Shown in pieces: positions 1-64,000 of a stretch of DNA of 64,000 nucleotides (the first letter of the stretch is position 1; every line of letters begins with the position of its first letter). A model generated the notes under the pieces. That model saw only the letters and a program-made list of their open reading frames with translations. It ran no database searches and was not told the origin of the DNA. The translations under genes were made by a program, and so were the position numbers. This DNA comes from Anaerotignum propionicum DSM 1682. GTDB taxonomy: Bacteria > Bacillota > Clostridia > Lachnospirales > Anaerotignaceae. The DNA lies in NCBI RefSeq assembly GCF_001561955.1, contig NZ_CP014223.1, positions 248,001 to 312,000 on the forward strand, given 5' to 3'.

Positions 1-1328
1 TACATTTGCGCCTCTCAAATCTGCAAATTGTTGCATTGGGGTATTTTATTGTGGCAGTTGTGGGAACGGTGCTGCTTTTGCTTCCCATTTCTTCTGCTGA
101 GGGAAAAACCACTCTCCTAGAGGCTCTGTTTACGGCTGTTTCTGCATCCTGCGTAACAGGGCTTGTTTTGGTAGATACCAGCATACACTGGACGTTGTTC
201 GGTCAGCTTGTTATTTTATTACTGATTCAGGTAGGCGGAATGGGGTTTATGACAATTGGCATACGGTTTTTGTTGTTGGTACGGCATAAAATTAGCTTGC
301 GTGAGCGGGAGGTAATGGTAGAAAGCATCAATGCCTCTCAATTGGGTGGCATAGTAAATTTGACAAGTAAAATATTTAAGTGGACACTTTTGTTTGAAGG
401 GATAGGTGCAGTATTATTGGCAATCCGCTTTATTCCTGAGTTTGGACTGAAAAAGGGATTGTTTTACAGCATCTTTCATGCCGTGTCTGCTTTTTGTAAC
501 GCAGGGTTTGATTTGATGGGGATAAAGAAGCCCTTTGATTCCATGGTTTCCTATTCCAACGATGTATTGGTAAGTGGTACGTTGATGCTTTTAATTATCA
601 TTGGCGGAATTGGTTTTTTTGTCTGGGACGATATCAACACCCATGGTTTTCGTTGGAAACGGTATATGCTGCATACAAAAATTGTACTGACTTGCTCCGT
701 TGTTTTGGTGATTGGCGGAGGCTTGCTATTTTTTCTTCTGGAAGGCAGAGCAACAGGGGTAGAAATGGGTGTAGGGGAACGGATTTTAACAGCGCTGTTT
801 CAATCTGTTACCTGTCGAACAGCAGGGTATAATACCATTGACACAGGGGCTATGAGCCAAGGGAGCAAGGTGCTTTCTATGCTTTTGATGTTTATTGGGG
901 GTAGCCCGGGATCAACGGCAGGTGGCATTAAAACAACGACTCTGTCAGTATTCATTCTGTATACGGTTTGCGGCATCAAAAGAGAAGGACGGGCAACTGC
1001 TTTTGGAAGAACCCTTCCTAGAGATTCTGTTGAAAAGGCGGTTTCTATTTTTACCATTAGCTTGGGACTGGCTTTAACGGCTACCTTGTTTATCTGTGCA
1101 ATGCAGCCATTTGCTGGAGTTGATGTGCTGTTTGAGGTATTTTCGGCCCTGGGAACGGTGGGTTTAACCACAGGGATAACCCGAGAGTTGGCGCCTGCCA
1201 GTGCATACGTAATTACAATATTGATGTTTTTAGGGCGGGTGGGCAGTGTATCCTTAGCCACAGCATTGCTGGAAAAAAAGGCAAGGCCTCCCGTGACATC
1301 ACCCGAAGAAAAAATAATGATTGGGTAA
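1..1328 (+). CDS. ktrB: Ktr/Trk potassium uptake membrane subunit, 5' end cut by window
   Basis: Ion-conducting subunit of a Ktr-type K+ uptake system in the cytoplasmic membrane. The four pore loops of the TrkH/KtrB family are visible, each with its filter glycine: CVTGLVLVDT near residue 50 of the visible part, then SAFCNAGFDLMG, TCRTAGYNTID and ALGTVGLTTGIT. The conserved stretch GGSPGSTAGGIKTTT is also present. The visible protein is about 440 residues, close to full length. The reading frame is open at the left edge. The first possible start in the window is a TTG at 6 with no ribosome site visible, so the true start is probably just outside. The RCK subunit follows 11 bases downstream, giving a KtrB-KtrA operon. 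Confidence 0.9.
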   Translation, partial: HLRLSNLQIVALGYFIVAVVGTVLLLLPISSAEGKTTLLEALFTAVSASCVTGLVLVDTSIHWTLFGQLVILLLIQVGGMGFMTIGIRFLLLVRHKISLREREVMVESINASQLGGIVNLTSKIFKWTLLFEGIGAVLLAIRFIPEFGLKKGLFYSIFHAVSAFCNAGFDLMGIKKPFDSMVSYSNDVLVSGTLMLLIIIGGIGFFVWDDINTHGFRWKRYMLHTKIVLTCSVVLVIGGGLLFFLLEGRATGVEMGVGERILTALFQSVTCRTAGYNTIDTGAMSQGSKVLSMLLMFIGGSPGSTAGGIKTTTLSVFILYTVCGIKREGRATAFGRTLPRDSVEKAVSIFTISLGLALTATLFICAMQPFAGVDVLFEVFSALGTVGLTTGITRELAPASAYVITILMFLGRVGSVSLATALLEKKARPPVTSPEEKIMIG

Positions 1329-1339
1329 GGTGAGTTGGA

Positions 1340-1984
1340 ATGAAATCATTTTTAATCATTGGCATGGGCTCTTTTGGGCATCACTTATGCCGAAGCTTGG
1401 AAAGGCAAAATTGCGAAATTATGATTGTTGACGAGAGGCAGGAGTATCTTGAAGATATGCTTCCTTATGTTACCAGTGCAAAAATTGGGGATTGCACCAA
1501 CCCAGAGGTTTTGCGCAGTTTTGATATTACGTCCTTTGATGCCTGCTTTGTTAGTGTAGGTAGCAGTTTTCAAAATAGCTTGCAAATTACCAGTTTATTG
1601 AAGGAGCTGGGGGCGAAAAAAGTTTACAGCAAGGCTGATGAGGATATACAAGCAAAGTTTTTGCTGCGCAACGGCGCGGATGAGGTGATTTATCCCGAAA
1701 AAGACGGAGCGGAGCGAATTGCCATTCGTGTCAGCTCGGACAATATTTTTGATTCCATTGAAATTTCCGAGGGGTATTATATTATGGAGATCCAGCCTCG
1801 TCGGGAATGGTTTGGAAAAACTATTCAAGAATTGAATTTTCGCAAAAAGTATCGTTTGAATATTATGGCTGTAAAAAGAGATAAGGAACTTTTTCCCATG
1901 CCTGGTTTAAATTATGAATTTTCTGAAGGAGAGCACCTCATGGTTCTGGGTCATATTGATGATATCAGAAAGGTAACAAAATAG
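1340..1984 (+). CDS. ktrA: KtrA/TrkA-type RCK regulatory subunit of K+ uptake
   Basis: Cytoplasmic gating subunit that binds nucleotide and controls the KtrB pore. The 214-residue protein has an RCK_N Rossmann fold at the N-terminus, with the glycine motif IIGMGSFGHHLC at residues 5-16 and an acidic residue ending the second strand (MIVDER). A C-terminal RCK_C ligand domain covers roughly residues 135-214. In Firmicutes the C-terminal domain of KtrA binds cyclic di-AMP; that is family knowledge, not visible here. ATG at 1340 follows AAGGTGAG. The gene sits 11 bases after the ktrB stop, so the two are surely cotranscribed. Confidence 0.93.
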   Translation: MKSFLIIGMGSFGHHLCRSLERQNCEIMIVDERQEYLEDMLPYVTSAKIGDCTNPEVLRSFDITSFDACFVSVGSSFQNSLQITSLLKELGAKKVYSKADEDIQAKFLLRNGADEVIYPEKDGAERIAIRVSSDNIFDSIEISEGYYIMEIQPRREWFGKTIQELNFRKKYRLNIMAVKRDKELFPMPGLNYEFSEGEHLMVLGHIDDIRKVTK

Positions 1985-2384
1985 TTTTACAAAACTCCAT
2001 TTTATTTTGTTCTGTAAGTATTTGAGGAGCAAGAAACGGGCAAAATGAGGACGGATAGACCGTTGTGAGCATTCATAAGGTTTTCAGCTTTTTTAAAGGA
2101 TTTGGATTGGCTGGATACTTAATTTATTCTGTGTATGTCTTTCAGAAGAATGTGTCTACATAGGACAGGTTTCATTCTGATGCGCTGTTGATAGGGTGGT
2201 TGTTTTAACCAGAGGAACCATACTTTACTCCGATTAAGGAAAAATTAGTTAGAAAGCTTAAATCTTTGTTAAGAACCCCCCAAACAGGTAATTTATCCTT
2301 GCCTATGGGGGTATTCTGATGTTAAACTATAAAAATGTAATAGTCTGCCTGTTTGGGCAGAAAAAAAGAATGAGGTGGACCATA
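1985..2384 (+). promoter_or_regulatory. secA leader region with two competing hairpins
   Basis: About 400 bases without a conventional gene. Near secA, two stems share the same C-rich strand. ACCCCC at 2275-2280 can pair with GGGGGT at 2307-2312. Alternatively CCCAAACAGG at 2279-2288 can pair with CCTGTTTGGG at 2348-2357, a perfect 10 bp match. The two cannot form together. No U-tract follows either stem, so this is not a plain terminator. The rest of the gap shows nothing I recognise. Confidence 0.4.
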
Positions 2385-4958
2385 ATGGGTTTTTTTGAAA
2401 AGATATTTGGCAATTACAGCGAAAAGGAAATAAAGCGGATTACGCCGATTGTTAAGAAGATTGAAGGCTTGGCGCCTCAATATGAAACCCTCACAGATGA
2501 GGAATTGAGATGCAAAACCCAAGAATTTAAGGACAGATTGGCAAAGGGCGAAACCTTGGACGATATATTGCCGGAAGCATATGCCGTTGTACGTGAGGCA
2601 TCTTCTCGCCCTCATGTGTTGAATATGCGCCATTTCCCCGTGCAGCTGATGGGTGGTATTGTTATGCATCAGGGACGTATTGCCGAAATGAGAACCGGTG
2701 AAGGTAAAACATTGGTGGCAACCCTATCTGCATATTTGAATGCCTTAGAGGGCAAGGGCGTTCATGTTGTAACGGTCAATGATTATTTGGCACAGCGTGA
2801 CTCTCAGTGGATGGGCGAGGTTTTTCGTTTCCTTGGCTTAACGGTAGGCTGTATTTTAAATAATATGGATAACGATGAAAGACGTGAGGCTTATGCCTGC
2901 GATATTACCTATGGAACCAATAACGAATTTGGTTTTGATTACCTGCGTGACAACATGGTGGTAAAAAAAGAGAGCATGGTGCAAAGAGAGCTGCATTTTG
3001 CAATCATCGACGAAGTTGACTCCGTTTTGATTGATGAGGCGAGAACGCCTTTGATTATTTCCGGCAGTGGCTCAAAATCTACGGATTTATATCGCGTTGC
3101 AGATTTGTTTGTGAAACAGTTGAAAAAAGGCCGTATTATAAACGAAGATGAAGCAATGAACCCCCTGCTTAGAGAAGAGCTTCAGGAAGAAGGGGATTTT
3201 GTTTTGGATGAAAAAGCAAAATCCGTTGTATTGACCCAAGAAGGTGTTGAAAAAGCAGAAAAATTCTTTTCTGTGGATAACCTTTCTGACCCTGAAAATA
3301 TGGAATTGCAGCATCACATTAACAACGCACTGAAAGCTAATTACAATATGCATCTGGATAAGGACTATGTTATTGCCGAAGGTGAAATTGTTATTGTAGA
3401 TGAATTTACAGGGCGTATGATGCCCGGCAGACGCTATTCTGACGGTTTGCATCAGGCCATTGAGGCAAAAGAAAACGTACAGGTTAGAAGGGAAAGCAAA
3501 ACCCTTGCTACCATTACCTTCCAGAACTACTTCAATAAATATAAGAAAAAAGCGGGCATGACTGGTACTGCCAAAACAGAGGAAGATGAATTCCGTAATA
3601 TTTATGGCATGGACGTTGTGGAAATTCCCACAAATAGACCTGTTCAAAGAAATGATTTGCAAGACGTTGTATATCGCACAGAGGCAGGAAAATTCCGCGC
3701 TGTAGTTAAGGATATCATGGAGGCAAATGCCAAGGGGCAGCCTGTTTTGGTAGGTACTATAACTATTGATAAGTCTGAAGAGTTGAGCAAATACTTGAAA
3801 AGAGAAGGCATAAAGCATCAGGTTTTGAATGCCAAATACCACGCCCAAGAGGCAGAAATTGTTTCCCTTGCAGGACAGATGGGCGCAGTAACCATTGCTA
3901 CCAATATGGCAGGCCGTGGTACGGATATTAAGCTGGGTGATGGCGTTGCTGAAATTGGCGGTCTGAAAATCATTGGTACAGAAAGACATGAATCCAGACG
4001 TATTGATAATCAGCTGCGCGGTCGTTCCGGTCGTCAGGGTGACCCTGGTGAATCCCGTTTCTATATCTCCCTTGAAGATGAATTGATGCGCTTATTTGGC
4101 TCCGAAAAGACCATGAAGCTTGTGGATGCCATGGGCATGAGTGAGGATGACCCCATCGAAGCGGGTATGTTGACAAAGGCTATTGAAAATGCCCAGAAGA
4201 AGGTAGAGGGTAACAACTTTGCCATTCGTAAGCATTTGCTTGAGTATGATCAGGTTATGAATGAACAGCGTGAAATCATTTATGGTGAACGCCGCCGTGT
4301 ATTATACGGCGAGGATTTGCGAGATAGCATCATGGCCATGATTCATCAGGTTGTTGCACGCAGCATAGACACCCATATGACTGATGAACAGCTTCCCGAA
4401 GAATGGGATATGGCAGCATTTAGCGAGCATTTTGCTTCAATCATTCCTGTGGGCAAGATAAATATAAAAGAAGATGCCTTGGCACAGATGAATAAAGATA
4501 AATTGAAGGAAAATTTGACAAAGCTTGGCGAGCAGTTATATGAAATGAAAGAGAAGGAAATCGGCGAAGCAGAACGTATGCGTGAGCTGGAGAGAGTCAT
4601 CATGCTTCGTGTGATTGACCAAAAGTGGATGGATCATATTGATACCATGGACCATATGCGTCAGGGTATCGGTCTGCATGCCTATGCCCAGAGAGACCCT
4701 TTGATAGAGTATAAATTTGCTGCTTACGATATGTTTGAGGATTTAAGCAATAACATTCAGGAGGATACACTGAGAATTTTGTATCGTATTCGTATTCAGA
4801 CAGAGGTGCAGCGTGAAGAAGTAGAACAGCCTATGTTCACAAACAAAGATGATTCCGCAGTAAAACAGCCTAAGAAGCGCAGTGACGAGAAGGTTGGTCG
4901 TAATGATTTATGCCCTTGCGGTAGTGGTAAGAAATATAAGCACTGCTGTGGTAGATAA
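2385..4958 (+). CDS. secA: SecA preprotein translocase ATPase
   Basis: Motor ATPase that drives unfolded preproteins through SecYEG. The 857-residue protein has Walker [14 protein letters not shown] near residue 100, the DEVDS Walker B-like motif, the helicase-like segment [13 protein letters not shown], and the C-terminal zinc site [13 protein letters not shown] that contacts SecB or ribosomes in other bacteria. I chose ATG 2385 because the protein then begins MGFFEKIFG, as in relatives, and GAGGTGG sits at 2372-2378. The frame continues 22 codons upstream to ATG 2319, which has its own GGGGG site at 2307-2311, so a longer form is possible. Confidence 0.97.
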
Positions 4959-4982
4959 TGATTTGCAATTGGGGGGAGAGAT

Positions 4983-5603
4983 ATGAATAAAATCATAGAA
5001 ATGCCCTTTTCCATACCCTTTTATACCCAGCGAGTGACTGAGGAGAGCTGGAAGGCCGATGGTTTTTTGGATTTTCAGGAAGGCTTAAGCTGGGAGATGA
5101 GAGGGTGTGGCATTGCATCCTTGCGTATGGTCATTGATGGGTTTTTACAGCAATCAGGTGGATTATACTGTGAAAAGCAAGGCACAATGATTCACAAGGG
5201 CCTGAAAAAAGAAGCCTATAAACAGGGTGTTGGTTGGATTCATCAGGGACTGGCAGAGATGGCAGGGGAATATGGACTTTTAGGCGTTGCCTATCGAGGA
5301 AAGAATGCCTTAGATGTTGCCGCAGAAATCCAACAAGGGAAGCCCTGCATCATTTCTGTCTCCCCCAGATTTGCAGGGGGTAAACCTGATGAAAACGGAA
5401 ATCCCTATGGCAAAGGCGGCCATTTGGTAGTTGCCTATGGCTGTGAAATGGATGAAGAGAGCAAACCTGTGGCTTTTCTGATACATCATCCATCTTGCTT
5501 TCTGGAGTATAATTGGCCACGGCATTGGGTTTCTATAGAGGAATTCGACGCATCTTTTTCCGGAAATTATATTGCATTCCAAAAGAGCGAAAGCCAGATT
5601 TAG
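4983..5603 (+). CDS. C39-like papain-fold cysteine peptidase
   Basis: A 206-residue protein with the layout of the peptidase C39-like family. The likely nucleophile cysteine lies in RGCGIASLRM near residue 42. A histidine lies in KGGHLVVAYG near residue 143, and FLIHHPS follows as the probable third catalytic region. There is no signal peptide or membrane segment, so it is presumably cytoplasmic. ATG 4983 follows a strong GGGGGGAGAG site, and the gene starts 25 bases after the secA stop, so it may be cotranscribed with secA. The substrate is unknown. Bacteriocin-leader cleavage, typical of C39 domains fused to ABC transporters, is unlikely because no transporter is attached. Confidence 0.7.
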   Translation: MNKIIEMPFSIPFYTQRVTEESWKADGFLDFQEGLSWEMRGCGIASLRMVIDGFLQQSGGLYCEKQGTMIHKGLKKEAYKQGVGWIHQGLAEMAGEYGLLGVAYRGKNALDVAAEIQQGKPCIISVSPRFAGGKPDENGNPYGKGGHLVVAYGCEMDEESKPVAFLIHHPSCFLEYNWPRHWVSIEEFDASFSGNYIAFQKSESQI

Positions 5604-5910
5604 AAAACAGTTGTTTTATTTAGAAAAGAACCGGTTTCACCCACATACTTGCTTTTTGAAAAAAGCCCAAAATTTTTTATTGAACCCCATTAATATGAGG
5701 TTTAAAAGGCTAAAGGTTTAAGGTGACAAAGATACAAGGTGTGGTTATACGTTTGTTAATATTCATAGCAAAAATGCATTTTTGCATATAAAAGTTTCGC
5801 TCAAGCCTTTTAAAGGGCTAGCAGGGTCGGGACAGCGTCCTGAGAACTTGACCATGTATTGTATTTTGCACATGATTATATATTTCATTTTTAAAGGAGT
5901 TGATTTTTAA
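5604..5910. repeat. Intergenic region with diverged copy of a dispersed element
   Basis: About 307 bases without a gene. Two stretches resemble the element at 59984-60243. The 19 bases at 5648-5666 (CTTGCTTTTTGAAAAAAGC) match 60021-60039 exactly. The stretch from about 5791 to 5845, with AAAGTTT..TCAAGCCTTTT and GGGACAGCGTCC, matches the far end of that element with changes. The middle part differs. The strong ribosome site AAAGGAG at 5893-5899 belongs to prfB. Confidence 0.5.
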
Positions 5911-7015
5911 ATGTTCGAGTTAGAACAGATCCGTCTGGGCCTTTCAGCTTATGACGAAAAATTAGAGGAAATGGGGGCTTCACTTTGACGTCGCTGGCGC
6001 AAAGGAGAAGATAACCGAATTAGAAGAACTTTCCGCAGACCCTGAATTTTGGGGGGATTTGGAGAAAAGTCAGAAAACATTGCAACAATTGAAGGCGCTG
6101 AAAAATAAGGTGGGTAAGTTTGAAACATTGGTTACCACCTATGAGGATATTCTCACTCTCATTGAAATGGGTATTGAGGAACAGGACGATAGCGTTTACG
6201 AAGAAGTAAAAGCAATGCGCAATACCTTTGAAACAGAATTTGAGGAATTGCATATCGCTACAATGCTGGATGGGGAATATGACCGTAACAATGCTATTGT
6301 TACCCTGCATGCAGGCACCGGTGGTACGGAAGCCTGCGATTGGACTAATATGCTGTTTCGTATGTATAGCAAATGGGCAGCGAAGGCTGGTTATGAAGTA
6401 GAAATTTTAGATATGTTAGATGGAGATGAGGCTGGCATAAAATCCGTTACCATTCAGGTAAATGGTGAAAATGCTTATGGCTATTTGAAGTCGGAAAAGG
6501 GCATTCACCGCCTAGTTCGTGTTTCCCCATTCGACAGCTCAGGAAGACGTCATACGTCGTTTGCATCCTGTGATGTTATGCCTGAAATCGAAAACGATAA
6601 TGAAATTGAAGTAAAGCCCGATGACATCCGTATTGATACTTACCGTGCCAGCGGCGCAGGTGGTCAGCACGTTAATAAAACCTCCTCGGCAATCCGTATC
6701 ACCCATTTCCCTACAGGAACTGTGGTGCAGTGTCAGGATGAAAGAAGTCAGTTCAGCAATAAGGATAGAGCCTTTAAAATGCTGAAAAGCAAGCTCCTTG
6801 CTTTGAAAATTGAGGAGCAGATGCAAAAGCTTGCCCAAATCAGAGGGGATGTCAAGGAAATTGGCTGGGGCAGTCAAATTCGCTCTTATGTATTCATGCC
6901 CTATACTATGGTAAAGGATCACCGTACAGGCGAGGAAACAGGCAACGTTGGCGCAGTCATGGATGGAGAAATTGATCCATTTATCAGCGCATATCTTGCT
7001 TGGATTCATAGCTAA
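5911..7015 (+). CDS. prfB: Peptide chain release factor 2, with programmed +1 frameshift
   Basis: Releases finished proteins at UGA and UAA codons. The zero frame starts at ATG 5911 and runs 25 codons to a TGA at 5986-5988. The slip site CTT-TGA-C follows GGGGG at 5973-5977, which acts as an internal Shine-Dalgarno. A +1 shift continues as SLDVAGAKEK and gives a 367-residue protein. The second frame carries the RF2 specificity tripeptide in VSPFDSSGRR and the catalytic GGQ in SGAGGQHVNKTSS. Because the stop is UGA, RF2 controls its own synthesis, as in most bacteria. A gene caller would start it wrongly at 6059 or split it. The pseudouridine synthase gene follows 11 bases later. Confidence 0.96.
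5971..5990 (+). promoter_or_regulatory. prfB programmed frameshift site
   Basis: The parts are GGGGG at 5973-5977, the slippery codon CTT at 5983-5985, and TGA at 5986-5988 followed by C, a weak termination context. This matches the classical RF2 autoregulatory site. Low RF2 lets the ribosome slip forward one base; high RF2 terminates the 25-residue peptide. Confidence 0.93.
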
Positions 7016-7026
7016 AGGAGAACGTA

Positions 7027-8013
7027 TTGAAAGAGATCAGAATTACCAAAAATGAAGAGAATCAAAGGCTGGATAAATTCCTGCTGAAATATATGAATAA
7101 GGCTTCCAAAGCCTTTATTTATAAGATGCTTAGAAAAAAACGCATCAAATATAATGGAAAAAAGGCGGAAGGCAGCGAGTTACTCCGAGCGGGTGACTCC
7201 CTTTCGCTGTATCTTTCCGAGGAAACCATGTGTTCTTTCATGGAGGAAAAGGCTGTTGCCCAAGCAAAGCGTCATTTTGCCATCGTTTTTGAGGATGATG
7301 ATGTTCTTGCTGTGGCAAAGCCGGCAGGTCTTTTGACTCACCCGGAAAAGAGTGAGGATAAGGATACTTTAATCGATCAGGTTTTGTTTTACCTCTATGA
7401 AAAAGGGCAGTATGCACCTTCCATGGAAAGTACCTTTACCCCTGCTCTTTGCAACCGTTTGGATCGTAATACCAGCGGTATTGTGTTGGCAGGAAAAACC
7501 TTGAAAGGCGTGCAGAGTCTGAATGAGGCCATTCGTAACAAGCAGGTGGACAAGTACTACCTTACGTTGGTTCAGGGAGAGGTAAAGCAAGCCGGTGAAA
7601 TTTCTGCTTTTCTTTCCAAGGAAGAGGGCAAAAACCAAGTGCGTATTTCAAAGGAAGCGGGCATTGATGGCAAAGAAAGCATTACCCGTTATCGCCCCTT
7701 AGCCTATCAAAATGGCTATACCCTTTTGGAGATTCACTTAATTACAGGAAAAACCCATCAGATCCGTGCCCATATGCAAGCCATGGGGCATCCGGTTGTG
7801 GGTGACCGAAAATATGGAGATACCGCGGTAAATCAAGAATTTAGACAGAACTTTGGTCTGTCAAACCAGTTTTTACATGGGGCAAGGCTTGTATTTTCCA
7901 ACACGGACGGTTTTTTAAGCTATTTGAAGGGCAAAACCCTCATTGCACCGTTACCGAAGGTATTTCAGCAGATTGTAGAAGATATTTTTGGGGAAAGTGT
8001 GGCGTTGGAGTAA
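7027..8013 (+). CDS. RluA-family RNA pseudouridine synthase
   Basis: Isomerises uridine to pseudouridine in structured RNA, most likely 23S rRNA. The 328-residue protein has an N-terminal S4 RNA-binding domain (about residues 1-60, with QRLDKFLLKYM) and an RluA catalytic domain with the essential aspartate in CNRLDRNTSGIVLAGK near residue 148. The motif GKTHQIRAHMQAMGHPVVGD is typical of the family. The NRLD in place of the common HRLD is seen in several clostridial members. It uses a TTG start at 7027 with AAAGGAG at 7014-7020. The target site cannot be told from sequence alone. Confidence 0.9.
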   Translation: MKEIRITKNEENQRLDKFLLKYMNKASKAFIYKMLRKKRIKYNGKKAEGSELLRAGDSLSLYLSEETMCSFMEEKAVAQAKRHFAIVFEDDDVLAVAKPAGLLTHPEKSEDKDTLIDQVLFYLYEKGQYAPSMESTFTPALCNRLDRNTSGIVLAGKTLKGVQSLNEAIRNKQVDKYYLTLVQGEVKQAGEISAFLSKEEGKNQVRISKEAGIDGKESITRYRPLAYQNGYTLLEIHLITGKTHQIRAHMQAMGHPVVGDRKYGDTAVNQEFRQNFGLSNQFLHGARLVFSNTDGFLSYLKGKTLIAPLPKVFQQIVEDIFGESVALE

Positions 8014-8029
8014 CGAAGGAGGCGCAAAT

Positions 8030-8764
8030 ATGAAAGCCATTATATTGGCGGCAGGCTATGCAACAAGGCTATATCCTTTAACTTTGCATAAGTCTAAGGC
8101 TTTGCTCCCGATTAATAAAAAGCCGATTATTGATTATATTATTGATGAAATGAACCATGTAGAAGGTTTGGATGAGATTTATGTGGTTACTAACAGCCGT
8201 TTTTACGAACAGTTTTTAGACTGGGCGAAAACGGTTCATAGTAAGGTGCCCGTTTTTATTTTAGATGATGGAACTACGGATGACAGCAACAAACGGGGGG
8301 CAATTGGAGATATTTCCTTTGTCATTCAAGAGATGAAAATTGACGACGAGCTGATGGTCATTGCGGGGGATAATTTCTTTACCTATTCCTTGAAGGATTA
8401 TGTGGATTATTTTCATGAAAAAAATCGGGACTGTGTTTGTGTGAAGGTTTGGGAGGACAAAGAGTCTTTATCCCAATTTGGAATAGCCCTTTTGAATGAA
8501 AAGGGATTGGTTCTGGATATTGAAGAGAAACCACAACAACCAAAATCAAATACTGTCGTGTTTGCCACGTACTTATATAAAAAGGAAACGGTACCTCTTT
8601 TTGCCACCTATTTGGCTGAGGGGAATAAGCCAGATGCACCGGGGAATTTCCCTGCTTGGTTGTATCGGCGCAAAGAAGTGTATGCCTATACATTCACGGA
8701 GGAATGCTATGATATCGGTACGCCGGAAAGCTACCGTGAGGTTTGCGAAATGTTTGAGGATTAA
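8030..8764 (+). CDS. Sugar-phosphate nucleotidyltransferase
   Basis: Transfers a nucleoside monophosphate onto a sugar 1-phosphate to make an NDP-sugar. The 244-residue protein begins with the nucleotide-binding signature MKAIILAAGYATRLYPLT, in which the usual G-x-G-x-R loop reads GYATR. A metal-binding aspartate lies in VIAGDNFF near residue 110, and ECYDIGTPESY near the C-terminus is typical of RmlA/HddC-like enzymes. There is no hexapeptide-repeat domain. ATG 8030 is preceded by AAGGAGG at 8016-8022. No other sugar pathway gene is nearby, so the product sugar is unknown. Confidence 0.85.
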   Translation: MKAIILAAGYATRLYPLTLHKSKALLPINKKPIIDYIIDEMNHVEGLDEIYVVTNSRFYEQFLDWAKTVHSKVPVFILDDGTTDDSNKRGAIGDISFVIQEMKIDDELMVIAGDNFFTYSLKDYVDYFHEKNRDCVCVKVWEDKESLSQFGIALLNEKGLVLDIEEKPQQPKSNTVVFATYLYKKETVPLFATYLAEGNKPDAPGNFPAWLYRRKEVYAYTFTEECYDIGTPESYREVCEMFED

Positions 8765-8894
8765 GTCCGAGTCCGACGCAATTGCGGCGACTGACAGCAA
8801 AAAGAGCCGCTTGATGCTCTCCCGTAAGGAAGTAAACAAATTGCTTCTTTATGAGAGGACGTCCCAGCGGTTTTTTAATGTAAATTTAAAATGA
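8754..8894 (+). CDS. Possible 46-residue small protein or remnant
   Basis: Between the nucleotidyltransferase and prmA there is a short open frame, from a TTG at 8754 or an ATG at 8817 to 8894. It reads like protein: charged, with RKEVNKLLLYERTSQR near its end. It overlaps the end of the upstream gene by 11 bases if the TTG is used. No convincing ribosome site stands before either start. I do not recognise a family. It may be a decayed gene end or chance. Confidence 0.2.
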   Translation: MRIKSESDAIAATDSKKSRLMLSRKEVNKLLLYERTSQRFFNVNLK

Positions 8895-8919
8895 AAATAC
8901 GCTAAAAAGGAGAAATACC

Positions 8920-9897
8920 ATGGAATGGATTGAAGTTTTTGTAGCAGTAAGCCAAACAGGGCTGGAGCCAATTGCAGGTTTATTGTACGAGTGCGGCCTG
9001 ACAGGGCTGATGATTAGTGATGAGGCGGATTTTCAGGAGTTTTTGGAGGCGCCCGACAGAGATTGGGACTATGTTGCTGACGAACTGGTGGAGGAAAAAC
9101 AAAAGCTGGAAACAGGGATTACTTTTTTCTTGAGAGACAACCTTTATGGTAGAGAACAGCTGGCACAAATTAAGAGTGCTTTGGCTGTAATTCAGGAGCA
9201 GGAAAAAGAACTGGATTTAGGCTCTTTGGAAATGACCATGAAAAATGTGCAGGAAGAGGATTGGGCGAACAACTGGAAGAAATATTTTAAGCCTTTTCCT
9301 GTTGGAGAAAAAATCATGATTAAACCTTCTTGGGAGGAACTGACAGAGGCAACAGACAAGGTGGTATTGAAGATTGACCCGGGCCATATCTTTGGTACAG
9401 GAACCCACGAAACCACCCAGCTTTGTATGGAGCTTATTGAAACCTATTTGAAGAAAGACGATATGGTTTTGGATATTGGCTGTGGCAGTGGTATCCTATC
9501 TATTGCGTCACTTTTGCTGGAAGCAAAGGAAGCAGATGCTGTGGATATTGATCCTAACGCAATGGAAATTGCATACGAAAATAGCGATCGAAATGATATT
9601 CCCAGAGAAAAGTATCATGTTTGTGCCGGTAATATTTTGGAGGACGAAGCCCTTCATGAAAAATACAGCGGGAAAAAGTACGATATGGTTGAGGCAAATA
9701 TTGTTGCTGATGTAATCATTGCATTGACCAAAAAAGTGCCTGATTATATTAAGGATGGCGGCATTTTCCTTTGCAGTGGTATTATCATTGAACGGAAAGA
9801 AGATGTGCTTTCTGCCTTGGTCGTTGGCGGATATTCCGTATTGGAAGTAAAAGAGAAAAAAGGTTGGGTGGCCATTGCGGCTCGCTATGAGGGATAA
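8920..9897 (+). CDS. prmA: Ribosomal protein L11 methyltransferase
   Basis: Methylates lysines and the N-terminus of ribosomal protein L11 using S-adenosylmethionine. The 325-residue protein has an N-terminal substrate-recognition half followed by a class I methyltransferase fold with the SAM loop LDIGCGSGILSIAS near residues 185-198 and VDIDPNAMEIA just after. DPGHIFGTGTHETT before the fold is characteristic of PrmA. ATG 8920 follows AAAGGAGA. rsmE starts 3 bases after the stop. The pair prmA-rsmE is a common arrangement in Firmicutes, where it often lies near dnaJ, which is absent here. Confidence 0.96.
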   Translation: MEWIEVFVAVSQTGLEPIAGLLYECGLTGLMISDEADFQEFLEAPDRDWDYVADELVEEKQKLETGITFFLRDNLYGREQLAQIKSALAVIQEQEKELDLGSLEMTMKNVQEEDWANNWKKYFKPFPVGEKIMIKPSWEELTEATDKVVLKIDPGHIFGTGTHETTQLCMELIETYLKKDDMVLDIGCGSGILSIASLLLEAKEADAVDIDPNAMEIAYENSDRNDIPREKYHVCAGNILEDEALHEKYSGKKYDMVEANIVADVIIALTKKVPDYIKDGGIFLCSGIIIERKEDVLSALVVGGYSVLEVKEKKGWVAIAARYEG

Positions 9898-9900
9898 GAG

Positions 9901-10626
9901 ATGCCAAAATTTTTTGTAGAACCTCATCAAATAAAAGATAACCTCATCCAAGTAATTGGGGAGGATGCAAAGCATATTAAAACTGTATTGCGCTCTCGGG
10001 AAGGGGAGGAAATTACCCTTTGCGATGGTTTGGGAACAGATTATTTTTGCCGAATTGCATCTTTGGAGGAAGGCGTTACGGCAGAAATTCTCTCCCGTGA
10101 GCCATGCCAGTCGGAGCCTAAAACAAAGATTACCCTTTATCAAGGTTTGCCTAAGGCTGATAAAATGGAACTGATTATCCAAAAATGCGTAGAATTAGGT
10201 GTAGATCGTATTGTTGCTGTTTCTACGGAGCGCTGTATCGTGAAGTTGGATAAAAAAGAGGAGAAAAAGCTGGAACGCTGGCAAAAGATTGCCGAAGCGG
10301 CGGCAAAGCAAAGTGGAAGGGGTAAAATCCCTGAGATTGCACCCAAGGTTCTGCGCTTTTCGGAGGCTTTAGCAGAAGCAAAGACTTTATCCGGCGCAAT
10401 CATTCCCTATGAAAAAGAGGATAACAGAGGAATACGCTCCTTTGTAGAAGGTTTTTCGGGGAATGAAATAGGTGTTTTTATAGGCCCGGAAGGTGGCTTT
10501 ACAGAAGAAGAGATTCATGGGGCGATAGATGCAAGAGTGTTGCCTGTTACCCTTGGTAAGCGGATTTTGCGTACAGAAACGGCGGGTATGACTGCCATTG
10601 CTATTTTGCTGTACGAGTTAGGTTAA
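9901..10626 (+). CDS. rsmE: 16S rRNA m3U1498 methyltransferase
   Basis: SPOUT-family methyltransferase acting on U1498 of 16S rRNA in the decoding region. The 241-residue length is normal. The N-terminal PUA-like domain is followed by the knotted SPOUT domain, with GPEGGFTEEEI and LGKRILRTETAGM forming the SAM-binding knot near the C-terminus. The start is ATG 9901, just after the prmA stop, so translation is probably coupled. Confidence 0.95.
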   Translation: MPKFFVEPHQIKDNLIQVIGEDAKHIKTVLRSREGEEITLCDGLGTDYFCRIASLEEGVTAEILSREPCQSEPKTKITLYQGLPKADKMELIIQKCVELGVDRIVAVSTERCIVKLDKKEEKKLERWQKIAEAAAKQSGRGKIPEIAPKVLRFSEALAEAKTLSGAIIPYEKEDNRGIRSFVEGFSGNEIGVFIGPEGGFTEEEIHGAIDARVLPVTLGKRILRTETAGMTAIAILLYELG

Positions 10627-10637
10627 GGAGGAGTAAG

Positions 10638-11786
10638 ATGATTTATTTGGATAATGCCGCTACCACAAGAGCGTTGCCTGCTGTGGCGGAGAAAATGACA
10701 TATATGCTGACCGAGCAATACGGAAACCCAGCCTCCGTAAGCGTAATGGGCTTGGCGGTTGATAAGGAGATACGTCATGCATCTCAGATTTTAGCCCGTG
10801 GAATTCATTGCAGGGAGGATGAAGTGTTTTTCACCAGCGGCGGCACAGAAGGGGATAACTGGGCAATTTTTGGTACGGCAGAGGGCTATCAAAGGCACGG
10901 CAGGCATTTCATTACAACCCAGATTGAGCATCCTGCGGTGAAAAATCCCATGAAGGCTTTGGAGGAAAATGGATGTGAAGTAACTTGGCTCACCGTTGAT
11001 TCCAAGGGACATATTTCTCTAGAGGAATTGGCTGCTGCAATTCGACCCGATACCGTTTTGGTGAGTATCATATTAGTGAATAATGAAACAGGGGTTGTGC
11101 AAGACGGAGTGACAATTGGTAAGCTGATTAAAGAAAAAAATCCTCAAACATTATTTCATGTGGATGCAGTCCAAGCCTTTGGAAAATACCCCATAGATGT
11201 GGAAAAGATGAAGATAGACCTCCTTACTATGAGTGGGCATAAAATTCATGGCCCTAAGGGTGTAGGTATGTTGTACATGCGAAAGGGTACCAAGGTAAAG
11301 CCTTTTATTCTTGGTGGTGGTCAGCAAAAAGGGCAAAGAGCGGGTACAGAGAACGGCCCTGCTGTGGCGGCTTTAGGGGTTGCAGCGGAGGAAGCCTTTC
11401 ACCATATGCAAGAAAGTATTGCCCATGTATCTGCTCTAAAAAAGACTTTAGCAGAAGGAATTTTGGCAATGCCCAATACAAAAATCAATGGAGATGGATT
11501 AGAAGGTGCTAGTCCTTACGTTTTAAATGTTACCTTTGAAGGCTTACGCAGCGAGGTATTACTCCACGACTTGGAAAGTAAGGGTATCATTGTTTCCGCA
11601 GGCTCCGCTTGCGATAGTAAAAAGAAAGTAGGAAGCCCTGTTCTAATGGCAATGGGTATGCCTTTTTCGGAAATAGAAGGGGCTGTTCGCTTTAGCTTTT
11701 CAAGATATAATACCATGGAAGAAATTGGAACCTGTTTATTGGCATTGGAAAAGTCAGTGCCATTTTTAAGAAAATATAACAGATAA
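10638..11786 (+). CDS. Cysteine desulfurase, NifS/IscS family
   Basis: PLP enzyme that removes sulfur from cysteine and passes it on as a persulfide. The 382-residue protein shows YLDNAATTRALP at the N-terminus, the PLP lysine in TMSGHKIHGPKG near residue 200, and the active cysteine loop SAGSACDSKKKVGSPVL near residue 320. The loop sequence and the position next to thiI match the NifZ-type desulfurase that feeds ThiI in Bacillus, so tRNA thiolation and perhaps thiamin synthesis is the inferred role. AAGGAGGAG precedes ATG 10638. Confidence 0.92.
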   Translation: MIYLDNAATTRALPAVAEKMTYMLTEQYGNPASVSVMGLAVDKEIRHASQILARGIHCREDEVFFTSGGTEGDNWAIFGTAEGYQRHGRHFITTQIEHPAVKNPMKALEENGCEVTWLTVDSKGHISLEELAAAIRPDTVLVSIILVNNETGVVQDGVTIGKLIKEKNPQTLFHVDAVQAFGKYPIDVEKMKIDLLTMSGHKIHGPKGVGMLYMRKGTKVKPFILGGGQQKGQRAGTENGPAVAALGVAAEEAFHHMQESIAHVSALKKTLAEGILAMPNTKINGDGLEGASPYVLNVTFEGLRSEVLLHDLESKGIIVSAGSACDSKKKVGSPVLMAMGMPFSEIEGAVRFSFSRYNTMEEIGTCLLALEKSVPFLRKYNR

Positions 11787-11800
11787 AAAAGGGGAGCATT

Positions 11801-12976
11801 ATGGCAGAAAAGGTTTTAATCATAAAATACGGTGAAATTGCAATGAGAGGCAATAACCGATACATCTTTATTAATCGATTGATTTCCGCTATCCGTAGAA
11901 ATATTGACCCATTGGGGAATTATTATGTGGTTAGAGATCCGGGCAGATTGATTGTGGAGGATAGAAGTGGCGAATTGGATTACGATTTGCTGATTCCTCG
12001 GGTGGTACCCATTTTTGGTTTGGTAGAGGTGTGCCCTGGGGTTCGTTTGGCAGATATGACCTATGAAACCATTTTAGAGGAAGCGTATCGCCATATGAAG
12101 GAGCAGTATGGCGACCAGCAGATTTCCTTTAAGGTAAAGACCAGAAGGGCGAATCAAGGCTTTACCATACCCTCAATGGATATGAATATGAAGGTTGGGG
12201 AGTATTTACTGGAGCAAATGCCAAATTTAAAGGTGGATGTGCATAAACCCGACGTAATGTTGAATATTGAAATCAGAAACAGCGTTTATATTCATTCCAA
12301 AGGGATTAAAACCTATGGTGGGTTGCCTTATGGCAGTTCAGGCAAAGGCGTCAGCCTCCTTTCCGGCGGCATCGACAGCCCTGTGGCAACTTGGATGATG
12401 GCAAAACGTGGTGTTGAAGTGGAAGGCGTTTATTTCCACAGTCCACCTTATACCAGCGAATGGGCCAAGGAAAAGGTCATTGATCTGGCAAAAAGAATTG
12501 CCGATTTTACGGGAGAATTCCGCCTGTATGTTGTGCCATTTACAGAGCTACAGCTCTATTTATTGGATAATGTTGCCCACGATAAGCTCACCATTCATTT
12601 GAAACGTGCCATGATGCGTGCAGGAGAGATGATTGCCAAAAAGGATGAAGCTATGGCATTGATTACAGGTGAAAGCGTGGGACAGGTTGCCAGCCAGACT
12701 ATGCAGGGCATTTATGCCATTAATGCAGTTTGTGAAATGCCTGTTTTGCGCCCTTTAGCGGGAATGGATAAGCAGGAAATTATAAATCTTGCCCAGAAAA
12801 TTGGTACCTTTGAGATTTCTGCAAGACCTTATGAAGATTGTTGCACGGTATTTGTTGCAAAGCACCCCGTAACAAAGCCAAGATTGAGTTTTATTGAAAA
12901 GTCCGAGCGTCGGTTGACAGAATTGGATAGATTGCTGGAAGAATCTGTTCAAAAAGCAGAGATCATTGAGTTGTAA
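11801..12976 (+). CDS. thiI: tRNA 4-thiouridine synthase ThiI
   Basis: Adenylates U8 of tRNA and inserts sulfur to make s4U. The 391-residue protein has an N-terminal ferredoxin-like and THUMP region (about residues 1-165) and a PP-loop ATPase with SGGIDSPVATWMM near residue 190. It stops before any rhodanese domain, the normal short form in Firmicutes. The sulfur donor is most likely the desulfurase encoded 14 bases upstream. ATG 11801 follows AAAAGGGGAGC. Confidence 0.96.
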   Translation: MAEKVLIIKYGEIAMRGNNRYIFINRLISAIRRNIDPLGNYYVVRDPGRLIVEDRSGELDYDLLIPRVVPIFGLVEVCPGVRLADMTYETILEEAYRHMKEQYGDQQISFKVKTRRANQGFTIPSMDMNMKVGEYLLEQMPNLKVDVHKPDVMLNIEIRNSVYIHSKGIKTYGGLPYGSSGKGVSLLSGGIDSPVATWMMAKRGVEVEGVYFHSPPYTSEWAKEKVIDLAKRIADFTGEFRLYVVPFTELQLYLLDNVAHDKLTIHLKRAMMRAGEMIAKKDEAMALITGESVGQVASQTMQGIYAINAVCEMPVLRPLAGMDKQEIINLAQKIGTFEISARPYEDCCTVFVAKHPVTKPRLSFIEKSERRLTELDRLLEESVQKAEIIEL

Positions 12977-13118
12977 GAAATTTGTAATTGAAATAGGAAG
13001 TGGAAAATTATAGAATATAGTAAGTGCTAATTAACTTATAATTTTGGAATAAAACAGTAGAAAAGCGATTTGAGGATGGACCTTCCATTGGGGAGACTGT
13101 AAACTTGGAGGCGTTGGC

Positions 13119-13541
13119 ATGTTTGCTTCAGAGTGGGGAAAAAAGACATTTATTAAAATCATGCTGTTTTCTTGGCTGGGTATACTATTCCCTTGGTTTT
13201 CCTTTGGTCCAGAGGAGACAGGCTATTGGTGGGGGTTTTACGGCTTTCAGTATGTAATGATACAAATGTATCTTTTGGGGTTGTTTTGTAATTTAGAACC
13301 CAAGAATGAGTTCCTAATACGCAGTTTCCCTGTTTTTATTGAAATTTGTTTATTTACCATTCCGCTTGCTTACATTTGGCAATTAATGTCTTGGCACACG
13401 TTATACGTTACTGGAAAAATTAGCTTTTCCATAGGTTTGAGAACTGCTTATCCTCAATTTTGGATTGCCTTTGTCCTTACTTTTATTCCAATCTTTGCTT
13501 ATCCTGTTTTAAGATGTTGGAAGAAGAAAGCGTTTCAATAA
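13119..13541 (+). CDS. Unknown membrane protein, tandem copy 1
   Basis: A 140-residue protein rich in aromatic and aliphatic residues, with about four predicted membrane segments: residues 12-30, 45-60, 68-90 and 108-130. It begins MFASEWGKKTF and contains MLFSWLGILFPW. The next gene encodes a protein of almost the same length with the same opening. The C-termini also match: FWIAFVLTFIPIFAYPVLRCW against NWINFSLVCIPILVFPILRRW. I recognise no family. ATG 13119 has TTGGAGG upstream. A promoter probably lies in the AT-rich stretch 12990-13060. Confidence 0.65.
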   Translation: MFASEWGKKTFIKIMLFSWLGILFPWFSFGPEETGYWWGFYGFQYVMIQMYLLGLFCNLEPKNEFLIRSFPVFIEICLFTIPLAYIWQLMSWHTLYVTGKISFSIGLRTAYPQFWIAFVLTFIPIFAYPVLRCWKKKAFQ

Positions 13542-13565
13542 AATATAACATATGGGGGAGATACA

Positions 13566-13985
13566 ATGTTTGCATCAAATGCAGGGCGGAAAAGATTTTT
13601 CTACACTATGCTTTTTTCATGGGCGGCTTTGCTTTATCCATGGATTTTCCCTAAATTATTCGAAGATAGATTTTTTGGGTGGATTATCTTTCCTCCATAT
13701 CTTCCTGTTTTGATGGCTCTTTTGCTGTTCCTTTGTTTCAACAAGCTAAAAGGGAGGGGATGGAAAATTAGTTTTTCCGTTTTAACAGAATTATTGTTGA
13801 TTTCAATCCCTATTCTTTGTTTTTGGCCGATGATGGTATTGATTTATATGAAATTGAAGTACGAAAATGTTGTTAGTGTGGGTCAGGGTGTTACATTCTT
13901 AAACTGGATCAATTTCTCCTTGGTATGTATTCCTATTCTTGTTTTTCCCATTTTACGACGGTGGAGGGGCGATGAACTACAATAA
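13566..13985 (+). CDS. Unknown membrane protein, tandem copy 2
   Basis: A 139-residue paralogue of the preceding gene. It begins MFASNAGRKRFF and shares MLFSWAALLYPW and the C-terminal hydrophobic block ending PILRRW. It has about four membrane segments and no catalytic motif. GGGGGAG precedes ATG 13566, 24 bases after the first copy ends, so the two are likely one transcript ending at the hairpin near 14090. The duplication is old, since only scattered residues are identical. Function unknown; a paired membrane complex is one possibility. Confidence 0.65.
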   Translation: MFASNAGRKRFFYTMLFSWAALLYPWIFPKLFEDRFFGWIIFPPYLPVLMALLLFLCFNKLKGRGWKISFSVLTELLLISIPILCFWPMMVLIYMKLKYENVVSVGQGVTFLNWINFSLVCIPILVFPILRRWRGDELQ

Positions 13986-14076
13986 ATAAATTTAGAGATG
14001 GGTTAATGTTTGTGTCAGAATTCTTCCCTGTTTGATAGCGTTGGGGGAAAGAGTATTAAAATATTGGTTACATGGA

Positions 14077-14108
14077 AAAAGACCAAGTCATGGACTTGGT
14101 CTTTTGTA
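14077..14108. terminator. Bidirectional terminator between convergent genes
   Basis: A 13 bp perfect stem, AAAAGACCAAGTC at 14077-14089 and GACTTGGTCTTTT at 14093-14105, with a 3-base loop. The A-rich and T-rich flanks let it work for the membrane protein pair on the plus strand and the 3D-domain gene on the minus strand. Confidence 0.85.
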
Positions 14109-14137
14109 TCGTGGTTTTTTATATTTATTTTCTTTGA

Positions 14138-14932
14138 TTAGGATAAAACGTAAACGGTCACGTTTTGTACACCCCAAGAAAATGCTTCATTTTTCGTTTC
14201 ATAACAGACGTCAATACGGTTACCCTTAATTGCCCCGCCTGTATCCGCAGCAATGGCTACACCATAGCCGGGAACATAAACCTTACTGCCCAATGGAATT
14301 ACCCTAGGGTCTACTGCTACAACGCCCTTGGTTGCTGTGGTTCCTGTTGCTGTGATACCATTACAGCCTGCGTCGAAAGGCGTATATGCGGTTACTTTTG
14401 CATTGATTGCTTTTTGATAAGTCATGCCGTTAACGACGTTGGATGCACCAACCTCAATGACCTTATTTACTGCATTTGTGATAACTTTTGTTTCCACAGG
14501 CTCTGTACTTACTAATTTGTCGCCATGATATACTTCTTTGCTTACAATGGAGGTTTGACCTTCCTTTCCTTCCTGAACCACGCGGCGCTCGCCGGGTTTC
14601 AAATCGGAAGATGATTTTTCCACTGTTTCATAAGGTACAACATCTGTTGTGGCAACAATTTTTTCAGTTACTGAGGTGAGAGAAATGGTCATCATATCTG
14701 TTACAGCGTCTGTTTTTTTGTAATCACTCAAAAGATATTCTGTGTCAATGGTAGCGGAGAGTTCCTCCAGCAGGTCACCAACGGTTTGAGCGTCTGTGGA
14801 TACCATACGAGGTACACCATCCACATTTACGAATACAGACTGTGTATTTTGTTTGCTGTAAGCAGAGGCCGAGCCGCAGCCAATCACCAATATAAATACC
14901 ACGATAGCAAATACTCTAAGATGCGTTTTCAT
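14138..14932 (-). CDS. Exported G5/3D-domain cell wall protein (YabE-like)
   Basis: A 264-residue exported protein thought to act on peptidoglycan. It has an N-terminal signal or anchor segment (FAIVVFILVIGCGSASAYS), a DUF348 region (SVFVNVDGVPRMVSTDAQTV), a G5 domain (about residues 105-160, with LKPGERRVVQEGKEG), and a C-terminal 3D domain with the three aspartates in VAVDPRVIPLGS, IAADTGG and NRIDVCYE. The family is related to MltA and Rpf-like lytic enzymes. The start is ATG 14932 because AGGAGG lies 5 bases upstream; the frame is open six codons further. A cysteine in IGCGSAS could be a lipobox, though its position is not ideal. Confidence 0.88.
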   Translation of the reverse strand: MKTHLRVFAIVVFILVIGCGSASAYSKQNTQSVFVNVDGVPRMVSTDAQTVGDLLEELSATIDTEYLLSDYKKTDAVTDMMTISLTSVTEKIVATTDVVPYETVEKSSSDLKPGERRVVQEGKEGQTSIVSKEVYHGDKLVSTEPVETKVITNAVNKVIEVGASNVVNGMTYQKAINAKVTAYTPFDAGCNGITATGTTATKGVVAVDPRVIPLGSKVYVPGYGVAIAADTGGAIKGNRIDVCYETKNEAFSWGVQNVTVYVLS

Positions 14933-15211
14933 TTTTTCCTCCTTGAACACGACCCTGCCTGCCGATTATGTGGGTAATAGCAGAGGGGTTGCTCCTCTCG
15001 TATTTATGATAGACATATAGATTCTTATGCCTTTGCTCATGCCTTTTCGAAGGGCTGAGCCGCAGTCGTATTTACATGGGGAGTCGTCACTTCCGCATGC
15101 TTTTTCTTTACTTTTTACGAACAACTGCAAAAATAAAGATATATCGTATTGATATACCTTTACTTTACAGATAGTATATTAACATATTTGTAACATTTAT
15201 GCAACGTTTTT
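14933..15211 (-). promoter_or_regulatory. Leader region of the 3D-domain gene
   Basis: Read on the minus strand, this gap holds at least two hairpins: CTCAGCC..GGCATGAG (plus-strand 15037-15060) and AGAGG..CCTCT (14981-14999), before the AGGAGG site. Cyclic di-AMP (ydaO) riboswitches often precede wall-lysis genes of this type, but I could not match its conserved core, so I leave it as a structured leader. Confidence 0.3.
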
Positions 15212-15967
15212 TTAAAAAAATAAATTTTGTGCATTTTTACTAGTAATATTTGCCACGTTTTCTGGGGAAATATTTTTAATTTCAGCGATTTTTGTTACAA
15301 TATATTCCAAATTCCTAGGATCATTTCGTTTTCCGCGGTTAGGTGCAGGAGCCAAATAAGGGCTGTCTGTCTCAATTAAAATTTTCTCTAGGGGTATGGC
15401 ATCCACCACTTCCACCATTTTTTTCGCATTTGGAAATGTCACAACTCCCCCAATTCCGATATAAAACCCCATTTTTGTGTATTCAACCGCCATTGGCGCT
15501 GAACCCGAATAACAATGGATAACACCCTTGCGCACGTTGCTTGCGGACATAATGTCAAAAGTTTCCTGAGATGCATCTCGTGAATGAATTATTACAGGTT
15601 TGTTAACAGATTCTGCAAGACGAAGCTGCTGACGGAACCAAAATTGTTGCAGCTCTCTTGGGTGTGTATCATAATAATAGTCCAAACCTATTTCCCCAAT
15701 TGCAACTACTTTTTTATGCTGGGAGAGGCGACGGAGTTCCTCTATGGTTTGGGATGACATATCGTACAGTTCATGGGGATGAATGCCTACGGAGGCGAAA
15801 ATGTAGTCATAACGTTCTGCAAGGCGGATGCTTTGTTTTGAGCTTTTTACATCACACCCAACGTTAACCACATAGTCTATACCGAAAGAGGGGAGAAGCC
15901 CTAAAAGCTCCTCCCGATCCTCTCTGAACCGCTTATCATCTAAATGTGCATGAGATTCAAAATACAT
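15212..15967 (-). CDS. tatD: TatD-family metal-dependent deoxyribonuclease
   Basis: A 251-residue TIM-barrel hydrolase of the TatD family. Metal ligands are visible: ESHAHLDD at residues 4-11, EIGLDYYY near residue 95, VIHSRDA near 130, HCYSG near 150, and TDSPYLAPAPNRGKRNDP near 200. Family members trim DNA or tRNA 3' ends or act as D-aminoacyl hydrolases. The ATG overlaps the metS stop as TAATG, so it is translationally coupled to metS, a common pairing. Confidence 0.93.
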   Translation of the reverse strand: MYFESHAHLDDKRFREDREELLGLLPSFGIDYVVNVGCDVKSSKQSIRLAERYDYIFASVGIHPHELYDMSSQTIEELRRLSQHKKVVAIGEIGLDYYYDTHPRELQQFWFRQQLRLAESVNKPVIIHSRDASQETFDIMSASNVRKGVIHCYSGSAPMAVEYTKMGFYIGIGGVVTFPNAKKMVEVVDAIPLEKILIETDSPYLAPAPNRGKRNDPRNLEYIVTKIAEIKNISPENVANITSKNAQNLFF

Positions 15968-17961
15968 TAGCTAATTCCACTTCCGCTGGGGAAGTCTTTC
16001 TTTTCTGTGGTCAAAAGACTCAAATTGCCGTTTCCGTCATCGGCGCAAAGAATCATTCCGTAGGACATTTCGCCCATCATTTTTCTTGGTTTTAAATTAT
16101 AGGCAACCACAACTCGTTTGCCAACCATTTCCTCAGGTGTGTACCATTCCTTAATGCCGGAGAAAACAACTCTTTCTTCTTCGCCAATGCGAATCACATT
16201 ACGCAAAAGTTTTTTGGAGTTTTCCACAACAGAGCTTGCAATAACCTCGCCCACCTTAAGCTGTACCTTGCAAAAATCATCAATGGAAATTTCTGCGGGG
16301 TATTCGGGTTCTTCATGTTTTTTAGGTTCTTCCTTTTTTTCTTCTTTTTTCTCTTCCTTACCCTGGTTAGCTACAGCGGTAGACTGAGAAGCCTTGATAG
16401 CCGCTTCCAATTCTGCCAATTCTTTTTTCATATCAATACGAGGGAAGAGTGTTTCGCCTTTTTCTACCTTTAATTCAAAGGGCAGTAATCCCCATTTTTT
16501 CGCCATTTCCCATTCCACAAGGTTGCTTTCCATGTTATACTGTGCCCAAATTTTTTCAGGTGTGGTGGGAATAAAGGGCTGAATCAGAATAGAAGTAATT
16601 CTGATGCTTTCGGCAACGTGATATAATGCGTTTGCCAGTTCACCTTGTTTTGCTTCATCTTTACAAAGAATCCAAGGCTGTGTTTCATCAATATATTTAT
16701 TGGTTCTGCGAATTAAGTTCCAAATTTCGATTAAAGCGTCACTAAAGAACATTTTTTCCATAGCCGCTTCTACTTTTTCTGCTGTACCTAGAGCTACTTT
16801 CTCTAAATCCTTATCAAAAGGTGTTTCGGTACGAGCATCAGGCAATTTGCCGCCAAAGTATTTCTCAATCATACCAACGGTTCTGGAAACAAGGTTACCC
16901 AAATCGTTTGCCAAGTCTGAGTTGATACGCTGAATCAATGCTTCATTATTAAAGTTACCGTCTTGTCCGAAAGCCACTTCTCTTAATAGGAAGTAACGGA
17001 TGGCATCCACGCCATATTTTTCTACTAAAACGTTAGGGTCAACTACGTTACCAACGGATTTCGACATTTTACCGCCGTTGATAACCAACCAGCCGTGTCC
17101 GAAAATTTGCTTTGGCAAAGGAAGATTCAGTGCCATCAACATAGCAGGCCATATAATGGAATGGAAACGAACAATTTCCTTGCCAACCACGTGAACATCT
17201 GCGGGCCAGTATTTATGGAACAGGCTGTCATCGTCCGAACCATAGCCTAAAGCAGTGATATAGTTGGAAAGGGCGTCAATCCATACATAAACAATATGAC
17301 CGGGGTCAAATTCCACAGGAACGCCCCATTTGAAAGAAGTACGAGAAACTGCCAAATCTTCCAAGCCGGGCTTTAAGAAGTTATTAATCATTTCATTTTG
17401 ACGGGTGTTTGGCTGCAAGAACTCTGTATTTTCTTCCATATACTTCAAGATACGATCCTGATATTTGGAAAGACGGAAGAAATAGCTTTCCTCTTTTACC
17501 AATTCCACGTCACGTCCGCAGTCAGGGCACTTGCCATTTACCAGCTGATGCTCTGTAAAAAAGGACTCACAAGGGGTGCAATACCAGCCTTCATAGGAGC
17601 TTTTATAAATATCTCCCTGATCATAAAGCTGTTTGAAAATTTGCTGTACCGCTTTTACATGATAATCATCTGTAGTACGGATAAATTTATCATAGGAAAT
17701 GTTTAAAGTCTTCCAGAGCTCTTTGATGCCTACTACAATATTGTCGATATATTCCTTTGGCTCTTTGCCTTGACTATTTGCAATACGCTCGATTTTTTGA
17801 CCATGCTCATCTGTTCCTGTAAGGAACATAACGTCATAACCCCGCAACCTTTTATAACGTGCCATGGTATCCGTTGCAACGGTGCAATAGGAATGGCCGA
17901 TATGCAGTTTGTCACTGGGGTAGTAAATAGGGGTGGTGATATAAAACTTTTCTTTTTCCAC
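15967..17961 (-). CDS. metG: Methionyl-tRNA synthetase
   Basis: Charges tRNA-Met. The 664-residue protein has the class I signature KLHIGHSYCTVATD near residue 20 and KMSKS in GGKMSKSVGN near residue 295. A four-cysteine zinc knuckle (CTPC and CPDC) lies near residues 128-147. The C-terminal EMAP-like tRNA-binding domain (about residues 560-664, with KVQLKVGEVIASSV) follows a Lys/Glu-rich linker. I place a GTG start at 17961, preceded by AAAGGAGAGAG. The Met T-box upstream controls it by charged tRNA level. Confidence 0.96.
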   Translation of the reverse strand: MEKEKFYITTPIYYPSDKLHIGHSYCTVATDTMARYKRLRGYDVMFLTGTDEHGQKIERIANSQGKEPKEYIDNIVVGIKELWKTLNISYDKFIRTTDDYHVKAVQQIFKQLYDQGDIYKSSYEGWYCTPCESFFTEHQLVNGKCPDCGRDVELVKEESYFFRLSKYQDRILKYMEENTEFLQPNTRQNEMINNFLKPGLEDLAVSRTSFKWGVPVEFDPGHIVYVWIDALSNYITALGYGSDDDSLFHKYWPADVHVVGKEIVRFHSIIWPAMLMALNLPLPKQIFGHGWLVINGGKMSKSVGNVVDPNVLVEKYGVDAIRYFLLREVAFGQDGNFNNEALIQRINSDLANDLGNLVSRTVGMIEKYFGGKLPDARTETPFDKDLEKVALGTAEKVEAAMEKMFFSDALIEIWNLIRRTNKYIDETQPWILCKDEAKQGELANALYHVAESIRITSILIQPFIPTTPEKIWAQYNMESNLVEWEMAKKWGLLPFELKVEKGETLFPRIDMKKELAELEAAIKASQSTAVANQGKEEKKEEKKEEPKKHEEPEYPAEISIDDFCKVQLKVGEVIASSVVENSKKLLRNVIRIGEEERVVFSGIKEWYTPEEMVGKRVVVAYNLKPRKMMGEMSYGMILCADDGNGNLSLLTTEKKDFPSGSGIS

Positions 17962-18069
17962 AATTCTCTCTCCTTTATAGTATCTAAAATGCAGAACTTG
18001 TCCGATTTTTTACTTGATTTGTAAGTTATAAACATGAATGCGCTGTTTCATTCAGAAGTAACCCGTATA

Positions 18070-18350
18070 CAATCAAAAAACCGCCCTTCATAAAATTACA
18101 AAGGACGGCTATTCACCGTGTTACCACCTTAATTCGCCTTTTCCTCACGAAAAAGACCTCACTAGGTACAATCGTACCTTTGCGCTTTAACGGGCGCACC
18201 CGTCGCAGCCTAAAGAAACGGATTCTTTTCGGTGCGCGGCTCCAAGACCATATTCAACAACTGCTCCTGTACCTTTTTTCAGCGAAGGCAAAATATGCCT
18301 TTAAGGCTCTCTTTTACATAGCGTGTTTGTTTACTCTTCTTTTCATAGCC
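18070..18350 (-). promoter_or_regulatory. T-box riboswitch, methionine specific
   Basis: On the minus strand the T-box core AAGGTGGTAACACGGTGA lies at 18130-18113. It is followed by a terminator stem with CCGTCC and GGGCGG (18081-18109) and a run of six U. The specifier is read as AUG at 18251-18249, in the context GAAU-AUG-G on the 3' side of the stem I bulge. This fits the gene it precedes. The large paired domains upstream of the core extend to about 18350. Confidence 0.9.
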
Positions 18351-18430
18351 AGTTTATCATATATAGGATTTTACTATAACTCAAAGAACTCTGTCAACAA
18401 TAAAGCCCAGGTTTTCTACTTTTTTCCCTA

Positions 18431-19546
18431 TTATTTCAGATTTTCGGGGTTCAAAACTTCCAGCTCCGGCAGAACAAAAATGCCGTCTTTGCGAATGAGC
18501 TTATCATCAAACCAGATTTCACCACCGCCATATTCTGGGGTCATAATTAATACCAAATCCCAATGGATTGCGGAGTGGTTATCGTTATAGGCATCATCGT
18601 AGCAATTACCGGGGGTAAAATGTATGCTTCCGGCAATTTTCTCGTCGAACAAAATATTGTTCATAGGCTTTGTGATATAAGGATTTACGCCGATGGCAAA
18701 CTCCCCAACATATCTTGCGCCTTCGTCTGTATTAAAGATTTTTTCAAGACGTTCCTTGTCATTTCCATCACAGTCAATAATTTTACCATCCTGAAACGTT
18801 AATTTTACATGTTCGAAAGTAAAGCTATTATATTCCGATGGGGTATTATAGGTAATTACACCATTGATAGAATTTTTCACGGGAGCGGTGTAAACCTCGC
18901 CATCGGGAATGTTGCAACGGCCTGCGCACTTCACAGCAGGGATATCTTTAATGGAGAAAGTAATATCTGTATCTTTCGCAATGAGGCGTACCCTATCGGT
19001 TTTATTCATCAGTTCAACCAAGGAATCCATAGCTTTACTCATTTTGCTATAATCCAGATTGCAAACGTTAAAGTAGAAATCCTCAAAATCTTCCAAGCTG
19101 GTATGGGCTGATTGCGCCATAGAGTTTGTAGGATAGCGCAAAACTACCCACTTTGTGCGGGGAACGCGAATACCGTGATGCACAGGGTCGGTATAAAAAC
19201 GATTTTGTAAATCCAATTTTTCATTGGGAACATCCGCTTGCTCCGTAATATTATCTTCTCCACGAACGCCGATGAAGGCATCCATCTGTTCCATCAAGCG
19301 GCTGTCCACCTCAGCCATCATCTTTTGCTGTTCTTCCGTAGCGCCTAAAAGCAGTTCTCTCTCTAAAGAATTTGTCATGACCTGTAAAAAGGGCGTTCCA
19401 CCTACCTTATAAACTTCCTTAATGATTTGCTTTACCAAAGGAGTGGGATGAATCCCATTGCAATTGATGAGCAATTTTTCTCCCTTTTCCAGTCGGCATG
19501 AATAGTTTACCAGATTATATGCTAAAGTTTTTATTCTTTCGTCCAT
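18431..19546 (-). CDS. M29-family metallo-aminopeptidase
   Basis: Cytoplasmic leucyl aminopeptidase of the M29 (AmpS/thermophilic aminopeptidase) family. At 371 residues it is slightly short for the family, which is near 400. The metal-binding region is visible as NHSAIHWDLVLIM near the C-terminus, with the glutamates in FNTDEGARYVGEFAIG and the IPDGEVYTAP block near residue 220. ATG 19546 is preceded by GAAGGAG. The gene lies upstream of the Met T-box and seems to be a separate transcription unit. Confidence 0.88.
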   Translation of the reverse strand: MDERIKTLAYNLVNYSCRLEKGEKLLINCNGIHPTPLVKQIIKEVYKVGGTPFLQVMTNSLERELLLGATEEQQKMMAEVDSRLMEQMDAFIGVRGEDNITEQADVPNEKLDLQNRFYTDPVHHGIRVPRTKWVVLRYPTNSMAQSAHTSLEDFEDFYFNVCNLDYSKMSKAMDSLVELMNKTDRVRLIAKDTDITFSIKDIPAVKCAGRCNIPDGEVYTAPVKNSINGVITYNTPSEYNSFTFEHVKLTFQDGKIIDCDGNDKERLEKIFNTDEGARYVGEFAIGVNPYITKPMNNILFDEKIAGSIHFTPGNCYDDAYNDNHSAIHWDLVLIMTPEYGGGEIWFDDKLIRKDGIFVLPELEVLNPENLK

Positions 19547-19860
19547 ATAAAATCAGCTCCTTCATTGAAATAATATATATAGGTAGTATTTTACACTTTT
19601 TTCAAGATATATGCAAAAAAAATGTACTGAAAATTGACAAATTGCCAAAAAAGCGGATACAATAACCTTGTACAAGAAAAAATGTGGGAAAGCCATCTTT
19701 ATTTATGACGGAAGGGTTAAAATATATTGAAATAAAGGGGAATTTATGGATTACTATTTTGAAGCAGAAAGAACAAATCATAAAAATCCTTTCCTTATGA
19801 ATTCTTTTGAGTCGAAATTTTGGAAAATAAATGCGGTTGGCTTTGATTGGGGGGTTTTTG
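19547..19860 (+). promoter_or_regulatory. Intergenic region with divergent promoters
   Basis: A plus-strand promoter reads TTGACA at 19634-19639 and TACAAT at 19658-19663, with an 18-base spacer. The remainder holds the short open frame at 19746. The minus-strand aminopeptidase is presumably driven from the same gap, but I see no clear match for its promoter. Confidence 0.6.
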
Positions 19861-19898
19861 GTGCGTGTAGCAATACCAACAAGAGATGGACGGATTGA
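19746..19898 (+). CDS. Possible 50-residue leader ORF overlapping the NifX-like gene
   Basis: ATG 19746 sits behind AAAGGGG with good spacing and opens a 50-codon frame that runs into the NifX-like gene in a different frame, ending at 19898. The product begins MDYYFEAERTNHKNPF and shows no family I know. The good ribosome site and the overlap suggest either a small protein or a coupling leader. It could also be chance. Confidence 0.3.
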   Translation: MDYYFEAERTNHKNPFLMNSFESKFWKINAVGFDWGVFGACSNTNKRWTD

Positions 19899-20208
19899 AT
19901 CTGTTTTTTCTAGGGCAGAGGAATTTACCATATACGACGTGGAAATTGAGCTGGTGAAATCTAAAGTGACTGCACCCTTGGGTGGACGGGAATTGGGCAG
20001 CTTTTTAATGGAGGAAGCCATCAATGTTGTAATATGCGGTAAAATTCGCTCCGGTACACGAAATATTATGCGGGTAAAGCGGGTGGAACTGCTTTACGGT
20101 GTCACGGGGAATGCAGATGATATTATGATTCGCTATTTAAGCGGAGAGCGTTTGGGGAATGTGGATGAAAATGCATTTTGGAGCAACGATGGAGAAGGGT
20201 TGGAGTGA
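19861..20208 (+). CDS. NifX/NifB-like iron-molybdenum cofactor-binding domain protein
   Basis: A 115-residue single-domain protein of the dinitrogenase FeMo-cofactor family. It opens VRVAIPTRDGRIESVFSRAEEFTIYDVE, the family's usual first two strands, and later has MEEAINVVICGKIRSG. No nitrogenase gene is near, and such proteins are common in anaerobes without nitrogen fixation. I prefer the GTG at 19861, after GATTGGGGGG, because homologues start at this point; an ATG at 19831 lies in frame. It overlaps nothing downstream and ends one base before yqeG begins. Confidence 0.7.
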   Translation: MRVAIPTRDGRIESVFSRAEEFTIYDVEIELVKSKVTAPLGGRELGSFLMEEAINVVICGKIRSGTRNIMRVKRVELLYGVTGNADDIMIRYLSGERLGNVDENAFWSNDGEGLE

Positions 20209-20209
20209 G

Positions 20210-20716
20210 ATGATTTTAGAACGTTTTTTTCCCGATATTTTTGTAAAATCTATTTATGAACTGCCTTTGGAGGAACTGAAAGCAAGGGGAATTAAGGGAT
20301 TGGTATTTGATATTGACAACACAGTGGCGCCTTTTGATATTGCCGAGCCAGAAAATGATTTGATTGAGTTATTCCTATATTTAAGAAAGCAGGGATTTCG
20401 CCTTTGCATTCTTTCCAATAACAATAAGGCTCGTGTGCGACTGTTTAACAAGAATTTGCGTACCCTGGCGGTGCATAAGGCGGGAAAGCCCGGGGTGAGA
20501 AAGCTGAGACAAGCCATGAAAAAGCTGAAGCTTGCACCGGAGAATACCGCAATTGTTGGGGATCAGGTTTTTACGGATATGTGGTGTGGTCACAGGGCTG
20601 GTCTAACCTGTATTTTGACGGCACCAATCTGTAATCGGGATCAACTGGTTACAAAAATAAAAAGAGGTGCGGAAAAATTAGTATTAAAAGAATATTTTAA
20701 GCGTGAAGGGAAATAA
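20210..20716 (+). CDS. yqeG: YqeG-family HAD phosphatase
   Basis: A 168-residue haloacid dehalogenase phosphatase of subfamily IIIA. The nucleophile motif is VFDIDNTVAPF (D-x-D-x-T) near residue 32, motif II is LCILSNNNK near 67, and motif III/IV is AIVGDQVFTDMWCGHRAG near 118. In Bacillus, yqeG begins the yqeH-aroE-yqeI cluster and may act on phosphatidylglycerol phosphate; the substrate is not certain. ATG 20210 lies one base past the preceding TGA. Confidence 0.88.
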   Translation: MILERFFPDIFVKSIYELPLEELKARGIKGLVFDIDNTVAPFDIAEPENDLIELFLYLRKQGFRLCILSNNNKARVRLFNKNLRTLAVHKAGKPGVRKLRQAMKKLKLAPENTAIVGDQVFTDMWCGHRAGLTCILTAPICNRDQLVTKIKRGAEKLVLKEYFKREGK

Positions 20717-20986
20717 AAGATAGAAAATACCTTAATTTCAATAAGTTTTTATTGAAATATAAAGGCTTTTCCATTAGAATGTAAAAGGATATGCTTATTT
20801 TTTATAAAAGCAAGCATGATTGGCTAACGGACGAGGTAAGTGTAGAATAAAACGGGCTTACGAAGGAAACAGAAGGAGTACAAGCTCAAGCTGATTTCAG
20901 GGCGTGAAAGACGCTGTCTGTTATAAATACAATGTAAAAATTGTAGAAAGAATTTTGAATGAAATGATTTTGAGGAGGAAATACGA

Positions 20987-21550
20987 ATGATTTCTGCAGG
21001 TGAATTTAGAAATGGCGTAACAATGGAATACGAAGGCGCACCTTATGTAATTTTGGAATTCCAGCACGTTAAGCCCGGTAAAGGTGCGGCGTTTGTGCGT
21101 ACAAAAATCAAAAATTTAAAGACAGGGGCTGTTTTGGAAAAAACCTTCAGACCTACTGAAAAAATGCCCAGAGCACATATTGAAAGACAGGATATGGAAT
21201 ATCTGTACAATGATGGAGATTTATTCCATTTTATGAATTCCGAAACCTATGAGCAGATTGCAATTAATGCTGATGAAGTTGGCGACGCTTTAGAGTTTGT
21301 AAAGGAAAATGAAGTGGTTAAGATTCTTTCTTACGATGGTCAGGTATTTGGTATCGAGCCTCCTTTGTTTGTAGAATTAAAGATTACAGAAACAGAACCC
21401 GGTTTTGCTGGCAATACAGCACAGGGTGCAACAAAGCCTGCTATTTTGGAAACAGGTGCACAAATTCAGGTGCCTTTGTTCATCAATCAGGATGAAGTGG
21501 TTAAGATTGATACAAGAACCGGTGAATATTTAGGTAGAGCAAACTCCTAA
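20987..21550 (+). CDS. efp: Translation elongation factor P
   Basis: Relieves ribosome stalling at polyproline stretches. The 187-residue protein has the normal three beta-barrel layout. The tip loop of domain I reads [11 protein letters not shown], and its lysine is the position modified in other species. The C-terminus ends [14 protein letters not shown], the classical EF-P signature. GAGGAGG precedes ATG 20987. No lysyl-tRNA synthetase-like modifying gene (epmA) is near. Confidence 0.97.
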
Positions 21551-21673
21551 AAAAGACCTGCTCTAGATGTTATTCTTCTGTTTCCAAGGGAGAAGTAGGT
21601 TTCATACTTACTATTTTTCGGTTGGGCAGTTCTTTGAATAATCATGAATGAATGGAAAAGGGGGCTTTTTAAC

Positions 21674-22027
21674 ATGGAATACTTTGAAAAAAAAATAACC
21701 TATCTTCGGGGTCTGTGTGATGGAAGCGGCTTTGACGAGAACAGCAAGGAAGGTAAAATATTCCACGGCATGTTGGAAATATTAGATGATATGGCGTTTA
21801 TGCTGGAAACCTTCATGGATGATGAAGAAATGGAAGACATGGAAAAATATGAGGATGAAGATGGTGAAAACCAACCCATTTATCTATATTCCTTTATCTG
21901 TCCCAGTTGCGGAGAAGAAATTGATGTGGACGGGGAAACCATGGAAACAGAAACAGAAATTCAGTGTCCTGTTTGCGGGAGTGAAATTCCTATGGGAACT
22001 GAAAATTCGGATGATTTAAAATTTTAG
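21674..22027 (+). CDS. Acidic protein with C-terminal zinc ribbon (CD1247-like)
   Basis: A 117-residue protein. The N-terminal half (MEYFEKKITYLRGLCDG) resembles the CD1247 N-terminal domain common in Clostridia. The middle is very acidic (DDEEMEDMEKYEDEDGE). The C-terminal half has CPSCGEE and CPVCGSE, a four-cysteine zinc ribbon. ATG 21674 has AAAAGGGGG upstream; the frame is open to 21644 but without a site. Its role is unknown. The ribbon suggests nucleic acid or protein binding. Confidence 0.75.
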   Translation: MEYFEKKITYLRGLCDGSGFDENSKEGKIFHGMLEILDDMAFMLETFMDDEEMEDMEKYEDEDGENQPIYLYSFICPSCGEEIDVDGETMETETEIQCPVCGSEIPMGTENSDDLKF

Positions 22028-22090
22028 ATGAGAAGGTACAGTTTAGTAGGGTAACTTACTGAACCATACCCCAAATCAATAGGGATATGA

Positions 22091-22131
22091 AAAACCCCGC
22101 AGATTCTACTTGAATCTGCGGGGTTTTGTTT
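22091..22131 (+). terminator. Strong intrinsic terminator
   Basis: Perfect 16 bp stem, AAAACCCCGCAGATTC at 22091-22106 and its complement at 22112-22127, a 5-base loop and a T-rich tail. It ends the efp and zinc-ribbon unit. Confidence 0.92.
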
Positions 22132-22578
22132 GTTCAGGAAAGTCTGGATTTTTGTGTTCAAGCCGTATGATTTTTCTGATTTACGAGTGCCGGTTAGAAA
22201 TACGCTCATAACAAAGCTGTCATTTCTATGCTTATGAAATACAGTAAACGCCGAAATTTACTAGGTTTCCTTTGTTTTAAACTGTTTAAATAAAATAAAT
22301 TGGGTTTTTCGTCAAATGTCCAAAAGTAACATATAAGTAAATTGTACAATTAATTGACAAATTATTACAATGTAAGGTATAATATATTATATAAATTCTA
22401 CAATTTTCGACAGATTAAATTATTGCATTTTGGTGTTTCGGTACAATTTTGTTTCCGATTGGGGACAAATGTGTCAAAAAGCTGTAAACTATGGTTTTGT
22501 CTTATTTATTGAAAATAGCACTTTAAGGAGTGTCTATATATAAGCAACTAAACACTTAAGATGACGGAGGGAAAGGGT
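22128..22578 (+). promoter_or_regulatory. Promoter and long leader of the chemoreceptor gene
   Basis: TTGACA at 22354-22359 and TATAAT at 22378-22383 with an 18-base spacer form a good sigma-A promoter. The leader is about 190 bases and AT-rich. I looked for a cyclic di-GMP riboswitch, which would fit a motility gene, and did not find its core. Confidence 0.7.
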
Positions 22579-24657
22579 ATGGAGAAATTAAAAAAACAAG
22601 GTTGGATGTATCGAATGAGAAAAAAGGAGGTTGGACAAAGGGGAATTAAGACACAGTTGGTTACCTTTGTTTCAGTTACGCTTTTATTACTCATTACAGT
22701 ATTGTCTGTGAGTTCTGTATATTTTACAAGTAAGTCAACGGAGGTTTCCTTGCAGAAAACCATGCGGGAAACTTCTGAGTTGATTGCAAATAAAATTACA
22801 GAACAGCTTGACCAGTACGTGATTGTATCAGAAGCGGCAATTTTATACAAAGAGAATTCAAGCGCGCTGAATTTATCATCCTACTTACAGACGATTTCAT
22901 CAAAATATAATCTGCAAGATATGGATATTACCGATTCCAGTGGTATTTCTTATAATGGTAAAAATAACTATGCTCAAGATGCAGTTTTTCAGAAAGCCAT
23001 GGGGGGACAAAGTTTTTTATCTGATGCAATTGTTGAGGGAGAAGAAGTTTACTTTGAATTTGGGCATTCATACAAAAATTCGGTAGTCATGCTGAAAATT
23101 CCATATTCAGTTTTTGAAGAAATCATAGCCGGCGTACAAATTGGAGAAACAGGCAGTACTTATATTTTAAATAATCAAGGGGTGAAAATGGCCCATAAAG
23201 ATTTTTCGTTAGTTCAGAAGAAACAAAATAATCTGGATGAAGTGAAAAAAGACCCTAAGCTTTATAAAGAGGTTGCGGCATTGGAAACCGAAATGACACA
23301 AGGCAAAAGCGGCTTTGGCTTTTATGTTTGGAAGGGCGATAAGAAGTTTGGTTCCTATACGCCCATTGACGGCACAAATGGATGGTCTGTCAATGTAACT
23401 GCTCTGGAATCGGAATTCATGTCCGGCGTAAAAACATCGGCGATTTGTACAGTAGGATTAGGAATTTTTGCACTTTTGATTTCTATTTTGGCAACGATAA
23501 GAATTGCATCACGGATAACCAAGCCTATTCAGGAAGTGGTTACTGCAATTGAAAAAATGTCGGAAGGCGACTTAAATATTGACCTTTCAGTTCACCGACA
23601 GGATGAAATGGGTCTTATCGCAATGAAAATCAATGAAATGGTAAGAGCTTTCAGGGATATTATCAGTGATATTTCACATTTCTTAAAAGAAATTGAGGAT
23701 GGGAGATTAACGGCACAGGCTCAAAGTCAGTATCCCGGTGAGTTTAGTGCAATCAAGCAGTCTATGGAAAATATTGTGGGAAGCTTAAATCGAACGATGA
23801 TGCTTATTCATGAAACTGCGGATCAGGTTAATATAGGGGCAGAGCAGGTGTCTGCCGGGGCACAAGCTCTATCTTCGGGTACGACTGAACAGGCGGCAAC
23901 AGTAGAACAGTTATCGGCATCCGTAACCAGTGTTGCCCATCAGGCGGAACGAAACGCAGTCAGCGTACAAAAGGCAACAGAATATGTGGAACAATCTGTG
24001 CGAGGATTATCTGATAGCAATGAGTATATGCAGCGTTTAAGCTCAGCCATGATGGAGATTGGGGACTCATCCCAAGAAATTTCTAAAATTACCAAGCTGG
24101 TAGAGGACATTGCATTCCAGACCAATATTCTTGCGTTAAACGCCGCAGTGGAAGCAGCGCGGGCAGGAAATGCAGGCAAGGGCTTTGCCGTAGTAGCTGA
24201 TGAAGTGCGCAATCTTGCGGCAAAGTCTGCGGAAGCAGCGAAACAAACTGCCCAGCTGATTGAAAAATCAACAGCAAAGGTATCAGAGGGTGAAAAGCTT
24301 GCGGATGAGACTTTAAAATGTCTTGTAGAGGTTTCCGATCAATCAGCAATGGTTGCAAGCTCCATTCAAGAAATTGAAACGGCTTCCGCAGAGCAGGCAA
24401 CAGCCATTGCACAAATTAACCAAGGATTAACACAGGTTTCTGCCGTTGTACAGACAAATGCCGCAACGGCAGAAGAAAGTTCTGCATCCAGCGAAGAATT
24501 AGCAGCCCAGGCGCAAACCTTGCAGAGTGAAGTGGGTAAATTTAAGTTGGCGGATGCACAAAGTTCTTGGCAGTCTTCCCATGGGAATATGGAAGGAATG
24601 GCAATGGAGTTTGATGATTCTGGCAGTGGATATCAGTCAGGATTTGAAAAATACTAA
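22579..24657 (+). CDS. Methyl-accepting chemotaxis protein
   Basis: A 692-residue chemoreceptor. One membrane segment near residues 25-45 and a second near 285-310 frame an extracellular Cache-type sensor ([17 protein letters not shown]). A HAMP domain follows ([18 protein letters not shown]), then a long signalling coiled coil with the conserved hairpin tip [20 protein letters not shown]. The ligand is unknown; Cache sensors usually bind small organic acids or amino acids. I chose ATG 22579 because GGAGGG lies 7 bases upstream; an in-frame ATG at 22561 lacks a site. No other chemotaxis gene is in the window. Confidence 0.92.
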
Positions 24658-25060
24658 GTCAAAAGATATTTTCATGTTAGAGTATCCATGATTGCTTGAG
24701 GTAAAAAAGGATGCTAGTGTTATAGGAATGAAAATCCATACAATCAAGAAAGGGAAGATGAAAAATTTGTAGTCTGCCCTTTTGAATGGCATAGAGCTAG
24801 TTTGTGCTCAAGAGACAGTCACGAAAGTTCTGCAAGTTTTCGGAGGTATTACATATAGATGAAATAGGATTCATATTTCAAAAGAAAATGAGAATTTGAA
24901 TGTCATGATAATAATTTTAGAATACTATAATTTCGTTTTATAAAGTAAAATTTGTTGTGTCCTTTGCTTCTCATAAAGCAGAATGATAGTGAAATATGAC
25001 CAGAGAATTTGAGAATTGAATGGTTGATGGTAGGAATACCGTAGAAAAAGCTTCTTTGTA

Positions 25061-25089
25061 TTGACAAATATACATTTTCGTCGTAAGAT
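25061..25089 (+). promoter_or_regulatory. Promoter of the trpB2 T-box leader
   Basis: TTGACA at 25061-25066, a 17-base spacer, and TAAGAT at 25084-25089. Transcription would start near 25096 and run through the T-box. The stretch from 24658 to 25060 holds no gene that I can see. Confidence 0.75.
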
Positions 25090-25095
25090 GTATCC

Positions 25096-25370
25096 AATAA
25101 ACCGATGAGGGAGAAGAGTACTTTCAAAAAGAAACAACAGAGAGTTGCCGTGGGTGGAAAGGCAGCGTAGATTTTTGAAAGGAATGGACTCCTGAGGGCG
25201 CGCAGAACCTTAAGTATGCAAGCCGGAGCAGATACTCCGTTACCAACGAGGGCATATGTTCGTATGTCAAGAGAGGGTACTTTTTAGTACCAAGCCGGGT
25301 GGCACCGCAGGAGTGAATTGTTGCTCTTGTCCCTGCAAAGAAATTTGTTGGGACAGGAGCTTTTTTATTG
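25096..25370 (+). promoter_or_regulatory. T-box riboswitch, tryptophan specific
   Basis: The T-box core AGCCGGGTGGCACCGC lies at 25293-25308. A terminator stem, GCTCTTGTCCC (25323-25333) with GGGACAGGAGC (25350-25360), is followed by six U. The specifier reads UGG at 25185-25187 in the context GGAA-UGG-AC on the 3' side of stem I. Uncharged tRNA-Trp should therefore switch on the downstream tryptophan synthase beta gene. Confidence 0.93.
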
Positions 25371-25430
25371 CAGAAAAACCACTTCTCCCAACTAATAAAA
25401 ACCATCACCGAAATGAGAGGAGAAAACAGA

Positions 25431-26813
25431 ATGAAAAAAAATGAGATTCCTTACAAAATTTATTTGGATGAGCAGGAGATGCCAAAGCAATGGTATAATG
25501 TGCGGGCGGATATGAAGAAAAAGCCCGCACCTCTTTTAAACCCCGCAACCCTAGAGCCTATGACAGTAGAAGAACTGGCACCTGTTTTCTGTAGAGAGCT
25601 GGTAGAGCAGGAATTGGATAACACCAATGCCTATATTGATATCCCTCAGGAGATTCAAGATTATTATAGAATGTACCGTCCATCTCCCTTGGTACGTGCT
25701 TATCGCTTGGAGGAAAAACTGCAAACACCTGCGAAGATTTATTATAAATTTGAAGGAAATAATACCAGTGGCAGTCATAAGCTAAACTCTGCCATCGCCC
25801 AGGCGTATTATGCAAAGAAACAGGGGCTTACAGGTGTGACTACAGAGACAGGTGCAGGGCAATGGGGCACAGCTTTATCTATGGCTTGTGCATACTTTGG
25901 TTTGGACTGTGATGTATATATGGTTAAGGTATCCTATGAGCAAAAGCCCTTCCGCAGAGAGGTAATGCGTACATATGGTGCAAAGGTAACACCCTCTCCG
26001 TCCATGACTACGGAGGTTGGTAAAAAGATTTTGGCAGAGCATCCAGATACCACAGGTAGTTTAGGCTGTGCCATTTCCGAAGCCGTTGAGTCTGCAGTGT
26101 CAAGGGAAGGATATCGCTATGTTTTGGGAAGTGTATTAAATCAGGTTTTGTTGCATCAGTCAGTGATTGGGCTTGAAGCAAAGGCCGCTATGGATAAATA
26201 CGGCGTGATTGCTGATGTGATTATTGGCTGTGCAGGGGGCGGTTCCAACCTAGGTGGATTGATTTCTCCTTTCATGGGTGAAATGCTCAGAGGAGAGCGG
26301 GACTATCGCTTTATCGCTGTAGAGCCTGCATCTTGCCCCAGTTTAACAAGGGGAAAATATGTATATGATTTCTGTGATACAGGTATGGTAACACCCTTAG
26401 CAAAGATGTACACCTTAGGTAGTGGGTTTATTCCCTCTGCAAACCATGCGGGGGGACTGCGTTATCATGGCATGAGCCCTGTTGTGTCGGAATTATTCCA
26501 TCAAGGCCTCATGGAAGCCCGTTCTGTAGAGCAAACGGCCGTGTTTGAAGCGGCGGAGATGTTCGCCAGAGTCGAGGGAATTTTGCCCGCACCAGAGAGT
26601 GCCCATGCAATTCGTGTGGCAATGGACGAGGCCCTACATTGCAAAGAGAAAGGAGAAGAAAAAACAATTCTCTTTGGACTAACTGGCACAGGTTATTTTG
26701 ATATGCTTGCTTATGAAAAATTCAATGATGGCATAATGAATGATTACATTCCCACGGATGAGGATTTAGAGCAAGGATTTGCAGGAATTCCTAATATCCC
26801 TCAAAATCAATAA
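25431..26813 (+). CDS. TrpB2-type tryptophan synthase beta chain, stand-alone
   Basis: PLP enzyme that joins indole and serine to make tryptophan. The 460-residue length and the extended N-terminus (KNEIPYKIYLDEQEMPKQW) mark the TrpB2 class rather than the about 400-residue TrpB1. The PLP lysine is in NTSGSHKLNSA near residue 112, the catalytic acid region is TETGAGQWGTALS, and the phosphate-binding loop is CAGGGSNLGG. No trpA or other trp gene is nearby. Such enzymes work on free indole and may salvage it. ATG 25431 follows GAGAGGAG. Confidence 0.92.
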   Translation: MKKNEIPYKIYLDEQEMPKQWYNVRADMKKKPAPLLNPATLEPMTVEELAPVFCRELVEQELDNTNAYIDIPQEIQDYYRMYRPSPLVRAYRLEEKLQTPAKIYYKFEGNNTSGSHKLNSAIAQAYYAKKQGLTGVTTETGAGQWGTALSMACAYFGLDCDVYMVKVSYEQKPFRREVMRTYGAKVTPSPSMTTEVGKKILAEHPDTTGSLGCAISEAVESAVSREGYRYVLGSVLNQVLLHQSVIGLEAKAAMDKYGVIADVIIGCAGGGSNLGGLISPFMGEMLRGERDYRFIAVEPASCPSLTRGKYVYDFCDTGMVTPLAKMYTLGSGFIPSANHAGGLRYHGMSPVVSELFHQGLMEARSVEQTAVFEAAEMFARVEGILPAPESAHAIRVAMDEALHCKEKGEEKTILFGLTGTGYFDMLAYEKFNDGIMNDYIPTDEDLEQGFAGIPNIPQNQ

Positions 26814-26825
26814 GCAGTTTGTTTT

Positions 26826-26866
26826 CGTAAGTACTTTCTATTTTGGGAGGTACTTACGTTTTTTCT
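26826..26866 (+). terminator. Intrinsic terminator after trpB2
   Basis: CGTAAGTAC at 26826-26834 pairs with GTACTTACG at 26850-26858, followed by a run of T. Confidence 0.85.
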
Positions 26867-27308
26867 GGAAAGCCATTGAATCAGAGTGTATATTGAATTG
26901 ACAGCCCATAAAAAAAAGATTTTAAATATACAAAGGATCAATATGCAGCAGAGGACAAAGTGGTGGTTTTTTGAGATGAAATAGGATAGATACTAGACTT
27001 TTTTCTTATGTGCAGAGCACATTGGGGATTACATATGAAAATCCTTTGTTCAGGAACTTTCCCTTGTATGTAGAGGGCTTTGGCTATAGCAAGCTGTGGG
27101 TTTTGTTCTCGAATCAAATGTGATTTTAATAAAAGTATCAATTGTAAAAATAGAAGGGGTCTCTCTAATAAGAAAACTAAAATATTAAGAAAAGAAATTA
27201 TTATTTGGAGAATTCTATTTTTTCGCTATCTCTGAAAATTCCTTTCTCTTGTGGTAATAGAAAATTTATGCTAGGCTAAAGCTATTCTAATTGTTTCGAG
27301 GTGGAAAA
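26867..27308. other. Gene-poor intergenic stretch
   Basis: About 440 AT-rich bases. A possible TTGACA lies near 26898, but no matching -10 stands out. Short frames on both strands lack ribosome sites. I see nothing else that I can support except GAGGTGG at 27298-27304, which serves the next gene. Confidence 0.4.
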
Positions 27309-27836
27309 ATGAGGTTTTTACCAAATAGTATCACAGTTTCAAGAATTTTTGCTTCATTTTTTCTGCTCATAACAGAACCGTTTACAGGTTCATTTTTTGC
27401 TCTTTATCTTTTTTGTGGCTTAAGTGACATCTTAGACGGATTTTTGGCACGAAGGCTTGGCTTGTCTTCGGCATCAGGAGCTACGTTAGATAGTATTGCC
27501 GATTGCATTTTTGTTTTTGTCGCGCTATTTACCTTGCTTCCTAAAATAGCTGTGCCTCGGTGGGTGTTGTTTTGGGTTTGTGGGATTTTTATTCTTAAGG
27601 GGATTACCTTTGTGATAGGGGTTTTTCGGTATCGTGGGTTGGCATTTTTACATACATATCTGAATAAGGCGGCGGGAGGAGTATTGTTTTGTTTCCCGCT
27701 AATGTATGCTTATTGGGGAATAACCATTACTGCATCCTTACTCTGTGGGCTTGCCACGATTGCGGCCTTGGAGGAGTTGTGTATTAATATCTTTGCAAAA
27801 GCGTTACAGCGGGATAGGAAAGGTTTGTTTTTTTAA
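27309..27836 (+). CDS. CDP-alcohol phosphatidyltransferase
   Basis: Integral membrane enzyme of phospholipid synthesis that swaps CMP of a CDP-alcohol or CDP-diacylglycerol for another alcohol. The 175-residue protein shows the family motif D-x2-D-G-x2-A-R-x8-G-x3-D-x3-D as SDILDGFLARRLG followed by GATLDSIAD near residues 45-75. The rest is hydrophobic with about five membrane segments. The acceptor (glycerol phosphate, inositol or other) cannot be fixed from sequence. ATG 27309 follows GAGGTGG. Confidence 0.87.
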   Translation: MRFLPNSITVSRIFASFFLLITEPFTGSFFALYLFCGLSDILDGFLARRLGLSSASGATLDSIADCIFVFVALFTLLPKIAVPRWVLFWVCGIFILKGITFVIGVFRYRGLAFLHTYLNKAAGGVLFCFPLMYAYWGITITASLLCGLATIAALEELCINIFAKALQRDRKGLFF

Positions 27837-27980
27837 ATAAACTAGGAAATTGCTAATTTAAGGAACATTGGAAGATAAATTTGTCCCTGAATGGACTTAA
27901 TTTTTTTCATCATTGAATCAAACCTTATAAACTTGGGTTTATCTATGGCTTGTTTCAAAAAGGACTATATTCAAAATAAT

Positions 27981-28037
27981 AAAAGCCTGTTGCTATTTAG
28001 GGATTTGTTTTGCAAATCTAAGCACCAGGCTTTTTTA
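27981..28037. terminator. Long bidirectional terminator
   Basis: AAAAGCCTG at 27981-27989 pairs with CAGGCTTTT at 28026-28034, with further inner pairing of TGCT with AGCA and GATTTG with CAAATC. T-tracts on both sides suit the two convergent genes that flank it. Confidence 0.82.
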
Positions 28038-28117
28038 AGCGTTTTATGGTTTGGAATTGTTGTGTTTTTTCGTTTTTGTCCGAAAAATTCAACTTAGTGA
28101 GTTTATGTAATCAGGTT

Positions 28118-29764
28118 TCAAGCAGCAAATTTTCCTTTTGCACGGTTTGTCAGAAGCACCCGCTCTACGCTCCAATAAAAGTTCTCTTCACCGATGATTT
28201 CCTTTAAATCTGTTCTCTGCATCATCTTCATGGTGTGGGTGGGAAGGCCGCAAAGGGCAACATCAACTCCTTGACTGCGCAGACCTTCAATCAGCTCTCG
28301 CAAAACTTGAGCGCAGGATATATCAATATTGGAGACACCACGCATGGAGAACAGCACGGTATCAGCACCCTTAACCTTTTCTGCAATATCAGAAATAGCT
28401 TGGGTATTTGCAAAAATCATGGGGCCTGTGATATAAACCACTTTCGCGTTGCTGTAGCGTTCACAAAGAACGGGGTCAGTTACGTTCATGCGGCTCATAT
28501 CAACATCTTCATAATTAATTTCGATAAAGGAAAGACGTGTTACAAGGAACACCAAGCCAATTACAACACCAACCAAAATTGCAATGGTCAGGTCAAACAC
28601 AATGGTTGCTGCCATGGTTGCCACAAATTCCAGCATAGCTCCTTTAAATTTATGGGAGAAAATATAATGGATAGATTCCCATTCATTCATACGCCATGCC
28701 GTAACCATCAATACTCCTGCCAAGGCGGCAAGCGGAATTTGAGACATGATAGGAGCCAGAAGAAACATGGAAATCAAAAGCCCTACGGCATGAAAGATAC
28801 CCACTAAGCGGGTTTGTGCTCCTGATTTTACTGCGACACTGGTACGGGCAATAGCCGCTGTGGCAGGGATGCCGCCGAAAAATGGCAAAAGTATATTACC
28901 AACACCTTGGGCAATCAGCTCTTGATTGCTATTTAGGCGAACCCCTGTCATTCTGCCTGCACTGGCACCGCATAAAAGGCTTTCAATCATGCCTAAAATT
29001 GCAATACTAAAGGCTGGGGTTACTAATTCGCCTAAGGTTTTTATGTTTAAAGCCGACAAGGTCAGACGACTTTCAGGGATGAGTGTTTTTGGGATTTCTC
29101 CAACTACGGCAACATCCAGCTGTAGGAACAAAGAGGCTGCTGTAGCAAGAATAATGCTCAAAAGGGAGGCAGGAATAACTGCACTCCATTTTTTTGGAAA
29201 GAAAACCATAAACAACACAACAAAAGCGCCCAAAAGCACTGCGGTTAAATTTGGAGAAAAGCCTAAGTGGGCGTAACTGAATAGTTTTGAAATTGCTGAG
29301 GTTCCCTGTGAATGGGTACCAAAAAAATTATCAATTTGTCCTAGGGCAATGATAACAGCAATACCCGAGGTGAAGCCTGTAATCACAGGGGCGGGGATAA
29401 ATGCCGTTAGCTTACCCAAGCGTAAGATGCCAGAAAGAAGCAATAAAATACCCGCAATGAGCGTTGCAATATAAACCCCATTTAGGCCATAAGTGGCCAC
29501 CAAAGACATAAGGATTGCAGCCATGGCACCCGTAGGCCCTGAAATTTGATAATATCCCCCAGATAAGCCGCTCATAACCAAGCCTGCAATAATAGCAGTG
29601 ATTAAGCCTGCCGCCGCGTCAGCACCACTGCTGACACCGAAGGCCAGAGCCAACGGCAAGGCAACTGCCGCAACGGTAAGACCCGCCATCAAATCCTGTG
29701 TTAATTTGGATGCGTTATATCCTTTGAACTCTTGTTTTAAGCTGTCCCCAAAACTGCCCAGCAT
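28118..29764 (-). CDS. SulP-family anion transporter with STAS domain
   Basis: A 548-residue inner membrane transporter of the SulP (SLC26) family, moving sulfate, bicarbonate or another anion. The N-terminal 400 residues are hydrophobic and carry DLMAGLTVAAVALPLALAFG and the conserved SGPTGAMAAIL. The C-terminal STAS domain (about residues 430-548) contains SMRGVSNIDISCAQVLREL, with the serine or threonine position typical of the fold. Substrate unknown; no sulfate-assimilation gene is near. The start is ATG 29764. Confidence 0.92.
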   Translation of the reverse strand: MLGSFGDSLKQEFKGYNASKLTQDLMAGLTVAAVALPLALAFGVSSGADAAAGLITAIIAGLVMSGLSGGYYQISGPTGAMAAILMSLVATYGLNGVYIATLIAGILLLLSGILRLGKLTAFIPAPVITGFTSGIAVIIALGQIDNFFGTHSQGTSAISKLFSYAHLGFSPNLTAVLLGAFVVLFMVFFPKKWSAVIPASLLSIILATAASLFLQLDVAVVGEIPKTLIPESRLTLSALNIKTLGELVTPAFSIAILGMIESLLCGASAGRMTGVRLNSNQELIAQGVGNILLPFFGGIPATAAIARTSVAVKSGAQTRLVGIFHAVGLLISMFLLAPIMSQIPLAALAGVLMVTAWRMNEWESIHYIFSHKFKGAMLEFVATMAATIVFDLTIAILVGVVIGLVFLVTRLSFIEINYEDVDMSRMNVTDPVLCERYSNAKVVYITGPMIFANTQAISDIAEKVKGADTVLFSMRGVSNIDISCAQVLRELIEGLRSQGVDVALCGLPTHTMKMMQRTDLKEIIGEENFYWSVERVLLTNRAKGKFAA

Positions 29765-30100
29765 GAAATTATCCCCTCTCGAATCACAAAAAACTGTATT
29801 ATTAAAATTAACTTAGAAAGTCGCACCCGCTTATCATAACAAAGCAGATTCTCTTTCTCAACAGTAAAAACAGGGATTTTAGGTAGAATTATAGTGGGTT
29901 TTTTGTGCAAGATTATTTGTATTGTGCAGTGTTTAAAAGGAAGGGCTGATTGATATAAAAATACTGCTTGCTTTTGTGGAAGGTGGACGAAACGGGTGTT
30001 CATTATGGGGGGAGAACAATAAAAAATTATTATCTTTTGGGGTCAGACAATAAGTAACTTACTACATGTGCGTGTAAATTTTTTATTAGGTGAGGGGAAT
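29765..30100. other. Intergenic stretch upstream of the SulP gene
   Basis: It probably holds the SulP promoter on the minus strand. GAGGGGATAATTTC lies just upstream of its start. I see no RNA element or gene in the rest. Confidence 0.35.
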
Positions 30101-30142
30101 AAAAAAGCCTGCTTCCTCGATGCAGAATCAGGGAAACAGGCA
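30101..30142 (-). terminator. Terminator of the nucleoside ABC operon
   Basis: On the minus strand, GCCTGTTTCCCTGATTC pairs imperfectly with a GAGGAAGCAGGC arm and is followed by TTTTTTATT. It lies just after the last permease gene. Confidence 0.8.
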
Positions 30143-30155
30143 GATTTATTATTTT

Positions 30156-31085
30156 TTAACGTTCCTCTCTGAAATAGGGATTGGTTAAATCAGCAGGAGG
30201 CAAATCTTCTTTTTTATTTTTTCTTGTACTGATAATTACAATGATAATGGTTGCCGCATAGGGAAGCATGTCAATCAAGTATTGAGAAATCTGGATTCCC
30301 ATGCTCTGCAAGCGGAAACCCAAAATGGATAAACCGCCGAACAAGAATGCGCCAAGCATTGCCTTGACTGGGTTCCAAGAAGCGAAAATTACCAACGCAA
30401 CAGCAATCCAACCACGTCCGGAGATAATATGCTCCTGCCAAACGGGAACCGTCACCAGAGACATATAAGCACCGCCTAAACCGCACAAAGCGCCGCCCAA
30501 AAGGATGTGAACGTATTTATAAAGGGTTACGTTAATGCCTGAGGCATCCGCCGCCGCCGCACTTTCTCCCACAGCCCGAAGGTTTAAGCCTTTTTTGGTG
30601 CGGAATAGATAGTAGGTTGCGGCGATGATGGTAATGTAACCAAAGTAAACAAAAATATCTTGTTTAAATAAAATTTCTCCAATATAAGGAATAGAGGATA
30701 GACCGGGAATTGGTCTTGCCGCAAAAAAGCTTTTGATATCCCCGGGAACGATGGAGCCCATCACTCTCTGTCCTAAGAAACTGGCAAAGCCTTCACCGAA
30801 AATAGTCAGAGTCAAGCCGCAAACCGTTTGATTCACCCGAAGGGATACGGTTAGAAAGGCGTAAAGCAAAGCACCGATTCCCCCGGATAAAACTGCGCCC
30901 ATCATGGCAAGTAAAGGATTATGGGTATTCAAGCCAACAATAAACCCGACGATAGCACCCATATACATCATACCCTCTACACCAAGGTTTAGATGGCCTG
31001 CCTTTTCGGAGAAAATTTCGCCTAAGGTGGCGAAAAGAAGAGGGGTACCCGCTATGATTGCAGCGGAAAGAAAACCAACTAACAT
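30156..31085 (-). CDS. nupQ: BMP-type nucleoside ABC transporter, permease 2
   Basis: A 309-residue inner membrane permease of the BPD_transp_2 family with about eight to ten membrane segments. It has the family stretch GEIFSEKAGHLNLGVEGMMY near the N-terminus, and ATYYLFRTKKGLNLRAVGES as the cytoplasmic coupling loop that contacts the ATPase. It is last of four genes in the order binding protein, ATPase, permease, permease, as in the Bacillus nupNOPQ guanosine system. Nucleoside uptake is inferred from family and from xpt upstream. Confidence 0.9.
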   Translation of the reverse strand: MLVGFLSAAIIAGTPLLFATLGEIFSEKAGHLNLGVEGMMYMGAIVGFIVGLNTHNPLLAMMGAVLSGGIGALLYAFLTVSLRVNQTVCGLTLTIFGEGFASFLGQRVMGSIVPGDIKSFFAARPIPGLSSIPYIGEILFKQDIFVYFGYITIIAATYYLFRTKKGLNLRAVGESAAAADASGINVTLYKYVHILLGGALCGLGGAYMSLVTVPVWQEHIISGRGWIAVALVIFASWNPVKAMLGAFLFGGLSILGFRLQSMGIQISQYLIDMLPYAATIIIVIISTRKNKKEDLPPADLTNPYFREER

Positions 31086-31086
31086 C

Positions 31087-32163
31087 TTATTTCGCCTCCT
31101 TTTTTACTTTTATATATTTATGGAACTGCACTTTATATTGCAGGAAAAATTCACTGCCCAATACGAAGAACAGAATAATTGCCTGAATCATATCTGCAAC
31201 GGAGGCAGGAACCTGCATGGAGATTTGAATATAGTTTCCTCCCTGCACCAATATGGCAAAGGCGATACAGACAAATAGTGTGGCAATGGCATTTAAGCCA
31301 GCAAGCCAAGTTGTAATGATCGCTGTAAAGCCGTAATTAGCGGAAAGGGAAGCAGACAGTGTTTTCTCAACTGCTGATGCCTGAATCATACCTGTTAAAC
31401 CGCAAAGACCACCGGAAAGCAGCATAGAGATAATGATAACGGAGGAGATATTCATGCCAGCATAGCGGGCAGTTTCAATGCTTTCTCCAACGACGGAGAT
31501 TTCATAGCCTTTTTTCGTGTGGTTCAAGAAAACATAGACCAAAACCACTAATATCAAGGCAATGATCCATCCCATATGCACCCCGCCAATGGAGGGGAGG
31601 ATGGCATCATTAGAGAAAGTTGCAATTTTGGGAAAGCCTTGAGAAGCAGGATCCTTCCAAGGGCCATACTGCAAATAGGTGACAAATTTAATTGCCAGAT
31701 AGTTCAGCATTAAAGTGAAAATGGTTTCGTTTGTGCCCATTTTAGCCTTAAAGAATGCGGGAATGAAAGCCCAAAGGCCGCCCATCACCATTGCCGCAAC
31801 ACCCATGGATAAAAGCATCAAAGGTCTGGGAAGGTCAAAATTCAGTGCAACGGCAGAAGCCGCAAAGGCACCCATCATAATTTGACCCTCACCACCGATA
31901 TTCCAAAATTTCATTTTGAAGGCAACCAAAATACCTAAGGAGGTTATGACCAAAGGAATTGCCTTTAGGGTAGTTTGCTGAATACGGATTGGAGTACCCA
32001 AGGCACCTTTTACCATAGAGGTAAAGATTGTTATGGGGTTATAGCCCAAAAGGGCAATAATAAATCCTGCAAATACAATGGAAAGAGCCACAGACAGGGT
32101 GCGAATCAGTATTGCTTTATTACGGGGCAAATCATCTCGTTTTGTGATTTTCAAGGGAATCAT
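31087..32163 (-). CDS. nupP: BMP-type nucleoside ABC transporter, permease 1
   Basis: A 358-residue membrane permease, partner of the gene that follows it. Visible are the family segments FWNIGGEGQIMMGAFAA and GYEISVVGESIETARYAGMN, the latter being the coupling loop. The ATG overlaps the ATPase stop by four bases, so expression is coupled. It ends two bases before the next permease starts. Confidence 0.9.
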   Translation of the reverse strand: MIPLKITKRDDLPRNKAILIRTLSVALSIVFAGFIIALLGYNPITIFTSMVKGALGTPIRIQQTTLKAIPLVITSLGILVAFKMKFWNIGGEGQIMMGAFAASAVALNFDLPRPLMLLSMGVAAMVMGGLWAFIPAFFKAKMGTNETIFTLMLNYLAIKFVTYLQYGPWKDPASQGFPKIATFSNDAILPSIGGVHMGWIIALILVVLVYVFLNHTKKGYEISVVGESIETARYAGMNISSVIIISMLLSGGLCGLTGMIQASAVEKTLSASLSANYGFTAIITTWLAGLNAIATLFVCIAFAILVQGGNYIQISMQVPASVADMIQAIILFFVLGSEFFLQYKVQFHKYIKVKKEAK

Positions 32164-33680
32164 GATTTTACCTCCTTTTCCAATGCGCCGCCTGCCATTA
32201 AAAGGCCGATGTCTTCTTTCGTAATTTCTTCGGGGTTAACGATACCTGTCATTTTACCACCGCAAAATACCATAATTCTATCGCAAAGGGCCATCAAAAC
32301 GTCTAAATCTTCGCCGATGAACAGCACGCCGACACCCTTTTTCTTTTGCTCGTTCAATAAATCATAAATCTTATAAGACGCACCGATATCCAACCCTCTG
32401 GCAGGATAAGCGGTAATCAAAACCTTTGGATTGGAGTCAATTTCTCGACCCAAAAGAATCTTTTGGATATTACCACCGGAAAGCTTTTTGATGGGGTGGT
32501 GAACACCGGGAGTCAAAATTTCCAGTTGTTCCACCAATCGTTCTGCTTTTTTTGTACTTTCTTTTCTATGAAGGAAGAAGCCTGGCTGATTGGGATAATC
32601 ACGTAAAATCATGTTATGCACCATATCCATAGAGCCTACCAAGCCCATACCCAAACGATCCTCGGGGATAAAGCCCATGCGGATGCCCAAGCGGATAATG
32701 TCTCTAGGACTTTTTCCTAAAATATTGGCGTTTTCGAAGAAAATACGTCCCTTTTCTGCAGGAAGAAGCCCTGCAATGGTCTCGCAGATTTCCTTTTGAC
32801 CACTACCGGCTACGCCTGCAATACCTAAAATTTCACCTGCAAATAGGTCGAAGGTAATATCTTCCAAAGCATGCTTGTTTTCCTTGGTGGAAACGTGAAG
32901 ACCGTCTACCTTAAGCAAGGGATTTTCTTGGGTGCAATGGGGTTTTTCCAGCTCCAAGTCTACCTTTTTACCAACCATCATTTCAATCAGACGATTTACT
33001 TCCACATCCTTGGTTTCTACGGTTTCGATGGACTGACCACGACGCAAAACAGTGATACGATCGGAAATTTCCATAACTTCGTTCAGCTTATGGGTTATGA
33101 TAACCACAGCACAGCCTTGTTCCTTCATGTTTCTTAAAATGGCAAAAAGACGCTTGATCTCCTGAGGGGTTAGAACTGCGGTAGGCTCGTCCAAGATGAG
33201 GATTTTTGCACCACGGTACAACACCTTTATGATTTCCAGCGTCTGTTTTTCACCTACAGACATTTCATAAACTTTTTTATCCGGCTTAATATCCAGTCCA
33301 TATTGGTCACAAATGGTTTGCATCTCTTTGGTGAGCTGTTTACCACGCAAGGCGATGCCTTTGCTCCCCATGACCATATTTTCCTTTGCCGTCATAACCT
33401 CCACCAGCTTAAAGTGCTGATGAATCATACCAATGCCCAAAGCGATGGAGTCCTTGGGGGAGGAAAAATCCACTTCTTTACCCAGAATAGAAATGGAGCC
33501 GCTATCGGGAGTATAGATGCCGGAAAGCATACTCATAAGGGTACTTTTTCCGGCACCGTTTTCTCCTAATAGCGCATGAATCTCACCGTTATATACAGTG
33601 AGATTCACGTTTTCGTTCGCCTTAACGGACCCAAAAGCCTTGGAAATGCCTTTCATTTCGATTGCTTTTACGGGTTCCAT
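32160..33680 (-). CDS. nupO: BMP-type nucleoside ABC transporter, double ATPase
   Basis: A 506-residue protein with two fused ABC ATPase domains, the layout of sugar and nucleoside importers. The first domain has Walker A LLGENGAGKSTLMS, signature MSVGEKQTLE and Walker B ILILDEPTAVL. The second has the altered nucleotide loop GVAGSGQKE, signature LSGGNIQK and the degenerate Walker B VLITAYPARGLD, so the second site is probably weak or inactive, as usual for the family. It drives uptake with the two permeases encoded downstream. Confidence 0.93.
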   Translation of the reverse strand: MEPVKAIEMKGISKAFGSVKANENVNLTVYNGEIHALLGENGAGKSTLMSMLSGIYTPDSGSISILGKEVDFSSPKDSIALGIGMIHQHFKLVEVMTAKENMVMGSKGIALRGKQLTKEMQTICDQYGLDIKPDKKVYEMSVGEKQTLEIIKVLYRGAKILILDEPTAVLTPQEIKRLFAILRNMKEQGCAVVIITHKLNEVMEISDRITVLRRGQSIETVETKDVEVNRLIEMMVGKKVDLELEKPHCTQENPLLKVDGLHVSTKENKHALEDITFDLFAGEILGIAGVAGSGQKEICETIAGLLPAEKGRIFFENANILGKSPRDIIRLGIRMGFIPEDRLGMGLVGSMDMVHNMILRDYPNQPGFFLHRKESTKKAERLVEQLEILTPGVHHPIKKLSGGNIQKILLGREIDSNPKVLITAYPARGLDIGASYKIYDLLNEQKKKGVGVLFIGEDLDVLMALCDRIMVFCGGKMTGIVNPEEITKEDIGLLMAGGALEKEVKS

Positions 33681-33721
33681 ATTTTTTTCTCCTAGTATTT
33701 TCTAAAGGAAGTACTGATTTC

Positions 33722-34843
33722 TTAGTTTACAGCGGAAACGCCTTTTACTAAGCTCTGCATTACTGTCCAAATGCCTGCTCTGTCAAGAGTTTCGCCTTCT
33801 TTAACCAGTACATTTCCCTTTGTATCATAGATAGGTCCAACGAATACTGGGTATTCGCCAGCTTCCATTTTTGCTGCAACTTCGTTTACCTTAGCCTGAA
33901 CTTCAGGAGGTACCAAATCTGTCATAGGTGCAAGGCCAACATAGCCGTCTTTCATTGTACCGTAGTAAGATTCGGGAACATAGGTACCAGCAATGATTTT
34001 TTCAATAGTAGGTACCAAATATTTATCGTGGTGCCAAACGGGAGCTGTTAAGAAAGCACCGGGAACGATTTCAGAGTTATCCAAGTTATAGCCGATTGCA
34101 AGCTTGCCAGCTGCTTCTGCTGCCAGCTGAGGGCCTGCGGAGTCAGCATGCTGTGTGATAATATCGCAATCCTGAGCCAACAAGGATTCTGCGGCTGCTT
34201 TTTCACCAGCGGGATCGCCCCAGCTATTGGTGTAAACAACCTTAACCTCTGCGTCGGGGTTTACGCTCTGTGCGCCCAATGCGAAGGCATCAATACCAAT
34301 GTGTACTTCTGTATAAGGGAAAGCTGCAACATAGCCCAGCTTATTTGTTTTTGTCATCATACCCGCAATCATACCGGTCAGGTATCTAGGTTCTTCCATG
34401 GCACCGAAGTAGTTGCCAAAGTTTTTGTCGTTCATTTTGTTGCCGGAGAAATGCAAGAAGGTTACATCAGGATATTCTGTTGCCAATTCATCCAAAGCAT
34501 CCATGAAGCCGAAGCTTGTACCAATGATAATGGTAGCGCCTTGGTCAATCATATTCATTGCTGTGGTTTTAACAGTTTGCTTTTCTTCAGATACGTTTTC
34601 AGCAATAATGGTTTCTACCTTATCGCCAAAGTATTCCTGTACAGCCTTTGTACCGTTATGCTGTGCCTGAGAATAGCCACCGTCATTCTGGGAGCCGATG
34701 TAGATAAAGCCTACCTTTGTTGCCTCTGCTGCTGGAGCCTCTGCGTTCTCTGCGGGTTTGGTATTACCACCACAGCCAACCAGAGCTGTCATGGACATTG
34801 CTACTGCCAACGTCAACGCCAAAAATTTTGTTAACTTTTTCAT
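33722..34843 (-). CDS. bmpA: BMP-family nucleoside-binding lipoprotein
   Basis: Extracytoplasmic binding protein that delivers nucleosides to the ABC importer encoded downstream. The 373-residue precursor has a lipoprotein signal peptide with lipobox ALVGC (cysteine near residue 24). The mature part shows VGFIYIGSQNDGGYSQAQ, the first strand of the BMP fold, and FPYTEVHIGIDAFALGAQSV. ATG 34843 is preceded by AAGGAGAGG. It is followed by a 41-base gap and then the ATPase gene. Confidence 0.93.
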   Translation of the reverse strand: MKKLTKFLALTLAVAMSMTALVGCGGNTKPAENAEAPAAEATKVGFIYIGSQNDGGYSQAQHNGTKAVQEYFGDKVETIIAENVSEEKQTVKTTAMNMIDQGATIIIGTSFGFMDALDELATEYPDVTFLHFSGNKMNDKNFGNYFGAMEEPRYLTGMIAGMMTKTNKLGYVAAFPYTEVHIGIDAFALGAQSVNPDAEVKVVYTNSWGDPAGEKAAAESLLAQDCDIITQHADSAGPQLAAEAAGKLAIGYNLDNSEIVPGAFLTAPVWHHDKYLVPTIEKIIAGTYVPESYYGTMKDGYVGLAPMTDLVPPEVQAKVNEVAAKMEAGEYPVFVGPIYDTKGNVLVKEGETLDRAGIWTVMQSLVKGVSAVN

Positions 34844-34977
34844 GGTTCCTCTCCTTTTCTTTTAACATCATTTTAAAATAGTGACAGGTATGTTAAACGC
34901 CCTCCCCTTTTTTTTGAAGGCGAAATAACCAGAAAATAAAAAAGCGTATTGATTGAAATCACATAAAGAAGGACGTA

Positions 34978-35553
34978 TTAATCTTTAAAATAGATTTTTC
35001 CGTCCTCAATGTTTGTAATGACAGCTAGGGAGTCAACGTAATAACCCAAATCCCTTAGCTTTTTACTCCCACCTTGAAATTCCTTTTCCACAATTGCTGC
35101 GATGCCGCATACCGTTCCGCCTGCTTGCTCAACAAGGTTTGCAAGACCTGCAGCTGCTTCGCCATGGGCAAGAAAATCATCAATGATAAGAACTTTGTCA
35201 TCCTTACTCAAGTATTGCTTAGAAACCTTGGCAATGGAAACAGTGCCCTTTGTAAAAGATTTTACGGGTGCACCGTAGAAGTCCTCATTCATTGTGCTGG
35301 GTTGAGCTTTTTTTGCAAAAACAACAGGCACTAGATCGAAATAAATGGCTGCTATGGCGGCAATGCCAATACCGGAGGCTTCAATGGTGAGAATTTTGTT
35401 GATTCCCATGTTCCCGAAGCGGCGATAAATCTCTTTGCCTAATGCCATAAATAAGCCAATATCCAACTGGTGATTCAAAAAAGAATCCACCTTAACGATC
35501 TCCGTGCCTATTTCTGTTCCGTCGTTGATAATTCTGCGTTTTAACAATTCCAT
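34978..35553 (-). CDS. xpt: Xanthine phosphoribosyltransferase
   Basis: Converts xanthine and PRPP to XMP in purine salvage. The 191-residue length and the PRPP-binding motif VLIIDDFLAHGEA near residue 125 match Xpt. The opening MELLKRRIINDGTEIG is also typical. It lies 134 bases upstream of the nucleoside-binding lipoprotein on the same strand, so import and salvage are linked. In Bacillus, xpt is controlled by a guanine riboswitch. I could not find one here. Confidence 0.93.
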   Translation of the reverse strand: MELLKRRIINDGTEIGTEIVKVDSFLNHQLDIGLFMALGKEIYRRFGNMGINKILTIEASGIGIAAIAAIYFDLVPVVFAKKAQPSTMNEDFYGAPVKSFTKGTVSIAKVSKQYLSKDDKVLIIDDFLAHGEAAAGLANLVEQAGGTVCGIAAIVEKEFQGGSKKLRDLGYYVDSLAVITNIEDGKIYFKD

Positions 35554-36012
35554 GATTAATGGCTCCCTCTTATTACTGAAAACTCGATGCTTAAAAAGGT
35601 ATTTTAATTATACGGTGGGACTCTGACGATGTAAATAGGATAAAGCCGAATTGTATAATATTTTGTTGCGATGCATAGCCTTGGTAGGAAAATAAGCGAA
35701 AAAGAGACATGAAATGTATAAACCTTTGGAAAAAAGTTATGAAAGAAAAAATTTTTTTTTCATAAAGCAACTGAGCCGTGTGTATTTTTTTGTAGATATG
35801 TAAATTTTCTGTAAAGATATATTAATGTTTTCGAAAGAAATGAAAAGGAAATAGGTAGGGAAAAATAGAAAATTATGATAACTTGGGAAGAAATTTTAAA
35901 ATTGGCAATCTAAAATTTATTTTTAAATTATAATTGCTATTTTAGGACAGAGGGAAAGAATAGAAAACAGAAGTAGGAACATAATGAGAGGCAAAAGCCA
36001 TTTTCTTTGAAA
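35554..36012. other. AT-rich intergenic stretch upstream of xpt
   Basis: About 460 very AT-rich bases, including long A and T runs near 35750. The xpt promoter must lie here on the minus strand. No purine riboswitch core is visible. I see no gene. Confidence 0.4.
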
Positions 36013-36035
36013 GGGTGCCGAATTTTTCGGCACCC
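36013..36035 (-). terminator. Terminator after the 60-residue gene
   Basis: A 9 bp perfect stem, GGGTGCCGA and TCGGCACCC, with a 5-base loop. The T-tract on the minus side is short (TTTC), so it is moderately convincing. Confidence 0.65.
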
Positions 36036-36079
36036 AAAGGTAGGCGGTACGGAAAATAAATCCCTTTCCTTAAAAAGCA

Positions 36080-36262
36080 TTATTCTCTTTCCCCATTTGC
36101 TTTTTCCAGCTCACGAAGAGAGTTGTGCTCGCTGATACGACCAAGTATATCTTGACGCTCTTCAGTGGTTAGGGTATAAAAGCGCTTCATATCCGAGTCG
36201 TTATGGGCAATTTCCTTAGCCAGTTCGGGCTTAAGGGTTGAAATATCCTGAAAAATTTTCAT
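36080..36262 (-). CDS. Small unknown protein, 60 residues
   Basis: A charged, mostly helical 60-residue protein beginning MKIFQDISTLKPELAKEIAH, with RFYTLTTEERQDILGR in the middle. I know no named family. Similar short proteins with an F-Y-x-L-x-x-E-E-R pattern occur in Clostridia, but I would not assign a role. The start is ATG 36262, since AGGAGGTGAAAGC lies directly before it; the open frame extends further only by chance. It is transcribed divergently from the zinc-ribbon gene. Confidence 0.65.
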   Translation of the reverse strand: MKIFQDISTLKPELAKEIAHNDSDMKRFYTLTTEERQDILGRISEHNSLRELEKANGERE

Positions 36263-36394
36263 GCTTTCACCTCCTAAGTTCATTATGTGAAAAAATACGA
36301 AAAAAGATGCAGTGAGAATTGATTTTTGACTCATAATACCTATAATAAAAATTAGGAGTACAACGTGTTAAATATTGGGGAAGGAGCAAGAAAT

Positions 36395-36883
36395 ATGGAT
36401 TTTTTCGATAAATTAGGTGAAGCTGCCAGAAGCTTGACGGAAAAAGCCGGAGACAGCCTAGAGATTAATCGTTTGAATGGTGAAATTGCCATTGAGAAGG
36501 GAAACATTCAGTGCTATCAAAGAGAGCTGGGTGAGTATTATTGGGCAAAATTTGCCGTAGGCGAAAAGCTAGACGAGGAGGCAATGCTGATTTGTGATAA
36601 GGTTGTCACCAGTCAGGATCGGATACGTCAGTTTATGCTGGATATTGACAAAGTAAAGAGCGAAAGGGAAATTATTCAGGATGACCGGGCAAAAGCCAAA
36701 GTAGTACAGGATGAAAAGGCAGAACAATCTATAGAAGAAACAACTCAAGGTAAGACTGAAACTGTTTCAAATGAAAATCTTGAAAAAACCACGGAATGGC
36801 CTCAATTTTGTCCCAATTGCGGCGGTGGTGTAAAAGCAGGGCAACGGTTTTGTATGTTCTGTGGTGCCGAGATTAAAGGATGA
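36395..36883 (+). CDS. Coiled-coil protein with C-terminal zinc ribbon
   Basis: A 162-residue protein. Residues 1-100 look helical and coiled (LEINRLNGEIAIEKGNIQCY), followed by a polar linker and a C-terminal double-CxxC ribbon (CPNCGGG and CMFCGAE) near residues 138-158. This zinc_ribbon_2 layout is common in Firmicutes proteins of unknown role. There is no membrane segment. ATG 36395 has GGGGAAGGAG upstream; a weak alternative start lies at 36365. Confidence 0.7.
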   Translation: MDFFDKLGEAARSLTEKAGDSLEINRLNGEIAIEKGNIQCYQRELGEYYWAKFAVGEKLDEEAMLICDKVVTSQDRIRQFMLDIDKVKSEREIIQDDRAKAKVVQDEKAEQSIEETTQGKTETVSNENLEKTTEWPQFCPNCGGGVKAGQRFCMFCGAEIKG

Positions 36884-37019
36884 TTTCGTTGACTTGACTT
36901 TTTTCCTGTGATACCATCAGTATAGAAGGAAGAGTATAGACTCTTTATAAAAATATCAGCTTGACAGAAGGAAATGCCATTATTTATTAGGATGTATCGT
37001 ATACTATAATAAATAAAAC

Positions 37020-37137
37020 AATTCTTCGGAAATGGGAGATACCATACCGGCGGTAAAAGCCCGCGAGCTAAGGCAAAGGCCAAGGCATGATTCGTTGAAA
37101 TGCGAAGCCGACAGTCAGTCTGGATGAGAGAAGAAGG
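37020..37137 (+). promoter_or_regulatory. FMN riboswitch (RFN element)
   Basis: The conserved core is all present: ACCGGCGGTAAAAGCCCGCGAGC near 37041-37068 in two parts, then AAGCCGACAGTCAGTCTGGA near 37106-37125, ending GATGAGAGAAGAAG. The closing stem P1 pairs TTCTTC (37022-37027) with GAAGAA (37130-37135). It precedes a terminator and then a MATE transporter gene, so FMN should shut that gene off. Confidence 0.96.
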
Positions 37138-37190
37138 TTACTGAACACTCACGGTGGTGGGGTGCCTTTTTCTGCGAAAAAATTGATGGG

Positions 37191-37235
37191 AAAAAGCATT
37201 CTACCCCAAATTGGGCAGGATGCTTTTTATTTTTA
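37191..37235 (+). terminator. Terminator of the FMN riboswitch
   Basis: AAAAAGCATTCTACCC pairs with GGGCAGGATGCTTTTT, with small mismatches, and runs into TATTTTT. It sits 55 bases after the aptamer and 100 before the gene, as expected for transcriptional control. Confidence 0.85.
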
Positions 37236-37328
37236 AAACGAAAATATTTATATTTATGGTACAGATGTCAATTTGATACTATTTAGGGTTGCATGTTTTG
37301 TATGCTGTTTTTTCAAGGGGGCGTTGGT

Positions 37329-38726
37329 ATGGCACAGGAAAATAAACTGGGGACAGAAAAAATTGGGAAGCTTTTGGTTCAATTCTCCGTTCCCACAGCA
37401 CTGACTTTAATTGTAAACAGCTTATATAATATTGTAGATCAAATTTTTATTGGGCATGCTGTGGGGATTGATGGTGTGGCGGCAACAAACGTTGCATTTC
37501 CCCTGTTTATTCTGACTGCGGCATTGGCCTTGATGATTGGTGATGGGTGTGCAGCAAATATCAGCCTTGCCTTGGGGCGTAAGGAAGAAGAAGCGGTAGA
37601 GCGGTTTTTTGCCAATGGTCTGCTCTTGCTTTTTTTGGCGGGGATTGGCGTTTCTATTGTTGGAATGGTATTTTTAAAACCGCTGCTGTTATTTTTTGGT
37701 GCTTCTACTTCAGTTCTGGATATTTCTGCGGAATATACGAAAATTTTATTATGGGGCATACCATTTTCTGTTTTGACCATGGCTCTTACGGCGGTGATTC
37801 GGGCGGATGGTAATCCCCGCTACATGATGCGCACCATGATGCTTGGGGCGGCAATTAATTTGATTTTAGACCCTATTTTCATTTTGGGATTTCAAATGGG
37901 AGTGAAAGGGGCGGCTTTGGCAACAATTATTGGTCAATTTGTTTCGGGAAGCCTTGCTTTAGCGTACATTCCCAGAATGGAGCATATTCGTTTTTGCAAA
38001 GATAAAATGGCCTTAGAAGGGAAATATGTGCTCGGCATTTTTAAACTGGGTTTCCCCAGCTTTTGCATGCAGACTGCCACGGCAGCAACCCAAATTGTGA
38101 TGTATAATTTAATGCGTAAGTATGGGGCGCTCACTATCTATGGAAGTGAAATTGCACTATCTGCCTATGGAGTTATGACAAAGCTATATCAGATCGCCCA
38201 TGCAATGTTTGTAGGACTTGCAGCGGGGACACAGCCCATTCATGGATTTAATTTTGGTGCAAAACAGTTTGACCGTGTTCGTCAAACCTATCGTATTGGT
38301 TTTTTTGCATCTCTTGTTATTTCTTTTGTTTGGTTTGGAATTTTTCGCTGGGGTGGTGCATTTATTGCGGAAATTTTTGTGCAGGATGAGCCATTGTTTT
38401 TGGAATTTACAGAGTATTGTTTTCGGGCTTATATGCTTGCTTTCTTCTTATACGGTCCACCCCAGGTTACTGCATCCTTCTTTCAGGCCATAGGCAAGCC
38501 CATGAAAGCCCTTTTGGTTGCGTTGGCCAGACAAGTGCTGTTTTTGATTCCCATGGCTCTGCTGCTGTCACAAAGAGGAGGGATGGATGGTGCACTGAAT
38601 GCCGCACCTATCGCAGATACCTTGGCATTTTTATTGGCAATGGCGTTGGTTTCTTATGAGTTTTACAGTTGGAGGAAGATCAGCAATATAGCAGAAGCAA
38701 GAGATCATTATAACGGTGAAGCATAA
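37329..38726 (+). CDS. MATE-family transporter under FMN control
   Basis: A 465-residue, 12-segment membrane transporter of the MATE family, usually a sodium- or proton-driven exporter. It opens KLGTEKIGKLLVQFSVPTAL, and the two halves are related, as usual (PTALTLIVNSLYNIVDQIFIG and the later PSFCMQTATAATQIVMYN). I chose ATG 37329 after AAGGGGG; an earlier in-frame codon lacks a site. The FMN riboswitch upstream implies a flavin-related substrate, either uptake of riboflavin or export of a flavin or toxic analogue. FMN repression fits uptake better, since importers such as RibU are controlled this way. The direction is inference. Confidence 0.9.
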   Translation: MAQENKLGTEKIGKLLVQFSVPTALTLIVNSLYNIVDQIFIGHAVGIDGVAATNVAFPLFILTAALALMIGDGCAANISLALGRKEEEAVERFFANGLLLLFLAGIGVSIVGMVFLKPLLLFFGASTSVLDISAEYTKILLWGIPFSVLTMALTAVIRADGNPRYMMRTMMLGAAINLILDPIFILGFQMGVKGAALATIIGQFVSGSLALAYIPRMEHIRFCKDKMALEGKYVLGIFKLGFPSFCMQTATAATQIVMYNLMRKYGALTIYGSEIALSAYGVMTKLYQIAHAMFVGLAAGTQPIHGFNFGAKQFDRVRQTYRIGFFASLVISFVWFGIFRWGGAFIAEIFVQDEPLFLEFTEYCFRAYMLAFFLYGPPQVTASFFQAIGKPMKALLVALARQVLFLIPMALLLSQRGGMDGALNAAPIADTLAFLLAMALVSYEFYSWRKISNIAEARDHYNGEA

Positions 38727-38836
38727 AAGAAGATCATGTAAAGGGTTTTCTCTCTTTCTGTTCCTCAAAATGGGGCATATTGGACAAATTTCCTGTGTAT
38801 TTATAAATAACAAACGGCATAGAAAGGCTGAGGAAA

Positions 38837-39625
38837 ATGAAAAAAAGCTGGAAAAGCGGGTTATGTTATTTATTACTATTTGCCTTTTGTTTTATGGGCG
38901 GAAGAATCACTGCAGAAAGACAGGCAGTCAGGGTGGCCAATATGACGCCAAGTGGAAAACTTGCCATTGTAATTGATGATTTTGGATACAACGGAAATGG
39001 TACAGATAAAATGCTTGCGTTGTCCATTCCCTTCACAGCAGCGGTAATGCCTTTTTCTGAATACTCAGGGGAAAATGCGAAAAAAGCAGTTGCGGCAGGC
39101 AAGGAAGTGATTATACATATGCCCATGGAATCAATGATGGGGAAACGAGAATGGGTTGGGGATAAGGGTGTTTTTTTGAGCATGACCGACGATGAAATTA
39201 AGGCTGTGGTTGAGGAAGCTTATGCTATTTTACCGGAAGCAGTTGGTATGAATAACCATATGGGTTCAGCTATTACAGAGGACTCCAGAAGCTTGGGGGA
39301 TGTTTTGGATGTTGTTAAGGAGAAAAATGGATTTTTCATTGATAGCGTAACCACTTGCAATAGTGTAGCAAAAGATTTGGCGGCGGAAAAAGGAGTACCG
39401 TTCTTTAAAAGAAGTGTTTTTTTAGATGGTACCAATGATGTGGAAACGGTAAAGAAAAACCTGCGTAAGGCGGCAGCTATTGCCTTAAAAGAAGGAAAAG
39501 CCTTGGCAATCGGCCATGTTGGGCCTGAGGGTGGGGATGTGACAGAACGTGCCATTGAAGAATTGATCCCCGAATTGGAAAAGGAGGGCATTACCTTTGT
39601 TACAGCAGGAGACTTGGTAGAGTAG
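38837..39625 (+). CDS. Divergent polysaccharide deacetylase (YibQ-like)
   Basis: A 262-residue exported protein with an N-terminal signal or anchor (CYLLLFAFCFMGG). The DUF610 / divergent polysaccharide deacetylase fold is seen in KLAIVIDDFGYNG near residue 42, EVIIHMPMES near 93, NNHMGSAITED near 138, and AIGHVGPEG near 223. It lies on the outer face of the membrane and may act on a wall or secreted glycan; family function is unsettled. GAGG precedes ATG 38837. recU follows after about 215 bases. Confidence 0.87.
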   Translation: MKKSWKSGLCYLLLFAFCFMGGRITAERQAVRVANMTPSGKLAIVIDDFGYNGNGTDKMLALSIPFTAAVMPFSEYSGENAKKAVAAGKEVIIHMPMESMMGKREWVGDKGVFLSMTDDEIKAVVEEAYAILPEAVGMNNHMGSAITEDSRSLGDVLDVVKEKNGFFIDSVTTCNSVAKDLAAEKGVPFFKRSVFLDGTNDVETVKKNLRKAAAIALKEGKALAIGHVGPEGGDVTERAIEELIPELEKEGITFVTAGDLVE

Positions 39626-39841
39626 CTTTTAGAAAAAATGCGTCAAGACACTCTTCGGATTTATTTTACCTGCACAGGGAGATTGAAAGCGTAAGTAAAA
39701 AACATGAAATTGCCAAATATGAAAGGTTTTTGCGAAGGGTTTTGACTTTTTCTTTTTGCCAAGGATATGGTATAATAGAAGAACAAAAGCATGGAAGGAT
39801 ATCTCTTTTCGGAGAAGGATATACATATTTTAGGAGGAGAA

Positions 39842-40405
39842 ATGTCGCACTGGAATTCGAGGGGACTAAGGGGAAGCTCATTAGAAGAAAACATTAATTT
39901 TACCAACGAGAAGTATCGGCAAAGAGGGCTGGCACTTTTTCAAAAGGTGCCTACGCCCATTACGCCGGTGAAAATCAATCAAGAAAATAAGACCATTACT
40001 TTAGCTTATTTTGAAAAGCAAAGTACGGTTGATTATATTGGGGTTGCCCAGGGGGTGCCTGTTTGTTTTGATGCAAAGGAAACATCCCATAAGCATCTAC
40101 CATTGCAGAATATACATCAGCATCAGATAGAATTCATGGCGGATTTTCGTGCCCAGCGGGGATTGGCTTTTCTTCTGGTGCATTTTACTGCGTTAGAGGC
40201 ATACTTTTTACTGCCTTTTGAAATTTTGAAACAATTTTGGGAGGAAGCGGAGAAAGGTGGAAGAAAATCCATTCCTGTTGAGGCATTTGCGGAAAAATAT
40301 CGCATCCAGAAAACAGGCAATGGTTTATTGCATTATTTGGAAGCAGTAAGTCTATACTTAGAGGAAACAGAGGAAAAGGAAAGAAAGGAAGGTGGCTTAT
40401 GTTAA
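39842..40405 (+). CDS. recU: Holliday junction resolvase RecU
   Basis: Cuts Holliday junctions in recombination and chromosome segregation in Firmicutes. The 187-residue protein begins MSHWNSRGLRGSSLEEN and has the nuclease core STVDYIGVAQGVPVCFDAKE, with the catalytic Asp and Glu-x-Lys elements. ATG 39842 directly follows AGGAGGAG, while the open frame runs 17 codons further back without a site. The end overlaps tldD by 7 bases. In Bacillus, recU pairs with ponA; here penicillin-binding protein genes are absent. Confidence 0.93.
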   Translation: MSHWNSRGLRGSSLEENINFTNEKYRQRGLALFQKVPTPITPVKINQENKTITLAYFEKQSTVDYIGVAQGVPVCFDAKETSHKHLPLQNIHQHQIEFMADFRAQRGLAFLLVHFTALEAYFLLPFEILKQFWEEAEKGGRKSIPVEAFAEKYRIQKTGNGLLHYLEAVSLYLEETEEKERKEGGLC

Positions 40406-41781
40406 ACAAAAGTGTGGTGGAAAATACACTGTCGGCGGCATTAGGTTCAGGTGCCGATTTTGCAGAAATATATATGGAGCAGACCAAACGAAATTCCATA
40501 AGTGTTGTAAATGGTAAAGTGGAGTCTGTGCAAAGCGGTCTGGATTATGGCGCCGGAATTCGGTTGTTCTTTCAAAACAAAGCGATTTACGGCTTTACCA
40601 ACGATACTTCGGAAAAAAATTTAATCCGCATTGCAAGAGAAGCGGCAGCGGCGGCAAGGGGAGATCGGGTATATCCTTTGCAGGGCTGGAAGAGAATGGA
40701 TTTGGCTTGCAGAAATCCCATAATGGTAATGCCTGATACCGTGGAAAAGAATAGGAAGGCAGAAAAGCTTTTTTTGGCGGCAGAAGCGGCAAAGAATTAT
40801 AGCTCTTTGATTCATCAAACAAGGACAGGCTGTCTAGATATTGTGAAGGATGTTTTTATTGCCAATACTGACGGACTATGGGCAGAAGAACAGCGGGTGC
40901 GCAGTCGATTTACTGTGGAGGCCATTGCATCCTCAGCAACAGAGAAACAAAGCGGGCATTTGGGGCCTGGCGGTTCTGTAGGGTTTGAGCTTTATGATAT
41001 GATTGAAGTTGAAGAAAAGGCAAGGGAGGCGGCGAGGATTGCCGTAACCATGCTTGGCGCAAAACCTTGCCCTGCAGGGAGAATGCCTGTAGTAATTGAT
41101 AATGGTTTCGGCGGTGTTATTTTTCATGAGGCCTGTGGACATAGCTTGGAGGCCACGGCGGTGGCAAGAAATGCTTCTGTGTTTGCAGATAAAATGGGTC
41201 AGCAAATTGCTTCCTCTGTTGTGACTGCCATTGATGACGGCACCATTCCAAATGGATGGGGTTCTGCGGCAATGGATGACGAGGGGACGCCTACCCAGAG
41301 AAATGTATTGATTGAAAATGGAGTTTTGCATTCCTATTTGGTGGATAAATTAAATGGTAGGCGAATGGGTGCAAAATCTACAGGTTCTTCAAGGCGGGAA
41401 AGCTATCGTTATGCACCAACCAGCCGTATGACAAATACGTTTATTGATAATGGCAAAAGCACTACCGCTGAAATTATTGGCAATACGGAATTCGGACTGT
41501 ATGCAAAGCAAATGGGCGGCGGCAGTGTCGACCCCGCCACCGGTGCTTTTAATTTTGCCGTTTTGGAGGGTTACCTGATTCGTGATGGTAAAATTGCCGA
41601 GCCTGTAAGGGGTGCCACCCTAATCGGCAAGGGCATGGAGGTTTTGATGAAGATTGACATGGTAGGGAATAATCTTGCCCGTGCCCAAGGGATGTGCGGC
41701 AGTATCAGCGGTTCTATCCCCACGGATGTAGGACAGCCTATGATTCGGGTAAAAGAAATGACCGTTGGCGGAAGGGGGTAA
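40399..41781 (+). CDS. tldD: TldD metalloprotease
   Basis: Catalytic half of the TldD/TldE heterodimer, which degrades unfolded peptides and in some bacteria matures modified peptides such as microcin B17. The 460-residue protein holds the zinc motif H-E-x3-H in IFHEACGHSLEATA near residue 245. The tldE gene begins 5 bases after its stop. No peptide precursor or RiPP enzyme is nearby, so general proteolysis is the safer inference. ATG 40399 lies inside the recU end. Confidence 0.93.
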   Translation: MLNKSVVENTLSAALGSGADFAEIYMEQTKRNSISVVNGKVESVQSGLDYGAGIRLFFQNKAIYGFTNDTSEKNLIRIAREAAAAARGDRVYPLQGWKRMDLACRNPIMVMPDTVEKNRKAEKLFLAAEAAKNYSSLIHQTRTGCLDIVKDVFIANTDGLWAEEQRVRSRFTVEAIASSATEKQSGHLGPGGSVGFELYDMIEVEEKAREAARIAVTMLGAKPCPAGRMPVVIDNGFGGVIFHEACGHSLEATAVARNASVFADKMGQQIASSVVTAIDDGTIPNGWGSAAMDDEGTPTQRNVLIENGVLHSYLVDKLNGRRMGAKSTGSSRRESYRYAPTSRMTNTFIDNGKSTTAEIIGNTEFGLYAKQMGGGSVDPATGAFNFAVLEGYLIRDGKIAEPVRGATLIGKGMEVLMKIDMVGNNLARAQGMCGSISGSIPTDVGQPMIRVKEMTVGGRG

Positions 41782-41786
41782 GGACT

Positions 41787-43127
41787 ATGGATAGACAGGA
41801 TTTGCAAAAACAAATGATTCAAGAAGCACTCAAATGCGGCTTTACCGATTGTGAAGTGTTTTATTTGGGCGGAGAAAGCTTTGAAGTTCTATTGATGGAA
41901 GGGGAGGTCTCTAACTATGAAAACAGTAGTGAAGCAGGGATTTCCTTTCGTGGAACCTATCACGGACGCACAGGCTACGCTTTTTCAGAACGCTTAGAGG
42001 AAGACTGTATTCCTTTTTTGATAGAATCAGCCAAAGAAAATGCTATGCTTATGAGTGAAGATGAGCATGAGGAATTATTTGCAGGAGAAATTTATCCTGA
42101 ATTTAGCGGATACTACCCGGAATTGGAACGGGTTTGCGTGGAAAAACGGATTCAGCTTGCAAAACGTATGGAGGAAGCGGCGTTAAACGGTGCCGAGTCT
42201 ATTGCCTCCCTTGATTATTGTGTTTTGGGTATTGGAAAAAGAGAAGTTTCTATTGTAAACAGCCTTGGGTTGGATATTTCCTTTACAAAAAATTTTGCCT
42301 CCAGCTACGTCAGTGCCATTGCTAGGGCGGGAGATGAAACAAAGAAAGGCTCTGCCTTTTGGAAGGGTACCGACTGGGCAGAGTTTAATCCTGAGGAGAC
42401 AGGCAGAAAAGCAGCGAAGCGGGGTGCCGAGCTTTTAGGAGCCAGTTCTGTTAACAGCGGCACCTATAAAGTGGTTTTGGATGGAAAGGCAATGACCTCT
42501 CTTCTTTCCTCTTTTAGCGGTATTTTCTTTGGAGAAAATGTGCAAAAGGGCTTTTCCTTACTTAAGGATAGAGTGGGTGAGCAGATTGCATCTTCTTGTG
42601 TTACCCTGCGGGATGATGCATTGTTAGAGGGCGGCTATGCCTCTGTACCTTTTGACAGTGAAGGGGTTGCAGGAAAAAATAAGGCCGTCATAGAAAAGGG
42701 ATATTTGAAAACTTTGCTATATAATCGCAAATCAGCAAAAAAAGATGATGTTGCCTCCACCGGTAACGGCTTTAAGACGGGGCTGACTGCTCCTGTGAAA
42801 ACGGCGTGTACCAATTTCTATATCCAAAAGGGCGAAAAGACATTGGAGGAACTTTTTTTGCAAATGGAGAATGGTCTTTTTATTACCGATTTTATGGGAC
42901 TTCATGCGGGAACCAATGGGGTTTCCGGGGATTTTTCCCTTTCAGCAGAAGGGTTTTTGGTGGAACTGGGAAAAATCGTAAGACCTGTGGAGCAGATTAC
43001 CGTTGCAGGGAATTTTTATACCCTTATGAAAGATATTTTGGAAGTGGGAGAGGATTTGTATTTTGCTGCAGGTGGGAAGGGTTCACCTTCGGTTTTGATT
43101 CAAGGAATGTCGGTTGCAGGAAAGTAA
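41787..43127 (+). CDS. tldE: TldE/PmbA partner protein
   Basis: The non-zinc partner in the TldD/TldE protease. The 446-residue protein resembles TldD in fold (VEVLLMEGEVSNYENSSEAG-like N-terminal strands) but lacks the H-E-x3-H site, as expected of PmbA. Near the C-terminus, GFLVELGKIVRPVEQITVAG is typical. ATG 41787 has AAGGGGG upstream. A terminator near 43162-43222 ends the unit. Confidence 0.92.
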   Translation: MDRQDLQKQMIQEALKCGFTDCEVFYLGGESFEVLLMEGEVSNYENSSEAGISFRGTYHGRTGYAFSERLEEDCIPFLIESAKENAMLMSEDEHEELFAGEIYPEFSGYYPELERVCVEKRIQLAKRMEEAALNGAESIASLDYCVLGIGKREVSIVNSLGLDISFTKNFASSYVSAIARAGDETKKGSAFWKGTDWAEFNPEETGRKAAKRGAELLGASSVNSGTYKVVLDGKAMTSLLSSFSGIFFGENVQKGFSLLKDRVGEQIASSCVTLRDDALLEGGYASVPFDSEGVAGKNKAVIEKGYLKTLLYNRKSAKKDDVASTGNGFKTGLTAPVKTACTNFYIQKGEKTLEELFLQMENGLFITDFMGLHAGTNGVSGDFSLSAEGFLVELGKIVRPVEQITVAGNFYTLMKDILEVGEDLYFAAGGKGSPSVLIQGMSVAGK

Positions 43128-43161
43128 TAGTTTGATATTGATGCTATATTCAATTTTAAAT

Positions 43162-43222
43162 GGATGTTTATAAAATCTCCGAGTTTGATATATTTTTATG
43201 GGGAGTTGTAAACATCCTTTTT
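43162..43222 (+). terminator. Terminator after tldE
   Basis: GGATGTTTA at 43162-43170 pairs with TAAACATCC at 43209-43217, with inner CTCC and GGAG pairing, then TTTTT. Confidence 0.75.
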
Positions 43223-43313
43223 AAGTTTTTTGAAGATTTAACCATTTTTTCAAACAAAATCCAACGTTATTTGGATCTAGAAAAATGTGACCAATATATG
43301 GTGGATAAAAGGT

Positions 43314-43343
43314 TTGATTACTGAGTTCTATGTTTAGTATAAG
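43314..43343 (+). promoter_or_regulatory. Promoter of the 50-residue membrane protein
   Basis: TTGATT at 43314-43319 and TATAAG at 43338-43343, with an 18-base spacer. It lies about 90 bases before the small gene. Confidence 0.5.
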
Positions 43344-43430
43344 ATAATCGTAGCAAGGAATGGTTGTTTAAGCACGAGGCATATGCTAAACTGGGAAAAT
43401 AAGTAATCAATAAACATAGGAGGAACAGGG

Positions 43431-43583
43431 ATGGAGGCAATGAACTCTTTTGTAACAATGGACTCTTTTTTTTCAGTGTATATGGTAATTTTTACCGTTG
43501 TGCGACTGGTGTTAGGGGTTACATTGGCGGTATTGGCAATAAAATGTATGTTGAAGTATTTGAATGATGGACAAAAATCATAA
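43431..43583 (+). CDS. Small membrane protein, 50 residues
   Basis: ATG 43431 follows a perfect AGGAGG at 43418-43423, and the frame runs 50 codons to TAA. The product has one strong membrane helix, MVIFTVVRLVLGVTLAVLAI at about residues 18-37, then a positive tail (KCMLKYLNDGQKS). It stands alone between its own promoter-like sequence and a terminator, which supports a real gene. I do not recognise a family. Single-helix proteins of this kind often regulate a membrane complex, but no partner is obvious. Confidence 0.7.
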   Translation: MEAMNSFVTMDSFFSVYMVIFTVVRLVLGVTLAVLAIKCMLKYLNDGQKS

Positions 43584-43593
43584 AGTGTATTTA

Positions 43594-43637
43594 AAAGGGC
43601 ATCATCGTTTTATTTCGATGATGCCCTTATATTTTTT
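43594..43637. terminator. Bidirectional terminator
   Basis: AAGGGCATCATCG and CGATGATGCCCTT form a 13 bp perfect stem with an 8-base loop, then ATATTTTTT. It serves the small membrane protein and the convergent RNase gene. Confidence 0.88.
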
Positions 43638-43659
43638 ATGGAAATGTTTGGGGTCTTGC

Positions 43660-45285
43660 TTATTGCTCCAGCCTATCTGCAAATTCCTCCAACTGCTTTA
43701 AGAGCTGTTCCATATCTTTATTTGCGCCACCTTTGTTTTGATTGATAATACGGGTTAGACGTTGGTTTGCCAAGTCTAGGCGATCTGCCAAATACATTGC
43801 ACGTTTTGCACCGGAGGATACACCTTTTTGCTGAGGATATTCTTTTAGTTTCACAGGGATTTTAACACCCTCTGCCAATAGAATTCCTGTTGCCAAGTCG
43901 TAGCAGGCGCCGCTATAGGGCCCAACGGACTGGAGTTGATAGTCTTCTTTTAAACAGCGGGCAAATTCGTCCGCAACAAGATCATCTCCATGAACAACAA
44001 ATACTTTTTCAGGTTTGGGCTCAAAATGGTTAATCCAGTTGAGTAGACCTTTTTTGTCGGCATGACCGCTGACCCCAGCCAACTGTTCAATATGGGCATT
44101 CACGGTAATGGTTTCGCCGAACAGGCGTACCTCCGTTGCACCTTCCACGATGATTCTGCCAAGGGTTCCCATGGCTTGATAACCTACGAACAGAATGGTG
44201 CTTTCTTTTCGCCATAAGTTATGCTTTAAATGGTGACGAATGCGCCCAGCTTCACACATACCCGAAGCAGAAATGATTACCTTGGGGGCTTTATCAAAGT
44301 TAATTGCCTGAGAATCCTCAGGGGTTACTGCGGTAACCAGTCCGCTAAATTCCAGAGGATTGATGCCGCTTTTCACCAGCTCCATGGCCTTGGTATCATA
44401 ACAGTCCATTCTATTCTCTGTGAAAATTTTTGTTGCTTCTATTGCTAAGGGGCTATCTACATAGACCTTAAAATTTTCGTGATTCTTAATCAGACTTCTT
44501 TCTTTGATTTCTCGAATAAAATACAGCATTTCTTGGGTTCGACCAACGGCAAAGGCGGGAATCACTAAGTTTCCACCACGGTCAAAGGTTTCTTGAATAT
44601 GCCTTGCCAATTCCAAAACATAGTCAGGGGGAGGATTATGCAATCGGTCGCCATAGGTGCTTTCCATAATAACATAGTCAGCTTCTGCGGTATAGCGAGG
44701 GTCATGAATAATGGGCTGATTCAGATTACCGATATCACCTGAGAAAACAATTTTTTTGGTGATTTCCCCCTCGGTGAGCCAAATTTCAATACTGGAGGAA
44801 CCCAAAAGGTGACCCACATCGGTAAAGCGAATTTTAATTCCTTCGGTTACAGGAATTTCTGTTTCATAATCGCTGGCATGAAAGAGGCTGGCAACGGCAG
44901 AGGCTTCCTCGGTGGTGTAGAGGGGTTCAAAGGGTGTAGTTCCTGCCCTTTTTGCTTTTCGGTTTCGCCATTGGGCTTCAAATTCCTGAATATGGGCGCT
45001 ATCTAAAAGCATAATACGGCAAAGGTCTGTGGTTGCCTCTGTTGCATAAATCTCACCACGAAATCCATTTTTGTAGAGAAGGGGCAGAAGCCCCGAATGG
45101 TCAATATGAGCATGGGAAAGAAAAACGTAATCAATGGCAGAGGCGGGCACGGGAATTTCTTGATTTTCATAAGTATCTCGTCCTTGCTCCATACCGCAAT
45201 CCAAAAGAATGCTTTTCCCGCAGGCTTCGATATAATGGCAACTGCCTGTTACCTCATGGGCGGCGCCTAAAAACATTAATTTCAT
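43660..45285 (-). CDS. Beta-CASP metallo-beta-lactamase RNA hydrolase
   Basis: A 541-residue nuclease of the CPSF-73/beta-CASP group. The metallo-beta-lactamase signature SHAHIDHSGLLPLL lies near residue 57, with further metal ligands in FTDVGHLLGSSS and FSGDIG. The beta-CASP and RMMBL parts follow, with VIISASGMCEAGRIRHHL and HIEQLAGVSGHADKKGL. The family cuts RNA in bacteria and archaea, and some members act as general RNases. ATG 45285 follows AAGGAGG. It is divergent from glgB. Confidence 0.9.
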   Translation of the reverse strand: MKLMFLGAAHEVTGSCHYIEACGKSILLDCGMEQGRDTYENQEIPVPASAIDYVFLSHAHIDHSGLLPLLYKNGFRGEIYATEATTDLCRIMLLDSAHIQEFEAQWRNRKAKRAGTTPFEPLYTTEEASAVASLFHASDYETEIPVTEGIKIRFTDVGHLLGSSSIEIWLTEGEITKKIVFSGDIGNLNQPIIHDPRYTAEADYVIMESTYGDRLHNPPPDYVLELARHIQETFDRGGNLVIPAFAVGRTQEMLYFIREIKERSLIKNHENFKVYVDSPLAIEATKIFTENRMDCYDTKAMELVKSGINPLEFSGLVTAVTPEDSQAINFDKAPKVIISASGMCEAGRIRHHLKHNLWRKESTILFVGYQAMGTLGRIIVEGATEVRLFGETITVNAHIEQLAGVSGHADKKGLLNWINHFEPKPEKVFVVHGDDLVADEFARCLKEDYQLQSVGPYSGACYDLATGILLAEGVKIPVKLKEYPQQKGVSSGAKRAMYLADRLDLANQRLTRIINQNKGGANKDMEQLLKQLEEFADRLEQ

Positions 45286-45508
45286 GTGATTCCTCCTTAA
45301 GCGTACAATTTTTGCAGTGCTTTTTTTCCTTTTTAGTATATCCCCATTTATTCACAATGACAAGACGGTACTTTTTTGTCAAATTTATATTGAGGCTGTC
45401 GAAAACGCCTGCATTTTTGTATGGAAACAAATGGACAAGTGGTATATAATAAAGTGGACTAATTGGGTGGATAAAATGACAGTGCACAGAAAGAAGGGGG
45501 CTGATAGT

Positions 45509-47746
45509 ATGGAAATAACAGAGCTATATGATATATTTCAAATCGTAAATGGCGAACATTACGACCCTCATAGAGTACTGGGGATGCACGTAATTGAACT
45601 TGACGGGGAATCTGCCGTTGGCGTAAGAGCCTTTTTACCTGATGCACAGAAAATTACCGTTATTGATATGAAAAATAAGAAAAAACAGTACCCAATGACA
45701 AAGATTCATGAGGATGGATTCTTTGAGGTGTTGCTTTGGGATCGCAAGGAATGGTTTCGCTATATGCTGGAGTATACCAATAACAGTGGTATTACTTGGC
45801 AAAGCTACGACCCCTATTCCTTTTTGCCCACCATTTCTGAATATGACAGGTACTTATTTGGAGCGGGAAATCATTATGAAATTTATGATAAAATGGGGGG
45901 GCGGCTGATCACCCACGGCGGGACAAGGGGTGCCGCCTTTACTGTTTGGGCGCCCAGTGCAAAAAGTGTAAGTGTCATCGGCAATTTTAATCAATGGGAT
46001 AATCGTCGCCACCCTATGCGTCGTTTGGGGGTATCAGGGGTTTGGGAGCTTTTTATCCCGGGCTTGATGGAAAATGACCAATATAAGTTTCATGTGATTC
46101 AATGCGATGGAACTCCTGTGGATAAGGCTGACCCTTATGGAAGATACGCCCAGGTTCGCCCCGAAACAGCATCTGTACTTTATAACCCTAAAAAATATAA
46201 ATGGCATGACAAACGATGGTTGACTGCCAGAAGCAAGAAAAATCTTTATGCCATTCCCATGAATGTTTATGAAGTACATTTGGGCTCATGGATGAGAGTG
46301 CCGGAAGAAGGTGACCGTTTTCTTAGCTATACAGAGCTTGCAGATAAATTAATCAGCTATGTGAAAGAGATGGGTTATACACATATTGAGCTTTTGCCTG
46401 TGCAGGAGCATCCCTTTGATGGCAGCTGGGGATATCAGGTTACAGGATATTTTGCACCCACCAGCCGATTCGGTACCCCTGATGAATTTAAATCTTTTGT
46501 AGATGCTTGCCATAACAACGGAATAGGGGTGCTTTTAGACTGGGTACCTGCCCATTTCCCCAAGGATTCCTTCGGACTGGGTCGTTTTGATGGAACAGCT
46601 TTGTATGAACATGCAGACCCCCGTCGGGGAGAGCACAGGCAGTGGGGAACATATATGTTCAACTACGGAAGAAAAGAGGTTAGCAACTTTTTAATCAGCA
46701 ATGCCTTGTTTTGGCTGACGGAATATCATATTGACGGGTTAAGGGTGGATGCCGTGGCTTCTATGCTTTACTTGGACTTTGGCAAGGAACCGGGGGAATG
46801 GACACCCAATCAATATGGTGGAACTGAAAATTTGGAAGCCATTGAGTTTATTAAGCACATGAATTCCATCATTAAGGAGAAAGAGCCCAGCGCACTTATG
46901 ATTGCAGAGGAGTCTACTTCATGGCCCGGCGTTACCAAAGACCCCAGAGAGGGTGGCTTGGGCTTTACCTTAAAGTGGAATATGGGCTGGATGAATGATT
47001 TTCTGTTTTATATAAAAAATGACCCCCTATTTCGTAAAAATCACCATAATCGACTGACCTTTGGCATGGCTTACCATTATTCGGAAAATTTTATGCTGGT
47101 GCTCTCCCATGATGAGGTTGTGCATGAGAAAAGCTCCATGGTTGGGAAAATGCCAGGGGATGATTGGCAGAGGTTTGCTAATCTTCGTCTTGCCTATGGG
47201 TTTATGTACGGGCACCCCGGGAAAAAGCTGCTATTTATGGGCGGGGAATTCGGTCAATATCATGAATGGTGTGAAGCAAAAAGCCTGGATTGGCATTTAT
47301 TGCAATATGCAGACCATCAGCATATGCAGGCCTATGTTCGAGAGCTGAATCTGTTTTATTTAGAGAATGAGGTTTTTTGGAAAGAGGATTTTGACCCCCA
47401 TGGGTTTAAGTGGATAGATTGCGATGATAAAGATGCTTCTGTTGTATCTTTCATACGTCGCAGTGAAGAAAAAGAGGTATATTGTGTTTGCAATTTTACA
47501 CCCAACCTGCATACCCAGTTCCGTTTGGGTGTGCCCAATCAAGGCAAGGTTCAAGAAATTTTCAACAGTGACAAGCTTGCGTTTGGCGGCAGCGGCGTAG
47601 TGAATGATGGGGAAATTCTTTCTGAGGATGTTCCATGGAATCATTACAGCCAAAGTGTCTCAATTCAGGTACCTCCCTTGGGAATGGTAGTTTTAGCACC
47701 TTTGGAGGCAGAAAAGGAAAAAACAGCAAATAAAGTAAAAAAATAG
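45509..47746 (+). CDS. glgB: 1,4-alpha-glucan branching enzyme
   Basis: Makes alpha-1,6 branches in glycogen. The 745-residue protein has an N-terminal carbohydrate-binding module pair, with HGGTRGAAFTVWAPSAKSV at the second, and a GH13 catalytic barrel. The nucleophile aspartate is in GLRVDAVASMLYLD, the acid glutamate in MIAEESTSW and the third acid in LSHDEVVHEKSSM. I chose ATG 45509 because AAGAAGGGGG lies 8 bases upstream; the open frame extends 64 codons further but looks non-coding. No other glycogen gene is in the window, so it appears as an orphan. Confidence 0.94.
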   Translation: MEITELYDIFQIVNGEHYDPHRVLGMHVIELDGESAVGVRAFLPDAQKITVIDMKNKKKQYPMTKIHEDGFFEVLLWDRKEWFRYMLEYTNNSGITWQSYDPYSFLPTISEYDRYLFGAGNHYEIYDKMGGRLITHGGTRGAAFTVWAPSAKSVSVIGNFNQWDNRRHPMRRLGVSGVWELFIPGLMENDQYKFHVIQCDGTPVDKADPYGRYAQVRPETASVLYNPKKYKWHDKRWLTARSKKNLYAIPMNVYEVHLGSWMRVPEEGDRFLSYTELADKLISYVKEMGYTHIELLPVQEHPFDGSWGYQVTGYFAPTSRFGTPDEFKSFVDACHNNGIGVLLDWVPAHFPKDSFGLGRFDGTALYEHADPRRGEHRQWGTYMFNYGRKEVSNFLISNALFWLTEYHIDGLRVDAVASMLYLDFGKEPGEWTPNQYGGTENLEAIEFIKHMNSIIKEKEPSALMIAEESTSWPGVTKDPREGGLGFTLKWNMGWMNDFLFYIKNDPLFRKNHHNRLTFGMAYHYSENFMLVLSHDEVVHEKSSMVGKMPGDDWQRFANLRLAYGFMYGHPGKKLLFMGGEFGQYHEWCEAKSLDWHLLQYADHQHMQAYVRELNLFYLENEVFWKEDFDPHGFKWIDCDDKDASVVSFIRRSEEKEVYCVCNFTPNLHTQFRLGVPNQGKVQEIFNSDKLAFGGSGVVNDGEILSEDVPWNHYSQSVSIQVPPLGMVVLAPLEAEKEKTANKVKK

Positions 47747-47839
47747 CTTCGGATATCAATATATAGTAGGTTTTCCTAAAACCGTTGCGGAAGATATAGA
47801 GGGCTTGTATATTTTCTTAGAAAAATAAAGGTCTTTATA

Positions 47840-47868
47840 TTGACGGGTGTTGCTTTTTTGTGTATAAT
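47840..47868 (+). promoter_or_regulatory. Promoter of rpsU
   Basis: TTGACG at 47840-47845, a 17-base spacer and TATAAT at 47863-47868: a near-consensus sigma-A promoter about 85 bases before the gene. Confidence 0.85.
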
Positions 47869-47953
47869 TCTAAAATGTATGGTAGAAAGGCGAATCTGGC
47901 GCCCTTTTATCATAGGCAACAACCGAATCTCGCATCTGGAGGGAGGGAAATTC

Positions 47954-48130
47954 ATGTCGGAGGTAAAAGTTAAAGAAAATGAATCCTTAGACAGCGCACT
48001 GCGTCGTTTTAAGAGAACGTGTGCCAGAGATGGCATCATGGGCGAAGTTCGCAAAAGAGAGCATTATGACAAGCCCAGCGTTAAGCGCAAAAAGAAATCC
48101 GAAGCCGCAAGAAAACGTAAATTTAAATAA
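47954..48130 (+). CDS. rpsU: Ribosomal protein S21
   Basis: Small 30S subunit protein that helps initiate translation. The 58-residue sequence [20 protein letters not shown], followed by a lysine- and arginine-rich tail, is the S21 signature. ATG 47954 is preceded by GGAGGGAGGG. It is followed closely by yqeY, a neighbour pair found in many Firmicutes. Confidence 0.97.
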
Positions 48131-48157
48131 TTCTATACGGCGAAGAGGGATGATGAT

Positions 48158-48610
48158 ATGTCATTAAAAGAGCAACTTTTTGCAGATTTAAAAACTGCGA
48201 TGAAAGAAAAGGATTCTGTGCGAAAGGATACAGTTCAGCTGATCCGTTCGGGCATCCTTCAGATCGAAAAGGACAATAAAGTCGAGTTGGATGATGACGG
48301 CGTGATTGAAGTAATCACTAAGCAGCTGAAAAGTAGAAGAGATTCCCTTCCCGAATTCGAGAAGAGCGGAAGAACAGATCTACTTGAAAAACTCAATCAA
48401 GAGATTGACATTTTGTTGGGTTACCTTCCAGAGCAATTGAGCGAAACCGAAATCCAGACGATCGTTGAAGAAGCCATAAAAGAAACCGGTGCCTCCTCCA
48501 TTAAAGAAATGGGTAAGGTTATGTCGGTGATTACACCGAAGATAATTGGGCGGGCCGATAACAAAATCGTTGGCAGTTTTGTAAAGAAAATGCTCCAGGG
48601 CAATCAATAA
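48158..48610 (+). CDS. yqeY: GatB/YqeY domain protein
   Basis: A 150-residue, all-helical protein related to the C-terminal tRNA-binding part of the GatB amidotransferase subunit. The sequence SLKEQLFADLKTAMKEKDS and the later GYLPEQLSETEI are typical. It may bind tRNA, but its precise function is unsettled. It lies 27 bases after rpsU and ends before a strong terminator, so the two form one unit. Confidence 0.92.
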   Translation: MSLKEQLFADLKTAMKEKDSVRKDTVQLIRSGILQIEKDNKVELDDDGVIEVITKQLKSRRDSLPEFEKSGRTDLLEKLNQEIDILLGYLPEQLSETEIQTIVEEAIKETGASSIKEMGKVMSVITPKIIGRADNKIVGSFVKKMLQGNQ

Positions 48611-48625
48611 TCAAGGCATAATTTG

Positions 48626-48662
48626 AAAGACCTGTCGGGTTTATACCGACAGGTCTTTTTCA
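48626..48662 (+). terminator. Terminator of the rpsU-yqeY unit
   Basis: AAAGACCTGTCGG and CCGACAGGTCTTT form a 13 bp perfect stem, followed by a T-rich tail. Confidence 0.92.
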
Positions 48663-48721
48663 TTTGTCAAAAATATTTCAAAAATTATAAGTTTTTTGTA
48701 CCAAAAATAATACGTTTTTAC

Positions 48722-48749
48722 TTGACTTTGAACATATGCGTGTTATAAT
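48722..48749 (+). promoter_or_regulatory. Promoter of the TrpX-type ABC operon
   Basis: TTGACT at 48722-48727 and TATAAT at 48744-48749 with a 16-base spacer. The leader is about 65 bases. No T-box or other aptamer is visible in it. Confidence 0.75.
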
Positions 48750-48821
48750 TGCTTTAATTAATTAATGCATAACCGCATATGTGTATTAAAGCAAGCGGTT
48801 TATTTCTGGGGGAGTGGTATA

Positions 48822-49817
48822 ATGAAAAAGAATAAAATGCGTTTGGTTGCTGCAACTGCAATGGCCGCAATGGTAATCTCTATGACAGGCTGTGGTGGTG
48901 GAAATAAAGCTGAAAAGCCTGCGGAAGAAAGTGCAGAAGGAAAGACCTATAAAGTGGGAATTATGCAGTTGGTTGAGCATCCGGCATTAGATGCAGCTAC
49001 CCAAGGCTTTCAGGATAAGCTGAAAGAGCTGTTGGGGGACTCTGTGACCTTTGATGTGCAAAATGCACAGGGTGAAAGCACGAACTGTACCACCATTGCA
49101 ACAAAATTTGTTTCTGACGATGTTGATTTGATTATGGCAAATGCAACAGGCGCAGTTCAGGCGGCAGCAGCGGCTACATCAGAGATTCCTATTGTGGGTA
49201 CCTCTGTCACAGACTTTAAAACAGCAGGTGTTGTTGATTCTAATGATGCACCGGGCAGAAATGTTACAGGTGTTTCTGATTTAACACCGATTGACGAACA
49301 AATCAAATTATTGCAGAAGGTTTGCCCCGATGCAAAGAAGGTTGCAATCGTATATTGCAGTGCGGAGCCAAACTCTATTTTCCAATCGGAATTGGCACAA
49401 AAGGCATTGACTGAAGCGGGTATTGCATTTAAAGAATATACAGCTGCTGATTCCAATGAAATTCAGGCTGTTATCACAAATGCAGTCAGCGAATGTGATA
49501 CTGTATTTATTCCTACAGATAATACAATGGCCAGCAATATGGAAATTGTTAAAAACGTAACTGTACCTGCGGGAATTCCTGTTTTTGCAGGAGAAGAAGG
49601 TATGTGCAAATCCGGCGGTTTGGCAACATTAAGTATCAGCTTTTATGAATTAGGACAAAAGGCCGGTGAAATGGCATATGATATTTTGGTAAACGGTGCA
49701 AAACCAGCAACAATGCCCATTGGTTTTGTTTCCGATAACATTGTACCAAAATATAATGCAGAAATTGCTAAAGCTTTGAACATCACAATGCCTGAAGGCT
49801 TCGAGGCAATTCAGTAA
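48822..49817 (+). CDS. ABC importer substrate-binding lipoprotein (TrpX type)
   Basis: A 331-residue binding lipoprotein of the ABC_sub_bind (DUF534) family. The lipobox is MTGCGGG, with the cysteine near residue 23. The mature protein opens YKVGIMQLVEHPALDAATQGF, characteristic of the family. Some members, TrpX, bring in tryptophan, and others carry other aromatic or nucleobase-like ligands, so the ligand here is open. ATG 48822 follows GGGGGAG. A terminator-like hairpin separates it from the permease gene, which likely raises its expression relative to the transporter. Confidence 0.9.
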   Translation: MKKNKMRLVAATAMAAMVISMTGCGGGNKAEKPAEESAEGKTYKVGIMQLVEHPALDAATQGFQDKLKELLGDSVTFDVQNAQGESTNCTTIATKFVSDDVDLIMANATGAVQAAAAATSEIPIVGTSVTDFKTAGVVDSNDAPGRNVTGVSDLTPIDEQIKLLQKVCPDAKKVAIVYCSAEPNSIFQSELAQKALTEAGIAFKEYTAADSNEIQAVITNAVSECDTVFIPTDNTMASNMEIVKNVTVPAGIPVFAGEEGMCKSGGLATLSISFYELGQKAGEMAYDILVNGAKPATMPIGFVSDNIVPKYNAEIAKALNITMPEGFEAIQ

Positions 49818-49841
49818 ATAGCATATATTTAAAATTATAAA

Positions 49842-49877
49842 GGGTAGAGCGGGGCAGATTACTGACCGCTCCCTTTT
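49842..49877 (+). terminator. Partial terminator between binding protein and permease
   Basis: GAGCGG and CCGCTC form the stem, followed by CCTTTTTTC. Such hairpins commonly reduce read-through so that binding protein is made in excess. Confidence 0.7.
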
Positions 49878-49926
49878 TTCTACTTAAGCATGCTAAAGAG
49901 AAAAAAAGGAAAATGGGGGAATTGAG

Positions 49927-50835
49927 ATGAATGTGATGGCTTTGATGAAGGCATTACCTGGTTCTGTGGCACAAGGGCTTATTTGGGGACTTTTGGCCAT
50001 AGGGGTTTATATTACATACAAGGTGTTGGACTATGCGGATTTGACCGTGGATGGAAGTCTATGTACCGGTGGTGCTGTGGCGGTAATGATGATGCTTGGA
50101 GGATATAATCCTTATGTTGCACTGCTTTGCGCGGCTGTGGCCGGTATGATGGCGGGCTTAGTTACAGGAATATTTCATGTGGCCTTCGGCATTCCTGCTA
50201 TTTTATCGGGTATTTTAACTCAGCTTGGTTTATATTCTGTGAATATGCGTATTATGGGAAAATCAAATCAGGCAATCAGTGTGGATAAATATAACTTGAT
50301 TTTAAGCTTGCGGGATATTCCTAAGGCGGTTATGGTATCGGCAATCTGCTGTGCCGTTGTAATCATAATTTTATACTGGTTTTTTGGAACGGAGCTGGGT
50401 CGTGGCATCCGTGCCACAGGAAATAACGAAAACATGTCCAGAGCCCAAGGCATTAATACAAAAGTAATGAAGGTAATTGGGCTGATGATTTCCAACGGCT
50501 TAGTGGGTGTTGCAGGTGCATTATATGCCCAGTATCAAGGCAATGCTGACGTGAATATGGGTCGTGGTGCCATTGTCATCGGTTTGGCGGCAGTTATTAT
50601 TGGCGGCGTTTTGTTCGGGAGAATATTCCATAACTTTGCGTTCCGTTTGGTGGGAGTTATTTTTGGAGCAATTCTATATTTCGTTGTTATCACCATTGTC
50701 TTGCAGCTTGGTTTGGAAACAACGGATTTAAAACTAGTGAGTGCTTTGATTGTAGCGGCATTCCTAGCAGTACCTTATCTGAAAGGGCAGCATTTTATGA
50801 AGAACGGAAAAAAGGGAGGGAAGGCAAATGCTTGA
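49927..50835 (+). CDS. ABC importer permease (TrpY type)
   Basis: A 302-residue membrane permease of the BPD_transp_2 family with about eight to nine segments. It has SVAQGLIWGLLAIGVYITYK at the N-terminus and the coupling loop GRGIRATGNNENMSRAQGIN near residue 160. It pairs with the binding lipoprotein upstream and the ATPase downstream, overlapping the latter by 8 bases. Confidence 0.9.
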   Translation: MNVMALMKALPGSVAQGLIWGLLAIGVYITYKVLDYADLTVDGSLCTGGAVAVMMMLGGYNPYVALLCAAVAGMMAGLVTGIFHVAFGIPAILSGILTQLGLYSVNMRIMGKSNQAISVDKYNLILSLRDIPKAVMVSAICCAVVIIILYWFFGTELGRGIRATGNNENMSRAQGINTKVMKVIGLMISNGLVGVAGALYAQYQGNADVNMGRGAIVIGLAAVIIGGVLFGRIFHNFAFRLVGVIFGAILYFVVITIVLQLGLETTDLKLVSALIVAAFLAVPYLKGQHFMKNGKKGGKANA

Positions 50836-51622
50836 ATTAAAGGAGATTTATAAAACCTTCAATCCCAATTCCCCCAGTGAGAAAAAGGCATTAAATGGTT
50901 TGAATCTTAAGTTGGAGCAGGGGGATTTTGTGACAATTATCGGTGGCAACGGTGCCGGGAAGTCCACCATGCTGAATGCTATTTCCGGTGTATGGCCAAT
51001 TGACAGAGGCAAAATTATTATCGATGGTGTGAATGTGACAAAGCTTCCCGAGCATAAGCGGGCGTTGTATTTGGGCCGTGTATTTCAAGACCCCATGACG
51101 GGAACAGCGGCGGATATGGAGATTGAGGAGAACCTTGCTTTAGCATACCGCAGAGGTCAATCTAGAGGTTTACGTTGGGGTATTACCCAAAAGGAGAGAG
51201 TCGAATACAAGGAGCTTTTAAAAACTTTGGATTTGGGCTTGGAAACACGTCTCAGAGCAAAGGTTGGTCTGCTTTCCGGTGGGCAAAGACAGGCGCTTAC
51301 GCTGTTGATGGCAACGTTGAAAAAACCTAAGCTGCTTTTATTGGATGAGCATACGGCGGCGTTGGACCCGAAAACAGCGGCAAAGGTATTGGAGCTTTCC
51401 GACCGTATTATTGCGGAGCATGGCTTAACAGCCTTAATGGTTACCCATAACATGAAGGATGCCATTGCCCATGGAAATCGTTTAATTATGATGAGTGATG
51501 GGCGCATTATTCTGGATATTAAAGGTGAGGAAAAGAAGAAGCTGACGGTGGAGGATTTATTGCAGAAATTCTCCGTAGCAAGCGGCAGTGAATTTGTTAG
51601 TGATAGGGCGCTGTTAGGCTAA
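50828..51622 (+). CDS. ABC importer ATPase (TrpZ type)
   Basis: A 264-residue single-domain ABC ATPase. Walker A is GGNGAGKSTMLNA near residue 42, the signature is LLSGGQRQALTL near 145, and Walker B is LLLLDEHTAALDP near 168, with glutamate as the base. It powers import by the permease with which its start overlaps. The product resembles TrpZ and also the LivG group; gene order argues for the former. Confidence 0.92.
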   Translation: MLELKEIYKTFNPNSPSEKKALNGLNLKLEQGDFVTIIGGNGAGKSTMLNAISGVWPIDRGKIIIDGVNVTKLPEHKRALYLGRVFQDPMTGTAADMEIEENLALAYRRGQSRGLRWGITQKERVEYKELLKTLDLGLETRLRAKVGLLSGGQRQALTLLMATLKKPKLLLLDEHTAALDPKTAAKVLELSDRIIAEHGLTALMVTHNMKDAIAHGNRLIMMSDGRIILDIKGEEKKKLTVEDLLQKFSVASGSEFVSDRALLG

Positions 51623-51988
51623 TCATATAAAAGGGGTTGCAAGCCCTGATTTTGCCAAACCTCACTAGCTTCTTGAAAACAGAAAGACCAAGAACTTTGT
51701 GAAATCCCCATGGGATAGGTGGTTTAAACTATAGGTACAATCATTTTATGTATCAAGAGTATTTGGAATAAATTAAACAAGGCTATTTAATAAGCATGAT
51801 TTCTTTCTTAAAGGGGTCGTGCTTATTTTATTTTGAATGAATCAATATGGCATATAGATTCTGGTATTCAAAGAAGGATAATTTCTATAACAGATCATAC
51901 AGGATGGCTGGTAACATTGATAGACAAGGTATTTCTTTGCATTTTCTCGCATAATGTAAACAAACGGTTTTTCGGATGGTGATAAGTT
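51623..51988 (+). terminator. Intergenic stretch with a terminator and the yqfC promoter region
   Basis: A terminator stem, AATAAGCATGA with TCGTGCTTATT and then TTATTTT, lies at 51789-51832. No gene is visible. The stretch after it probably carries a sporulation sigma factor promoter for yqfC, but I cannot identify the boxes. Confidence 0.65.
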
Positions 51989-52252
51989 ATGGATTTACGA
52001 AGGGGCGTGTCTGAGGCTTTAGACTTGCCAAAGGAAATCATGCTGGATTTACCGTTGATTTCCTTAATGGGTCGAGAGGAAATCACGATTGAAAATCATA
52101 AAGGAATTTTAACTTACGGTGAGGAAAGCATCCGCATTGGTACAAAGGCGGGCACTTTATGCATCCGTGGGGAGGATTTGGGCCTGAAGCAGCTAACCAC
52201 AGATGTATTGGTGATTACGGGGAAGGTGGTTGCTTTGGAATTTTTGACCTGA
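51989..52252 (+). CDS. yqfC: Sporulation protein YqfC
   Basis: An 87-residue protein of the YabP/YqfC family, needed for efficient sporulation in Bacillus and made in the mother cell under sigma-E. MLDLPLISLMGREEITIENHKG is the family core; quoted parts are LPLISLMGREEI and IENHKGIL. It opens the conserved yqfC-yqfD cluster. ATG 51989 follows a GATGGTG site. The yqfD gene begins 5 bases after it. Confidence 0.92.
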   Translation: MDLRRGVSEALDLPKEIMLDLPLISLMGREEITIENHKGILTYGEESIRIGTKAGTLCIRGEDLGLKQLTTDVLVITGKVVALEFLT

Positions 52253-52256
52253 TGGG

Positions 52257-53507
52257 GTGAGGATTTTGTTTCTGGCATTATGGTATTATTTCCGTGGATA
52301 TGTTATCATAAAAGTAAACGGTTTTGCCGCTGAGCGGTTTATGAATATGCTTTCTTATCGTGGAGTATATTTATGGGATGTGGAAACCAAAGGCGCTGGG
52401 GTGCTCATAAAGGCACCTATGGGAAGTATGGATACCCTTTCCATGTGTGCGGAGAAAACCGGTTGTAGGCTTGAAGTGCAAGGATACGGCGGGTTTCCTG
52501 CAAAAATTCGGCGCTTTCATGGTCGACAGGTTTTGACAGCAGGGATACTGCTGTTTGCCATAGGGTTATATTTTCTTTCGTCCTTTATCTGGGTTATACA
52601 AGTGGAGGGGAATGAAAGAGTAGCTAAGGAAGATATTTTGACTTATTGTCAGGAATTGGGTTTGAAGCCTGCTGCGTGGAAGAGAGGCATTGATACTGAA
52701 AAAATCACAAAAGACATTTTAATTCAATTTCCGGATATATCTTGGGTTAGTGTAGGTATAAAGGGCACAGATGTTACAATAAAAGTGGCAGAGACCATTC
52801 AAAAAGCAGAAGTGGTGGATAAGGAAACACCTTGTGATGTGATTGCAAATACAGATGGCGTGATACTGAAAATCACAGCAGAAAGAGGGACGCCAAAGGT
52901 AAAAGAAGGCGATGTGGTCAAAAAAGGAGATGTTTTAATCTCTTCTGAGGTTTTAATCGGGTTGGAAGGTGAGGCACAGCATACGGAATATGTTGCTGCT
53001 GAAGGTATGGTTATGGCCAAAATTTGGCAACAACTAACGGATGAACTTCCTCTTTCATATGATGAAAAGGTTTACACCGGAGCCACAAAAACCAACCATG
53101 TTTTAAGCTTTTTTGGTCAGGATGCAGATTTTATTCGTCCATCTTTGGGTGATACCGAAGCTGATGTTGATGTGCTTTTTGAAAAAGATTTAGCTTTAGG
53201 TGATTTTAAAATACCTATTTCTTTAAAAAAAGAGCAATATAATCTATACACCCTTGAAAAAAGAAGTCGTACAGTTGATGAAGCAAAGGCAGAGCTTGAG
53301 GATAAACTAAGAAAAAAGACGGAGCAAAGTGTCAGTGTATATGGTAAAATAGAAAAAATTGATATGCAATACGATGAGTATACCGATTGTGTTCGGGCAA
53401 AGGGGCAAGCGGAGCTGACAGAGAGAATTGATGAAAAACGAAAAGCAGAGAAAGGGCGGGATGCCGTAGATGGCACAGACGGAACGAACGATACAAATGG
53501 ACAATAG
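52257..53507 (+). CDS. yqfD: Sporulation membrane protein YqfD
   Basis: A 416-residue sporulation protein with one clear membrane segment near residues 95-115 (LTAGILLFAIGLYFLSSFIW). An N-terminal region (FRGYVIIKVNGFAAERFMN) precedes it, and a POTRA-like exported part (VEGNERVAKEDILTYCQELG) follows. The C-terminus is a charged tail. It uses a GTG start at 52257, with GATGGGG just before. It works with YqfC in late sporulation by family knowledge; molecular role unknown. Confidence 0.9.
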   Translation: MRILFLALWYYFRGYVIIKVNGFAAERFMNMLSYRGVYLWDVETKGAGVLIKAPMGSMDTLSMCAEKTGCRLEVQGYGGFPAKIRRFHGRQVLTAGILLFAIGLYFLSSFIWVIQVEGNERVAKEDILTYCQELGLKPAAWKRGIDTEKITKDILIQFPDISWVSVGIKGTDVTIKVAETIQKAEVVDKETPCDVIANTDGVILKITAERGTPKVKEGDVVKKGDVLISSEVLIGLEGEAQHTEYVAAEGMVMAKIWQQLTDELPLSYDEKVYTGATKTNHVLSFFGQDADFIRPSLGDTEADVDVLFEKDLALGDFKIPISLKKEQYNLYTLEKRSRTVDEAKAELEDKLRKKTEQSVSVYGKIEKIDMQYDEYTDCVRAKGQAELTERIDEKRKAEKGRDAVDGTDGTNDTNGQ

Positions 53508-54471
53508 GGTGATGCTGCCTGTTTTTGGACAGTTTGATGCAAATATAAGAAAAATCGAAAAAGAATGGGACGTTAAAATTGTAAACCGCGGAGATGACAT
53601 TAAAATCAGCGGGGAAGAAGGCAGCGTCCATAAAGCTTGGAGCGTTATGAATTCCATTGCGGCTTTGGCCAGAAGGGGTGAAGAAATTACAGATCAAAAT
53701 CTGAATTATTTTATTACCGCCGCTGAAGAAATGAATTTAGAAGAGGTGGAAAAGGTTTACAACGATTTGGTTTGCATCACTGCAAATGGAAGACCTTTAA
53801 AACCAAAAACCTTAGGACAGAAAAAATATGTAGATTTAATCAAAAATAATACTGTAGTATTTGGTGTGGGACCTGCGGGAACGGGTAAGACATATCTTGC
53901 CATGGCTATGGCAATTACAGCATTTAAAAATAACGAGGTCAACAGAATCATTTTGACCCGTCCTGCCATTGAAGCGGGGGAAAAGCTGGGCTTTTTGCCC
54001 GGAGATTTACAGCAGAAGGTTGACCCCTATTTAAGACCCCTTTATGATGCCCTTTACGAAATCATGGGTTCTGAAAACTTCTTAAAAAATATGGAGCGGG
54101 GGCTCATTGAGGTTGCCCCTTTGGCATATATGCGTGGCCGAACTCTGGATAATGCTTTTATTGTTTTGGATGAGGCACAAAATACGACGCCGGAGCAGAT
54201 GAAGATGTTTTTGACCCGTATCGGGTATGGCTCTAAAGCGGTAATCACAGGGGACTTGACCCAAATAGACTTAACCGAAGGGAAGCGTTCGGGGTTGATG
54301 GAAGTAACCAAAATTCTAACGGGAATTGATGGAATTGGTATGATAACATTGACCAATAAAGACGTTGTGCGGCATCCGTTGGTACAAAAAATCATTCTGG
54401 CATATGAGAAATTGGAGACCAAGAAGCGGAGTGATCTGGATGGTAAAAAGGACAAAAGAGGTAGATATTAA
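53470..54471 (+). CDS. phoH: PhoH-family ATPase (YbeZ type)
   Basis: A 333-residue P-loop ATPase linked to RNA processing. Walker A is GPAGTGKTYLAMAMA near residue 140 and Walker B is FIVLDEAQNTTPEQ near 232. An N-terminal KH-like part (NIRKIEKEWDVKIVNRGDD) is typical of this class. It overlaps yqfD by 38 bases and starts at ATG 53470, after GGGCGGG. In many bacteria it sits with ybeY, as it does here two genes away, and may act with that RNase. Confidence 0.93.
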   Translation: MAQTERTIQMDNRVMLPVFGQFDANIRKIEKEWDVKIVNRGDDIKISGEEGSVHKAWSVMNSIAALARRGEEITDQNLNYFITAAEEMNLEEVEKVYNDLVCITANGRPLKPKTLGQKKYVDLIKNNTVVFGVGPAGTGKTYLAMAMAITAFKNNEVNRIILTRPAIEAGEKLGFLPGDLQQKVDPYLRPLYDALYEIMGSENFLKNMERGLIEVAPLAYMRGRTLDNAFIVLDEAQNTTPEQMKMFLTRIGYGSKAVITGDLTQIDLTEGKRSGLMEVTKILTGIDGIGMITLTNKDVVRHPLVQKIILAYEKLETKKRSDLDGKKDKRGRY

Positions 54472-56560
54472 GCGATATCCCCAGTGGGTTTTGCTGGGGC
54501 TTGCTTTTGTATTAACTGTGCTTTGCATTGGCATGAGTCCCTATGGGAACTACGAAGAAATCGTTCAGGTTGGGGATGTGGCAACAAAACGCTACGTTGC
54601 CCCTCGGGATACGGTGGATGAGGTGACCACAAAAAAACTGCAAACAGCGGCTGCAAACAGCGTTGGGCCAATTTATAAAAATGACATTACAGTTGAGGCA
54701 AATAGCACGAAGCAAGTGAATGATGTTTTTCAAGAGTTAAACGAAGTAATACTGGACATGAAGGATGGGGATGACTTTTATCATAAGGTAAAGGATGCAT
54801 CCCTAAAGTTGCCTGTGGTGCTAAGCAATCGTCAACTGTCTGCCTATCAGGCAATGCCCTTATCAAACCGAATTTTATTTGCCGAGGACTGCGTTGGAGT
54901 ACTGAACCAGATTTATAGTGAAGGTCTTTCGGCAGATGAGCTTGAGCAGGCCAAGGAGCAGGTAAAGGAAGGCGTCGGCGCAACCCCTTGGAGTGAGGAT
55001 TTAAAGGGTATGGCATATGCCATTGTTTCCACGGCGTTAGATCCAAATTTGGTTTTGGATGAAGAGGCAATGGAAGCAATTAAGGATGAAAAGCGCAAGG
55101 AAGTAAATGAAGTCCGCATTCGTAAAAATCAGAAGATTGTGGATGAGGGTGAAATTATTACCCAAGATATTTACGATAGATTGATTGCTTTAAAGCTGAT
55201 TGGACATACACAAAATGATGGCAGGCTTCTTCCCTTTTTGGGGAGCAGTGCCATAGTGGCATTGCTTTTTGGTGCAGTGGGGTTATTTTTTCTTTGGAAA
55301 AAGGGTGATGAGATTTTAAAAAAGAACGAAACCAGAATGCTGTTTAGTGTTTACGTCATTATGATTCTTCTATGCAAGGCTATGGCGTTATTGCCCTACT
55401 ACTCCCTAATTCCATTATCTTTATTTGCTATGCTTATCAGCATTTTAATCGGACGGCGCATGGCTCTTTTGATGAATTGTTTTTTTTCTATCGTTGCCTG
55501 CATGATTGTCAGTGGGGATGTAGAGTTTTTATCCTATGCTTTAATCAGTGGCTCCTTCGGTGCGTTGCTGATTCAAAAAACAGAAAAGCGTACTTTTGTT
55601 GTGCCTGTTGCTGTGGGTATGGCAGTGGTGAATCTGGTGACAATGTTTGCGGTAGGTCTATTTTTCAGAGATGGGTATACAACCCAGCTTGTCATGGCTT
55701 CCGGTTTTGGTGCTTTGGTAGGGTTGATTTCTGTAGTGGTTGCTGTGGGCAGTTTACCCTTTTGGGAGAGTGTGTTTGAAGCAAATACTTCCCTGCGTCT
55801 TTTGGAATTGACCAATCCTAACAATGAACTTTTGAGAAAGCTGATGATTGAAGCGCCGGGTACATATCACCATAGCCTGATTGTGGCAAACTTAGCAGAG
55901 ACGGCGGTTTATGAAATTGGCGGAAATACGGCTTTGGCCAGAGCCGGTGCATACTATCATGATGCGGGCAAATTGAAATATCCCTTGTTTTTTGCGGAAA
56001 ATCAAACAGGGCATAACCCCCATGATGATATTGAACCAAAATCAAGTGCCCGTATTATCACCCAGCATACAAAGGCAGGGGTAGAAATGGGAATGGAATT
56101 TGGCCTGCCTAAGGTTATTTTAGATATTATGAAGGAACACCATGGAACAACGGTGGTAAAATACTTTTATTTTAAGGCATTAAAGGTTTATGGGTCTGAG
56201 AATGTAAATGAGGCAGATTATCGTTATGATGGGCCTATTCCTACAAGCAGAGAATCCGCAGTGGTAATGCTTGCGGATACGGTAGAGGCGGCAGTTCGGG
56301 CTATGCTGGGCGCTGGAAAGACCTTGGAGGAAGTTGAAGGAGCCATTTATGGTCTGATTAAGGACAAGCTGGATGATGGACAATTAAACCGCAGTGGCTT
56401 AGCCATTCATGAATTGGAGAAAATACAAAAAGCTTTTTTGAAAGTTTTTCATGGAATGTATCATGAGAGGGTCAGCTACCCGAAAAAAGAAGAAATCGAA
56501 GCGGCATCCCGTAAGGTGAATTTGGGAAAAGAGGAGAAAGATAGTGACAATACTGATTGA
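54440..56560 (+). CDS. yqfF: 7TMR-HD membrane phosphohydrolase (PgpH/YqfF)
   Basis: A 706-residue membrane protein, homologous to PgpH, a cyclic di-AMP phosphodiesterase in Listeria. An N-terminal membrane segment precedes a large extracytoplasmic domain, then a seven-segment block (about residues 285-475), and a cytoplasmic HD domain. The HD motifs are TYHHSLIVANLAETA, YYHDAGKLKYP and EHHGTTVVKYFY. I chose ATG 54440, with GCGGAGTG upstream and inside the end of phoH. It may tie osmotic potassium control (see the Ktr genes at the window start) to cyclic di-AMP, by inference only. Confidence 0.93.
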   Translation: MVKRTKEVDIKRYPQWVLLGLAFVLTVLCIGMSPYGNYEEIVQVGDVATKRYVAPRDTVDEVTTKKLQTAAANSVGPIYKNDITVEANSTKQVNDVFQELNEVILDMKDGDDFYHKVKDASLKLPVVLSNRQLSAYQAMPLSNRILFAEDCVGVLNQIYSEGLSADELEQAKEQVKEGVGATPWSEDLKGMAYAIVSTALDPNLVLDEEAMEAIKDEKRKEVNEVRIRKNQKIVDEGEIITQDIYDRLIALKLIGHTQNDGRLLPFLGSSAIVALLFGAVGLFFLWKKGDEILKKNETRMLFSVYVIMILLCKAMALLPYYSLIPLSLFAMLISILIGRRMALLMNCFFSIVACMIVSGDVEFLSYALISGSFGALLIQKTEKRTFVVPVAVGMAVVNLVTMFAVGLFFRDGYTTQLVMASGFGALVGLISVVVAVGSLPFWESVFEANTSLRLLELTNPNNELLRKLMIEAPGTYHHSLIVANLAETAVYEIGGNTALARAGAYYHDAGKLKYPLFFAENQTGHNPHDDIEPKSSARIITQHTKAGVEMGMEFGLPKVILDIMKEHHGTTVVKYFYFKALKVYGSENVNEADYRYDGPIPTSRESAVVMLADTVEAAVRAMLGAGKTLEEVEGAIYGLIKDKLDDGQLNRSGLAIHELEKIQKAFLKVFHGMYHERVSYPKKEEIEAASRKVNLGKEEKDSDNTD

Positions 56561-57014
56561 TAATCGAACTGAGGAGGCTTTTTCCTTGGAGCTTTCTCAA
56601 ACGATTGAAAAAATAATTATAGATTCCTTGGCTTATGAGGGCTTTGAAATGCCTTGCGAGGTCAGTGTATCCATTGTGGATAATGAAGAAATTCATCAAA
56701 TTAACAGACAGTTTCGGGACATTGACCGTGCCACTGATGTTTTGAGCTTCCCTTTATTGACTTTTGAAGAGGGAGAAATCCCTGATTTAAATGAAAAAGA
56801 AGAGGTGCTTTTGGGGGATATTATTATATCCTTAGAGCGTGCCCGTGAACAGGCAGAGGAATACGGTCATTCCTTAAAAAGAGAGATTGCTTTTTTGACC
56901 GCCCATAGCATGCTCCATCTTTTGGGTTACGACCATATGGAGGAAGAGGAAGAAAAGGAAATGTTTGCGAAGCAGAGGGAAATACTGAATAAGGCAGGAA
57001 TACCAAGAGAATAA
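56544..57014 (+). CDS. ybeY: Endoribonuclease YbeY
   Basis: Metal-dependent RNase for 16S rRNA 3' end maturation and ribosome quality control. The 156-residue protein has the zinc signature H-x3-H-x5-H in HSMLHLLGYDHMEE near residue 118 and RDIDRATDVLSFP before it. GTG 56544 follows GAGGAG and overlaps the yqfF end by 17 bases. Confidence 0.95.
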   Translation: MTILIDNRTEEAFSLELSQTIEKIIIDSLAYEGFEMPCEVSVSIVDNEEIHQINRQFRDIDRATDVLSFPLLTFEEGEIPDLNEKEEVLLGDIIISLERAREQAEEYGHSLKREIAFLTAHSMLHLLGYDHMEEEEEKEMFAKQREILNKAGIPRE

Positions 57015-57026
57015 GGAGATGATTTT

Positions 57027-57419
57027 ATGGAAAATCAGGAACTGGTTTTATTGGCAAAGAAAGCAATGGAAAAGGCTTATGCGCCTTATTCGAAATTTAA
57101 AGTTGGTGCAGCATTATTGGCAAAAAACGGCGACATTTTTCTAGGATGTAATGTGGAAAATGCATCCTACGGTGCTACCATTTGTGCAGAAAGAACAGCC
57201 ATAACAAAAGCGATTTCTGAGGGTGTGAAGGAATTTGAGAAAATAGCTATAGTCGCCAGCTCAGGAGACTATGCGGCACCTTGTGGCATTTGCAGACAGG
57301 TATTGTTTGAATTTTTGCCTGAGGGTGAAGTGATTTTAGATAGCGACAGTGAAGGCATAAAGGTAATGAAACTCAAGGAATTGTTGCCAATGGGCTTTCG
57401 CGGTGAGGACATAAAGTAA
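57027..57419 (+). CDS. cdd: Cytidine deaminase
   Basis: Zinc enzyme that deaminates cytidine and deoxycytidine in pyrimidine salvage. The 130-residue length fits the small tetrameric class. The zinc motifs are GATICAERTAI near residue 52, with the catalytic Glu, and APCGICRQVL near 86. It lies 12 bases after ybeY. The usual dgkA between ybeY and cdd is missing. Confidence 0.95.
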   Translation: MENQELVLLAKKAMEKAYAPYSKFKVGAALLAKNGDIFLGCNVENASYGATICAERTAITKAISEGVKEFEKIAIVASSGDYAAPCGICRQVLFEFLPEGEVILDSDSEGIKVMKLKELLPMGFRGEDIK

Positions 57420-57432
57420 GCGAGGGAGAGCT

Positions 57433-57999
57433 ATGGCTCAAAAGAGTTGGGAGACGTTAGAGGGCGCTTGTTATAACTGCAAAAAATGCAGGCTGTGGGA
57501 GCTGCGCACACATGTGGTGATTGGCAAGGGTAACCCTAAGGCGGATATTATGTTTATCGGGGAGGGGCCGGGACAGCAAGAGGATTTGCAGGGTCAGCCA
57601 TTTGTTGGCCCTGCTGGACAGCTTTTGGACAAAATGCTGGTAAGCGTTGGTCTTTCTTTAGAGGATGTGTATATTACAAACATTGTGAAATGCCGTCCCC
57701 CGGGGAATCGAGACCCCTATGATGATGAGAAAGATGCTTGTTTAAATTATTTAAGGTATCAATTAAAATTGATTGAACCCAAAATCATCGTTTGCCTAGG
57801 TAGAATTGCGGCCACCACCATCATCGACCCTTCCTTTCGCATCACACGCCAAAGAGGTATTTGGCTCCCTAAGATGGGCTATGACTTTATTGCGACCTAT
57901 CATCCCTCAGCACTTTTGCGGGATGAGGAGAAAAAACGCCCTGCATGGGAGGATATGAAGGCAATTCGAAAAAGATGGGACGAGCTGAGGGATTGCTAG
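57433..57999 (+). CDS. Family 4 uracil-DNA glycosylase
   Basis: Iron-sulfur uracil-DNA glycosylase that starts base excision repair. The 188-residue protein has the cluster cysteines CYNCKKC near residue 12 and [11 protein letters not shown] near 88. The catalytic motif is [20 protein letters not shown], and YHPSALLR is the conserved C-terminal element. It follows cdd by 13 bases. Its place inside the era cluster is not part of the Bacillus order. Confidence 0.93.
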
Positions 58000-58373
58000 A
58001 GATAATAATATTTAAAAAGATGAAGCTCATGTAATAAAGCAATGACGAGAAAGCCTTTTTAGGACATAATATAAAAATAGTCATGGCTGAGGCATGTTTC
58101 TTATGTTTGCTTGTGAAAATAGCGTTATCCGTATATAATAGAAAACGAAAATAAGGGAACAAATTAAATGTTTTTGTAAAACAAAGGTTGGAAAAAGCCT
58201 GTTCAGAATACTGTAACTCACTAAGACATGGCTGCAACTTGTTGCTTTGAAGATTCAAATTTGAACTGCAAGAAATAATTTGGACAGCTTCCTGACAGCT
58301 TAAATAGCTTTCAATAGCAATCGTTGTGATGAATAGAAATATCTGATTTATTTTAGAAATAGGAGGAATATAA
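58000..58373 (+). other. Intergenic stretch before the 151-residue gene
   Basis: About 374 bases, AT-rich. A perfect TTCAAATTTGAA palindrome lies near 58252-58263. The end holds TAGGAGGA, the ribosome site of the next gene. I see no gene or clear terminator. Confidence 0.35.
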
Positions 58374-58829
58374 ATGGATGCATTAAGAGAAAAATTTGCC
58401 CATGTGGAATTGAAGCCAAACGCAAAAACCATGGAAGAAGTGGTGGCGTATATTGAGGAAAATTGGAAGGCACAGCGTGTTAAAATTAAAGAAAGCGAAT
58501 ATGTGATTCATTATAAAAATGCTTTGGAATTTATGCGCCAAATGGGTAAAAGCACAGAGGGCGTTCAGGAAGAAATCAGAAGATATGCTCTGCCCAATAA
58601 GATTTGTGTTGTGCTGGGTATGCAATCTGAATATATGACAGCGGAAGCAGGCATGAAGTATTATCAGGCATTAACTCTGATTAAGGGCTTAACCCAAGAG
58701 GATATTGACACCAAAAATGACCGTTGGCTGCAATACATGATTTTATTGGACATGCAAAAGGATTGGGATGTGAAGGAAGCGGAATATAAAGCTTACATTG
58801 CAGCAGAAAATGCGGAGGGACAAGCATGA
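58374..58829 (+). CDS. Unknown protein upstream of era
   Basis: A 151-residue soluble, mostly helical protein beginning MDALREKFAHVELKPNAKT. Its C-terminus is helical (DWDVKEAEYKAYIAAENAEG). It has no signal, membrane or metal motif, and I do not recognise its family. ATG 58374 follows AGGAGG, and its stop overlaps the era start by 4 bases, so it is coupled to era. A role near ribosome assembly could be guessed from position only. Confidence 0.7.
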   Translation: MDALREKFAHVELKPNAKTMEEVVAYIEENWKAQRVKIKESEYVIHYKNALEFMRQMGKSTEGVQEEIRRYALPNKICVVLGMQSEYMTAEAGMKYYQALTLIKGLTQEDIDTKNDRWLQYMILLDMQKDWDVKEAEYKAYIAAENAEGQA

Positions 58830-59728
58830 AAAAATTCCATTCCGGCTTTGTTACATTGATTGGCAGACCCAATGTTGGAAAATCCACATTGATGAATTGC
58901 CTAATCGGGGAAAAAATCGCCATTACTTCCCATAAACCTCAAACAACACGAAATAAAATCACCAGTATTTTGACCAAGGAGGATTTTCAATGTGTATTCT
59001 TGGATACACCTGGAATCCATAAGCCCAAGCATAAGCTGGGCGAATTTATGGTGCGTTCTGCGGAGAATACCTTTAATGAAGTGGACTTAGTTTTAATGCT
59101 CATCGAACCTACGGAAAAAGTAGTGGAAATGGATCAATATGTAATCGACCGACTGGAAAACGTAAAGACACCAGTAGTTTTGGTCATTAATAAAATTGAT
59201 ACCATTGAGCGAGAGAAGCTTTTGCAGGTGATTGAGGCTTATCGTAAGCTGTATACCTTTGCTGAGGTTGTTCCTATTTCTGCAATGAAGGGCAGTAATA
59301 CCGATGCATTGATGGATGTGATTAAGAAATATTTGCCTGAGGGCCCTCAGTATTTTCCAGAGGATATGGTTACAGATCAGCCGGAGCGTCAAATAGCTTC
59401 CGAAATTGTTCGTGAGAAGGCTCTTTATCTCCTTCAAGATGAAATACCCCATGGAATCGCCGTGGAAATTATGTCTATGAAAAAACGTGAAGGTCAAAAT
59501 ATGGTGGATGTGGAAGCAACCATTTATTGTGAAAAAGATTCCCATAAGGGAATTATTATTGGCAAGCAGGGCGCTATGTTGAAAAAAATTGGCTCTTTGG
59601 CTAGAAGAGATATGGAGCGATTGTTGGGCTCACCAATTTATTTGGAGCTTTGGGTAAAAGTGAAAAAGGATTGGCGAGACAGTGACTTTTTGCTGAAAAA
59701 TTTTGGATATGACAGACGAAATGTCTGA
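58826..59728 (+). CDS. era: GTPase Era
   Basis: Ribosome assembly GTPase that binds 16S rRNA near its 3' end. The 300-residue protein has G1 GRPNVGKSTLMN, G3 DTPGIHKPKH, G4 NKID and a C-terminal KH domain with GIIIGKQGAMLKKIG. ATG 58826 overlaps the preceding gene. The next gene is the small yqzL, as in Bacillus. Confidence 0.97.
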   Translation: MKKFHSGFVTLIGRPNVGKSTLMNCLIGEKIAITSHKPQTTRNKITSILTKEDFQCVFLDTPGIHKPKHKLGEFMVRSAENTFNEVDLVLMLIEPTEKVVEMDQYVIDRLENVKTPVVLVINKIDTIEREKLLQVIEAYRKLYTFAEVVPISAMKGSNTDALMDVIKKYLPEGPQYFPEDMVTDQPERQIASEIVREKALYLLQDEIPHGIAVEIMSMKKREGQNMVDVEATIYCEKDSHKGIIIGKQGAMLKKIGSLARRDMERLLGSPIYLELWVKVKKDWRDSDFLLKNFGYDRRNV

Positions 59729-59829
59729 TAGAATCAAGAACCCTTTCTGTTTTTGGCGGTATTGGTATTAATTTACCTGTATGCTTTCGTTATTGCTCCA
59801 TAACATAATGAAAGAAAGGGGACGGTTTT

Positions 59830-59979
59830 ATGGACGAGCGGAATAAAAAGGCATACTGGCAAAAGTTTGCACAAACAGGTCAGATTGAAGATTATTTGCG
59901 TTACAAATCCGATTTGGGAGATAGACCAAATCCCCGACGGAGGATTGCAGACAGCTCAAAAAATAAAAATTTTTATTAA
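59830..59979 (+). CDS. yqzL: YqzL-family small protein
   Basis: A 49-residue protein. The pattern W-x2-F-x2-T-G-x-I-x2-Y-L-x-Y-K is seen in YWQKFAQTGQIEDYLRYK, which matches the YqzL family that sits between era and recO in Bacillus. ATG 59830 follows GAAAGGGGA. The tail is charged. Its function is unknown. Confidence 0.8.
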   Translation: MDERNKKAYWQKFAQTGQIEDYLRYKSDLGDRPNPRRRIADSSKNKNFY

Positions 59980-59983
59980 GAAT

Positions 59984-60243
59984 ATAAGACCTTAAGACCG
60001 TGGGTTTTAACCCACACCCACTTGCTTTTTGAAAAAAGCAAGAGCAAAAACTTTCGTCACCCCCTCTGCATGGGGGGTGAATTAATATAATAGCAAGAAA
60101 TGAAAATTTTGCGTTACGAAAGTTTGGGTCAAGTCTTTTCAATACTGCACTGCCCAAGATAGGGCAGGATGCGAAGCCGACTTTTGCCAAGCAAAGGTGC
60201 ATGACTTGTTTGCAAGGTTTGGGACAGCATCCCGAGGTCTTAT
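59984..60243. repeat. Structured 260 bp element with terminal inverted repeats
   Basis: Perfect 9 bp terminal repeats, ATAAGACCT at 59984-59992 and AGGTCTTAT at 60235-60243. Inside are several hairpins: GTGGGTT/AACCCAC, CTTGCTTTTT with AAAAAAGCAAG (60021-60041), TCACCCCC with GGGGGTGA (60057-60080) and TGCCC/GGGCA. It contains no gene. A diverged relative lies at 5620-5860. The layout suggests a MITE-like repeat inserted between yqzL and recO. No target duplication is clear. Confidence 0.65.
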
Positions 60244-60262
60244 TAGAAAATGAGGGGGAAAA

Positions 60263-60991
60263 GTGGGCGTTGTTCATTTTAGAGGTGTTGTAATTCAGGA
60301 AAACCAAGTGGGCGAGAGCGGCAAACGGATTTTGGTTTTGGCCAAGGGCATCGGTCGGGTGATGCTCAATGCCCGTGGTGCAAAAAACACCAAAAGCAAG
60401 CTGCTTTCCGGCACACAGCTTTTTTCATATTGCGATTTTATAGCGTATGAGGGAAAAGGTTTTTATTCCTTAACCCAAGCTGATTTGATTGAAAGCTTTT
60501 ATGGCATTCGAATGGATATGGATCGTCTTGCAGAAGCTGTCTATTTGACCGAGCTGGTGGAGCGGACTTGCCCTGCTGGGATGGAGCAGGATGAAACCTT
60601 AAAACTTCTGCTGTATTCCTTGGCTATGCTTGAGAAAAGCCAAGTGCCGCCAAGGCTTATTTCCCGCATTTTTGAGGTGAAATATGCGCAGCTTTCCGGC
60701 GTATTATCCAATGAGGGCTGTATGGTTTGCAGTAGGGATGATGCACCCCTTTATTTTAACGAGTCTGCAGGGGAGTTCCTTTGTAAAGACCATTGCTTCG
60801 GCGGAGAGATTTCTCTTCTTGGGGCAGTGCAAAAAGCAATTTCTTTTATTACCGAAAGGGAAGGAAAGCAAGTTTTTGCATTTACCCTTTCCGAGGAAGC
60901 CACGAACCAGTTGGACACCATGATGCGGCGCTATTTGGAGATACATATGGGGGTGCGGCTAAAAAGCCGAGAATTCAGCAAAGAACTGTAG
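60263..60991 (+). CDS. recO: DNA repair protein RecO
   Basis: Loads RecA with RecF and RecR in gap repair. The 242-residue protein has an N-terminal OB fold (VVIQENQVGESGKRILVLAK) and a helical part with a zinc site in CMVCSRD and FLCKDHC. A GTG start at 60263 follows GAGGGGGAA. The glyS T-box promoter follows about 15 bases later, overlapping its end region only slightly. Confidence 0.94.
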   Translation: MGVVHFRGVVIQENQVGESGKRILVLAKGIGRVMLNARGAKNTKSKLLSGTQLFSYCDFIAYEGKGFYSLTQADLIESFYGIRMDMDRLAEAVYLTELVERTCPAGMEQDETLKLLLYSLAMLEKSQVPPRLISRIFEVKYAQLSGVLSNEGCMVCSRDDAPLYFNESAGEFLCKDHCFGGEISLLGAVQKAISFITEREGKQVFAFTLSEEATNQLDTMMRRYLEIHMGVRLKSREFSKEL

Positions 60992-61006
60992 TTTATAAAA
61001 TAGGTA

Positions 61007-61035
61007 TTGACAGAAATGCGGGAAAGTGTTAGCAT
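61007..61035 (+). promoter_or_regulatory. Promoter of the glyS T-box leader
   Basis: TTGACA at 61007-61012, a 17-base spacer and TAGCAT at 61030-61035. The -35 is perfect; the -10 is weak, and CATAAT three bases later is an alternative with a long spacer. Confidence 0.65.
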
Positions 61036-61044
61036 AATGGCTAA

Positions 61045-61257
61045 ATTGAATAACTGCAATGAAAAAGAGGAGTATCCGTAGTATGTTTTCAGAGAGTCTT
61101 CGGTGGGTGAAAAGAAGACAGCAGAGTACGGTGAAGGGCACTTTGGAGCAGGACTTCACAAGAGTGGATTTACGCTTTGCGTAGATCAATAAGGGTGGAA
61201 CCGCGGAAGATAGACTTTCGTCCCTTGCTTTTACAGCGAGGGAGGGGAGTTTTTTTA
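61045..61257 (+). promoter_or_regulatory. T-box riboswitch, glycine specific
   Basis: The core AGGGTGGAACCGCGG lies at 61192-61206. The terminator pairs TCCCTTGCT with AGCGAGGGA (61221-61243), followed by seven U. The specifier reads GGC at 61137-61139 in the context GUGAAG-GGC-AC. This is a short glycine-type T-box, and it fits the glycyl-tRNA synthetase downstream. Confidence 0.92.
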
Positions 61258-61308
61258 TTGCCTTTCCTCGGTAAAAAACTTATCAACTTTTTTGAAGGAG
61301 GAATTATT

Positions 61309-62697
61309 ATGACAGAAAAAACTATGGAAAAAGTAGTTGCATTGGCAAAAAATAGAGGTTTTGTTTATCCCGGCTCCGAAATTTACGGTGGCTTAGCGAA
61401 CACATGGGATTACGGCCCCATTGGTGTTGAGCTGAAAAACAATGTTAAAAAAGCATGGTGGAAGAAATTTATTCAAGAAAGCCCATTTAATGTTGGTGTG
61501 GATTGCGCAATCTTGATGAACCCTCAGACTTGGGTGGCTTCCGGTCACGTTGGGGGTTTTAGTGACCCTTTGATGGATTGTAAGGAATGCAAGGAGCGTT
61601 TCCGTGCAGATAAATTGATTGAGGAATATATTGCAGAGCACAATATGCCCGAGGCAGCTGTGGATGGCTGGAGCAATGATGAAATGAAACAATTTATTGA
61701 TGAGCATCAGGTTGCCTGCCCTTCCTGTGGCAGCCATAACTTTACAGATATTCGTCAGTTTAATTTGATGTTTAAAACCTTTCAGGGTGTGACAGAGGAT
61801 GCGAAAAACGTGGTTTACCTTCGTCCTGAAACAGCCCAGGGAATTTTCGTAAACTTTAAGAATGTACAGCGTACCAGCAGAAAGAAACTACCTTTTGGTA
61901 TTGGTCAGATTGGTAAGTCTTTCCGCAACGAAATAACACCAGGTAATTTTACCTTCCGTACCAGAGAATTTGAGCAGATGGAATTAGAGTTTTTCTGCGA
62001 ACCAGGAACTGACTTACAGTGGTTTGAGTATTGGAGAAGCTTCTGTAAGGATTGGTTATTGAAATTGAATATGGATGCAGAAAGCATCAGACTGCGTGAC
62101 CATGAGCAAGAAGAACTTAGTCATTATAGCAACGCAACTACTGATATAGAGTTTAAGTTCCCCTTTGGCTGGGGCGAGCTTTGGGGCATTGCCGACAGAA
62201 CCAATTTCGACTTAAGATGCCATCAAGAGGTTAGTGGTCAGGATATGACCTATTACGATCAGGATAAAAATGAAAAATATATCCCTTATTGCATTGAGCC
62301 TTCTTTAGGTGCTGACCGTGTTACCTTGGCGTTTTTATGTGAGGCGTATGATGAGGAAGAGGTTAGCGAAGGTGATGTAAGAACAGTATTGCGTTTCCAT
62401 CCCGCCCTTGCGCCGGTTAAGGCTGCAGTTTTCCCGCTTTCCAAAAAGCTGAGCGAAAAGGCGACAGAAGTATTTGCTTTGCTTTCCAAAGAGTTTAACT
62501 GCGAATTTGATGAATCTGGTTCCATCGGTAAGCGTTACCGCAGACAGGACGAAATTGGTACACCATTCTGCATCACTTATGATTTTGAATCTGAAGAGGA
62601 TCAGAGTGTTACTGTGCGTGACAGAGACACTATGGAACAGGTTAGAATGCCCATTGCACAGTTGAGTGCTTATTTGAAAGAAAAAATGGAGTTTTAA
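61309..62697 (+). CDS. glyS: Glycyl-tRNA synthetase, single-chain class II
   Basis: Charges tRNA-Gly. The 462-residue protein is the homodimeric form (GlyQS). It opens [20 protein letters not shown]. Class II motif 2 is [20 protein letters not shown], and motif 3 is [18 protein letters not shown] / CPSC insertion near residues 87 and 143 binds zinc. GGAGGA precedes ATG 61309. The Gly T-box upstream controls it. Confidence 0.96.
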
Positions 62698-62752
62698 GAT
62701 GCAAAGCCTTCCAGAGTATCCTCTTTGAAAGATATGATACGATAACCTTAAA

Positions 62753-62781
62753 TTGAATGAAACCATTCATTAGTATATATA
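62753..62781 (+). promoter_or_regulatory. Promoter of the acetyltransferase gene with operator-like dyad
   Basis: TTGAAT at 62753-62758, a 17-base spacer and TATATA at 62776-62781. Inside, AATGAA at 62756-62761 and TTCATT at 62766-62771 form a perfect 6 bp dyad around ACCA. A repressor could bind there. Confidence 0.55.
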
Positions 62782-62817
62782 TTTCAGATGTTACAATGGT
62801 GAAGAAGGTGGATGAGC

Positions 62818-62838
62818 ATGGTAAACACCAGCAAATAA
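62818..62838 (+). CDS. Leader peptide MVNTSK of the acetyltransferase gene
   Basis: ATG 62818 follows AAGGTGG and opens a six-codon frame, MVNTSK, that stops at 62836-62838. It is placed just as the leader peptides of inducible cat genes, and resembles the start of the cat-86 leader MVKTDK. Its stop codon is next to the left arm of the hairpin that hides the main ribosome site. Confidence 0.6.
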   Translation: MVNTSK

Positions 62839-62873
62839 TGCCTCTTAAAATTGATACTATTTTCTAGGAGGCA
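62839..62873 (+). promoter_or_regulatory. Hairpin that hides the acetyltransferase ribosome site
   Basis: TGCCTC at 62839-62844 pairs with GAGGCA at 62868-62873, with further AAAA and TTTT pairing inside. The right arm contains most of the site AGGAGG at 62866-62871. A ribosome stalled on the leader would open it. This is the layout of translational attenuation. Confidence 0.65.
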
Positions 62874-62879
62874 AAGACT

Positions 62880-63530
62880 ATGAAATTTATTGAGATACAA
62901 ATGGAACAATGGACAAGAAAAGCTCACTATGAACATTATAAAAACAATATTCCATGCTCCTATAGCATAACGGTAGACATTGATATTACTAATCTGCTGA
63001 TTCGGCTAAAAGAGCGTGGAATGAAATCCTACCCTGCACAAGTCTTTATGATTTCATCGGTGGTGAATCAGTTACCGGAGTTTCGAATGACAATGAATAG
63101 CGACCAGCGTTTGGGATATTGGGAGGTCATCGACCCGATGTATACTGTTTTCGATCCTATCACGGAAACGTTTTCAGCCGTATGGACAAAATATGATAGC
63201 TGTTACAATACATTCTACAGCGCATATTTGCAAGATACGGCACAGTATACATGTGGAGGTCTTTTTCCACAGGAGTATATACCGCCCAATACTTTTAATA
63301 TTTCCAGTGTTCCGTGGCTGGATTTTACTGCGTTTAATATCAATGTTTTTTCAGATGGAAATTATCTTTTGCCTATTTTCACCATTGGAAAATATAAAAA
63401 AGAAAACGGCAAAATCATGATGCCCCTTGCTATCCAATGCCATCATGCGGTTTGCGATGGCTATCATGTTGGCAAATTCGTAGAAACATTGCGGGAAATG
63501 GCAATCAACTGCGATAAGTGGTTGTTGTAG
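62880..63530 (+). CDS. Chloramphenicol acetyltransferase-family protein, type A
   Basis: Trimeric acetyltransferase that transfers acetyl from acetyl-CoA to chloramphenicol or a related acceptor. The 216-residue length is exactly that of the family. The catalytic motif H-H-x3-D-G is seen in QCHHAVCDGYH near residue 187, and the family's opening reads EQWTRKAHYEHY. The leader peptide and hairpin upstream suggest drug induction. Actual resistance is not proven, since some family members act on other acceptors. ATG 62880 lies 8 bases after AGGAGG. It is a single gene with no mobility gene beside it. Confidence 0.9.
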   Translation: MKFIEIQMEQWTRKAHYEHYKNNIPCSYSITVDIDITNLLIRLKERGMKSYPAQVFMISSVVNQLPEFRMTMNSDQRLGYWEVIDPMYTVFDPITETFSAVWTKYDSCYNTFYSAYLQDTAQYTCGGLFPQEYIPPNTFNISSVPWLDFTAFNINVFSDGNYLLPIFTIGKYKKENGKIMMPLAIQCHHAVCDGYHVGKFVETLREMAINCDKWLL

Positions 63531-63824
63531 ACAAAACTTTTATGATATCTCCGTATGATTGAATGGAGAAAGAGGTAAAGATAGCAATACAGCTTAACAC
63601 TTAAACAATACTCATTTTTAGACTATGTGAAAGCAGGCAGCTGTATTGGAAATATGAAGGGTTCTTATTTTGTCTATTGGTGTTGTGTTTCCATTTTATA
63701 GTTATTTATTTAAACACAGCTAATTCAATAAAAGGACCCCCTTTCTTTTCCTTTTGCCTAACGTATTAACCATAATTTTTTGTCGCTGATAACGATATCG
63801 TACAAAAATGAATGAAATTTTTTG
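63531..63824. other. Gene-free stretch with a 10 bp inverted repeat
   Basis: CAATACAGCT at 63585-63594 and AGCTGTATTG at 63639-63648 are perfect complements, 44 bases apart. No transposase or gene lies between or around them. The rest is AT-rich and shows nothing I recognise. Confidence 0.45.
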
Positions 63825-63861
63825 TTGCACAATGAGTAAAAGTGCTGTATACTTAGCACTT
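63825..63861 (+). promoter_or_regulatory. Promoter with 7 bp operator-like dyad
   Basis: TTGCAC at 63825-63830 and TATACT at 63848-63853, with a 17-base spacer. AAGTGCT at 63840-63846 and AGCACTT at 63855-63861 are perfect complements, centred on the -10 box. A repressor site there would block the start point. Confidence 0.65.
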
Positions 63862-63972
63862 GTATATTAAAGAACTTAAGTGATAAGCTCTAAGAGCAAA
63901 AAATTTATTGGGACATAATACGTCCCATGATGCAATATGCTGACCAACTTCCTTGGTCAGCATATTTTTTTT
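63860..63972 (+). ncRNA. Short predicted transcript with terminator: small RNA or leader
   Basis: From the promoter start point to the terminator is about 110 bases with no good reading frame. It holds a hairpin GGGAC/GTCCC at 63910-63926 and ends in a perfect 14 bp stem, AATATGCTGACCAA and its complement at 63934-63966, then U run. It may be a small RNA or the leader of a gene beyond the window. I matched no known riboswitch. Confidence 0.4.
63934..63972 (+). terminator. Strong intrinsic terminator at right edge
   Basis: A 14 bp perfect stem with a CTTCC loop, then eight or more T. Confidence 0.92.
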
Positions 63973-64000
63973 GGCAACATGGAGTAAAAATGGTTATAAA

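Follow-up and report, generated by a model that had tools for sequence, protein, structure and literature searches.

A variant FMN riboswitch with an altered side-chain pocket precedes a putative flavin-exporting MATE transporter in Anaerotignum propionicum and its relatives

What variant FMN riboswitches bind in nature was reportedly left open by Atilho, Perkins and Breaker in 2019, whose abstract is said to name transporters, multidrug efflux pumps among them. Passages of PMC11477304 and of PMC9788692 both cite that work (RNA 25:23) for the variants. The closest described system is that of C. difficile, in which, according to passages of PMC11477304, a variant (subtype 2) precedes an EmrB/QacA pump, acts as a transcriptional ON switch and binds lumichrome and lumiflavin, with no binding of FMN; riboflavin is also bound by variant FMN riboswitches, as stated in an excerpt of PMC9788692. 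The protein under the C. difficile variant, the MFS transporter RibZ, improved the growth of an E. coli riboflavin auxotroph when riboflavin was scarce (excerpt of PMC4418817), a result that would fit uptake or a two-way carrier and that counts against an export reading. As for the canonical aptamer, an excerpt of PMC7824784 has the flavin ring sandwiched by A48 and the A85-G98 pair, with a bond to A99, and the side chains between G10, G11 and G62; the side-chain site is described there as promiscuous in canonical RNAs, which counts against the reading preferred below.

Here, I describe a locus of Anaerotignum propionicum DSM 1682 that lies in a window of 64,000 nucleotides (positions 248,001 to 312,000 of the forward strand of NZ_CP014223.1), to which all coordinates refer unless a locus is named. 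On the plus strand, 37018-37139 matches RF00050 over model positions 1-138, that is, at full length (cmscan, 68.7 bits, E 1.8e-13, above the cut-off of 66.2 bits), and the RNA is a member of that family. A variant aptamer model of my own (R1), built from 23 sequences including the window's, gives 106.6 bits at 37022-37135, as expected with the window among its building sequences. Downstream, on the same strand, follow an intrinsic terminator, made of a hairpin at about 37191-37228 (-17.5 kcal/mol) and a T-rich tail (37191-37234 in all), and a gene of 465 codons for a MATE family transporter (37329-38726). Its product carries MatE domains (PF01554, E 3.1e-41, in two stretches), scores above the cut-off of TIGR00797, matches the structure 4lz6 with E 1e-65, and belongs to the MATE family. 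Translation more likely starts at the ATG at 37329, which has AAGGGGG ahead of it, than at 37293, where the mechanical ORF begins.

The gene has a zinc-ribbon protein gene on one side and a polysaccharide-deacetylase gene on the other (Pfam), and among the ORFs between 28 and 47 kb, whose translations were read by eye, with seven proteins run through Pfam, none was recognised as a rib gene. An FMN-type aptamer and terminator preceding a MATE gene, with no riboflavin gene near, are what an earlier note on this DNA had reported, and in this it is borne out. It had also called the aptamer a complete FMN aptamer: the fold is complete and the match full-length, but the sequence is that of a divergent variant. 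The promoter scan returned 2 sites where shuffles predict 1.3, and neither of them adjoins the aptamer on the plus strand; a TATAAT lies upstream of the aptamer at 37005-37010. The terminator scan missed the 37191-37228 hairpin and gave a 5-pair stem at 37148-37161 (plus) and another call at 37218-37201 on the other strand.

Elsewhere in the window there are three T-box leaders, at 25096-25337 (plus), 61050-61228 (plus) and 18098-18355 (minus), and a set of BMP/PnrA-type ABC transporter genes at 30156-34843 (minus), near a phosphoribosyltransferase gene, with 34978-35553 (minus) in the same neighbourhood. These ABC genes probably serve purine nucleoside uptake. RfuA, the spirochaete riboflavin importer, is likewise of BMP type; as a part of the present system, however, the operon (30156-34843, minus) was rejected, for it lies on the opposite strand and beside the phosphoribosyltransferase gene.

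The source genome, as covered by one contig of 3.12 Mb, contains two more FMN riboswitches, both canonical (115.8 and 111.3 bits), which lead an ECF riboflavin transporter component (PF07155, ribU) and RibD (PF01872). That the genome keeps canonical ribU and ribD switches was counted in favour of a non-FMN role of the variant.

Aptamer positions are numbered here in what I take to be the scheme of the F. nucleatum aptamer. When aligned with canonical aptamers, the window segment past the 5' strand of P1 (positions 9-13; 37028-37032, plus) reads GGAAA, as against AGGGC or GGGGC. Position 11 is A in 33/33 distinct variant aptamers, the window's included, which represent 34 variant loci, and G in 76/76 canonical ones. 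Positions 12 and 13 are A in all 33 variants each, and 11-13 is mostly GGC in canonical aptamers (position 12 is G in 75/76, position 13 is C in 62/76). Since the sorting into variant and canonical required A at positions 11 and 12 among the loci fetched, what matters is the difference in downstream gene between the sets so obtained. The ring contacts A48, A85, G98 and A99, places that stood outside the sorting criteria except via loose anchor motifs, are unchanged in all 33 variants (A48 is A in 75/76 canonical aptamers). The four being kept with AAA at 11-13, the ring pocket is retained and the side-chain pocket altered. The window aptamer lacks the conserved G11 of canonical FMN sensing, and it fits the C. 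difficile type of variant FMN riboswitch, with the ring pocket kept and the side-chain pocket changed.

Two further positions vary. At position 62, 72 of the 76 canonical aptamers have G and 4 have A, and among the 33 variants 20 have A, 12 have G and one (the window) has T, the column being uncertain by one base in the window's genus, so that counting from the following AUU gives G for the window. Position 84 is A in 7/33 variants and in 1/76 canonical aptamers; six of the seven (L010, L011, L013, L116, L117, L157) make up one branch of the MATE tree, and the seventh is L115.

The 24 variants of the window's family score 64.0-88.8 bits with Rfam; 21 are above the RF00050 cut-off of 66.2 and three (in G022, G023 and G026) fall below it, at 64.0-65.1 bits, so that annotation pipelines will miss some. 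The other FMN matches in the family reach at least 100 bits, except for four ribU switches (78.5-83.9) and two fragments. Since such low-scoring ribU switches exist, the Rfam score alone cannot tell variant from canonical; nor is an Rfam FMN match in itself evidence of FMN control.

The downstream genes separate the two sets. With the gene assigned as the best of four reference proteins over the loci fetched, a relative of the window's MATE gene follows in 28/34 variant loci and an MFS gene in 6/34, whereas the 76 canonical loci lead to ribU (46), ribD (28) or neither (2), and to MATE or MFS in no case. The pairing, sought in relatives, is thus conserved. Neither ribU nor ribD was the best match at any of the 34 variant loci, the window's gene being MATE; judged by gene identity, the window locus would not be one that controls riboflavin synthesis or uptake genes. 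A chance pairing of aptamer and gene was ruled out by the 28 conserved loci and the one MATE group.

One canonical switch has an unusual partner: at L100:1500-3119 an FMN riboswitch of 117.4 bits stands ahead of a FGGY-family carbohydrate kinase gene (PF00370, PF02782), and upstream lies an L-fucose-isomerase-like gene (PF02952); L107, listed beside it, has a canonical FMN riboswitch of 115.6 bits. An excerpt of PMC4418817 mentions a similar case in C. ljungdahlii, CLJU_c14910, a putative carbohydrate kinase with an FMN riboswitch. My guess is that the L100 kinase acts on the sugar moiety of degraded flavins.

By its signature and its gene, the variant is present in 24/58 genomes of the window's family, each of which has at least one further FMN riboswitch match. 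Beyond the family, variant and MATE gene occur together in the Oscillospirales-type records L010, L011 and L013 and in L157 (genome G683), from another family of the same order. L010, an Evtepia record, and L011, an Agathobaculum record, have near-identical MATE genes and variants (branch lengths 0.006 and 0.03), from either a recent transfer or a mislabelled assembly. The MFS-linked loci all come from one genus, with the variant in 7/8 of its genomes, and the MFS gene points to a genus of the C. difficile type; the search behind it covered 20 loci, six further places lying mostly outside the examined set. The protein downstream at L168 is MFS_1, presumably what CD3299/RibZ of C. difficile would give. 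Since these loci share AAA at positions 11-13 with the window, the latter appears to be of the kind described for C. difficile, with MATE replacing MFS.

In a tree of 67 MATE proteins, computed without L048 (86 aa in length) and without L110, whose aligned stretch contains a stop, 27 proteins with the element and 4 without it lie on one side of a branch supported at 100/100, and 36 without it on the opposite side; the element-bearing proteins form a clade if the root lies on the side of the 36. The five best matches of the window's MATE protein, at 73-78% identity, are four Anaerotignum records and one unclassified Clostridia record. As many loci were fetched via the riboswitch, the fair count of the pairing is that of the protein search, in which ten loci of the MATE group (L004-L013) have the element in six cases, a decayed aptamer in two and have lost it in two. 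In the genomes of L004 and L005 the leader holds a decayed aptamer (L121 and L120, respectively), with the switching stem and terminator still visible; L009 and L012 are MATE relatives without the element. At the other 37 loci of the search, some of them with little upstream sequence, no element was found with a strict pattern. Decay in two relatives and loss in two others indicate that riboswitch control is dispensable. The decayed variants ahead of the MATE gene lie at L120:1500-1800, on a contig of A. neopropionicum, and at L121:1490-1590 (24.5 bits with R1), and would represent riboswitch loss in progress.

Wider sampling yielded few further cases. A class sample of 391 genomes gave 25 places at E<=1e-17, with the variant signature only in the window's and in L123, and an order sample added, among the places inspected, one variant genome from outside the family (G683, L157); the places inspected there did not include most of those that had no locus fetched, which score 81.6-85.8 bits, within the canonical range. 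The searches of more than 40 genomes used stricter filters, by which weak matches were lost, and the variant counts are therefore lower bounds. A pattern scan of 398 genomes of the phylum gave 0 matches and is uninformative, as the pattern misses the window's own aptamer.

The leader itself contains mutually exclusive partners. The 3' strand of P1, with its extension AGAAGAAGG (37129-37137, plus), can pair with the end, CCUUUUUCU (37165-37173), of a switching segment X at 37155-37173 (plus), in a duplex of -12.7 kcal/mol; in the shuffle test the best duplex is -10.4 kcal/mol, as compared with a shuffle mean of -4.6 (p=0.007, 300 shuffles). X can also pair with the 5' arm of the terminator, giving an antiterminator of -15.7 kcal/mol, a value without shuffle control. 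In the computed ensemble of the transcript up to the first T-run, pairing of the terminator 3' arm is 1.00 with the P1 strand free and 0.23 with it held; at the second T-run the values are 0.70 and 0.27, shuffled P1 strands averaging 0.32, with 4/60 reaching the native value. The same kinds of duplex, formed by different sequences, recur in L006, L007, L008 and L054, the ranges over these and the window being -12.7 to -17.2 kcal/mol for X with the P1 3' strand and -9.4 to -19.4 for X with the terminator arm. In L065, L068 and L069, and by eye in L110 and L115, the P1 3' strand is itself the 5' arm of the terminator.

Over the whole set, the complementarity of the P1 strand to a 58-base downstream stretch beats dinucleotide shuffles (p<0.05) in 13/34 variants versus 2/76 canonical loci (Fisher p=2e-6, the rows being related; the canonical L083 was dropped for its short tail), and by the same shuffle test it is insignificant in 21/34 variants, the C. 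difficile-type ones among them. An automatic two-state fold of 23 variants gave ON in 8, undecided in 13 and no terminator in 2; it is a weak test, for in 10 canonical controls it gave neither ON nor OFF in any, and so recovered no OFF logic. In the window's genus it called two of five ON (the window and L007) and left L006, L008 and L054 undecided, L006 giving 0.94 versus 0.22 at another T-run. Altogether, the predicted pairings suggest an ON-switch layout of the leader for the window's genus and for some others, a reading that leaves out L057-L064, L066, L067, L073, L010, L011, L013, L116, L117, L157 and the C. difficile-type loci.

By comparison of sequences, then, the data indicate a variant pocket, a conserved pairing with one MATE group and, in the window leader, alternative pairings. 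The mechanism that I propose is as follows. With no ligand, the P1 3' strand would pair with X, the terminator would form and the MATE gene would be off; with ligand present, P1 would be held in the aptamer, X would capture the 5' arm of the terminator and the MATE gene would be read, its product then exporting the compound sensed. The aptamer would no longer make the contacts that normally hold FMN's ribityl phosphate and would retain the flavin-ring pocket, the candidate ligand being a phosphate-free flavin, that is, a breakdown product such as lumichrome or lumiflavin, possibly riboflavin. On balance, I hold it to be probable that the variant FMN riboswitch senses an unphosphorylated flavin and switches ON, and that the MATE protein exports the compound sensed. 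Export by the pump, turned on by the RNA upon an unphosphorylated flavin, would be the most likely reading of the sequences, from which I infer the identity of the ligand, ON switching in the cell, and the direction and substrate of transport.

The earlier note preferred a different logic, in which a normal FMN riboswitch represses a MATE importer of flavin once FMN is abundant. The RNA does score above the Rfam FMN cut-off and a terminator does stand ahead of the gene, and RibZ, which stands under a related variant, aided uptake by E. coli (excerpt of PMC4418817); yet all variants, and none of the canonical aptamers, have position 11 changed, ribU in the source genome is already under a canonical switch, the window leader appears to be laid out as ON, and the C. 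difficile variant is itself described as an ON switch without FMN binding (passages of PMC11477304). An importer repressed by FMN is thus very unlikely; plain FMN repression was rejected on the change at position 11, a change of the side-chain pocket shared with the MFS-linked loci, and on the ON layout of the window. Import by the MATE protein, whatever its control, would be unlikely too, from what the sequences suggest. Between the two directions that the note had considered, its export option (a flavin or a toxic analogue) is now favoured, and its view of an importer as the better fit gives way before the ON layout.

Among the readings that keep export, one has riboflavin itself as the signal and the MATE protein as an overflow valve for its surplus. 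Losing the side-chain contact would suit any unphosphorylated flavin, and variant FMN riboswitches bind riboflavin besides breakdown products (excerpt of PMC9788692), but the further FMN riboswitch match in each of the 24 family genomes would presumably already curb riboflavin, and exporting a vitamin that the cell can import through ribU seems wasteful; I regard such a valve as unlikely. Much the same likelihood attaches to a broad multidrug exporter for which the flavin signal is a proxy for another stress: it is suggested by the general MATE annotation and by the nearest solved protein being the MATE protein BH2163, and is at odds with the tie of the switch, outside the C. difficile-type genus, to one MATE group and not to assorted pumps. 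Rather more doubtful is a flavin-type antibiotic such as roseoflavin as natural ligand, with the pump conferring resistance; no pointer to roseoflavin was seen in the loci, and conservation over a MATE group from several genera suggests a widely met compound, even if the altered site is the side-chain site and MATE proteins are commonly drug exporters (TIGR00797).

Export of an unphosphorylated flavin therefore remains the preferred reading, and a wider proposal, advanced tentatively and at slightly less than even odds, is that anaerobic Clostridia have, in this MATE group, an exporter dedicated to flavin catabolites. If true, an RNA derived from the FMN riboswitch would turn it on, and the one altered pocket would drive pumps of two unrelated families, MATE and MFS. 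A pump for lumichrome-like products would fit a known flux, as a gut Lachnospiraceae species has recently been reported to turn riboflavin into lumichrome anaerobically (excerpt of the preprint PMC12934955). The 28 MATE-linked loci, some of them in cultured Anaerotignum strains, offer many aptamers and one pump group for testing, and stand beside the MFS pump of C. difficile.

Among solved MATE structures, the window protein resembles BH2163 (4lz6), with which it aligns over residues 3-441 of 465 (E 1e-65); BH2163 is, I assume, the protein also called DinF-BH, and to my knowledge no riboswitch is associated with it. E. coli YeeO, like the window protein, is MatE by Pfam and is annotated as an FMN/FAD exporter; cited also in an excerpt of PMC12934955, it provides a precedent for flavin export by a MATE protein. 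A close kinship of the two was rejected, BLASTP giving no significant match (best E 0.40), which counts against the export reading.

The earlier note foresaw a new transporter class under flavin control, beyond the known importers; passages of PMC11477304 show that control of an efflux pump by a variant FMN riboswitch has already been published. None of the titles and abstracts searched mentions a MATE gene led by a variant FMN riboswitch, and the 2019 paper may include examples. With the canonical FMN riboswitch (RF00050) on ribU and ribD, the window element shares the overall aptamer and the ring pocket, and differs from it at positions 11-13 and in its gene. With the MFS-linked, C. difficile-type loci it shares AAA at 11-13 and the ring contacts, and with the C. 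difficile variant (CD3299/RibZ) the fold, the place ahead of an exporter-type gene and, in the window, a leader apparently laid out as ON; it is unlike that system in its MATE protein in place of MFS, in the lineages concerned and in position 62, which is A in the MFS-linked loci. The kind of system, a variant FMN riboswitch with an efflux pump, has thus been described before, and the locus presented here adds a MATE pump in the place of the MFS pump.
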